Assembly: GCA_013697785.1 (NCBI GenBank)
Contig: JACCWE010000127.1
Span: forward strand, 1-35,160
Length of the DNA: 35,160 nucleotides
Source: Gemmatimonadaceae bacterium
GTDB taxonomy: Bacteria; Gemmatimonadota; Gemmatimonadetes; Gemmatimonadales; Gemmatimonadaceae
Direction of reading: 5' to 3'
Part shown: in pieces, positions 1 to 35,160 of the stretch
How positions within the stretch are numbered: position 1 is the first letter of the stretch
Layout: each line of letters opens with the position of its first letter
Position numbers and translations under genes: made by a program
The notes under the pieces: model-generated
Databases searched by the model: none
What the model saw: the letters and a program-made list of their open reading frames with translations, nothing else
Told to the model about the DNA's origin: nothing

Positions 1-1
1 G

Positions 2-169
2 ATGAACTTCACGACCTCACAGGGCGTGACGATCACGGGTATGGTCGCGGATGCGAAGGGTTGGAAGGGCACGTCGCAGCACAGCGCGACGACCAAGAAG
101 TGCTACGCCGGCTTTGGTAGCCAGGCCGCTGCGACGACCCTCGACGGTATCATCACCTGCGATCCGTGA
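2..169 (+). CDS. Type IV major prepilin-like protein, C-terminal fragment
   Basis: The reading frame enters from the left edge and stops with TGA at 167-169, so only the last 55 residues are visible. They contain a Gly/Ala/Thr-rich beta region (GMVADAKGWKGTSQHSATT) and two cysteines, one in KKCYAGFG and one in the final IITCDP. Two C-terminal Cys with this spacing are typical of the disulfide-bounded D-region of type IV pilins and minor pseudopilins. The N-terminal prepilin leader and hydrophobic helix lie outside the window, so the assignment rests on the C-terminus alone. A pilin would be assembled into an extracellular fibre for twitching or adhesion. The next gene is a membrane glycosyltransferase, which fits a pilus or surface locus. 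Confidence 0.55.
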   Translation: MNFTTSQGVTITGMVADAKGWKGTSQHSATTKKCYAGFGSQAAATTLDGIITCDP

Positions 170-200
170 TCTGATCGTCGGACGTATGTTCCTCCATGTT

Positions 201-233
201 CGGGTCAGGCGCTTGCCTGACCCGATCGTGTTT
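201..233 (+). terminator. Perfect 10-bp hairpin after the pilin gene
   Basis: CGGGTCAGGC (201-210) and GCCTGACCCG (215-224) are exact reverse complements separated by a 4-base loop. They are followed by ATCGTGTTT, a weak T run. The element sits 32 bases after the pilin stop and just before the next gene. It may terminate the pilin transcript. A REP-like palindrome is the alternative, because the T tract is short. Confidence 0.6.
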
Positions 234-250
234 CCCCCCTCGAGAGTGTG

Positions 251-2266
251 ATGAGCTCCGCACCACTTCCCTCCACCGGCGCTTCAAAAGGCTGGCGCGG
301 CATCTTCACCGCCGAGCGCGTTGCGCTCTTCCTGCTGATTCTGGCGGCGGCGCTGCCGTACCTCTCCTCGCTGACATTCGGCTTCGTGTACGACGATCTC
401 GGCGTGATCGTCGAGGTACCGTCGCGGCACACGTGGCTGGGCGTGGCGCAGGCGTGGGTGCAGAGCTACTGGGGGAATCCGGAGACCGGGCTCTATCGGC
501 CCGTCGCGCAGTTCATGTATGCGCTGCTCTGGAATCTCGGTGGCGGCAAGCCGTGGATCTTTCATCTTTATGCGATCGTGATTCACGTGGCGACCACGCT
601 CGGGCTGTGGTGGCTGCTGGCGCGCGCCACGAACAAGTGGGCGGCGTTCTTCGGCGCTCTGCTGTTCGCGGTCGATCCCGTGCACGTGGAAGCGGTGGCG
701 AACATCGTGAACTCGTCGGAAGTGCTCGTAGCGATGTTCGGCATCGCGTGCATCGGAGTGCTGCTGCGCGCGTCGATGAAGAGCGACGGCGGCGTGGTGA
801 TCGGATGGAAGCCGGCGCTGCTCGCGGCGGGCGCATACATGCTCGCGATCGGTGCAAAGGAGAGCGGCGCGGGAATTCCGGCGATCGCTTTTCTCTGTCT
901 CTGGGGATGGCGCTCGGAGAGCTCGGGGCGGCAGCCGACATTCCGCGAGGTGCTCGTGGGCGGATGGCGTGTGTGGTCGCTGTGCACCGTCGCGCTCGTG
1001 AGCGTCGTTACCGCGCGCTTCTTCGTACTTGGCGGGCTCACCGTCAGCCAGCACTGGGTGACGCACGAAGTGCGAAACTTCGGATTCGCGCCGCGCTTCT
1101 GGACGATGACGGCGGCGTGGCCGCTGATCGGGCGGCTCCTGGTGTGGCCGAGCAGGCTGCGCATGCACTACGGATCCGACATAGTGATTCCGCTGACGGA
1201 GCCGACGATCTGGGCGGTGTTGTCGCTAGCGGCGGCGGCGCTGATCGTCATCGCGGCGGCGCTGCTCGCGCGGCGCGGAGACCGGCGTCCTCTGGTGTCG
1301 ATCGCGTGGGTCGCGATCGCCTTTCTTCCGGCGTCGAATCTGCTCGTGCCGACGGGCCAGCTGCTGGCGGAGCGAACGCTGTATCTGCCGAGCGTGGGGA
1401 TCGCGCTGCTGGTGGCGTGGGGGGCGAATCAGCTGTACGGAGCCGCGCGCGACTTGGGCGGTGCGTTCGCAGCGAAGCTGGTGACGGGGGTGCCGCTGGC
1501 CGCAATCGCGGTGGGCGGGTTGCTCGTGACATACCCGGAAGTGATCCCGTGGCAGACGAACTACACCCTGTTTCTGCACGGGATCGAGCAGGCGCCGAGG
1601 GCGTCGCGACCGTGGCAGCTGATGGGCGACCTGTACGCGAACAAGAACGAGCACCAGAGGGCGATCAAGTATCTGCAGCGCGCGCATGCGCTCGAGCCTG
1701 GGAACGACAACATCGTCTTTTTCTACTCCGAGCAGCTGCACGCGATCGGCGCGTACGAAGGTGAGCTCGCGCTTCTGCGCGATGCGTCGAAGGAAAATCC
1801 GGGGTCGGAGCAGACGTGGGTGATGTATCTCGTCGCGCTCGGCACGCGGCGCGGGCCGGACTCCGTGCTGGCCGAGCTCGCGCGCGTACCCGCGCACGAT
1901 TCGACGAGCCTGAACTGGCATGCGGTGATGAAGGGCGAGGCGTACTACAACAAGGATCTCCCCGACTCAGCGATCGCGACGTATCGCCAGGCGCTTGTTC
2001 AGCAGCCGCACAGCGGCAACCTGCACTATCTGCTGGCGAACATGCTGCGGCAGACGGGAAAGCTGCCGGAGGCGACGAAGGAGCTGGCGATCGCGGACTC
2101 GCTCAAGGGCGGGCGACCGGAGGCGATTCTGCGCATGCGCTCGGAGATCGCGCTCGCGCGGGGAGACAGCGCGGCCGCCCGAAAGTGGATCAGCCAGGCG
2201 ATCCGGATCGCGCCGCTCGACAGCTCACTGGTGGTGTTCCAACGGACCCTCGGGCGCGCGAGCTGA
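251..2266 (+). CDS. TMTC-like GT-C glycosyltransferase with C-terminal TPR repeats
   Basis: This is a 671-residue multi-pass membrane protein. The N-terminal two thirds carry about ten hydrophobic helices. An acidic motif FVYDDLG (D48, D49) follows the first helix, where GT-C enzymes place their catalytic Asp pair. LYRPVAQF and the block AVDPVHVEAVANIV match the TMTC/DUF1736 family of dolichyl-phosphate-mannose-type O-glycosyltransferases. Residues from about 440 to the end form TPR repeats (for example AIKYLQRAHALEPGN and AIATYRQALVQQP), likely periplasmic and used to hold protein acceptors. The family transfers a lipid-linked sugar to Ser/Thr of exported proteins. The neighbouring pilin is an obvious candidate acceptor, by inference. 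ATG 251 is chosen; a GTG directly before it (248) is possible. Confidence 0.8.
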   Translation: MSSAPLPSTGASKGWRGIFTAERVALFLLILAAALPYLSSLTFGFVYDDLGVIVEVPSRHTWLGVAQAWVQSYWGNPETGLYRPVAQFMYALLWNLGGGKPWIFHLYAIVIHVATTLGLWWLLARATNKWAAFFGALLFAVDPVHVEAVANIVNSSEVLVAMFGIACIGVLLRASMKSDGGVVIGWKPALLAAGAYMLAIGAKESGAGIPAIAFLCLWGWRSESSGRQPTFREVLVGGWRVWSLCTVALVSVVTARFFVLGGLTVSQHWVTHEVRNFGFAPRFWTMTAAWPLIGRLLVWPSRLRMHYGSDIVIPLTEPTIWAVLSLAAAALIVIAAALLARRGDRRPLVSIAWVAIAFLPASNLLVPTGQLLAERTLYLPSVGIALLVAWGANQLYGAARDLGGAFAAKLVTGVPLAAIAVGGLLVTYPEVIPWQTNYTLFLHGIEQAPRASRPWQLMGDLYANKNEHQRAIKYLQRAHALEPGNDNIVFFYSEQLHAIGAYEGELALLRDASKENPGSEQTWVMYLVALGTRRGPDSVLAELARVPAHDSTSLNWHAVMKGEAYYNKDLPDSAIATYRQALVQQPHSGNLHYLLANMLRQTGKLPEATKELAIADSLKGGRPEAILRMRSEIALARGDSAAARKWISQAIRIAPLDSSLVVFQRTLGRAS

Positions 2267-2313
2267 TCCCGGGTTGCAGCGTCGATGGCGCTGGGAAAAA
2301 AGCCGCGTCGGAA

Positions 2314-2793
2314 CTACGGCGCCTCTGCGTGGCGTGCGGTGAAGACGTTCTCCACCCGCTCCGCCAGTGCCTCCTTCGGCGTCATGTGTATCGCGATGAG
2401 ATTTCCGGAGATGATGTAGCGCGGACGCCGTGCGGGCGGCTGCCTGGGGTTCGGCATCGTGTCGAGCTTCGCCGCGTCGTTCGCCCGCGCGGCGGCAGTC
2501 GGATAGACATAGATCTCGAGCGGACTCGCGCTCACGCTCAGGAGATCGCCCGCAAGCGAGAGCCCCGCGTGATGCACCTCGCGCGCGCTGTCAATGACCA
2601 CAAGCCCCGCCTCGCCGAGCCGCTTTACGATCTCGGCGCGATTCCATTCGTCAGTCCTGGCGGCGAGGCTCTCGCCCGCCTTCGCGGCGACCGCGGAGTC
2701 GGCGCTCGCAACCTTCGGCGGCGGCGCATCGTGACGCGAGCAGGCGAACGCGCACGACGCCATCGCGAGTGCGAAGGCGCGGCGCCTGGTCAC
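2314..2793 (-). CDS. Small secreted or lipoprotein-like hypothetical protein
   Basis: The 159-residue protein begins with a basic n-region (TRRR), a short hydrophobic stretch and cysteines at 14 and 18. This resembles a signal peptide with an imperfect lipobox (MASC or AFAC). The mature part is soluble with no transmembrane segment. It has a region (about 45-90) that reads like a small alpha/beta domain (EIVKRLGEAGLVVID) and a YIISGNLIAIHMT strand pair near the end. I do not recognise a named family. Its GTG start overlaps the pntB stop by four bases (GTGA), so it is translationally coupled as the last gene of the transhydrogenase operon. It converges with the glycosyltransferase gene. Confidence 0.7.
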   Translation of the reverse strand: MTRRRAFALAMASCAFACSRHDAPPPKVASADSAVAAKAGESLAARTDEWNRAEIVKRLGEAGLVVIDSAREVHHAGLSLAGDLLSVSASPLEIYVYPTAAARANDAAKLDTMPNPRQPPARRPRYIISGNLIAIHMTPKEALAERVENVFTARHAEAP

Positions 2794-4166
2794 ACCGTCT
2801 TCATCTCCGTCACGAGCTTCGAGAGCGACGCCTTCGCATCGCCGAACAGAAGGCTCGTCTTGTCGTTGTAGAACAGCTCGTTCTCGATTCCCGCGAAGCC
2901 CGGGTTCATGCTGCGCTTGAGCACGATCACGTTCTGCGCCTTGTCCGCATTCAGGATCGGCATCCCATAGATCGGACTCGACTTGTCGTTGCGCGCGGCC
3001 GGGTTCACGACATCATTGGCGCCGATGATTAGCGCGACGTCGGCGCGCTCGAACTCGCCGTTGATCTCATCCATGTCGTAGAGCCGGTCGTACGGAACGT
3101 TCGCCTCTGCCAGCAGCACGTTCATGTGCCCGGGCATGCGTCCGGCGACCGGATGGATCGCGTACTTCACCTCGCCACCCTTCTTCTCGATCAGCTCCGC
3201 GAGCTCGCGCACCTGATGCTGCGCCTGCGCTACCGCCATTCCGTACCCCGGCACGATGATCACCAGCTTCGCATAGGCGAGCTGGATCGCGGCATCTTCG
3301 GCGCTGATGGAGCGCACGCTGAGCCCCGATGCCGTTTTCGTCGACACGGTGGGCGCCGCACCGAACGCGCCGAAGATCACGTTCTGGAACGAACGGTTCA
3401 TCGCCTTGCTCATCACGATCGAGAGGATGAATCCCGAAGCGCCGTCGAGCGCCCCCGCGATGATGAGAACGTTGTTGCCGATCGCGAAGCCGGTGGCAGC
3501 CGATGCGAGCCCTGCGTACGAATTGAGCAGCGAGATCACGACGGGCATGTCGGCGCCGCCGATCGGGAGCACCATGAAGACGCCGATCATGAGCGCGAGC
3601 GCGATCATCGAGTAGAAGACAACCGCATTCTCGGGATGGACGATGAGGTAGCCGAACATCAGCAGCGTCACGCCGAACAGCGTGATGTTCACCGCGTTCT
3701 GTCCCTTGTACGTCACCGCTCGACCGGTGATGATCTCCTGCAGCTTGCCGAACGCCATGAAGCTGCCGGTGATCGTCAGCGCACCGAAGAGCACCTCGAA
3801 GCCGACGGCCGCCATCTTCGCGCTGCCGAGCTCCGCGCCGTGCAGCCAGTATTCCGCGATGCCGACGAGCGTCGCCGCGAGCGCGCCGAACATGTGCGAG
3901 ATCGCGATGCGCTGCGGCATCGCGGTCATCGGAACCTGCGTTCCGAGGGGGATGCCGATGATCGTGCCGGCGATCAGCCCGCCGATGATCCAGTCGTAGC
4001 GGACGATCTCGTGCTGCACGAGCGTGCCGATGATCGCGAGCAGCATCCCGATCGCCGCGTACTGCATCCCCCGCCGCGCGGTGTCCGGCTTGGTGAGGCT
4101 CCGCAGTCCAAGGATGAAGAGAATCGACGCGACCAGGTAGGTGACCTGGGTGAAAATCTCGCGCAT
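2790..4166 (-). CDS. pntB: NAD(P) transhydrogenase subunit beta
   Basis: The 458 residues match the usual length of PntB. The N-terminal part (about 1-270) holds eight or nine transmembrane helices forming half of the proton channel. The C-terminal soluble domain III binds NADP(H): the Rossmann fingerprint GYGMAVAQAQ, then GRMPGHMNVLLAEANVPYD, GANDVVNPAA and KRSMNPGFAGIENELF are all intact. The complex moves hydride between NADH and NADP+ at the inner membrane, driven by proton entry, supplying NADPH. The start overlaps the pntAb stop by one base (TAATG), and its own stop overlaps the following lipoprotein-like gene, so the whole set is one operon. Confidence 0.97.
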   Translation of the reverse strand: MREIFTQVTYLVASILFILGLRSLTKPDTARRGMQYAAIGMLLAIIGTLVQHEIVRYDWIIGGLIAGTIIGIPLGTQVPMTAMPQRIAISHMFGALAATLVGIAEYWLHGAELGSAKMAAVGFEVLFGALTITGSFMAFGKLQEIITGRAVTYKGQNAVNITLFGVTLLMFGYLIVHPENAVVFYSMIALALMIGVFMVLPIGGADMPVVISLLNSYAGLASAATGFAIGNNVLIIAGALDGASGFILSIVMSKAMNRSFQNVIFGAFGAAPTVSTKTASGLSVRSISAEDAAIQLAYAKLVIIVPGYGMAVAQAQHQVRELAELIEKKGGEVKYAIHPVAGRMPGHMNVLLAEANVPYDRLYDMDEINGEFERADVALIIGANDVVNPAARNDKSSPIYGMPILNADKAQNVIVLKRSMNPGFAGIENELFYNDKTSLLFGDAKASLSKLVTEMKTV

Positions 4167-4501
4167 TACTTCGTCGCCTCGGGCTTCGCGGCCGCAGCGG
4201 CATCCACCTTCGGAGTTGCAGGCTCGCGCCGGAACATCTTCAGCATGCGATCGGTGATCACGAATCCGCCGACCATGTTGATCGTCGCCGCGGTCACCGC
4301 GACGACACCGAGAATCGTGCTCACCCTGTCGCGATTCGCGCCGGCGACGACGAGCGACCCCACCAGCGAGATCGCGGAAATCGCGTTGGTCGCCGACATG
4401 AGCGGTGTGTGCAGCAGCGGCGGCACCCGAGTGATGATCTGGTAGCCGACGAATGCCGCGAGCATGAAGACGTAGAGCTGCATGAAGCCGGTGAGGTTCA
4501 T
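4166..4501 (-). CDS. pntAb: NAD(P) transhydrogenase subunit alpha, membrane part
   Basis: This 111-residue protein has a hydrophobic N-terminus and three to four helices. The blocks GYQIITRVPPLLHTPLMSATNAISAISLVGS and NMVGGFVITDRMLKMF (shown here only as landmarks) are hallmarks of PntA domain II. In enterobacteria this domain is fused to PntA; here it is a separate chain, as in Rhodospirillum and many other bacteria. It forms part of the proton-translocating membrane domain with PntB. The C-terminus is a short Ala/Lys/Pro-rich tail. The ATG overlaps the pntAa stop by four bases. Confidence 0.95.
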   Translation of the reverse strand: MNLTGFMQLYVFMLAAFVGYQIITRVPPLLHTPLMSATNAISAISLVGSLVVAGANRDRVSTILGVVAVTAATINMVGGFVITDRMLKMFRREPATPKVDAAAAAKPEATK

Positions 4502-5601
4502 ACGACCACTCCGTCGTGAGTTACGACCATCGCCTTGGTGATCTCATCGGTGAGGTCGATCGTGAGCGCGTTTTCCTTGATCAAATGCTGCAGCAGCGTG
4601 AGGATGTTGCGGCTTAGCATCTGCGATGCGTGGAACGGGACGGTCGACGGAAGATTCACCGCGCCGATGATGGTGACGCCGCCCACGTGAATCGTCTCGT
4701 TCGGCTTGGTGAGCTCGCAGTTGCCGCCCGCCTCCGCCGCGAGATCGACGACGACGGAGCCGGGCTGCATCGACTCGACCATCGCCTTCGTGATGAGCAC
4801 CGGCGCCGCGCGGCCGGGGATGAGCGCCGTGGTGATCACGAGATCCTGATTGACGATGTGGCGCGCGATCGCGGCGAGCGTACGCTCGCGCTCATCCTCG
4901 CCCTGTGCGCGTGCGTAGCCGCCCTTCGTCTCCGCATCCGCAGCCACGAGATCCGACGCGACGAACGTCGCGCCGAGGCTCATCACCTGCTCCGCGGCCG
5001 CCGCGCGCACGTCGAAGGCGGAGACGATCGCGCCGAGCCGGCGAGCGGTGGCGATCGCCTGCAGTCCGGCGACGCCGGCGCCGAGCACGAAGACGCGCGC
5101 GGGCGGAATGGAGCCGGCCGCAGTGGTGAGCGACGGAAGAAATTTCGGGAGCGCCCCGGCGCCGATCAGCACCGCCTTGTATCCGGAGACGGTGCTCTGC
5201 GAGGAGAGCATGTCCATCGATTGCGCGCGCGTGATGCGCGGGACCTTCTCGAGCGCGAACGCGGTGATCCTGCGAGCGGCGAGCGCCCTGATGAGATCGC
5301 CGCTCGTCGCGGCGGGGAGCGAGGAGATGAGCACGCTCCCCTCGGCAAGCATCTTCGCCTCATCGAGCGTTGGCGGCTGCACGCGTAACACGATTGCGGA
5401 AGTCGCGTAAAGCGCGGCGGCGGCGTCGACGAGCTTCGCGCCGGCCTTCTCGAGGACGCCATCCGGAAAGCCGGCGGCCGTGCCAGCACCGCGCTCGACG
5501 AACACCGCAGCTCCGCCCTTCACGAGCTTCGCAATGCCGTCAGGGCCGAGTGCAACGCGCTGCTCGCCCGCGGTGCGCTCCTTCGCGACACCGATGTTCA
5601 T
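4498..5601 (-). CDS. pntAa: NAD(P) transhydrogenase subunit alpha, NAD-binding part
   Basis: From the ATG at 5601 the protein is 367 residues and starts MNIGVAKE, the canonical PntA/alanine dehydrogenase N-terminus. Diagnostic features are RITRAQSMDMLSSQ, the NAD-binding glycine motif VLGAGVAGLQAIATARRLGA, and DVRAAAAEQVMSLGA. This soluble domain I binds NAD(H) on the cytoplasmic side and passes hydride to domain III of PntB. The frame stays open to an ATG at 5658, but that would add a 19-residue extension unlike the family. No clear Shine-Dalgarno precedes 5601. It is the first gene of the pntAa-pntAb-pntB operon. Confidence 0.95.
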   Translation of the reverse strand: MNIGVAKERTAGEQRVALGPDGIAKLVKGGAAVFVERGAGTAAGFPDGVLEKAGAKLVDAAAALYATSAIVLRVQPPTLDEAKMLAEGSVLISSLPAATSGDLIRALAARRITAFALEKVPRITRAQSMDMLSSQSTVSGYKAVLIGAGALPKFLPSLTTAAGSIPPARVFVLGAGVAGLQAIATARRLGAIVSAFDVRAAAAEQVMSLGATFVASDLVAADAETKGGYARAQGEDERERTLAAIARHIVNQDLVITTALIPGRAAPVLITKAMVESMQPGSVVVDLAAEAGGNCELTKPNETIHVGGVTIIGAVNLPSTVPFHASQMLSRNILTLLQHLIKENALTIDLTDEITKAMVVTHDGVVV

Positions 5602-5664
5602 GGTGCGATCACACGGTTCATCGCTGCGTGCATAGTCTCGCCCAGAGAAGCCGCGCATACGCTA

Positions 5665-5677
5665 CCGCACAGTGCGG
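5665..5677. promoter_or_regulatory. Short palindrome in the pntAa / small-protein divergent gap
   Basis: CCGCAC and GTGCGG flank a single A, giving a 6+1+6 inverted repeat. It lies 64 bases upstream of pntAa and 105 bases upstream of the small Cys-rich gene, in the only gap between these divergent genes. It could be an operator half-site pair, but short GC-rich palindromes arise often in this base composition. The rest of 5602-5781 shows no convincing promoter. Confidence 0.2.
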
Positions 5678-5781
5678 CCGCTGACAAGCACTGTCGCCGA
5701 CGACCGGGGCACGATGCGTGCGAGTCGAGAAGGTGAACGCGCCAAGTCCTCGTGAAGGCGGGCGCCCAACACGGAGCTCCA

Positions 5782-5928
5782 ATGGCACTAAGAACCGGCG
5801 AGCTGTACCGCTGCCCCAGCGATGGCTGTGGCTGCGAGATTCAGGTAACGCGCGGCGCGAAGCCCGGCGGCGGTGGCGACAAGAGTCCGACGTGCTGCTG
5901 CGGCATGGAGATGAAGAAGGTCGACTGA
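5782..5928 (+). CDS. 48-residue Cys-rich protein, desulforedoxin-like metal site
   Basis: An ATG at 5782 is preceded by GGAG at 5773-5776, five bases away, and opens a 48-codon frame ending TGA. The product has six cysteines: C11, C16, C18 and a C38-C39-C40 triplet. The arrangement GELYRCPSDGCGCEIQV, a Gly-rich turn, then PTCCCGMEM, resembles the N-terminal desulforedoxin domain of desulfoferrodoxin, in which YxCxxCG and CCGxPM motifs form a rubredoxin-like FeS4 or Zn site. A role in metal binding or redox is inferred from this likeness only. The good ribosome binding site and motif order argue it is real despite its size. It stands alone between the pnt operon and the MOSC gene. Confidence 0.7.
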   Translation: MALRTGELYRCPSDGCGCEIQVTRGAKPGGGGDKSPTCCCGMEMKKVD

Positions 5929-5999
5929 GAGCGCTCTCTGGATGCGGGGTGCGCGCGGGGCCGTGAGTCGCCATCATTGGTGAGACACTCACGCCCGTC

Positions 6000-6545
6000 A
6001 TGACGCCTCCAGATCTCTTTCAATCCGTTGTCGGTCACGAGCCATCGCCCGCGCGCGAGAACGCGCGCGCGAGTGGTCGCATCGTGTCCATCAACATCTC
6101 AGCGGGGGGAGTGCCGAAGCTTCCGGTGAGCAGCGCCTATGTCGGCCCGCTCGGATTGGCAGGCGACAAGCAGCGCAACCGGCGCTTTCACGGCGGACCA
6201 ATGCGCGCGCTCTGCCTCTATTCGCTCGAGCGCATCAACGCGCTCAGAGATGAAGGGCATCCGATCGTCCCCGGATCGACCGGCGAGAACATCACGCTCG
6301 AGGGGATCGACTGGCCACTGCTGGTTCCGGGCATCCACCTCGCTCTCGGGCCGGCCGAGATCGCGATCACGAGCTTCACGGCACCGTGCGGCGTGATACG
6401 ACGATCGTTCAGCGACTACTCGCCGTGGCGAATCGGGGAAGACGAGCGTCCCGGGTGGAGTCGCGTGTACGCGCGCGTCATCGCGGAAGGGACCCTCGCG
6501 GTCGGCGATTCGGTGTATGTGCTCAGCGCACCCACAGCGGGATGA
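6000..6545 (+). CDS. MOSC domain-containing protein
   Basis: The 181-residue protein carries a complete MOSC beta-barrel: RIVSINISAGGVPK at the domain start, DKQRNRRFHGGPMRALCLY, STGENITLEGID, and the conserved cysteine in TSFTAPCGVI (C130). MOSC domains in molybdenum-cofactor sulfurases and in YiiM/YuaD proteins bind sulfur or molybdenum cofactor at this Cys. This stand-alone YiiM-like form has no fused sulfurase, so the exact substrate is unknown. About 25 residues precede the domain. The stop overlaps the next gene's ATG (ATGA), implying co-translation. Confidence 0.9.
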   Translation: MTPPDLFQSVVGHEPSPARENARASGRIVSINISAGGVPKLPVSSAYVGPLGLAGDKQRNRRFHGGPMRALCLYSLERINALRDEGHPIVPGSTGENITLEGIDWPLLVPGIHLALGPAEIAITSFTAPCGVIRRSFSDYSPWRIGEDERPGWSRVYARVIAEGTLAVGDSVYVLSAPTAG

Positions 6546-7084
6546 GCGAAGCGCCACCGTCCGCCACCGAGGCGCCGTATTTCCCCGTGTCGCGACAGAA
6601 GCTGATCGTGATGTCGGTGACGACGCTGTCCATGTACCAGATCTACTGGTTCTACAAAAACTGGCAGCTGACGAACGCGCGCAAAGGAAGCGGCGGGTCG
6701 CCGTTCTGGCGTGCGCTCGCCGCACCCATCACTGCGCACGGGCTCTTCGCAGACGTGCGCACCGATGCGCAGTCGCGCTTCGTGACGGTCGGATGGTCAT
6801 CGGCGGGGCTCGCGGTGATCTACTTCGGGCTCACGCTCTGCTGCTTCCTCGACTATCCGTGGTGGACCATCGCGCTCGGCTCCGTCTTCGCGTTGATTCC
6901 GGTGCACACGACGATGGAAGCAGTGAATGCGAAGGTCGCGCCCAACGCTCCGCGCAACGAAGGCTTCTCGGCCACGGAAGCCGTCGTGATCGTCGTCGGC
7001 ATCGCGCTCACGGTTCTCGGGCTCTACCTCACACGCCACGCGCAAATATTTCTCGACCAGCTGATGAACGAGCTTGACGTGTAG
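6542..7084 (+). CDS. Small multi-pass membrane protein, function unknown
   Basis: The 180-residue product starts at an ATG overlapping the MOSC stop. After a hydrophilic N-terminus comes FPVSRQKLIVMSVTT and YQIYWFYKNW, a signature of a widespread uncharacterised DUF4234-like family. Hydrophobic segments lie at about residues 21-35, 80-115 and 145-165. The C-terminus is short and acidic (MNELDV). No catalytic motif is visible. Position suggests an operon with the MOSC gene and possibly the amidohydrolase downstream. Confidence 0.8.
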   Translation: MSEAPPSATEAPYFPVSRQKLIVMSVTTLSMYQIYWFYKNWQLTNARKGSGGSPFWRALAAPITAHGLFADVRTDAQSRFVTVGWSSAGLAVIYFGLTLCCFLDYPWWTIALGSVFALIPVHTTMEAVNAKVAPNAPRNEGFSATEAVVIVVGIALTVLGLYLTRHAQIFLDQLMNELDV

Positions 7085-7103
7085 CGCTCTTTCCGCTGCT
7101 ACG

Positions 7104-8774
7104 ATGGCGCTGGCTCTCGTTGCCGCGACCTCGTGCGCAAGCAGCACCCACGACTACGCCGACATGGTCTTTCGCGGCGGTCCGGTCTACACCGTCGACT
7201 CGACGCTCCCCCGCGCATCCGCAGTAGGGGTGACGGGAACGCGCATTGTCTTCGTGGGCGACGACTCTGGCGTCGCGAGGCTGATCGGGCCGAAAACGCG
7301 TGTGATCGAGTTGAAAGGGCGGATGCTCCTCCCCGCCTTCCACGACTCGCATCTGCACCCGGTGACCGCCGGCATCCGCATGAACGAGTGCGCGCTGGAC
7401 GATCTCACGACGCCCGCGCAGGTCGCCGATTCGATCGCGAAGTGCGCGAAGGCGAGCCCGAGCGGCGCATGGTTTCGCGGACACGGCTGGCAGCTCCCCG
7501 TCTTCCCGCACGCGAATCCGAGCCGTGCGCTGCTCGACTCTCTCATCCCCGGTCGCCCCGCCTACGTCCGCGCCGCCGACGGCCACTCCGCATGGGTGAA
7601 CTCTCGCGCCCTCGAGCTCGCCCATGTAACCGCGCAAACCAAAGATCCACGCGACGGCCGCATCGAGCGCGACCCAGCCGGCAATCCATCGGGCACGCTG
7701 CGCGAAGGAGCCGCCGATCTCATCTCGAGCATTCTTCCGAAGACGACGCCCGAGCAACGAGTCGAAGGGCTCACGCGAGCGGTCGCCTACGCGAATTCGC
7801 TCGGCATCATCGGGCTGCAGGAGGCGAGCGCCGACAGCGATATCCTCGTCGCCTATCAAACGCTCGACCAGCGCCACGCGCTCAACGCCCGCGTGATCGC
7901 GTCGATCTACGTCGATCCCGCCGCCGGAGTGTCGCAACTCCCGCAGATGATTCGCCTCCGCGATCAATTCGCCGGCAACCGCTTCCGCGCCACGGGCGCC
8001 AAGATCTTCGCCGACGGTGTCGTCGAGGCGCGCACCTCGGCACTCCTCGAGCCGTATCTCGACACGCACGACCGCGGTCCCGCGAATCTCACACCCGCCG
8101 GCTTCGACTCGCTCGCCATCGCACTCGACAAGGCCGGCTTCCAGATCCACGTCCACGCGATCGGCGACCGCGCGGTGCGCATGGCGCTCGACGCGATCGA
8201 GGCGGCGCAGCGCGCGAACGGCGCGCACGATGCGCGCGATCACATCGCGCATCTCGAGATGATCGACACGCTCGATCTTCCACGCTTCAAGGCACTCGGC
8301 GTCTACGCGAACTTTCAAGCGCTCTGGGCTTTCCGCGACAGCTACATTCGCGATCTCACCGAGCCCGTGCTCGGTCCCGAGCGCTCGAGCCGTCTCTACC
8401 CGCTCGGCGGCGTCGCCGCGGCCGGAGGCACGATCGTCGGGGGAAGCGACTGGGGCGTCTCGTCGCTCAATCCGCTCGAGGCGATCGAGGTGGGCGCGAC
8501 GCGCTGCGATCCGGCCGCCACGGTCGCCTGCGTATCGTGGCTTCCGAAGGAGCGCGTTTCGCTCGACGAGATGATCGCCGCCTACACGATCGTCGGCGCG
8601 CGCCTCGCGTTCGAGGAGAAGATCTCGGGCTCGATCACCGTCGGCAAGGCGGCCGATCTCATCGTGCTCGATCGCGATCTCTTCGCCATTCCGCCCGCGC
8701 AGATCTCGGAAGCGCACGTCCTGCTCACTCTTTTCGACGGACGCGACGTTTATCACGATGCCAGTGTCCACTGA
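7104..8774 (+). CDS. YtcJ-like amidohydrolase (amidohydrolase family 3), exported
   Basis: The 556-residue protein is a metal-dependent hydrolase of the YtcJ/AepA group. The metal-binding HxH lies in AFHDSHLHPVTAG. Later come HVHAIGDRAV with the family's His/Asp, AHLEMID, and GSDWGVSSLNPLEAIE, where the D of GSDW is the catalytic Asp. The C-terminus (ITVGKAADLIVLDRD) is the typical closing beta-sandwich. A short hydrophobic N-terminus ending in TSC suggests export as a lipoprotein, though the lipobox is imperfect. ATG 7104 is chosen; a TTG at 7074 overlapping the previous gene would add ten residues. Family members act on cyclic amides or N-acyl groups; the substrate is not predictable. Its stop overlaps the MFS gene start. 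Confidence 0.88.
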   Translation: MALALVAATSCASSTHDYADMVFRGGPVYTVDSTLPRASAVGVTGTRIVFVGDDSGVARLIGPKTRVIELKGRMLLPAFHDSHLHPVTAGIRMNECALDDLTTPAQVADSIAKCAKASPSGAWFRGHGWQLPVFPHANPSRALLDSLIPGRPAYVRAADGHSAWVNSRALELAHVTAQTKDPRDGRIERDPAGNPSGTLREGAADLISSILPKTTPEQRVEGLTRAVAYANSLGIIGLQEASADSDILVAYQTLDQRHALNARVIASIYVDPAAGVSQLPQMIRLRDQFAGNRFRATGAKIFADGVVEARTSALLEPYLDTHDRGPANLTPAGFDSLAIALDKAGFQIHVHAIGDRAVRMALDAIEAAQRANGAHDARDHIAHLEMIDTLDLPRFKALGVYANFQALWAFRDSYIRDLTEPVLGPERSSRLYPLGGVAAAGGTIVGGSDWGVSSLNPLEAIEVGATRCDPAATVACVSWLPKERVSLDEMIAAYTIVGARLAFEEKISGSITVGKAADLIVLDRDLFAIPPAQISEAHVLLTLFDGRDVYHDASVH

Positions 8775-10032
8775 CGAGCCGAAACGCGATCCCTACGCAG
8801 CACTTCGCTATTCCGACTATCGCTTCTATCTGACCGGACGGCTCGCTGCCACCATCGGCGGGCAGATGATCGACGTCGCGATCGGCTGGGAGCTCTACGA
8901 GCGCACCAATCGGGCGCTCGCCCTCGGCTTCGTCGGGCTCGTGCAGGTGGTTCCGATCATCCTCCTCGCGCTGCCCGCGGGCCACCTTGCCGACCGCTTC
9001 GATCGCCGGCGCATCGCGATGTTCTCGCTGCTCCTTCTCGTCGCCGGCTCGCTCGCCCTCGCTGCGATCTCGTTCACCGTAGCGCCGATCCCTCTCATCT
9101 ATATCACGCTCTTCGTCATCGGCGTTGCGCTCGCCTTTCATCGTCCCGCCGTCGCCGCGCTCCTTCCGCAGCTCGTTCCCGCCGAGAAGTTCGCGAACGC
9201 CGTAACGTGGAACAGCGTCGGCTGGCAGCTCGCAAGTGTCCTCGGCCCCGCTGCGGGCGGGTTGATCATCGCCTGGCGGCACCACGCCGGCATCGTCTAC
9301 GTCATCGACGCGTGCCTCATGCTGGTCTTCCTCATCTGCCTCACTCAGATTCGCGGACAGCAGGTCGTGCGAGAGAGAGAAGCAGTGACGCTCGAGACGC
9401 TGCTCGGCGGCGTGCGCTTCGTCTCGCACACGAAGGTCATTCTCGCGGCGATCACGCTCGACCTGTTCGCGGTGCTCTTCGGAGGCGCGACGACGCTCCT
9501 CCCCGTGTTCGCAAAAGACATCCTCCACGTCGGCGCCGAGGGATTCGGCTGGCTGCGCGCGGCGCCATCGATCGGAGCCGTCTTCGTCGCCGTGCTTCTG
9601 CTCGGCCGCGCGCCGATGAAGAAAGCCGGTCGCTCAGTGCTCATCGCCGTAGCCGGCTTCGGGCTGGCCACGATCGTCTTCGGCCTCTCGCGCTCGTTCC
9701 CGCTCTCGCTCTCGATGCTGATTCTGGCGGGCGGCCTCGACATGATCAGCGTCGTCGTGCGCCAGACGCTGGTGCAGCTTCGCACACCGGATGAGATGCG
9801 CGGACGTGTCTCGGCCGTGAACAGCGTGTTCATCGACACCTCGAACGAGCTCGGCGGCTTCGAGTCCGGCGCGAGCGCGGCGCTGCTCGGGCCCGTGGTC
9901 TCCGTGGTAGGCGGCGGTATCGTCACGGTCCTCGTCGTGAGCGCGGTGGCGCTCGCGTGGCCGGAGCTTCGCAACATGCGCGGGCTGGCGGAGGACCTCC
10001 CGGATACATCTTCACCTGTGGGAGGCACATGA
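8758..10032 (+). CDS. MFS transporter of the EntS/MFS_3 type
   Basis: This 424-residue carrier has about twelve hydrophobic helices and an N-terminus (PYAALRYSDYRFYLTGR) typical of the enterobactin-exporter-like MFS_3 group. The loop between helices 2 and 3 carries the MFS signature GHLADRFDRRRI. A second family block, LRTPDEMRGRVSAVNSVF, lies near residue 345. The family exports siderophores, drugs or metabolites by proton antiport across the inner membrane. The gene begins inside the end of the amidohydrolase gene (17-base overlap) and ends on the start of the next gene. Substrate unknown. Confidence 0.9.
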   Translation: MPVSTDEPKRDPYAALRYSDYRFYLTGRLAATIGGQMIDVAIGWELYERTNRALALGFVGLVQVVPIILLALPAGHLADRFDRRRIAMFSLLLLVAGSLALAAISFTVAPIPLIYITLFVIGVALAFHRPAVAALLPQLVPAEKFANAVTWNSVGWQLASVLGPAAGGLIIAWRHHAGIVYVIDACLMLVFLICLTQIRGQQVVREREAVTLETLLGGVRFVSHTKVILAAITLDLFAVLFGGATTLLPVFAKDILHVGAEGFGWLRAAPSIGAVFVAVLLLGRAPMKKAGRSVLIAVAGFGLATIVFGLSRSFPLSLSMLILAGGLDMISVVVRQTLVQLRTPDEMRGRVSAVNSVFIDTSNELGGFESGASAALLGPVVSVVGGGIVTVLVVSAVALAWPELRNMRGLAEDLPDTSSPVGGT

Positions 10033-10409
10033 AATTCCTGATGCGAATCGTGGTGACTGCAATCGCGCTATGGGCGGCGGCGCGGCTCGTCTCCGGGATC
10101 ACCTTCGAGGGAAGCTGGATTGGGCTCGCGGGAGTCGCGCTCGTCTTCGGCGTCTTGAACTCGTTCGTGCGCCCCGTCCTGACCTTTCTCGCCTTTCCGC
10201 TGCTCATTCTCACGCTCGGACTTTTCACTTTCGTACTGAACGCGATGATGATGTTGCTCACCAGCGCTCTCGCGTCAAAGCTCGGAATCGGCTTTCACGT
10301 CGCAGGGCTCCGCGCCGCGTTCTGGGGCGCGATCGTGGTCGGCATCGTGAGCTTCCTGCTGTCGATGTTCCTGCGCGATGATGAAAGACGCGAAGTCGTG
10401 CATGCGTGA
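10029..10409 (+). CDS. PF04020 (YvlD / phage-holin-like) membrane protein
   Basis: The 126-residue protein starts at an ATG overlapping the MFS stop, with a strong GGAGG at 10021-10025. Four hydrophobic helices and the block NSFVRPVLTFLAFPLLILTLGLFTF identify the PF04020 family. Despite the phage_holin_4_2 family name, members such as YvlD are chromosomal inner-membrane proteins of unknown role and no phage genes are nearby. The C-terminus is charged (RDDERREVVHA). Confidence 0.9.
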   Translation: MKFLMRIVVTAIALWAAARLVSGITFEGSWIGLAGVALVFGVLNSFVRPVLTFLAFPLLILTLGLFTFVLNAMMMLLTSALASKLGIGFHVAGLRAAFWGAIVVGIVSFLLSMFLRDDERREVVHA

Positions 10410-10424
10410 CCGGCCACGGCGCTT

Positions 10425-10451
10425 GGCGCGCTACGTGCGTTTGCGCGCGCC
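10425..10451 (+). other. GC-rich hairpin abutting the NRAMP start codon
   Basis: GGCGCGC (10425-10431) and GCGCGCC (10445-10451) are exact complements with a 13-base loop, and the right arm ends one base before the ATG at 10452. No Shine-Dalgarno is visible for this gene. The hairpin could hinder initiation, or it may be a by-product of GC content. Confidence 0.3.
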
Positions 10452-11789
10452 ATGACTGCCAAAAAGGTCGAAGCGGAGAGGCGCGCGAAGAAGCGGCCGA
10501 AGACCTCTCACAAGGAAGGTACTCGAGGCATCGGGGCGTTCCTCGGCGACCTGGGCCCGGGGCTCGTCACCGGCGCCGCCGACGACGATCCGTCCGGGAT
10601 CTCGACGTATTCGCAGGCCGGCGCCGCATTCGGCTACGGTCTGCTATGGACGGCGCTTCTCAGCTTCCCGATGATGGTCGCAGTTCAGCTCATGTGCGCA
10701 CGCATTGGGCTCGTCACGCGCCGCGGGCTCGCATCGGTGCTTCGAAAATATTATCCGCCCTGGCTACTCTGGTTCGCGTGCATCCTCCTGCTCATCGGCA
10801 ACACCATCAACATCGCAGCGGACCTCTCGGGAATGGCCGCCGGCGCGGAGCTGCTGTCGGGGATCAATCGCGGCTTCTTCGTACCCGTCTTCGCGCTGGC
10901 GATTCTGCTCTTCCTCATGTACGGCTCGTACGCGCTGATGCTCCGGATCTTCAAGTGGCTCACGCTCGTACTCTTTGCCTACGTCGTCGCCGCCTTTCTC
11001 GCGAAGCCGGAATGGCTCGATGTTCTGAAGGGGACGCTGTACCCGGCCCTCTCGTTCAAGCCGGAGTACATCTTCACCTTCGTCGCCATCATGGGGACGA
11101 CGATCAGCCCCTATCTCTTCTTCTGGCAGGCCGCGCAGGAAGTCGAGGCCGATGAAGCGCTCAACAAGGAGATCGGCGATCGTCCGCGCCGCTCGCTCGA
11201 ACGCGAGCTTCGCGGCGCGCGCACGGACGTCGTCTCGGGGATGCTCGTGTCGAACGTCGTGATGTACTTCATCATCCTCACGGCGGGTGCGACGCTTCAC
11301 GCGCACGGGCACACCAATGTGCAGACTGCCGCCGAGGCTGCGAAGGCCCTCGAGCCGGTGGCGGGAAAGGCGGCCGCGCTCCTCTTCACCCTCGGCCTCG
11401 TCGGCACCGGACTGCTCGGCGTTCCCGTACTCGCCGGCTCCGCGGCGTACGCGGTGGCCGAGGCAGCGGCGTGGAAGCGCGGAATGGACACGCACCCGCA
11501 CCAGGCACGGAACTTCTACATCGTGATCGCGGCTTCGATGCTCATTGGGGTGGCGCTCACCTTTTCACCGATCGATCCGATACGGCTGCTGCTCTGGTCA
11601 GCGGTGATCAATGGACTGCTCGCGCCGCCGCTCATCATCATCGTGCTGATCATCTGCAACAACTCGAAGGTGATGGGAAGCTTCAAGAACGGAGGCCTCC
11701 TCAACGCGTTCGGCGGGCTGGCGGGACTGATCATGACCGGCTCCGCGCTCGCACTCATCGCGAGTTGGTTCGGCCTGATCAAGCAGTAG
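10452..11789 (+). CDS. NRAMP-family metal-ion transporter, divergent metal site
   Basis: The 445-residue protein has a basic cytoplasmic N-terminus and about eleven helices of the NRAMP (PF01566) fold. The canonical first-helix DPGN metal motif appears as DDDPSGIST (D44-D46). In helix 6 the canonical MPHN motif is replaced by ISPYLFFWQAAQEVE, so the selectivity methionine aligns with Ser. In characterised NRAMPs the Asp, Asn and Met bind Mn2+ and Fe2+, and loss of Met is linked to altered discrimination against alkaline-earth metals. The substrate may therefore not be Mn2+. The gene overlaps the end of the convergent methyltransferase gene by eleven bases. Confidence 0.88.
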   Translation: MTAKKVEAERRAKKRPKTSHKEGTRGIGAFLGDLGPGLVTGAADDDPSGISTYSQAGAAFGYGLLWTALLSFPMMVAVQLMCARIGLVTRRGLASVLRKYYPPWLLWFACILLLIGNTINIAADLSGMAAGAELLSGINRGFFVPVFALAILLFLMYGSYALMLRIFKWLTLVLFAYVVAAFLAKPEWLDVLKGTLYPALSFKPEYIFTFVAIMGTTISPYLFFWQAAQEVEADEALNKEIGDRPRRSLERELRGARTDVVSGMLVSNVVMYFIILTAGATLHAHGHTNVQTAAEAAKALEPVAGKAAALLFTLGLVGTGLLGVPVLAGSAAYAVAEAAAWKRGMDTHPHQARNFYIVIAASMLIGVALTFSPIDPIRLLLWSAVINGLLAPPLIIIVLIICNNSKVMGSFKNGGLLNAFGGLAGLIMTGSALALIASWFGLIKQ

Positions 11790-12987
11790 AGCGCATCGCG
11801 CGCACCGCGATGCCGCCGTTCTTCGTCGCGAGCACCTTCTCCATCTCGCCACCGATCTGGCTGTCGAGCCTCGGGTCGGCGGAGAGCGCGGTCAGTCGCC
11901 AGCCGGGAAAGCGATCGCGCGCGATCGTTCCGAGCTGCGCGTAGAGATTCCGCAGCGCGTCGCGATCGCCGACGCGCACTCCGTACGGAGGATTCGTGAC
12001 TATCGCGCCGATCGCCGAGGACGCGGGCGGCGCGATGCGCGAGATCACCTTCTCCTCGAAGTCGATGTCCTCCGCCACTCCCGCGCGCTCGGCGTTCTCT
12101 CGCGAGGCGACGATCGCGCCCGCATCGCGATCGGAGCCGAGGATCGGCGCGGGTGCAGATGGAAGAATCCCGTTGCGCGCCTCGTCCACCACCTTCTTCC
12201 ATGTCGGCTCATGGAAGCCCGGCCAGCGCATGAACGCGAAGTCGCGCGCGAGGCCGGGGGGGATGCGACGTGCTATGAGCGCACCCTCGATCGGAATCGT
12301 CCCCGCACCGCAAAGCGGATCGACGAGCGGCGTCTGCGGATCCCAGCCGCTCGCGAGGAGGAGCGCGGCGCCGAGCGTCTCTCGCAGCGGCGCCTTCGCG
12401 GTGGCGAGCCGGTAGCCGCGCCGATGCAGAAGCGCGCCCGACGTATCGATGCTCACCGTGCACTGATCGCGGAAGAGCCGCACGATGACGAGCGGCGTGT
12501 CGCCCGCCTCCTCGTCATCATCGCCGCCGCTCGAGACCGTCGGCGCAACCCCCGTCGACTTCTCCATCGCCTCGACGATGCGCTGCGCGACGGCGCCCGA
12601 ATGGTACAGACGCGACTTGCTCGTAGAGACCCGGAGACGAACCGGCTGTCCGCCATCGATGAAGCGGCTCCACGCGAGCTTCCGCGAGTGTCGCTCGAGC
12701 TCATCGAAGAGACGCGCGTGGAAGTCGCCGACGCGCGCGATCACGCGCGTCGCGGTGCGGAGCCAGAGATTCGCGCGAAAGAGCGCGCTCGAGCCGCCGG
12801 AGAAGGCGATGCCACCGATGTCGCGCTTGCCGATGTCGAGATCGAGGGCGCGCATCTCTGCCTCGAGCACATCTTCGAGCCCCGGCGCGCAGATCGCGAA
12901 CAGCTCGAAACGCTCGGCGCGCGGTGCCGGCTTCGATGGCGCACCGCGCGGTGTGCCACGAGGAATGCGCGCGCGCGACTTAGCCAC
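11779..12987 (-). CDS. THUMP-domain class I RNA methyltransferase (RlmL-N / TrmN type)
   Basis: The 402-residue protein has a basic N-terminal tail and then a ferredoxin-like/THUMP region (about 27-185). A Rossmann methyltransferase domain follows with the SAM motif VDPLCGAGTIPIEGALIA (about 222-239) and the catalytic NPPYG (332-336). NPPY enzymes with THUMP methylate the exocyclic amine of guanine: m2G2445 in 23S rRNA (RlmL N-terminal half) or m2G6 in tRNA (TrmN). Sequence alone does not decide between these substrates. An internal acidic insertion (GGDDDEEAGD, about 154-163) is a local peculiarity. The ATG overlaps the DNA glycosylase stop by eight bases, suggesting an operon. Confidence 0.9.
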   Translation of the reverse strand: MAKSRARIPRGTPRGAPSKPAPRAERFELFAICAPGLEDVLEAEMRALDLDIGKRDIGGIAFSGGSSALFRANLWLRTATRVIARVGDFHARLFDELERHSRKLAWSRFIDGGQPVRLRVSTSKSRLYHSGAVAQRIVEAMEKSTGVAPTVSSGGDDDEEAGDTPLVIVRLFRDQCTVSIDTSGALLHRRGYRLATAKAPLRETLGAALLLASGWDPQTPLVDPLCGAGTIPIEGALIARRIPPGLARDFAFMRWPGFHEPTWKKVVDEARNGILPSAPAPILGSDRDAGAIVASRENAERAGVAEDIDFEEKVISRIAPPASSAIGAIVTNPPYGVRVGDRDALRNLYAQLGTIARDRFPGWRLTALSADPRLDSQIGGEMEKVLATKNGGIAVRAMRSTA

Positions 12988-13657
12988 GCGTCGAGTCGAT
13001 CAGCGGAAGCTCGAGGCTCTGCCAGAGGTACCACGAAGCGACCGAGCGATATGGCGCCCACGACTTGGCGATTCCCTGCATGCGCTTCGCAGTCGGATCC
13101 TTGCGCAGCTTGTAGGCGCGCCGAAAGGCGTTCCGGATGCCGAGATCGAGAACGGGGAGAATGTCGGGGCGGCCAAGTCTGAACATGAGGAACATCTGCG
13201 CGGTCCAGACGCCGATCCCCTTGACCGACGTGAGCGCCCCGATGACTTCGTCATCCGACATGAGGTGCAGCTCGTCCATCGGCAGCTCGCCATCCTTCAC
13301 ATGTCGGGCGAGATCGCGGATGTAGGCGATCTTCTGGCGCGAGAGCCCCGCGGCGCGCATGTCCGGATCGTTGAGCGAGAGCCAGTCCGCCGGCAGCGGG
13401 TTCGCCACGCCGACCAGCGTGAGCAGGCGCGCGTGGATCGTCGCTGCCGCCGAAGTCGAGAGCTGCTGCGAGACGATCGAGCGCACCAGCGCGTCGAGGT
13501 GCGAACCCGCGACGCGTCCGCCGAAGCGATTCGGACCCACACGCTCGATGATGCTCGCGAGCACCGGGTCCGCCTTCTTGAGATGGCGAACCGCCTCGCG
13601 CTGCCAGAGCGCGTGCGGAATGAGCTTGCTCTTCGCCGATGATTTCGCCTTGGTCAC
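12980..13657 (-). CDS. DNA-3-methyladenine glycosylase 2 (AlkA-type HhH-GPD)
   Basis: The 225-residue protein has the HhH-GPD fold. SIVSQQLSTSAAATI is the typical early helix pair. The helix-hairpin-helix reads VKGIGVWTAQMF (about 145-156), and the catalytic aspartate is D171 in ILPVLDLGIRNA. KSWAPYRSVASWYLWQSLE is the family's C-terminal signature. No [4Fe-4S] Cys cluster is present, which excludes EndoIII/MutY. It lacks the Ada or AlkA N-terminal domain of E. coli and so resembles the shorter AlkA/MAG forms. It excises alkylated purines in base-excision repair and is upstream of the RNA methyltransferase in the same transcript. Confidence 0.93.
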   Translation of the reverse strand: MTKAKSSAKSKLIPHALWQREAVRHLKKADPVLASIIERVGPNRFGGRVAGSHLDALVRSIVSQQLSTSAAATIHARLLTLVGVANPLPADWLSLNDPDMRAAGLSRQKIAYIRDLARHVKDGELPMDELHLMSDDEVIGALTSVKGIGVWTAQMFLMFRLGRPDILPVLDLGIRNAFRRAYKLRKDPTAKRMQGIAKSWAPYRSVASWYLWQSLELPLIDSTRG

Positions 13658-13727
13658 GCTTGGAACTTACCGCATCGACGAGTCCTTCGGCTGGCGCGGG
13701 CGGCCGCGGGCGTTCATCCTACGAGTC

Positions 13728-14309
13728 ATGCGCAAGCTGATCGCCTATTTTCTGCGCGGGCTCGTAGTCACCGCGCCAGTCGCCGTTACGCTGTGGGTGT
13801 GCTGGGCTCTCTTCCAGCGCATCGATGGACTGCTCAACCTGTCGATTCCCGGTGCGGGGTTCGTGGTCACGATCGTCACGATCACGCTCGTGGGCGTGAT
13901 CGCATCGTCGCTCGTGACGGCGGGCGTCGTGTCGGTGGTCGAGAGCAGCATCGAGAAGCTCCCCTTCGTGCGCCTCGTGTACTCCTCGACGCGCGATCTG
14001 CTCAACGCCTTCGTGGGCGAGAAGCGCCGCTTCGACATCCCGGTGACGGTAACCGTCGTTCCGGGCAGCGGTGTGAAGATGATCGGCTTCGTCACGCGCG
14101 AGTCGCTCGACAGCTTCGGCATGGTGGGTTACGTCGCGGTGTACGTGCCGCAGGCATACGCCTTCGCCGGCCATCTGCTGCTCGTGCCCGCGAGTCAGGT
14201 CGAGCGGATGCCCGGCGAGAGTGCCGACCTCCTCGCGTTCGTCGTCTCCGGCGGAGTCGCCGACGGCGCGCGCCGCGACTCGCGCGCAATCAAGACCGAG
14301 TCGGACTAG
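13728..14309 (+). CDS. DUF502 family membrane protein
   Basis: From ATG 13728 the product is 193 residues. It has two N-terminal transmembrane helices (about 8-30 and 45-72) followed by a soluble domain with PFVRLVYSSTRDLLNAF, the GFVTRES strand and VYVPQAYAFAGHLLLVP, all diagnostic of DUF502. The frame is open far upstream, but MRKLIAYFLRGLVVTAPVAVT is the family N-terminus. Function is unknown. It diverges from the glycosylase gene and converges with the next minus-strand gene, overlapping its stop. Confidence 0.9.
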   Translation: MRKLIAYFLRGLVVTAPVAVTLWVCWALFQRIDGLLNLSIPGAGFVVTIVTITLVGVIASSLVTAGVVSVVESSIEKLPFVRLVYSSTRDLLNAFVGEKRRFDIPVTVTVVPGSGVKMIGFVTRESLDSFGMVGYVAVYVPQAYAFAGHLLLVPASQVERMPGESADLLAFVVSGGVADGARRDSRAIKTESD

Positions 14310-15184
14310 GCCGCCGGCAGCGGCGCCGACGCTGACGGTGAGGCAGCACCGAGGTCCTTCGACATCAGCTCGAGATCGAACCCTTCCTTCCGAATGCGCA
14401 GGTCGTAGTAGAGCAGCGTGGTCACGACCGCGAGCAGCGGATAAATCGGGATGATGAGGATCGCGCTCACGACCCCGACCATCTGCGGCGACAGAAGCAT
14501 CGCGCCGACCACGGTCGCGATCAGCGCGATCACGAAGTACAGCAGCCATGCGAGGCCGAGCGAAAAAAAGATGTGCCACGTGCAATCCTTGCTCAGCCGC
14601 CAGCTGCGCGTGATCGAGGACCACGGGCCCTGCCGCTCGAGCAGCACCGCGGGCGTCACCGCGAAGGTGCGTATCCCCGCGTAGAGCATGAGCCAGAAGA
14701 GAAACGGGAACAGCAGCACGACCAGGACGATCGCGCCGGTCGGTCCCGCCGACGTCGCCTTCGCCACCCCCGCCATGAGCACAGCAGCGACGCCGCCGAG
14801 CACGACCAGCGGAACGAACACGACCAGGTAGCGGAGCAGCACCGACAGGATGACGGGAATCAGTCGGCGCATTCCCGCCCCGAGCGCACGTCCGAGATCG
14901 ACGTTGCCCTCCAGATATCCCTCCGATGCCGCCACGACCAGCACCGCGTCCGCGATCGCGATGCAGAACATGCTCAGCGCGAGCGTGCCGAAAGTCACAC
15001 CGAGGTTCGTCATCAGCGCAGTCGGATTGCTCAGCTGCTCGCGCAAAATGATGCGCATGAATACGCCGGGTGACATCGCTATCGCACTCACCGTGAGCAG
15101 CGGCGGGTAGAAGCGGCGAAGCAGCTGGAAGCTCGCATCGACGAGCTCGGTGGCGCGTCGCGGGCGAATCTCGAAAGCGGCCAC
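14306..15184 (-). CDS. Six-helix membrane protein, GPDPase-membrane-domain-like
   Basis: From GTG 15184 the protein is 292 residues, starting MAAFEIRPRRATELVDASF. Roughly six long hydrophobic segments alternate with short loops, and LERQGPWSSITRSWRLSK lies between helices. This plan resembles the glycerophosphodiester phosphodiesterase membrane domain (PF10110) and related Yip1-like proteins, but no enzyme domain is attached. The GTG has GAGGA about four bases upstream; an ATG at 15223 would add 13 residues but lacks a well-placed ribosome site. The C-terminus is Ala/Ser/Pro-rich. Role unknown. Confidence 0.75.
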   Translation of the reverse strand: MAAFEIRPRRATELVDASFQLLRRFYPPLLTVSAIAMSPGVFMRIILREQLSNPTALMTNLGVTFGTLALSMFCIAIADAVLVVAASEGYLEGNVDLGRALGAGMRRLIPVILSVLLRYLVVFVPLVVLGGVAAVLMAGVAKATSAGPTGAIVLVVLLFPFLFWLMLYAGIRTFAVTPAVLLERQGPWSSITRSWRLSKDCTWHIFFSLGLAWLLYFVIALIATVVGAMLLSPQMVGVVSAILIIPIYPLLAVVTTLLYYDLRIRKEGFDLELMSKDLGAASPSASAPLPAA

Positions 15185-15260
15185 GGGTCCTCGATCGGAA
15201 AAGGGACGATCAGCTCTCCGCATTCCGACGGAGACGCGTCCACATTGGGTATGGCGGGGT

Positions 15261-15279
15261 GCGGGCGCAAGCCGCCCGC
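15261..15279. repeat. Palindrome GCGGGCG-N5-CGCCCGC, copy 1 (3' of osmC)
   Basis: Seven-base arms at 15261-15267 and 15273-15279 flank CAAGC. Outside them G57-G59 and C81-C83 (last two digits of 15257-15283) extend the stem with one mismatch. It lies about 20 bases after the osmC stop (minus strand) without a T tract. It is identical in arms and spacer length to the copy at 15792-15810. Confidence 0.55.
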
Positions 15280-15297
15280 CCCCACAACCAGCCCCGG

Positions 15298-15726
15298 CTA
15301 CGCCAGCGTCGCGTCCAGATCGATCTTTACGTTTCCCTTGAGCGCCTTCGAAACCGGGCAGCCGTCCTTCGTCGCCTGCGCGATCTTCTGAAAGTCGTCG
15401 GCCGAGATCCCCGGGACTGACGCGCATACCACGAGCTTCATAGTCGTAATCGCGAAGCCGTCGCCGATCTTCTCGATCGTGCACGCAGCCTTCGTGTCGA
15501 TCTTCGTCGGTGGCGAGCCCGCTTGCTCGAGGCCAACGCTCAGCGCCATGCTGAAGCAGGCAGCTTCGGCCGCCGCCAGCAGCTCCTCGGGATTCGTCCC
15601 TGGCTCCTCGCCGAAGCGTGTTCCGAACGAGTACGTGCCTCCGATCTTTCCGCTCGCGCCGGAAAAGCTTCCCTTCCCTTTCTGCAGACCGCCTTCCCAG
15701 ACGGCCGATGCGTTCCGTGTCGGCAT
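15298..15726 (-). CDS. OsmC family peroxiredoxin
   Basis: From ATG 15726, with GGGAG six bases upstream, the product is 142 residues, typical for OsmC. It shows the family order: SAVWEGGLQKGKGSF, TNPEELLAAAEAACFSMAL with the peroxidatic cysteine, and the second cysteine in KLVVCASVPG. OsmC enzymes reduce organic hydroperoxides in the cytoplasm with two cysteines as the redox pair, and are often induced by osmotic or oxidative stress. An ATG-bearing frame extends ten codons further upstream, but 15726 has the better ribosome site. The gene is bracketed by two matching palindromes. Confidence 0.93.
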   Translation of the reverse strand: MPTRNASAVWEGGLQKGKGSFSGASGKIGGTYSFGTRFGEEPGTNPEELLAAAEAACFSMALSVGLEQAGSPPTKIDTKAACTIEKIGDGFAITTMKLVVCASVPGISADDFQKIAQATKDGCPVSKALKGNVKIDLDATLA

Positions 15727-15791
15727 GCTTCGCTCCCATTGAATGACTTCGCGCACTCACTGCCGCGCACATGAAGGCTAGCCGCGAGCCT

Positions 15792-15810
15792 GCGGGCGGC
15801 CAACGCCCGC
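15792..15810. repeat. Palindrome GCGGGCG-N5-CGCCCGC, copy 2 (osmC/sufE gap)
   Basis: Arms at 15792-15798 and 15804-15810 flank GCCAA. It lies in the 120-base divergent gap between osmC and sufE, in the same orientation context as copy 1: both are preceded by T and followed by a C-rich run. It could be a small REP-like element or an operator for either gene. Confidence 0.55.
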
Positions 15811-15846
15811 TCCCCGACTTCGATTGGCGCCGTTAGTCTTCACTGA

Positions 15847-16302
15847 ATGACTGATGAAGAGGCCTCGCTCCCCGTCCCTCCGTCCATCGCGCGTGTGCTC
15901 AAGCAGTTTCGCATGCTCGGTCGCGAGGAGAAGATGCAGGCGCTGCTGTCGTATGCGAAGAAGCTCGAGCCCCTGCCCGAGCGCTACTCGGCGATCGATC
16001 GAACGAACTTCGTGATTCCCGAGTGTCAGACGCGCGTCGACATCTTTCCCGAATATCGCGACGGCCAGCTTCACTTCTTCGCCGACGTGAACATTCGCCA
16101 GTCGCCGACGATCGCCGCCTTTCTCTCGATTCTGTTCACGGCCGTCAACGATCAGCCGCCGTCGACGACGCTGGCGATCCCTCCCGACTTCGTTCGCATC
16201 ATGATGGAGAACATCGGGCTCGGCGCACGCGAAAGCGGGCTCTCGGCGATGGTCGCCCGCGTGAAGAGCTACGCAGCGAATGCAGAGCGATTCGCGGCTT
16301 GA
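15847..16302 (+). CDS. SufE family protein
   Basis: The 151-residue protein has the SufE layout: FRMLGREEKMQALLSYAKKL near the N-terminus, the conserved Cys in FVIPECQTRVDI (C60), and FFADVNIRQSPTIAAFLSIL. SufE accepts persulfide sulfur on this Cys from the desulfurase SufS and delivers it to the Fe-S scaffold. No sufS or sufBCD gene is in view, so it acts with partners encoded elsewhere. The canonical GCQSxV motif is ECQTRV here. No clear Shine-Dalgarno precedes the ATG. Confidence 0.92.
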   Translation: MTDEEASLPVPPSIARVLKQFRMLGREEKMQALLSYAKKLEPLPERYSAIDRTNFVIPECQTRVDIFPEYRDGQLHFFADVNIRQSPTIAAFLSILFTAVNDQPPSTTLAIPPDFVRIMMENIGLGARESGLSAMVARVKSYAANAERFAA

Positions 16303-16332
16303 TTCGGAACTACTCCCCTATTGGTGACTCGC

Positions 16333-16773
16333 ATGTCTTCGCAAACGCAGCGCTTCGAAAACCACGCGCGATACTATCCGCTCTTCCACTTCGTCGCGGT
16401 GCCGCTCCTCGTGTTGTACCTGCTCTACTCGCTCTACGCTCTGGTGCGCACGCCTACGCTGGCCACGCTGGCGAACACGGTGCTCGCGGCCGGTGTGTGC
16501 GCATCGCTCTTCGCGGCGCGAATCATGGTACTGGTCGTGCAGAACCGCGTGATTCGACTCGAGATGGCGATGCGCCTCGAGCGGGTGCTCGGCGCGGCGG
16601 CAGCTGCCGATGCGATCGCGACTGTTCCTCTGGGACGGCTGATCTCGCTCCGCTTCGCCTCCGACCCCGAGCTCGCGGCGCTGCTCGCGCGCGTGCGCTC
16701 GAGAGAGCTCGCCACCAATCGCGACGTGAAGCAGGCGATTCGTGAGTGGCAGCCCGACCTTCTGCGCGCGTGA
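16333..16773 (+). CDS. DUF6526 family membrane protein
   Basis: From ATG 16333 the product is 146 residues, starting MSSQTQRFENHARYYP, the signature of this family. Two transmembrane helices (about 20-42 and 48-68) are followed by a basic cytoplasmic helix (NRVIRLEMAMRLERVL) and a short C-terminal domain with RLISLRFASDPEL. Function is unknown. A GTG at 16321 would add four residues. The stop overlaps the next gene's GTG (GTGA). Confidence 0.88.
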   Translation: MSSQTQRFENHARYYPLFHFVAVPLLVLYLLYSLYALVRTPTLATLANTVLAAGVCASLFAARIMVLVVQNRVIRLEMAMRLERVLGAAAAADAIATVPLGRLISLRFASDPELAALLARVRSRELATNRDVKQAIREWQPDLLRA

Positions 16774-17792
16774 GCTTCGCGAGCGAGGCCGAGCTCGAAG
16801 ACGCGCTCTCCGCGCCCTCGAGCGCCCTGCTCGATGCGCTTCGCACCACACCGGGCGACATCCTGGTGCTCGGTGCCGCGGGAAAGATGGGGCCGACGCT
16901 CGCGCGCATGGCGCGACGAGCGATCGATGCGCTCGGACTCCATCACAATGTGATCGCCGCGGCACGTTTCACGTCGGCGAAGGCCGAGCATGCGCTCCGC
17001 GAGGCGGGGATCGAGACCGTGAAGTGCGATCTGCTCGACCGTCGCGCCGTTGCTGCACTCCCCGATGCGCCGAATGTGATCTTCATGGCGGGGCAGAAGT
17101 TCGGCACGAGCGGCGCGCCGTCGGCGACGTGGGCGCAGAACGTGGTGCTCCCGTCGATCGCGGCCGAGCGGTATGCGAGCTCGCGAATCGTCGCCTTCTC
17201 GACCGGGAACGTGTACGCGTTGAGCGCGGTGAGCGGCGGCGGCTCGCGCGAGAGCGACGCACCGGTGCCGGTGGGCGAATACGCGATGAGCTGTCTCGGC
17301 CGCGAGCGTGTGTTCGAGGATGCGTCGCTGCGCCGAGGCACACCGGTGGCGATCGTGCGCCTCAATTACGCCGTCGATCTGCGCTACGGTGTGCTCGTCG
17401 ATATTGCGTCGCGGGTGTTGCGCGGCGAAGCCGTCGATCTGGGGATGGGACACGTCAACGTCATCTGGCAGGGCGACGCGAACGACTGGGCGCTTCGCTG
17501 CCTGGCGCACGCGAGCTCGCCGCCGTTCGTGGTGAATGTGACCGGGCGCGAGACGCTCGCGGTGCGCGATCTTGCGACGCGCTTCGGAGCGCTGCTCGAT
17601 CGCGCGCCCGTGTTCACGGGGAGCGAGGCGAGCGACGCGCTGCTCAGCAACACGTCGCTCGCACATACGACGTTCGGCGCGCCGTCGGTGAGCACCGACG
17701 CACTGATCGAGTGGGTTGCGAGCTGGCTGCGCGACGGAGGGCCGTTGCTGGGGAAGCCCACGCACTTCGAAGAGCGCACCGGCGCGTTCTGA
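16770..17792 (+). CDS. Extended-SDR NAD-dependent epimerase/dehydratase-like, catalytic Lys absent
   Basis: The 340-residue protein has a Rossmann fold with GAAGKMG (35-41) for NAD(P) and the extended-SDR strand AFSTGNVYA. At the active site the usual YxxxK is EYAMSCLGRE, so Tyr171 is present but the lysine position is Cys175. Downstream strands (VAIVRLNYAVDLRYGVL, HVNVIWQGDANDW) match epimerase-type C-terminal domains. An oxidoreductase or dehydratase role is likely, but the mechanism must differ from classical SDRs. It is followed two bases later by a DapA/NanA-fold lyase, implying a two-step pathway. GTG 16770 overlaps the DUF6526 stop; a GTG at 16746 is possible. Confidence 0.85.
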   Translation: MSFASEAELEDALSAPSSALLDALRTTPGDILVLGAAGKMGPTLARMARRAIDALGLHHNVIAAARFTSAKAEHALREAGIETVKCDLLDRRAVAALPDAPNVIFMAGQKFGTSGAPSATWAQNVVLPSIAAERYASSRIVAFSTGNVYALSAVSGGGSRESDAPVPVGEYAMSCLGRERVFEDASLRRGTPVAIVRLNYAVDLRYGVLVDIASRVLRGEAVDLGMGHVNVIWQGDANDWALRCLAHASSPPFVVNVTGRETLAVRDLATRFGALLDRAPVFTGSEASDALLSNTSLAHTTFGAPSVSTDALIEWVASWLRDGGPLLGKPTHFEERTGAF

Positions 17793-17794
17793 TC

Positions 17795-18841
17795 ATGAGC
17801 GACATCCGGAGTCACCTCCTGCGCGGTCACGTGATTCCCGCGCATCCACTCGCCCTCACCGCTTCGCGAACGCTCGACGAGCGGCACCAGCGCGCACTTA
17901 CACGCTACTACGTCGCTGCGGGCGCCGGCGGGATCGCGGTGGGCGTGCACACGACGCAGTTCCGGATCCGCGACCCGAAGCTGGGGCTACTCGCGCCCGT
18001 GCTCGCTCTCGCAGCGGAGACCGCGACCGAGGCACTGCGCGCGGACCCGCGCCCATTCGCGCGAATTGCCGGCGTCTGCGGCGACACCAAACAGGCACTC
18101 GCCGAGGCGCGCCTCGCGCACGACCTCGGATACGATGCTGCGCTGATCAGCCTCGGCGCGCTCCACGATGCGTCGGAGCAGCAGCTGCTCGAGCACTGCC
18201 GCGCGATCGGCGAGATCCTGCCCTTGTTCGGATTCTATCTGCAGCCGGCCGTCGGCGGACGCGTATTGCGCTACGAATTCTGGCGCGGCTTCGCACAGAT
18301 TCCGCAGGTGATCGCAATCAAGATTGCACCCTTCAATCGCTATCAGACGCTCGATGTCATCCGCGCCGTGGCGGACTCCGGCCGCACCGAGATAGCGCTC
18401 TACACCGGGAACGACGACCAGATCGTGCTCGATCTGCTCACTCTCTTCCCCGCGCTCGGCGACAGCGCACGCGCCCCACGAATCGTGGGCGGGCTGCTCG
18501 GCCAGTGGTCCGTGTGGACGCATCGCGCGGTCGAGATGCTCGAGGAGATCCGCGCCGCGCGCGACGTCGCGCCGATCGACAGTGGATGGCTCACCCGCGC
18601 GGCCGCCGTCACCGACGCGAACGGCGCGCTCTTCGATGTGTGGCATGCGTTTGCCGGATGCATCGCCGGCCTGCACGAGATTTTGCGCAGGCAGCGGCTC
18701 ATGGCCGGCACCTGGTGCCTCGATCCGAACGAAGGACTATCGGAAGGGCAGCTCGAGGAGATCGATCGGGTCGTGCGTGTGCACCCTGAGCTCACCGATG
18801 ATGAGTTCGTCGCCGCCAACGTCGACGACTGGCTGCGCTGA
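17795..18841 (+). CDS. DapA/NanA-superfamily aldolase or dehydratase
   Basis: The 348-residue protein has the TIM-barrel order of the dihydrodipicolinate synthase/N-acetylneuraminate lyase family. HVIPAHPLALT and AAGAGGIAVGVHTTQF form the N-terminal part. The catalytic tyrosine is probably Y148 in FGFYLQPAVGG, and the Schiff-base lysine K176 in VIAIKIAPFNRY. The family joins or splits a 2-oxo acid (often pyruvate) and an aldehyde, or dehydrates sugar acids. The Tyr context (FYLQPAVGG) differs from DapA (YNVPSRT) and NanA (YNIPALSG), so this is a distinct subgroup and should not be called dapA. It is co-transcribed with the SDR-like gene. Confidence 0.87.
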   Translation: MSDIRSHLLRGHVIPAHPLALTASRTLDERHQRALTRYYVAAGAGGIAVGVHTTQFRIRDPKLGLLAPVLALAAETATEALRADPRPFARIAGVCGDTKQALAEARLAHDLGYDAALISLGALHDASEQQLLEHCRAIGEILPLFGFYLQPAVGGRVLRYEFWRGFAQIPQVIAIKIAPFNRYQTLDVIRAVADSGRTEIALYTGNDDQIVLDLLTLFPALGDSARAPRIVGGLLGQWSVWTHRAVEMLEEIRAARDVAPIDSGWLTRAAAVTDANGALFDVWHAFAGCIAGLHEILRRQRLMAGTWCLDPNEGLSEGQLEEIDRVVRVHPELTDDEFVAANVDDWLR

Positions 18842-19405
18842 TCACTTCCGCTCGGCCAGCAGCTCCTCGATGTGCTTGAGCCGCTCCATCGCATCCTTGC
18901 GCCAGAACTCATCGCTCGATGGATGCTTCAGCACGAAGGTGAGCGCGCCGCCGACCTCGAGCCGGGCACAATCGATCTCGCCGATCGAGTCGATTCCCTG
19001 GCGGCGCGCCGCCGACATCAGCTCCGCTTTCGTGATGAGCTGCTTCTTGAGCGCACCCTCGAGCAGCTCGCCATTCAGCACGAGCACGACATTGTCGCCC
19101 TCCGCGAGCTTGTCGATCTTCGGATGGAGAAAGAGGAAGCGCACGATCGCGTAGTTGAGAATCAGCAGCAGCCCCGCTCCAAGAATGCCGCCGGTGATCG
19201 AGTTGTCGTTACCGATAATCGCGTTCTGAAGCGTGTTCGAGAGCACGAGCAGGACGACGAGATCGAAGGGATTGAACTGGCCGAGCTCGCGCTTGCCGGC
19301 GAGACGGAGGCCGAGGAGCAGGAAGAAGTACACGAAGATGGTGCGCACGACCTTCGCGACGATTGGCTCGCCAGGCGTGAACAGCTCCGTCCAGATCGGA
19401 TGCAT
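18842..19405 (-). CDS. DUF421 (YetF-like) membrane protein
   Basis: The 187-residue protein has three N-terminal helices with RTIFVYFFLLLGLRLAGKRELGQF (landmark) and FDLVVLLVLSNTLQNAI, the DUF421 signature. A cytoplasmic domain follows with VVLVLNGELLEGALKKQLIT and RRQGIDSIGEIDCARLE. YetF/YrbG-type proteins are widespread inner-membrane proteins of poorly known role. The gene is convergent with the lyase, with no bases between the two stops, and divergent from the hybrid kinase. The 105-base gap upstream (19406-19510) holds only a weak GG-N10-GC sigma-54-like pattern near 19430-19443. Confidence 0.92.
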   Translation of the reverse strand: MHPIWTELFTPGEPIVAKVVRTIFVYFFLLLGLRLAGKRELGQFNPFDLVVLLVLSNTLQNAIIGNDNSITGGILGAGLLLILNYAIVRFLFLHPKIDKLAEGDNVVLVLNGELLEGALKKQLITKAELMSAARRQGIDSIGEIDCARLEVGGALTFVLKHPSSDEFWRKDAMERLKHIEELLAERK

Positions 19406-19510
19406 GTGAATCCGGGTAGCAGGGTCGGTGGAAAACGACTAGCGTTGAACTTCCGTACACAGTGGAAGCAAACGCGGGGCGTGAGCCCTGTCGAGGGAGA
19501 GTGCGCGCGC

Positions 19511-21034
19511 GTGAACGAGTCTTCGCACCTCCCGCCTTCCTGCGACTCGGCCCTTCTCGCGTCGATCCTCGCGCTCGCTCCACTGTCGGTCATCGGTTGG
19601 GATAGCTCGAACCGAATCGTGATCTGGAATGCCGAAGCGGAGCGCATGCTCGGCTGGGTCGCAAGCGACGTGCTCGGCAAGTCCGCTCCCTTCCCGATGG
19701 TCGAGATGGCGGACGGCGACCGGCCGCGAGAGATCACGCGCTCTACGCGTGTCGGCGGCATCGCGCAGCTGTCGGTGCAGCTGCAGCACATTTCGCACGA
19801 CGCTGCGAGCGCCGCAATCGTGGAGATCGGAACGGACCTCGGGGACCGCAAGCGTCTCGAGCGTCAGGTCGTGCAGGGCGTGAAGCTCGATGCGGTGTCG
19901 CGCCTCGCCGGCGGAATCGCTCACGACTTCAACAACATACTCGCGGCGATCAAGTGCAGCTGCGAGCTCCTCTCCGAGTCGCTCGAGCCCGACGACGCAC
20001 GCACCGTCGACGTCCGCGCGATCTCCGACGCCTCGGCGCGCGCGGCCGAGCTGACGCGCCGACTGCTCGCGTTCACGAGACAGCAGGTGCTCCTGCCGCA
20101 CACCGTCGATCTCAACGCCGTCGCACGAGATGCGGAAAGCATGTTGATCGGCATCACCGGCGACGGCGTCGCACTCACGCTTGATCTCACTAGCGAGCAG
20201 ATCCACGTGCGGGCGGATTCGACGCAGATCGAGCAGGCACTCATTCATCTCGTGGTCAATTCGCGCGAATCCACGCCAGCGGGCGGTCGCATCACGCTGA
20301 GCACGGGAATGGGTCCGCTCGAGCGCGATCCCACCGGCGGCGAGGTGCCGATAATTGCGGCGTCGTACGGATGGCTGACGGTGGGCGACACCGGCCGAGG
20401 CATTCCTCGCGAGCTGCACGGACGGATCTTCGAGCCGTTCTTCACGACGAAGGAGCGCGGCACCGGCACGGGGCTCGGCTTGTCGGCGGTCTTCGGCATC
20501 GTAAAGCAGAGCGGCGGCTACATTTTCGTTCAGAGCGAGGTGGGCCGGGGAGCGTCGTTCACCATCTACCTGCCTCTGGTGGCGGCTCCGGCCAAGCCCC
20601 CGCGCGTGGTGCACTACGAGCGAACATCCTCGGGCAGCACGCCGACGATTCTGCTCGTGGAGGATGAGACGACGCTACGCGGACTGATGCGACGGATTCT
20701 CGAGCGGAGTGGCTACACGGTGCTGGAGGCGGCGCACGGGGCGCAGGCGCTCGAGAAGTGCGAGCTCCACGAGGGAGCAATCGATCTCGTCGTCTCCGAT
20801 ATCGAGATGCCGACAATGGGAGGGCGCGAGATGGCGCAGCGCATGCGCATGCTGCGACCAAATAGCCAGCTGCTCTTCGTGTCCGGCTTCACCGACGATG
20901 AAGCGATGCGACAGGGGATCGTCAGTACGGGGTCCGCCTACCTGCAGAAGCCCTTCGCACCCGCGTTGCTCGTTGCGAAGATCGCCGAGATGCTCAAAGC
21001 TCCCGTGGGAAAGCTGGAGTTGCCAGCGCTCTAG
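19511..21034 (+). CDS. Hybrid sensor histidine kinase (PAS-HisKA-HATPase-REC)
   Basis: From GTG 19511, with GAGGGAGAG about ten bases upstream, the product is 507 residues without transmembrane helices, so a cytoplasmic sensor. Domains in order: a PAS domain (about 15-120, NRIVIWNAEAERMLGW); HisKA with H138 in GGIAHDFNNILA; HATPase_c with N250, DTGRG (293-297) and GTGTGLGL (317-324); and a receiver domain (about 378-495) with the phospho-acceptor D430 in VVSDIEMP and K480. All catalytic residues are present. It lies upstream of an NtrC-type regulator and FliA, so it probably feeds phosphate into that circuit. It overlaps the convergent FlgM-like gene by four bases. Confidence 0.92.
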   Translation: MNESSHLPPSCDSALLASILALAPLSVIGWDSSNRIVIWNAEAERMLGWVASDVLGKSAPFPMVEMADGDRPREITRSTRVGGIAQLSVQLQHISHDAASAAIVEIGTDLGDRKRLERQVVQGVKLDAVSRLAGGIAHDFNNILAAIKCSCELLSESLEPDDARTVDVRAISDASARAAELTRRLLAFTRQQVLLPHTVDLNAVARDAESMLIGITGDGVALTLDLTSEQIHVRADSTQIEQALIHLVVNSRESTPAGGRITLSTGMGPLERDPTGGEVPIIAASYGWLTVGDTGRGIPRELHGRIFEPFFTTKERGTGTGLGLSAVFGIVKQSGGYIFVQSEVGRGASFTIYLPLVAAPAKPPRVVHYERTSSGSTPTILLVEDETTLRGLMRRILERSGYTVLEAAHGAQALEKCELHEGAIDLVVSDIEMPTMGGREMAQRMRMLRPNSQLLFVSGFTDDEAMRQGIVSTGSAYLQKPFAPALLVAKIAEMLKAPVGKLELPAL

Positions 21035-21228
21035 AGATCTCCCTTCTGGAGCAGCCGCCTGGCGATGGTCGCCGCGATCTGGGGGCTGTCGTACGCGCGC
21101 TCCAGAATGCGAAGACGGATTTCGGCCGTCCGTTCCTCGGTTAATGGCTGCGTCGGGCTCCGCGAGGTAATCGAACGCACGTCGGTACCCCGGTTATCCC
21201 TTCGCGAATCGTCTGCTCGATTGGTCAT
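21031..21228 (-). CDS. FlgM-like anti-sigma-28 factor
   Basis: This 65-residue protein starts at ATG 21228, preceded by GGAGG six bases away. The N-terminal half is polar and disordered in character. The C-terminal half, with EIRLRILERAYDSPQIAATIARRLL, has the two-helix pattern of FlgM C-termini that bind sigma-28 (shown only as a landmark). A sigma-28-like promoter lies just upstream and a FliA-type sigma gene lies 1.9 kb away, as expected for a FlgM feedback loop. Homology is short, so the call rests on motif plus context. It is convergent with the hybrid kinase gene. Confidence 0.65.
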   Translation of the reverse strand: MTNRADDSRRDNRGTDVRSITSRSPTQPLTEERTAEIRLRILERAYDSPQIAATIARRLLQKGDL

Positions 21229-21248
21229 AGTATCCTCCACGTAGAGGA

Positions 21249-21275
21249 ATATCGGTCAGCGCTCGGAAAGCTTGA
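21249..21275 (-). promoter_or_regulatory. Sigma-28-like promoter of the flgM-like gene
   Basis: Reading the minus strand, TCAAGCTT (21275-21268), exactly 11 bases, then ACCGATAT (21256-21249). Against the enteric sigma-28 consensus TAAAGTTT-N11-GCCGATAA this is 6/8 and 6/8 with exact spacing. Transcription would start near 21242 and leave a short leader before the GGAGG at 21237-21233. Confidence 0.5.
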
Positions 21276-21358
21276 GCCGGAAATTGTTGCCGGGCGACGT
21301 AGGCTGACGTCAGATAAATGACCAGAACGCCTCCTCCGCTCCCCATGGCTCCTGCCGC

Positions 21359-22801
21359 ATGTCAATCCTGTACGTCGACGATGAACCGGCGGTCTCGATG
21401 ATCGTCGAGCACACGCTCCGAGACGCGGGACACGAGACCGTGGGGGCGAGAAATGTCCCCGAGGCGCTGCAGATTCTCGCGCGTGGCGGCATCGAGCTGA
21501 TCATCTCCGACTATAAGATGCCCGGGCTCTCGGGGCTCGAGTTTCTCGAGCTGCTGACGAGCGAGGGCTTCGACATTCCGCTCATCATGCTCACCGGATA
21601 CGCGAGCATCGAGCACGCAGTCGCCTCGATCAAGGCTGGCGCGGTCGACTACATCACCAAGCCCGTACGTCCCGAGCAGCTCATACTTTCGGTTGAGCAG
21701 GCGCTGGAATTGGTCCGTCTCCGGCAGGAGAACGCTACCCTTCGCAGGGAAATGAGCGTCGTTCGGAACGAGCGCCAGATACTCGGCGACAGCGCGGTGA
21801 TGCGCCACGCGCTGCAATCGGTTGCCACGGCGGCGCCGACTCGCGCTACCGTACTCTTACTGGGCGAATCGGGAACGGGAAAGGAGCTCTTTGCGCGCGC
21901 GATCCACGACATGAGCGATCGCCACGACAAGCCCTTCATCAAGCTGAACTGCGCCGCGCTCCCCGAGGGGCTGATCGAAAGTGCGCTCTTTGGCCACGAG
22001 AAAGGCGCCTTCACCGGCGCGATCAAGCGCGTCGAGGGTGCGTTCGAGCGCGCGAACCGCGGCACACTGCTCCTCGACGAAATATCCGAGATGCGCCTCG
22101 ATCTCCAAGCGAAGCTCCTCCGCGTGCTCCAGGAACAGGAGTTCGAGCGCGTTGGTGGCACGAGCACCATTCGCGTCGATGTGCGCGTAATCGCCACCTC
22201 GAATCGCGATCTCGGCGCCGACGCCGCTGCAGGACGCTTCCGCCAGGATCTCTACTTTCGGCTCAGCGTGATTCCCGTGCGCATCCCCGCGCTGCGCGAG
22301 CGGCTCGAGGACATCCCGATGCTCGCCTACCGCTTCGCGATGCGGGCGGCGCGGGACGTCGGCAAGGAAATCACCACGATCGAGCCGGAAGCGATCCAGT
22401 TGCTGCAACGATATCCATGGCCCGGCAATGTTCGGGAACTCGAGCACGCAGTTGAACGCGCTGTCATTCTGAGCGCCGGCCCCGTCCTTGGCGTCCGGTC
22501 CTTCGAGGGTCAGCGGCTGGGACCCGTTGCCAACGTTCCTGGCGGTGCTGCGGCTCAGGTCGCCCCCGAGTCGCCAGACACGCGCGAAGGCGGGATCGTG
22601 CTCCATACCCTCGATGTGGGCGAGGCCGAGGCGATTTTGATTCAGCATGCGTTGGCGGCGTCCGGAAATAACAGGACGAAGGCAGCCGAGTTGCTCGGGA
22701 TCAGCGTTCGAACGCTCCGGAACAAGCTGAATGGTCCAACGCGACCGCCGGCGGCGGCGCTTCCGTTTCCGCGACGCGATCCTGTCCTCCGGCAGAGTTG
22801 A
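21359..22801 (+). CDS. Sigma-54-dependent NtrC-family response regulator
   Basis: The 480-residue protein has three domains. The receiver (1-115) has D7/D8, phospho-acceptor D51 in IISDYKMPG, T79 and K101. The AAA+ domain (about 140-370) has Walker A GESGTGKE (169-176), the sigma-54-contacting GAFTGA loop (216-221), Walker B LLLDE (237-241) and RYPWPGNVREL. A Fis-type helix-turn-helix follows (about 430-457, AASGNNRTKAAELLGIS). All elements needed for ATP-driven sigma-54 activation are intact. A sigma-54-like promoter lies 190 bases downstream, ahead of fliA, so the likely target is fliA. The 130-base upstream gap is shared with the divergent flgM-like gene. ATG 21359 opens directly on the conserved SILYVDDEP. 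Confidence 0.95.
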   Translation: MSILYVDDEPAVSMIVEHTLRDAGHETVGARNVPEALQILARGGIELIISDYKMPGLSGLEFLELLTSEGFDIPLIMLTGYASIEHAVASIKAGAVDYITKPVRPEQLILSVEQALELVRLRQENATLRREMSVVRNERQILGDSAVMRHALQSVATAAPTRATVLLLGESGTGKELFARAIHDMSDRHDKPFIKLNCAALPEGLIESALFGHEKGAFTGAIKRVEGAFERANRGTLLLDEISEMRLDLQAKLLRVLQEQEFERVGGTSTIRVDVRVIATSNRDLGADAAAGRFRQDLYFRLSVIPVRIPALRERLEDIPMLAYRFAMRAARDVGKEITTIEPEAIQLLQRYPWPGNVRELEHAVERAVILSAGPVLGVRSFEGQRLGPVANVPGGAAAQVAPESPDTREGGIVLHTLDVGEAEAILIQHALAASGNNRTKAAELLGISVRTLRNKLNGPTRPPAAALPFPRRDPVLRQS

Positions 22802-22809
22802 CCGTAGGA

Positions 22810-22847
22810 GCGCGGCAGAATCTTCCGGCCGGACCGTTCTGCCGCGC
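22810..22847 (+). other. 11-bp inverted repeat downstream of the sigma-54 activator gene
   Basis: GCGCGGCAGAA (22810-22820) and TTCTGCCGCGC (22837-22847) are perfect complements. The 16-base loop contains the palindrome TCCGGCCGGA. It starts nine bases after the stop codon. There is no T run after it on the plus strand, so it is not a canonical terminator. Candidates are a 3'-end stabilising stem or a protein-binding site. Confidence 0.55.
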
Positions 22848-22866
22848 ATGAAGAGAGAAATTGGAC

Positions 22867-22976
22867 GCCGATAATAGAGGCATTTCTCATGGCGTTCTGA
22901 GCGCTCTAAAGTAATATGACACAGAGAGTTAAGAATTCATGAAATACGGCGCGACACCACGGTTTCGCGCCGTTTT
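22867..22976 (+). ncRNA. Candidate short RNA or leader between activator gene and fliA
   Basis: GCCGATAA (22867-22874) is a perfect sigma-28 -10 element, with a poor -35 (TGAA at 22849, 14-base spacer). It is followed by an unusually AT-rich 75-base stretch and then a strong intrinsic terminator at 22946-22976. A transcript of about 95 nt would fit between them. The -10 octamer also occurs by chance inside a coding region (near 20347), so support is weak. The same stretch may simply be the 3' tail of the activator mRNA. Confidence 0.25.
22946..22976 (+). terminator. Intrinsic terminator upstream of fliA
   Basis: ACGGCGCGA (22946-22954) and TCGCGCCGT (22965-22973) form a perfect 9-bp stem with a 10-base loop, running directly into TTTT (22973-22976). 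It would end transcription from the sigma-54 activator gene and insulate fliA, giving fliA its own promoter. Confidence 0.75.
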
Positions 22977-22990
22977 GCTGTGCCCGCCAT

Positions 22991-23007
22991 TTGGGCTGCC
23001 AATTGCC
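22991..23007 (+). promoter_or_regulatory. Sigma-54-like (-24/-12) promoter of fliA
   Basis: The 17 bases TTGGGCTGCCAATTGCC fit YTGGCACRNNNNTTGCW at the invariant GG (-25/-24) and GC (-13/-12) with exact spacing, and at TTGC and the R position; the CAC element does not match. The start would be near 23018, 63 bases before the fliA ATG. It lies 15 bases after a terminator and downstream of an intact GAFTGA-type activator gene, which raises its credibility. Confidence 0.5.
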
Positions 23008-23080
23008 TTTACAGTAGCCGAGACCGGCAGGCAAACGGTCACTCGGCAATGAATCGGTATTGGCAACCAATGGAGTTCTT

Positions 23081-23836
23081 ATGTCGGCAATGACCCTGTG
23101 GCAGGCTTTCTCCTCCGGCGACTTGGCAGCTCGCGAAGAGCTTCTCGCGGAGCATATCAGCCTGGTTCACCACGTCTCGCGGCAGATCCACCGCCGGGTC
23201 TCCTCCGACGTAGAGCTCGATGAACTGATCAGCGCCGGTACCATGGGACTGATCGAGGCACTCGATCGCTTCGATCCGACCCGCGGCCTCGCCTTCAGTA
23301 CCTTCGCCGTCCCACGCGTTCGTGGAGCGATCCTCGACGAGTTGCGTCGAATCGATCACGTTCCTTCTTCGATGCGCCGCCGCACCCGCACGCTTTCGAC
23401 GGCGCGCGAGTCGCTTCGCCACGAGCTCGGCCGCGAACCGATGGCCGAGGAAGTAGCTGGAATGCTCAAACTCGACCTCCCCGCGCTCTGGAAGCTCGAG
23501 GCGGAAGCCGAAGGCACGATGCGGGTTGCCCTCGACGGCGCGAACAGCGACGACAGCGAGGACATCCCGCACGCGCGGGCGACGACGGCCGAAGACAACA
23601 ACTCCGTGGAAGACCGCATCACGCTCGACCAGGAGACTGCGATCCTCCGCGAGACCATTCTTCGCCTCTCGCAGCAGGAGCGCACCGTTCTCACGCTGTA
23701 TTACTTCGAAGAGCTCAAGCTGCACGAGATCGCGGCGGTGCTCGAGGTGACGGAGAGTCGCGTGTCGCAGATCCGTCAGAAGGCGATCGTCAAGCTCCGC
23801 GGCGAACTTTCCTCGCTCCGCTCGCTGGTCGCCTGA
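23081..23836 (+). CDS. fliA: RNA polymerase sigma factor, FliA/WhiG (sigma-28) type
   Basis: ATG 23081 follows GGAG by five bases, giving 251 residues, the usual size. Region 2 is complete: ELISAGTMGLIEALDRFDP, GLAFSTFAVPRVRGAILDEL, then RRIDHVPSSMRRRTR, the FliA-specific block. Region 3 (RHELGREPMAEEVAGML) and region 4 (LSQQERTVLTLYYFEEL with ITxxR-like VTESRVSQIRQKAI) follow. Sigma-28 factors direct RNA polymerase to late flagellar or motility promoters and are held by FlgM. A short inverted repeat ATTGG-CAA-CCAAT lies in the leader (about 23059-23071). No flagellar structural genes are visible nearby. An earlier frame extension to 23060 lacks a ribosome site. Confidence 0.93.
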   Translation: MSAMTLWQAFSSGDLAAREELLAEHISLVHHVSRQIHRRVSSDVELDELISAGTMGLIEALDRFDPTRGLAFSTFAVPRVRGAILDELRRIDHVPSSMRRRTRTLSTARESLRHELGREPMAEEVAGMLKLDLPALWKLEAEAEGTMRVALDGANSDDSEDIPHARATTAEDNNSVEDRITLDQETAILRETILRLSQQERTVLTLYYFEELKLHEIAAVLEVTESRVSQIRQKAIVKLRGELSSLRSLVA

Positions 23837-23839
23837 TCG

Positions 23840-24502
23840 CTACGCTCCGGGGCCGAGCGCCGGGATGACGAGCAGGTAGGCAACACCCGCGACGCTCTCC
23901 TCGACGCCAAGGGCGATCGCTCCCGACGCACATTGGGGGAGCGCCCCGGTAGGCGCAGCGTCGCCCACGAGCAGACGCACGACCCCGACCGTTCCGTGTA
24001 ACCCAAAGCGCACTCTGAGCGCGCGCGATGCGTGCGCGAGGGCGGCGTTCGTCGCGGCATCGAGCAGAAGAATCAGCTCGCGCTGCAGCCGGATTGCGTC
24101 GCCGAGCACGGGGCGCGATTCGTCGCCCGGCTCGACGGTGATGGCGATCGAGCGGCGCTCCGGGTGATAGCTGTGGAGCGCCATCGCGCCGGCGACGGCA
24201 TCGGTGAGCCGCATCGCCTCCTGTCGCCCCGATTGCTGCGCCGATAGCGCGCGCATCTGCTCGAGCAGATCCTCGAGCCGTCGCGTCTCGACGCCGAGCA
24301 TCTCCGACATCGCGACCGGATCATCGCCATCGACGCGCAGCAGCTCGGCGATCGTGCCGATCGTCGCAATGCGGTTGCTCAACGCGTGCGCGAGCCCGCG
24401 CACGAGTGTCTCGCTCACGGCGGCCCAGGCATCGGCGAAGGAACGCGTTGCTCCGCGCTCCCCGGTGGGAAAAGTGTCGGTGTCGACGTCCGCATGGGTC
24501 AT
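23840..24502 (-). CDS. Degenerate histidine kinase / histidine phosphotransferase-like protein
   Basis: From ATG 24502 the product is 220 residues with no membrane segment. Residues 25-90 form a DHp-like helix pair with LVRGLAHALSNRIATIG, so H39 sits where the phospho-accepting His is expected. The rest resembles a shrunken ATPase domain: LILLLDAATNAALAH recalls an N-box, but no DxGxG or GTGLGL ATP-lid motif follows. Such proteins (compare ChpT or Spo0B) dimerise through the DHp helices and relay phosphate without ATP. The stop lies three bases from the fliA stop, convergent. A phosphorelay role within this regulatory island is inferred. Confidence 0.65.
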   Translation of the reverse strand: MTHADVDTDTFPTGERGATRSFADAWAAVSETLVRGLAHALSNRIATIGTIAELLRVDGDDPVAMSEMLGVETRRLEDLLEQMRALSAQQSGRQEAMRLTDAVAGAMALHSYHPERRSIAITVEPGDESRPVLGDAIRLQRELILLLDAATNAALAHASRALRVRFGLHGTVGVVRLLVGDAAPTGALPQCASGAIALGVEESVAGVAYLLVIPALGPGA

Positions 24503-24625
24503 GCACTTTCGACGCGCACGGCGCGCGCCCGCAACCCGCTCGACCACGATTCTAACATTTCGCAGGCGCGCGCACGCTTCTAATTTGGAAAACGCCGCCC
24601 CGATAACCTTTCTTTCCAGACGAAA

Positions 24626-25999
24626 ATGCCCGCACTCCCCACGCGCGTTGCCGCGCTCTCCTGCGCGCTCGCGCTCGCACTCGCCGCCGCTGTCGTGCCG
24701 CTCCGGGCGCAGACGCCTGCCGACCGAATGATCGACGGGGCGCTCAAGGACAGCGCCGCGTGGAATCGTCTGGCGGAGCTCGTGGACACATACGGTGCGC
24801 GTCCGGTGGGCACGCCGGCGCTCGAGAGTGCGATCGACTGGATCGTGGCGCAGATGAATAAGGACGGACTCGACAACGTCCATACCGAGCCGGTGATGGT
24901 GCCGCACTGGGTGCGCGGGCGCGAGTCGCTCATGCTCCTCGCTCCGCATCCCGCCCCGCTCCACATGCTCGGACTGGGCCGGAGCATCGGCACTCCCTCG
25001 GGCGGGATCACAGCCTCGGTGCTCGTGGTGAACGACTTCGCCGACCTGCATGCGCACGCGGCCCAGGCGAAGGGGAAGATCGTGCTCTTCGATCACCATT
25101 TCGATCCCATCAAGCCGCCCTTCGATGCCTACAGCGAGGCGGTGATCTATCGCTACGCGGGTGCGGACTCCGCGGCGGCGTATGGCGGCGTAGCGGCGCT
25201 GGTGCGCTCGGTGACGTCGCACTCCCTCAGCACGCCGCACACTGGTGCGATGGGCTATGGCGACACGGCGGCGAAGGCGCACCACGTGCCTGCCGCCGCG
25301 ATCACGCTCGAGGATGCGGACATGCTCCACCGCATCCAGAATCGCGGTCAGCCGATTCGCGTGACGCTCTCGATGGAGGCGCACATGCTTCCCGATGCGC
25401 ACTCGCGCAATATCATCGCCGAGGTGCGTGGGAGTGAGCATCCGGATGAAATCATCGTGCTCGGCGGGCACATCGACTCGTGGGATGTCGGCCAGGGCGC
25501 GATGGACGACGGCGGCGGCTTCGTCTCCGCGTGGGAGGCGCTGCGACTCATCAAGCAGCTCGGCCTCAAGCCGAAGCGCACGATTCGCGTGGTGGGGTGG
25601 GTGAACGAGGAGATGGGGAGTCGCGGCGCGGACGCGTATCGCGATGCGCATCGCGCGGAGCTGCCGAAGACCAAGTTCGCGCTCGAGTCTGACAACGGCG
25701 CGTTCACACCGAAGGGCGTTCGGCTCACGGGTCCGGACTCGCTGCTTCCGGTGGTGAAGGGCTTCCTCGCGCCTCTCGCGCGCATCGGCGTGACGCAGGC
25801 GACAATGGGCGAACCGGAGGCCGACGTCACGCCGCTCGTCGAGGCCGGCGTGCCAGCGCTCTCGCTCGACATCGACGCGTCACGCTACTTCTGGTACCAC
25901 CACACCGATGCGGACATGATGAGCGCCCTCGACCCGCATCAGGTGGGGCTGTGCGTAGCGACTATGGGTGTGGTGGTGTGGGGGGCGGCGAACCGATAG
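24626..25999 (+). CDS. M28 family zinc peptidase, carboxypeptidase-Q-like, secreted
   Basis: The 457-residue precursor has a signal peptide (1-28, cleavage after PLRA). A propeptide-like helix and an M28 catalytic domain follow, interrupted by a PA-type insert (about 130-245). Metal and catalytic residues are visible: H282 in GGHIDSWD, D294 in MDDGGG, E328/E329 in WVNEEMGS, D356 in LESDNG and H425/H426 in FWYHHTDAD. The order matches carboxypeptidase Q and bacterial homologues, which remove amino acids from dipeptides. It acts outside the cytoplasm. A CCCGATAA at 24599-24606 resembles a sigma-28 -10 but has a poor -35. Confidence 0.92.
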   Translation: MPALPTRVAALSCALALALAAAVVPLRAQTPADRMIDGALKDSAAWNRLAELVDTYGARPVGTPALESAIDWIVAQMNKDGLDNVHTEPVMVPHWVRGRESLMLLAPHPAPLHMLGLGRSIGTPSGGITASVLVVNDFADLHAHAAQAKGKIVLFDHHFDPIKPPFDAYSEAVIYRYAGADSAAAYGGVAALVRSVTSHSLSTPHTGAMGYGDTAAKAHHVPAAAITLEDADMLHRIQNRGQPIRVTLSMEAHMLPDAHSRNIIAEVRGSEHPDEIIVLGGHIDSWDVGQGAMDDGGGFVSAWEALRLIKQLGLKPKRTIRVVGWVNEEMGSRGADAYRDAHRAELPKTKFALESDNGAFTPKGVRLTGPDSLLPVVKGFLAPLARIGVTQATMGEPEADVTPLVEAGVPALSLDIDASRYFWYHHTDADMMSALDPHQVGLCVATMGVVVWGAANR

Positions 26000-26009
26000 C
26001 GGCGGTTAC

Positions 26010-26786
26010 TCAACTCACCGCCCTCAACGTCCAGAAGTCCGCCGAGAGATCCGTGTTCGTGAAGTACGCATACGGCATCGTCCCGTAACCCTTCTTTCCC
26101 CAGCTCGTGCCCCACGAGTTGCGCACGATGAATCGCTTCGCCGGATTGTCGTAGCCCACCACGCACATCGCGTGGCCGCCGAGCGTGCGTTCCATGCCGT
26201 CGGGCATTGGGACGTTGCCCGTGCGCGTGGTCGCGTCCGACTCGAACGATTCGTACACCGTGAAGCCGAAGATGAACGGGTAGCCCGCCGCCACGCAGCC
26301 GCGCATCTGCGCGACATCCTGCTCCACGCGCATGTACGTCACTCCGAGATGCTTCTTCGCCTCGGCGAAGCAGTCCGGCGTCGGCTTATCGGCGAACTTC
26401 GAGAGCACGTACGGCCACTGCGGCTCGGGGCACACCCCCTGCTTCGCGATGGTCTTCATCCCGTCGCGCAGCTGCGCGCCAGCGTCCTCATCAACCGTGC
26501 GCTCGATGACGCGCTCGTTGTAGTAGATGAAGAGGCGCGACGGCATGAAGTCGGCCTCCTTCTGCTTCAGGAGCTCGAACTGGAACGCGCCGCCGATCGC
26601 ATTCGCGGTGCAGGAGCCGAGCTGCCCCTGGTCGTACACCGCAGGCATCTGCGGACGGAGATCGACCTTCGTCGGCAGTGCCTTCGCAGTCACGCGCCGC
26701 GGAACCTTGAACGCGAAGTCGCGCTGGTCGGGAAGATCGGGAACCCAGCCGTATCGCTTGATCGTGAGCTTGCGTGGCATCGCCAT
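26010..26786 (-). CDS. C1 (papain-like) cysteine peptidase, no signal peptide
   Basis: The 258-residue protein carries the whole papain catalytic set: oxyanion Q53 and nucleophile C59 in YDQGQLGSCTANA, H205 in LGGHAMCVVGYD, and N223 in FIVRNSWGTSWG. The N-terminus (RYGWVPDLPDQRDFAF) matches the bacterial/archaeal C1-like group rather than a eukaryotic propeptide. No signal peptide or transmembrane segment is visible, so a cytoplasmic location or an unusual export route is likely. ATG 26786 has GGAG six bases upstream. It is the last gene of a minus-strand run and converges with the M28 peptidase. Confidence 0.92.
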   Translation of the reverse strand: MAMPRKLTIKRYGWVPDLPDQRDFAFKVPRRVTAKALPTKVDLRPQMPAVYDQGQLGSCTANAIGGAFQFELLKQKEADFMPSRLFIYYNERVIERTVDEDAGAQLRDGMKTIAKQGVCPEPQWPYVLSKFADKPTPDCFAEAKKHLGVTYMRVEQDVAQMRGCVAAGYPFIFGFTVYESFESDATTRTGNVPMPDGMERTLGGHAMCVVGYDNPAKRFIVRNSWGTSWGKKGYGTMPYAYFTNTDLSADFWTLRAVS

Positions 26787-26824
26787 CTGCGTCTCCTGTC
26801 GCGTGAACGCTTAACGTGAGCAGT

Positions 26825-27580
26825 TCACCGCGAGCGCGCTAGCTCCGCGAGCACTTCGCGCGCGACCGAACCGAGCAGCGAAGGATCATCCACGATGCGC
26901 CTAGCCGGAAGCACTCCAGCCGCACGAATCGCATCCCGCGTCATGTCGTTCGTGATCGCGACACAGCGCATTCCCGCGGCGATCGCCGCACGCACCCCCG
27001 GCAGCGAATCCTCGAGCACGAAACAGTTCCGCGGCTCCACATCCATCCGCTCCGCGATCAGAAAGAAGATCTCCGGCGATGGCTTCGCCTCGCGCACATC
27101 CTCACGCGTGCACAGAACATCGAAATCGGCGGCGAGGCCGAGCCGCTCGAGTACCAGCATCGCGTGCTTGCGATGCGACATCGTCGCGATCCCCACCGGG
27201 AATCCCGCGCGCCGCACCTCGCGCAGTAGCGCCGTCGACCACGGATACTCCTGCTCGCGAATCAGCCGCTCGTCCTCGATCATCGCCTCGTAGATCGCGA
27301 GCCTGAGCGCCATGTACGCATCGAGCGGAGTCTCGACCCCGAGCTCGGCCATGCGCCTGGTCGCGGGCTCCTCCAACTCGAACCGCGAGAGCAGCATTGC
27401 CGCGACCTCTTCCCGCGAGTGCCCGACCATGTCGTCGTACGCGACGATGATCTCCTCCGCGCGCACGGTCTCCGGGCTCAGCTCCACGGCGGCGCGGGCG
27501 TATGACCGCGCCTTGAGCGCCTCCGTCTGCACGAGTGTTCCATCGAGGTCGAAGATCGCGCCAACACGCGTGGTCGCCAC
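26825..27580 (-). CDS. HAD-superfamily hydrolase, beta-phosphoglucomutase-like
   Basis: This 251-residue HAD has motif I FDLDGTLV (D11 nucleophile, D13 acid), a helical cap (about 17-110), motif II ATMSHR, motif III in REAKPSPEIF and motif IV VLEDSLPGVRAA. The cap type and length match the HAD-IA family of phosphoglycolate phosphatase and beta-phosphoglucomutase. The exact substrate cannot be read. Motif IV EDS is complete, so an active phosphatase is likely. It starts nine bases after the kinase gene's stop and is probably co-transcribed with it. Confidence 0.9.
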   Translation of the reverse strand: MATTRVGAIFDLDGTLVQTEALKARSYARAAVELSPETVRAEEIIVAYDDMVGHSREEVAAMLLSRFELEEPATRRMAELGVETPLDAYMALRLAIYEAMIEDERLIREQEYPWSTALLREVRRAGFPVGIATMSHRKHAMLVLERLGLAADFDVLCTREDVREAKPSPEIFFLIAERMDVEPRNCFVLEDSLPGVRAAIAAGMRCVAITNDMTRDAIRAAGVLPARRIVDDPSLLGSVAREVLAELARSR

Positions 27581-27589
27581 GTCGGAGAT

Positions 27590-29092
27590 TCAGCGCGTTC
27601 GCGAGGACATCGACGGCGTCGACGTCGGCGATTCCGTGAGTCCGATCGTGGCGATCCGGTAGAAGGCTCGCCCCACCGGACCGGTCCAAAGCCGATGCGA
27701 CAAGGGCGTGGTCGTCGCCGCTCCGATGACGTCGGAAAGAACGAGCAACACGACGGTCATGATGGCCACCGCGCCGACGACCGCGAGCAGCAGCCCCGTG
27801 CGGCCAACTTCGTAGATCCCGTTGCCCAGATACGCGCGGTGCACGCGCACCCAGGCGAGCACCAACGCGGCTGCGACAAAGCCGATGCCAAGCCCCCAGG
27901 CGCGGCGTCGCCGCCGCTCGCGCCATCGCGGCGCCAGCTTTCGCTGCGCGCGCACGGCTCTTCGCTCGACATTCGCTGCGACGACCGCGCGACGAAACGC
28001 GGCGTAGCCAAATCCCTGCTCCGCCAGCGCGCGCACGCCGGCCACCAATCGCCAGACCAGCGCGACGATGATCGTGATGACCAACGCGGCAAGCAACGCT
28101 CTGTCGGCGTCGTAGTGCGCGAGGCGCACGATGAGTGGCGAGGCCCACGCGAGCGCGACCGCGCCGATGCCGAGCGCCGGTGCGAGAGAGAGAAAGAGCC
28201 GGATCGACGGCGCGACGTCGGGACGCATGGCCCGCAGAGCGTCCAGTGCTTCCACCACCGCTTCGCCGGTTTGAAAGCGCGCGGCAGGATCCTTTTTCAG
28301 CAGCATATTGATCGTACTCAGGAGCCCGTCCGGGAGATCGGGACGCAACTCGGCAATCGACGGCGCTTCGCGCGTGATCTGTTGTGCGATGATCGCGCTC
28401 GCGTTCTCAGCGTCGAACGGCACGCGCGCGGTGACCGCATAGAACGCGACGATGCCGAGCGAATAGAGGTCGGCGCGTCCGTCGACGGCATCTCCGGCCG
28501 CCTGCTCGGGGCTCATGAAGTGCGGCGTTCCCACGATCTCGCCAGGCGTATCCGCACCGTGCACGGCGATACCGCGCGCGATTCCGAAATCGGTGACGAG
28601 CGCGCGGCCGGTCGCGCGCTCGAGAAGGATGTTGTCGGGCTTTACGTCGCGGTGAATGACCCCACGCCCGTGAGCGTACGAAAGCGCCCACGCAATCTCC
28701 TGAATCAACCGCACGGCTTCGGCGGTACCGAGCGGTCCGCCGAGGCGCACGCGCTCCGTGAGCGTTTCCCCATCCACGAAGCCCATCACGAAACAGAGCA
28801 GGTCGCCCCGCTCCTCAACGGCGTGCACCGGCACGATGTTCGGATGCGAGAAGGACGCCGCCGTCCGCGTTTCGTACAGGAATCGCTCACGCCATTCGGG
28901 ACGCATCGCGAATTCGGGCGGCAGCACCTTGATCGCGACGGGACGCTCGAGTGTCAGGTCGCGCGCGAGATACACGATTCCCATTCCTCCGCGTCCCAGC
29001 TGGCGCTCGAGCGCGTACGACGGGGTAAGAGCGCGCCGCAACAGCTCGCCGGACGACGGCACGGCGAGAGAGCTCCCGCTCCCTTCACTCAT
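27590..29092 (-). CDS. Membrane-anchored Ser/Thr protein kinase
   Basis: The 500-residue protein has an N-terminal Hanks-type kinase domain (about 27-290). It shows the glycine loop GRGGMG (33-38), catalytic Lys55 in VAIKVLPPE, HRDVKPDN (147-154), DFG (168-170), and an activation segment ending GTPHFMSPEQ. A C-terminal region of about 210 residues has four hydrophobic helices (about 298-320, 331-351, 401-417, 433-455) separated by a very basic loop (RRAVRAQRK and RERRRRRAW). Most PknB-type kinases have a single helix and an external PASTA sensor, so this four-helix tail is atypical. No clear ribosome site precedes the ATG. Confidence 0.93.
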   Translation of the reverse strand: MSEGSGSSLAVPSSGELLRRALTPSYALERQLGRGGMGIVYLARDLTLERPVAIKVLPPEFAMRPEWRERFLYETRTAASFSHPNIVPVHAVEERGDLLCFVMGFVDGETLTERVRLGGPLGTAEAVRLIQEIAWALSYAHGRGVIHRDVKPDNILLERATGRALVTDFGIARGIAVHGADTPGEIVGTPHFMSPEQAAGDAVDGRADLYSLGIVAFYAVTARVPFDAENASAIIAQQITREAPSIAELRPDLPDGLLSTINMLLKKDPAARFQTGEAVVEALDALRAMRPDVAPSIRLFLSLAPALGIGAVALAWASPLIVRLAHYDADRALLAALVITIIVALVWRLVAGVRALAEQGFGYAAFRRAVVAANVERRAVRAQRKLAPRWRERRRRRAWGLGIGFVAAALVLAWVRVHRAYLGNGIYEVGRTGLLLAVVGAVAIMTVVLLVLSDVIGAATTTPLSHRLWTGPVGRAFYRIATIGLTESPTSTPSMSSRTR

Positions 29093-29101
29093 GTGTGGCG
29101 C

Positions 29102-30910
29102 TCAGTATCTCCAGCTCGACGTGTCGCCCTTCGCCGTCTTCAGGAAGTGCGCCGTCATCAGCTTGATGAAGCGCGGATGATACGTCAGCCGCGAGATCAT
29201 GTTCGCGTTCGCGTGATCGCCGCTCCAGCAATGCTCGTCGCGCGCACCGTAGTCGACCACCGCATCCGCCGGCGGATTCTTCGTCGTCTTCAGGAAGTCA
29301 TCCGCGTAGTACACGGCGTCGTTCAGGAAGAAGTTGTCCGAGCGCCCGACGTTGAGCGTGATCTTCCCGCGCAGCTTCGGTCCGAGCGTCGCCCAGTCGC
29401 GCTGCATGATGTGCACGAGATCGTAGTTGTCGCGCCAGTACGCCACCACGCTCGAGTCGATCACGCCCGTGCGCTTGTCGAACACGCGCTTCGGATAGCC
29501 GTCCGGCCCGACGGGTGAGAACACCGCTTCCCAGATATCCCACTGCCCGCCCGAGCGCGTTTTCGATCCGAGCACGGCCTCCTTCTGATTGGACTGCTCG
29601 ACCGTCGCCCTCGTGCGCCCCATGTAGTCGCGCTCCGCAGGGCGCGGCGTCGTGCGCCACGGCCCCGTGCTCACGAACGCATTCCTGTCGTGATAGAGAT
29701 CGATCGTCGTGTACGCGTGAAAGTCGATCGGGTCCGGGCAGTTCGCGTACGCGCCGTTATAGTCCTCCGGGTACTTCACCTGCACGCCGAGCGCTTCCCA
29801 CCCGCCCGTCGATCCACCGTAGAGCGCGCGAGCCCATGCGCCGAGGCCGCGATAGTGCGACTCGACGTACGGAATGAGCTCGTACGTGATGGCGTCTCCG
29901 TACGGGCCGTTGTTCTCCGAGTTCACCGCGTACGAATCGTCGTAGTACGGCGTCGGATGCTGGATCGTGAGCAGGAGCACGCGCGGAAATCCCGGGCCCG
30001 TCCACTCCTTGTAGAAGTCGTATCCCTTCTCCTGATCGAGACGCTCGTAGCCGAACTTCGTGCAGAGCGCGAACTCGTGACCATTCGGACAGCGCACCGT
30101 GAGGCTGTCGAGGTTGTACGCCGGGAGCTTCGTGTCGGGTGGCGTCTCGCGGAAATCAGAAACGTCCTTCTGGAAATGGCCGTGGTAGATCGCCAGCGGA
30201 TAGTGCGCGTCCGGATGCGTGTCCCATCCCTCCGGCAGCACGAGAATCGCCCCGATGTACACGGGCCGCCCCCAGAACTTCGTCAGCCGCTCGCTCTTCA
30301 CCTTGAAGTGCTTCACATACCTGGTGTCGGCGACTTCGGGGATCGGAGGGATCGTCTGGTCGAGCACGATGTGGATCGGCGTCGCACTCGCCGGATCGAT
30401 GTGCATCTTCACGGGCTTGCTGTAGAGATTCCCCGGCGCCTCCGGCCACTGTTGCCCCTCTCCGCGATCGCCCGCGGGAAGCTTCACCGTCTTTCCGTCG
30501 CCGCGGTGAAAAGTCTCGTACACGTGGAGCAAGCCCTGCACGTAGTAGTCTCCCGGCTTGATCCCCGCGAGCGAATTCGTCGGATAGCCGAGCGTCGTGT
30601 CGCTCACGATCGCCTCGGTCCCCGCCGCGAGCCCGTCGACATCCACGCCGAACACCTGCTGCGACGTCACCGCGTCGGAGATCAGCTCCCGCGGCTCCTT
30701 CGAGCTATCCGTCGAGATGAGAAGGAGCACTCGCCCATCGAGTGGCTTCGAGCTCTGCGATGCCGCGAAGGAGATCCCGACCTTGAGCGGCGTCGCGCCA
30801 CTCGACGCCACCGGCGCCGGCGTCACCTTCTGACACGAGAGCTGAAGTGTGGCGAGCGCGATGGAGCTCGCGATGTGAGCCGGGGAAGCCCATCGAGGCA
30901 GTGTGTGCAC
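29102..30910 (-). CDS. Large secreted esterase (alpha/beta hydrolase)
   Basis: The GTG at 30910 has GGAGA about six bases upstream and gives 602 residues. The N-terminus (IASSIALATLQLSCQ) looks like a lipoprotein signal with C26, though position -3 is Gln. Residues about 35-205 form an all-beta accessory region, and an esterase D/feruloyl-esterase-like domain follows. The nucleophile is probably S367 in ALYGGSTGGWEAL. A late DEHCWSGDH supplies a candidate His, and IQHPTPYYDDSY marks the strand before. The family hydrolyses carboxylic or phenolic esters outside the cell. Substrate unknown. Nine bases separate its stop from the Ser/Thr kinase start. Confidence 0.82.
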   Translation of the reverse strand: MHTLPRWASPAHIASSIALATLQLSCQKVTPAPVASSGATPLKVGISFAASQSSKPLDGRVLLLISTDSSKEPRELISDAVTSQQVFGVDVDGLAAGTEAIVSDTTLGYPTNSLAGIKPGDYYVQGLLHVYETFHRGDGKTVKLPAGDRGEGQQWPEAPGNLYSKPVKMHIDPASATPIHIVLDQTIPPIPEVADTRYVKHFKVKSERLTKFWGRPVYIGAILVLPEGWDTHPDAHYPLAIYHGHFQKDVSDFRETPPDTKLPAYNLDSLTVRCPNGHEFALCTKFGYERLDQEKGYDFYKEWTGPGFPRVLLLTIQHPTPYYDDSYAVNSENNGPYGDAITYELIPYVESHYRGLGAWARALYGGSTGGWEALGVQVKYPEDYNGAYANCPDPIDFHAYTTIDLYHDRNAFVSTGPWRTTPRPAERDYMGRTRATVEQSNQKEAVLGSKTRSGGQWDIWEAVFSPVGPDGYPKRVFDKRTGVIDSSVVAYWRDNYDLVHIMQRDWATLGPKLRGKITLNVGRSDNFFLNDAVYYADDFLKTTKNPPADAVVDYGARDEHCWSGDHANANMISRLTYHPRFIKLMTAHFLKTAKGDTSSWRY

Positions 30911-31016
30911 GCGTGTCTCCGAGCATGAGGTGCGACCATCGTCCGATCGTATACAAACAAGATCGGAGCGAGCCGAGCCTATCGCAAGGAAGACGGCGTG
31001 AGAGAGCTGCCTGGCG

Positions 31017-33767
31017 CTACCGATCCATTGTGGCGCCTGGTCGACCGACCAGGGGCGCGTATGCATTGCGGAGCGCGGTCTCGATGTCCGCGGGCTCGAT
31101 CGGCTTGTCGAAGAAGAAGCCCTGCCCGAGCTCGCAGCCCAGATCCTGCAGCCCACTCAGCTGCTGCTTCAGCTCGATCCCCTCGGCGATCGTCTGTAGC
31201 TGCAGCGTCTCGCCCAGCGCAATCACCGCGCGCGCGAGTGCGGACTCCGTGTCGCCACGCCCGACATCATCGACGAACGACTTGTCGATCTTCAGAATAT
31301 CGATCGGGAAGCGCTGCAGATACCCGAGCGATGAGTAGCCGGTGCCGAAGTCGTCGATCGCGAGCCGAACGCCGAGAGACTTGAGCGCGTGCAGCCGCTC
31401 GAGAATCGTCTCGCTCTGCTGCATCAGCACACTCTCGGTGATCTCGAGCACGAGCTGCCGCGGATCGAGCCCGCTGTCGCTCAGCGCGCGACGCACATCC
31501 TCCACCACGTGCTCGCCCTGCAGCTGATGCCCCGAGATGTTGATCGTCAGCGTGAGCGGCTGACCGGCCGGCCGCAGCTTCTCCCATCCCACCGCCTGAC
31601 GACACGCCTCGCGTACCACCCATCGTCCGAGCGGAACGATCAGCCCCGTCTCCTCGGCCAGCGGAATGAAGGTGAGCGGCGACATCATCCCGCGCGTGGG
31701 ATGATTCCAGCGGACCAGCGCCTCGACGCCGGCGATCTCACCGGTGTGCAGGAGCACGATCGGCTGATAGCGCAGCGTGAACTCGTCGCGGTCGATCGCG
31801 TGGCGCAGGTCGGCCTCGAGCTCCAGCCGCTCGAGCGCCTCCGTGTGCATGCGCTCTTCGTAACGGCGGAACTGCCCCTTCCCGCTCTGCTTCGCGATGT
31901 ACATCGCAATGTCGGCGTTGCGCAGTAGGTCGCTCGCGGTCGAATCCGGATCTGCGCTCACGATCCCGATGCTCGCGGAGACGAACACCTCTTTCCCCTC
32001 GAGATGAAACGGGTGACGCATCGATTCGAGCACGCGCTCGACGACGGTCATGGCTGCATCGTTATCCGACGCTTCCTCGATCAGGATCGCGAACTCATCG
32101 CCGCCGAAGCGCGCGATCGTGTCCGCCGTCCGCACCGCGTGCTGCATGCGCTCGGCCGTATGGATCAGCAGCATGTCGCCCTGCGCGTGGCCGAGCGAGT
32201 CGTTGACGGACTTGAAGTTGTCGAGATCGAGGAAGATCACCGCGACCGTTTGCGAGCGCCGGCGCGCGAGCGCGAGCGCATGCGTCACGCGGTCGAGAAA
32301 GAGCGCGCGATTGGCGAGTCCGGTGAGCGTATCGTGAAACGCCTGGTGCGTGAGCTCGGCCTGCAGCGCCTTCCGCTCGCTGATGTCGCGCGTGTTGAGC
32401 ACGATCCCGCGTACCGTGGGCTCGTCGAGCAGATTGGTCCCGATCACCTCGACGTCGCGCCAGCCGCCATCGCGATGCCGAATGCGCCACTCGGCCAACG
32501 TCGTCGTGGCACCGCGCGGCAGCACCGACATGAAGAAGCTGAGCGTGCGCGGAACGTCATCGGGGTGCACCAGCTCCGCGAGCCGCTTCCCCTCGATCTC
32601 GCCGGGGAGATAGCCGAAGATCTGCGCGATGGTGGGGCTCACGTAGCGTACGACGGTGTCGGGATCGACGATCGTGATCACGTCCGACGAGTGCTGCACC
32701 AGCGCCTCGAAGCGTGCTTCGTTTTCGCGCTTGGACTGTTCGGAGAGCAGGCGCACATTCTCGCGCACAGCCGCGATCTGTCGAGCGACGACGAGCGCGG
32801 TGATCAGGATGCCGCCGATGGCGAGCACGCTCATCGGCTCCGGCCAGCGACGCACGGCGACGACGCCGAGCAGCGCGTAGCTGAGCACCACGCCCATGTA
32901 CGGCAGGTATGTGAACGGCTGCGAGCGTGAGCCCTCTCGCTCATCGGTGATGATCGGCGGCTTCCAGAAATAGCGCGCGAGCCCGCTCGTGATCACGATG
33001 TACGAGACCACGTACGTCGCGTCCGTCCAGCTCACCTTTCCCCACCCGTCCTGCAGAATCGTCAGATCGTTCGCGAGATCGGACAGCAGGTAGATCACGA
33101 GGCCCGTGAGCAGCACCGTCGAGGCCCCGGGAAACTGCTGCGAGGGGCGACGGAGAAAAACCGTGACGACGCCGAGCAGAAGCAGCATCGACGCGATCGG
33201 ATAGGCGAGCGCGAAGAAGGTTCCCCAGAATCCGTCGAGCTCGTACGTGCGGGTGGGGATGATGACCAGATACCAGATCGCCAATCCACCGGCGACGATC
33301 ACCGTCGCGGCATCGAGGAGGAACTTGCGGTATTCGTTCGAGACGCGGCGCGCGAGCGGGAACGACAGCAGCCCCGCGAGGCCGAGCACGTAGAGCCCGA
33401 AGTACAGTGTGTTCGTCCACGCGGAGAGCGGATTCCCGTTCTCCATGAATTTGAGATGGAATGCGGTGACGTTGCCGAGCAGCACGCTCGTGAACGCGAG
33501 TCCGATGAACAACAGGGCGCGGCGGATGCGGGCATCTGTCTCGACACGCCTGCTCGCGCGAAGGGCGAGCACTGCAGCGCCCGCGTTCATGGGGATGAAC
33601 GCGACGGCTCGCAGTACATGCGACCAGGTGCTGTCCCGCGCGACGCTCATGAGCCCGAGGTAGATGAGGGCATAGAGGCCGAGCAGTACGGAAAGTGCGT
33701 TACCCCAGTCGGCTACCCACGCGCTGAGTCGGGGGTTCGCGCGTGTGGCGCCTTCGTTCGGGTGCAT
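31017..33767 (-). CDS. Membrane PAS-GGDEF-EAL cyclic-di-GMP enzyme
   Basis: This 916-residue protein begins with nine to ten hydrophobic helices (about 22-330), an integral membrane sensor of unknown ligand. A PAS/PAC domain (about 348-465) ends in NTRDISERK. The GGDEF domain has an intact active site RFGGDEF (555-559) and an I-site RTAD (546-549) for product inhibition. The EAL domain has an intact GVEALVRW (E682), NISGHQL, ITESV, IDDFGTGYSSL (804-814), KIDKSF and AEGIE. Both catalytic sites look functional, so it could make or degrade c-di-GMP depending on the sensor state. It stands alone as a transcription unit; 107 bases separate it from the esterase gene. Confidence 0.95.
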   Translation of the reverse strand: MHPNEGATRANPRLSAWVADWGNALSVLLGLYALIYLGLMSVARDSTWSHVLRAVAFIPMNAGAAVLALRASRRVETDARIRRALLFIGLAFTSVLLGNVTAFHLKFMENGNPLSAWTNTLYFGLYVLGLAGLLSFPLARRVSNEYRKFLLDAATVIVAGGLAIWYLVIIPTRTYELDGFWGTFFALAYPIASMLLLLGVVTVFLRRPSQQFPGASTVLLTGLVIYLLSDLANDLTILQDGWGKVSWTDATYVVSYIVITSGLARYFWKPPIITDEREGSRSQPFTYLPYMGVVLSYALLGVVAVRRWPEPMSVLAIGGILITALVVARQIAAVRENVRLLSEQSKRENEARFEALVQHSSDVITIVDPDTVVRYVSPTIAQIFGYLPGEIEGKRLAELVHPDDVPRTLSFFMSVLPRGATTTLAEWRIRHRDGGWRDVEVIGTNLLDEPTVRGIVLNTRDISERKALQAELTHQAFHDTLTGLANRALFLDRVTHALALARRRSQTVAVIFLDLDNFKSVNDSLGHAQGDMLLIHTAERMQHAVRTADTIARFGGDEFAILIEEASDNDAAMTVVERVLESMRHPFHLEGKEVFVSASIGIVSADPDSTASDLLRNADIAMYIAKQSGKGQFRRYEERMHTEALERLELEADLRHAIDRDEFTLRYQPIVLLHTGEIAGVEALVRWNHPTRGMMSPLTFIPLAEETGLIVPLGRWVVREACRQAVGWEKLRPAGQPLTLTINISGHQLQGEHVVEDVRRALSDSGLDPRQLVLEITESVLMQQSETILERLHALKSLGVRLAIDDFGTGYSSLGYLQRFPIDILKIDKSFVDDVGRGDTESALARAVIALGETLQLQTIAEGIELKQQLSGLQDLGCELGQGFFFDKPIEPADIETALRNAYAPLVGRPGATMDR

Positions 33768-33847
33768 GCTGTGTAGACGCGACTAAGTCGACATCGTTTC
33801 GCGCCACAGCTCTCATTAATAGAGCCTTCTAACCGAATCTCGTGGAC

Positions 33848-33888
33848 AAAATGACCCGAGCCGGCCCATGCAGCAGGCCGGCTCGGGT
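33848..33888 (-). terminator. Strong intrinsic terminator after the Yip1 gene
   Basis: ACCCGAGCCGGCC (33854-33866) and GGCCGGCTCGGGT (33876-33888) form a perfect 13-bp stem with a 9-base loop. On the minus strand the stem is followed by CATTTTGTCC. It lies 24 bases after the Yip1 stop and separates that gene from the GGDEF-EAL gene. Confidence 0.85.
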
Positions 33889-33911
33889 GGTGCCCTGAAA
33901 ACCGGGGCGAA

Positions 33912-34532
33912 CTAGGGGCGATACGGCGACGCGCCACCCCTCATTCCGCCCATTCCGTAGCCGAATCCGAGCAGTCCCACCACCCAGAAGATCACGAACA
34001 TGACGACGATCGTGACGATGATGACGACGACCGTGTAGCCGAGCGCTTTGTCCTGCGGCGCCTTCATGAGAACGGGAAGGCCGAGATACAGCAGGTAGAG
34101 GCTGTAGAGTCCGAAGAGCGCACCGATGATGCTGAGCGCCGGGATGAGCGAGAAGACTCCGCCGACCCACGCTGCCGTGTAGGCATAGGCGACGACCTTG
34201 AGCGCCTGCACCGGATTCTTCGTCCCACCGAATGAGGGCGCGAGCGCATCGACGACGAGCGACACGACATAGATAGAGACGAGACCGAGCACGTAGAAGA
34301 CGACGGCGCTCGTGAGCGCGGAGCCCATCGGGGTCTTGTAGCTGCCGCCGACGAACGGGATGCTGATGCCGATCAGCGCCATGCCGATCGCCTGACAGAT
34401 CGCGGGAATCGCAGACAGCGGGGCGATATAGCCTGCATACAGCGAGCTGACGGTGGCAGGCTCGGCATCGATCACCTGCCACTCGCTGCGCGGCGATAAA
34501 AGCATATTTTTTACGCGATCGACCAGGGCCAT
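33912..34532 (-). CDS. Yip1 family membrane protein
   Basis: The 206-residue protein has five hydrophobic helices. The N-terminal amphipathic stretch ALVDRVKNMLLSPRSEWQVI is a standard start of bacterial Yip1 (PF04893) proteins, and YTAAWVGGVFSLIPAL is the family core. The C-terminus is Gly/Met-rich (GYGMGGMRGG) and short. GGAG lies six bases before the ATG. Bacterial Yip1 proteins are uncharacterised; eukaryotic relatives work in membrane traffic. The gene is followed by a strong terminator, so it ends its operon. Confidence 0.93.
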   Translation of the reverse strand: MALVDRVKNMLLSPRSEWQVIDAEPATVSSLYAGYIAPLSAIPAICQAIGMALIGISIPFVGGSYKTPMGSALTSAVVFYVLGLVSIYVVSLVVDALAPSFGGTKNPVQALKVVAYAYTAAWVGGVFSLIPALSIIGALFGLYSLYLLYLGLPVLMKAPQDKALGYTVVVIIVTIVVMFVIFWVVGLLGFGYGMGGMRGGASPYRP

Positions 34533-34564
34533 GGTTCGCTCCGTTGAAATGGGATGCTGGATCT

Positions 34565-34614
34565 TACGCGCGCAGGCGGCGAGCGGAAGGTGCGCGCGTA
34601 TGTGAGATACGCGC
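34565..34614 (-). other. Two mutually exclusive hairpins in the Yip1 leader
   Basis: The segment GCGCGCGTA (34592-34600) can pair perfectly with TACGCGCGC (34565-34573). Its overlapping part GCGCGTAT (34594-34601) can instead pair with ATACGCGC (34607-34614) across a 5-base loop. Both cannot form at once. On the minus strand this lies between the preceding gene's stop and the Yip1 ATG. There is no T run. Confidence 0.3.
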
Positions 34615-34655
34615 CCAGCGACCCATTCTTCTCAACGGCTTGTCCTGGTGGAGCC

Positions 34656-35160
34656 CTACTGCGTGATGGAGATTCCGTCCGCGAGCCTGAGCGAGACGCG
34701 GCCGCCCTGGGGGATGCAGGCCCCGATGCCGATCCCCTTGGCGCTCGGCGCCGCGTTGAACTCGGTGTGTGCGGTCGCAGTACCGACGGCCGGAACTGCC
34801 TTCCCGCCCACATCAATCGAAACACCCTTGGCGGTGATGAACGTCGGCGCCTTGCCGATGACGACGCTCAGGATCACCTGCGTGCCAACGGGGAGCGAGA
34901 TGCCGTTGCTTCCGCTGACGGGACTCACCGTCGTGGTGGTGAACTTGTCGCCGTCGGCGCTGCCGTTGCTGCAGACGCGTGAGCCGCTCGCGAGCTCGAG
35001 GGTGGTGCCGGGGCCGATGGAGCCGGTCTTGGCGACGGGAGCGGGCGGCGGGGCAGGAGCGGGCGCGGGCGCCGGTGCAGGGGCGGGTGTGGCAACGGGC
35101 GGTGTGGCCGCTGGTGCGGCGGGCTTGGGGACGGGCGCGGCCGCGGGCTCGGTACGTGCG
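34656..35160 (-). CDS. C-terminal part of a protein with Pro/Ala-rich linker and beta domain
   Basis: On the minus strand the frame is open from the right edge to the stop at 34656, giving at least 168 residues; the N-terminus lies outside the window. The visible part begins with an Ala/Pro/Thr-rich segment containing PAPAPAPAPAPAPPP. This is followed by a compact domain (GTTLELASGSRVCSNGS, SLPVGTQVILSVVIGK, IGIGACIPQGGRVSLRL) that looks all-beta and contains two Cys. A proline-alanine linker tethering a beta domain is typical of envelope or surface proteins. A GTG at 34928 would give only the last 90 residues and is probably not the start. I do not recognise a named family. Confidence 0.7.
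   Translation of the reverse strand, partial: ARTEPAAAPVPKPAAPAATPPVATPAPAPAPAPAPAPPPAPVAKTGSIGPGTTLELASGSRVCSNGSADGDKFTTTTVSPVSGSNGISLPVGTQVILSVVIGKAPTFITAKGVSIDVGGKAVPAVGTATAHTEFNAAPSAKGIGIGACIPQGGRVSLRLADGISITQ

Follow-up and report, generated by a model that had tools for sequence, protein, structure and literature searches.

Within the window, the whole 35,160-nucleotide stretch of Gemmatimonadaceae DNA that was analysed, two adjacent genes, P1 and P2, constitute a real, uncharacterised enzyme pair. In the two groups tested, Gemmatimonadota and the Paenibacillus psychroresistens family, this pair is obligate and adjacent. P1 is related to extended SDRs, and the loss of its YxxxK lysine is genuine and family-wide, extending to every P1 member examined. 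No paper on the pair was found in the open-access literature searched, which most subscription journals lie outside; in the available part of PMC10434189 both families are named, but at separate B. thetaiotaomicron loci.

Organization and co-occurrence of P1 and P2

P1 starts at GTG 16770, its GTGA overlapping the stop of the DUF6526 gene (GTG 16746 is a possible alternative start), and stops at TGA 17790-17792; P2 extends from ATG 17795 to TGA 18839-18841 (Table 1). An earlier note on this DNA had placed two bases between the genes, which the coordinates bear out (17792 / 17795), and its residue numbers for Tyr171, Cys175, Tyr148, and Lys176 are correct when counted from GTG 16770 and ATG 17795. 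It had also expected routine annotation to misname both proteins, but the labels found, "NAD-dependent epimerase/dehydratase family" and "dihydrodipicolinate synthase family", are generic family names rather than wrong specific ones. P2 is 56-87% identical to its homologues in the best 80 of at least 589 loci recovered by a genome contig scan, which span several phyla, and full-length P1 homologues mostly share 42-86% identity, so that both can be considered real genes. The source genome (3.8 Mb, completeness 100) holds a single copy of each. Separately, P1 matches in three genomes (G175, G253, and G254) and a P2 match in a fourth (G143) cross one TGA, which could be a frame end, an error, or a pseudogene.

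Table 1 Genes and conserved residues at the P1-P2 locus (positions in the window; rows are those of the homologue alignments)
Feature	Position	Strand	Evidence or remark
SufE	15847-16302	+	window
DUF6526 gene	16321-16773	+	adjoins P1 on upstream side
P1, extended SDR family protein without YxxxK lysine, 340 aa	16770..17792	+	PF01370, AlphaFold2
P1 glycine-rich cofactor loop LGAAGKMGP, residues 34-42	16869..16895	+	Lys39 in 104/105 rows, 1 not covered
P1 Arg66, first residue past strand 2, NADP(H)-type sign	16965..16967	+	Arg in 105/105 rows; model strand ends at 65
P1 Lys110, MAGxKFG loop past strand 4	17097..17099	+	Lys in 105/105 and 40/40 rows
P1 Ser144 (STGNVY), SDR catalytic Ser position	17199..17201	+	105/105 and 40/40 rows
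P1 Tyr171-Cys175 (YAMSC) at YxxxK place	17280..17294	+	Tyr171 at 17280-17282, in 105/105 and 40/40 rows; Cys175 TGT at 17292-17294
P1 Arg178, seven residues after Tyr171	17301..17303	+	Arg in 103/105 and 40/40 rows
P2, NAL/DHDPS-superfamily protein, 348 aa	17795..18841	+	PF00701, AlphaFold2, Foldseek
P2 HTTQF, residues 52-56	17948..17962	+	H52, T54, Q55, F56 in 105/105 rows, T53 in 104/105
P2 Tyr148, aligned with DHDPS catalytic Tyr	18236..18238	+	103/105 rows; HMMER alignment to 3pud
P2 Lys176, Schiff-base lysine position	18320..18322	+	105/105 and 40/40 rows; aligned with Lys of 3pud and 3daq (DHDPS)
YetF-type gene	18842-19405	-	converges on P2

The claim that P1 and P2 belong together is upheld by their distribution. 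Each gene was detected in 35 of the 150 Gemmatimonadota genomes and in 71 of the 104 P. psychroresistens family genomes, the identical 35 and the identical 71 for both, with a copy number of one each in both groups at E <= 1e-40. All 35 Gemmatimonadota pairs lie on one contig and strand, 33 of them no more than 50 bp apart, and 70 of the 71 P. psychroresistens family pairs lie within 100 bp. Across the best 80 of at least 589 P2 loci, some of which end at a contig edge, P1 was present in 69; of the 11 remaining genomes, nine encode P1 at another place and two, as assembled, have none. Among plasmid records, 19 of the 20 bearing P2 also bear P1, and the one that does not is a 504-base fragment. 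Three haloarchaeal plasmids (L088, L089, and L095), viewed as plasmid records only, encode P1 but no P2. Two Subdoligranulum records contain P1 pieces only, and these are cut. Distance matrices of P1 and P2 across 100 loci were correlated with an r of 0.59, a value that includes shared species history; 500 permutations reached 0.13 at most. Since both genes are present or both absent in the two groups, they resemble a two-enzyme breakdown module, and it is a fair inference that P1 and P2 act in sequence on one substrate.

On a Halalkaliarchaeum plasmid, a fumarylacetoacetate hydrolase-family gene follows P1 and could replace P2.

P1 retains the catalytic serine and tyrosine of SDRs without the lysine

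P1 scores 41.4 bits against PF01370 (Epimerase), for which the Pfam gathering score is 20.9 bits, and no NCBIfam equivalog came near its cut-off for either P1 or P2. Both folds rest on predicted models, that of P1 having an AlphaFold2 pLDDT of 95.6. Foldseek matched this model first to TerB, then to UDP-sugar epimerases and their relatives, at 14-22% identity. TerB, the NADP-dependent oxidoreductase of terfestatin biosynthesis (PDB 6d2v, 6nd7), is both the best profile match (E 2.5e-13) and the best fold match (TM 0.70-0.83) of P1, and the S-T-G and Tyr positions are common to both. The two share only 20-22% identity, however, and TerB retains the YxxxK lysine. TerB is not known to have a DapA-fold partner. 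GalE and related UDP-sugar epimerases likewise share the full-length extended SDR fold with aligned Tyr and Ser, at about 14-21% identity, but those aligned have the lysine.

Conservation was assessed over 105 rows, including a few duplicates (e.g., genome G139 twice). The Rossmann-fold GxxGxxG glycines (G35, G38, and G41) are present in 104/105 rows, with one not covered, and Asn124, Ser144, and Tyr171 are each present in 105/105, the last two being the catalytic Ser/Thr and Tyr of SDRs. According to the available part of PMC3144213, an Arg directly past strand 2 is an NADPH-type sign in extended SDRs; with Arg66 at this place, P1 is probably NADP-dependent.

The lysine itself is missing in all 154 P1 orthologue rows, which makes P1 a member of the fold family but no canonical extended SDR. 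The proposal that P1 is an SDR-like protein without the catalytic lysine but with Tyr171 is thus borne out, the tyrosine being invariant. Position 175 is instead occupied by Cys (117 of the 154 rows), Ala (16), Ser (7), Val (6), Thr (6), or Arg (2). These comprise 114 rows from 113 loci and the window (C88, A16, V6, R2, S1, T1), with two haloarchaeal genes entered twice (L110 = L089 and L112 = L095), and 40 further P. psychroresistens family loci (C29, S6, T5). Parsimony on a FastTree P1 tree requires at least 10 changes at this position. The placement of Cys175 is no alignment artefact, since HMMER aligns the YxxxK lysine of TerB opposite Cys175, and an RmlD-like SDR, which is the sole further A2-profile match of this genome and served as a control, has PLGVYGSSKLAGD there, with YGSSK opposite YAMSC. 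Cys175 is therefore common yet replaceable and, as such, incidental; the earlier emphasis on this residue fails on its lack of invariance, and a catalytic cysteine is ruled out for the same reason.

Active SDRs with a displaced or missing lysine are known. In the available parts of PMC6172241 and PMC3144213, PRISE enzymes (progesterone 5beta-reductase/iridoid synthase-like) keep the Tyr and lack the usual lysine, as P1 does, and use Tyr179 together with a displaced Lys147 (PMC6172241), whereas SimC7, in the available part of PMC5039031, is an SDR without both Tyr and Lys, unlike P1, which retains Ser and Tyr. An iridoid synthase profile match raised the possibility that P1 is a bacterial PRISE enzyme. 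This was ruled out, as the relocated lysine lies elsewhere: PRISE Lys147 is past strand 5, in a motif in which it replaces the Ser, whereas P1 has S144-T/S-G-N/C-V/I-Y there and an invariant Lys110 past strand 4, and iridoid synthase matches P1 only over the N-terminal profile region 24-124. Judging from conservation, Lys110 is a candidate stand-in for the lost lysine, and Arg178 is a second candidate.

P2 is an atypical member of the DapA-fold superfamily

P2 passes PF00701 narrowly (25.4 bits, with a Pfam gathering score of 22.1), and its AlphaFold2 model (pLDDT 93.8) matched DHDPS and N-acetylneuraminate lyases in Foldseek with TM scores of 0.68-0.85. Sequence profiles rank N-acetylneuraminate lyase closest, followed by DHDPS. 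P2 has the TIM-barrel fold, Schiff-base Lys, and Tyr of these enzymes, with Lys176 in 105/105 rows and Tyr148 in 103/105, but shares only 15-22% identity with them, carries HTTQF for GTTGE, and matched no specific model, scoring 16.9 bits against the NCBIfam dapA equivalog with its cut-off of 206.15. Together, the DHDPS alignment, fold match, and conservation confirm the earlier description of an atypical DapA-fold protein with Lys176 and Tyr148. Arg182 is also present in 105/105 rows. By eye, HTTQF occupies the place of GTTGE in DapA, with the two Thr retained. In DapA, an Arg holds the carboxylate of aspartate semialdehyde; at the aligned place P2 has Val153. The residues of P2 thus fit a pyruvate-type class I lyase other than DHDPS.

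Gene neighbourhoods vary between lineages

Loci were fetched with their flanks for 40 of the 71 P. psychroresistens family genomes and 20 of the 35 Gemmatimonadota genomes with the pair. Of 43 Paenibacillus-family loci, 21 encode L-serine ammonia-lyase subunits downstream of the pair, 20 have an M20 amidohydrolase there, and 16 have both, with the ammonia-lyase proteins of one locus (L047) exceeding the curated TIGR00718/00719 cut-offs; a regulator-like protein of ~450 residues is present in 34. On the Prescottella equi plasmid p1-WH99, the genes beside the pair encode an L-serine ammonia-lyase in one chain, an M20 protein, a small and diverged Gfo/Idh-like protein, and a homologue of the Paenibacillus regulator with 25% identity to it, so that the ammonia-lyase/M20/regulator set spans two phyla. 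Elsewhere, a two-domain GNAT is encoded within the sequence fetched for 17 of 92 loci; in Sulfitobacter and Tistrella, its gene lies between P1 and P2, with an ABC importer nearby (NMT1 type in Tistrella). An NMT1-type binding protein is encoded close to P1 in Tistrella, Sulfitobacter, and Bradyrhizobium. Plasmids of Streptomyces, Glaciihabitans, Mesobacillus, Nitratireductor, and Aquisphaera carry varying selections of Gfo/Idh and sugar isomerase-like genes, importers (sugar ABC or other), and IclR, LacI, ROK, or TetR regulators.

The regulator-like protein (440-450 aa; L047:10646-11998, L178:5417-6745, L092:5167-6492) has a weak GGDEF-like match in Paenibacillus and a helix-turn-helix match near its C-terminus in Prescottella, and in both Prescottella and Nonomuraea a homologue is encoded beside the pair. 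The protein appears to be a private regulator whose sensor domain is unusual.

An enolase-superfamily-like protein of 465-492 aa is encoded near P1 in four distant organisms, one a haloarchaeon (L083:5725-7203, L072:4794-6245, L087:11177-12574, L088:12723-14165), the L083 copy falling under the Pfam cut-off (PF13378, 25.6 vs 29.4 bits). A fixed sugar-acid pathway of dehydrogenase, enolase-type dehydratase, and aldolase was rejected as not general, because the enolase-like gene occurs in only 4 of the 92 loci.

None of three partners sought (the Tistrella GNAT, the enolase-like protein, and the small Gfo/Idh) was detected in the 35 pair-bearing Gemmatimonadota genomes. The Tistrella GNAT was found in 5 of the 150 genomes of this phylum, none with the pair; the enolase-like and small Gfo/Idh queries matched 0/150 and, for this reason, lack a positive control in the phylum. 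Of 27 Gemmatimonadota loci, 10 have an acyltransferase near the pair and 14 have SufE on its upstream side, neither with an evident link. That the L-serine ammonia-lyase accompanying the pair in other lineages is an iron-sulfur enzyme may be a coincidence. Rfam, searched for a riboswitch as a ligand hint, gave no match in 14 loci and the window. The description of a two-gene pathway fits Gemmatimonadota, while elsewhere the pair sits within larger, varying gene sets.

Possible reactions of the pair

The importers and regulators beside the pair suggest that a small molecule, probably an acid, is broken down, and the serine ammonia-lyase together with the lyase fold of P2 points to pyruvate as an end product. 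We tentatively propose that P1 and P2 form an obligate catabolic module, in which a redox step by P1 would be followed by Schiff-base cleavage by P2 with release of pyruvate. This is quite possible, although neighbours vary too much between lineages for one pathway to fit all, which counts against it. P1, as an NADP(H)-type extended SDR, would oxidise or reduce a single carbon of an acidic substrate by means of Tyr171 and Ser144, with the cation of Lys110 or Arg178 replacing the YxxxK lysine. Its product would be, or turn into, a 2-oxo acid, which Lys176 of P2 could bind as a Schiff base while Thr53-Thr54 hold the carboxylate and Tyr148 serves as acid/base, so that a retro-aldol-type step would split it into pyruvate and a small fragment, either an aldehyde or an amino compound. 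To this core, different lineages may add different genes, the ammonia-lyase and M20 in many Paenibacillus and one Prescottella, and Gfo/Idh, sugar isomerase-like, and transport genes elsewhere. Within this scheme we infer the NADP preference, direction, substrate class, pyruvate product, and lysine substitute. What the earlier note had observed is confirmed, and its interpretation is partly supported.

The same proteins could conceivably work in the opposite sense, as a biosynthetic pair following the logic of the diaminopimelate route: P2 would condense pyruvate with an aldehyde, P1 would reduce the product in a DapB-like role, and a GNAT, an aminotransferase, and an M20 protein would acylate, act on, and deacylate the intermediates to give an unusual amino acid. 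The DapA fold of P2, the GNAT (17/92 fetched loci), the M20 (20/43 Paenibacillus-family loci), and the DegT aminotransferases and AAC(3) acetyltransferases near haloarchaeal P1 all agree with such a route, for which L-serine ammonia-lyase could supply the pyruvate. We nevertheless consider it unlikely, as the flanking importers and IclR/LacI/TetR/ROK regulators are typical of catabolism, no annotated bacterial locus was seen to combine the GNAT, aminotransferase, and M20, and Val153 stands where DapA has its semialdehyde-binding Arg.

P2 might alternatively be a dehydratase or deaminase with the same Schiff-base chemistry and no C-C lyase activity, akin to 5-dehydro-4-deoxyglucarate dehydratase or the deaminase of the hydroxyproline route. 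The NAL superfamily includes Schiff-base dehydratases and deaminases, and HTTQF and the other invariant residues are unlike those of known aldolases; yet the nearest profile is N-acetylneuraminate lyase, then DHDPS, and no dehydratase model came near its cut-off, which makes this assignment improbable. Very unlikely is a P1 that is no working oxidoreductase but an NADP-binding scaffold, sensor, or chaperone of P2: the triad lysine missing in 154/154 rows and an obligate pairing would suit a subunit, but a dead fold need not keep Tyr171, Ser144, Asn124, Lys110, and Arg66 in 105/105 rows, and active SDRs with a displaced or missing lysine exist in the available parts of PMC6172241 (PRISE) and PMC5039031 (SimC7).

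Implications

Returning to the catabolic module, a bolder version of it, which we hold to be doubtful, would make P1 an SDR active-site type absent from the papers found, with Ser and Tyr kept, the YxxxK lysine lost throughout Bacteria and haloarchaea, and Lys110 and/or Arg178 in its stead. Its unstable product would be passed to the obligate Schiff-base partner P2, and together the two would convert a conjugate of a sugar- or serine-like unit to pyruvate by a new and widespread route in which a redox step precedes cleavage.

With 71 of 104 genomes in one family and 35 of 150 in one phylum, the pair is common; it is also tightly linked, distributed over many phyla, and known by generic names only. 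It marks a metabolic step in soil and aquatic bacteria without an assigned role, and P1 offers a natural test case of an SDR working without its lysine.
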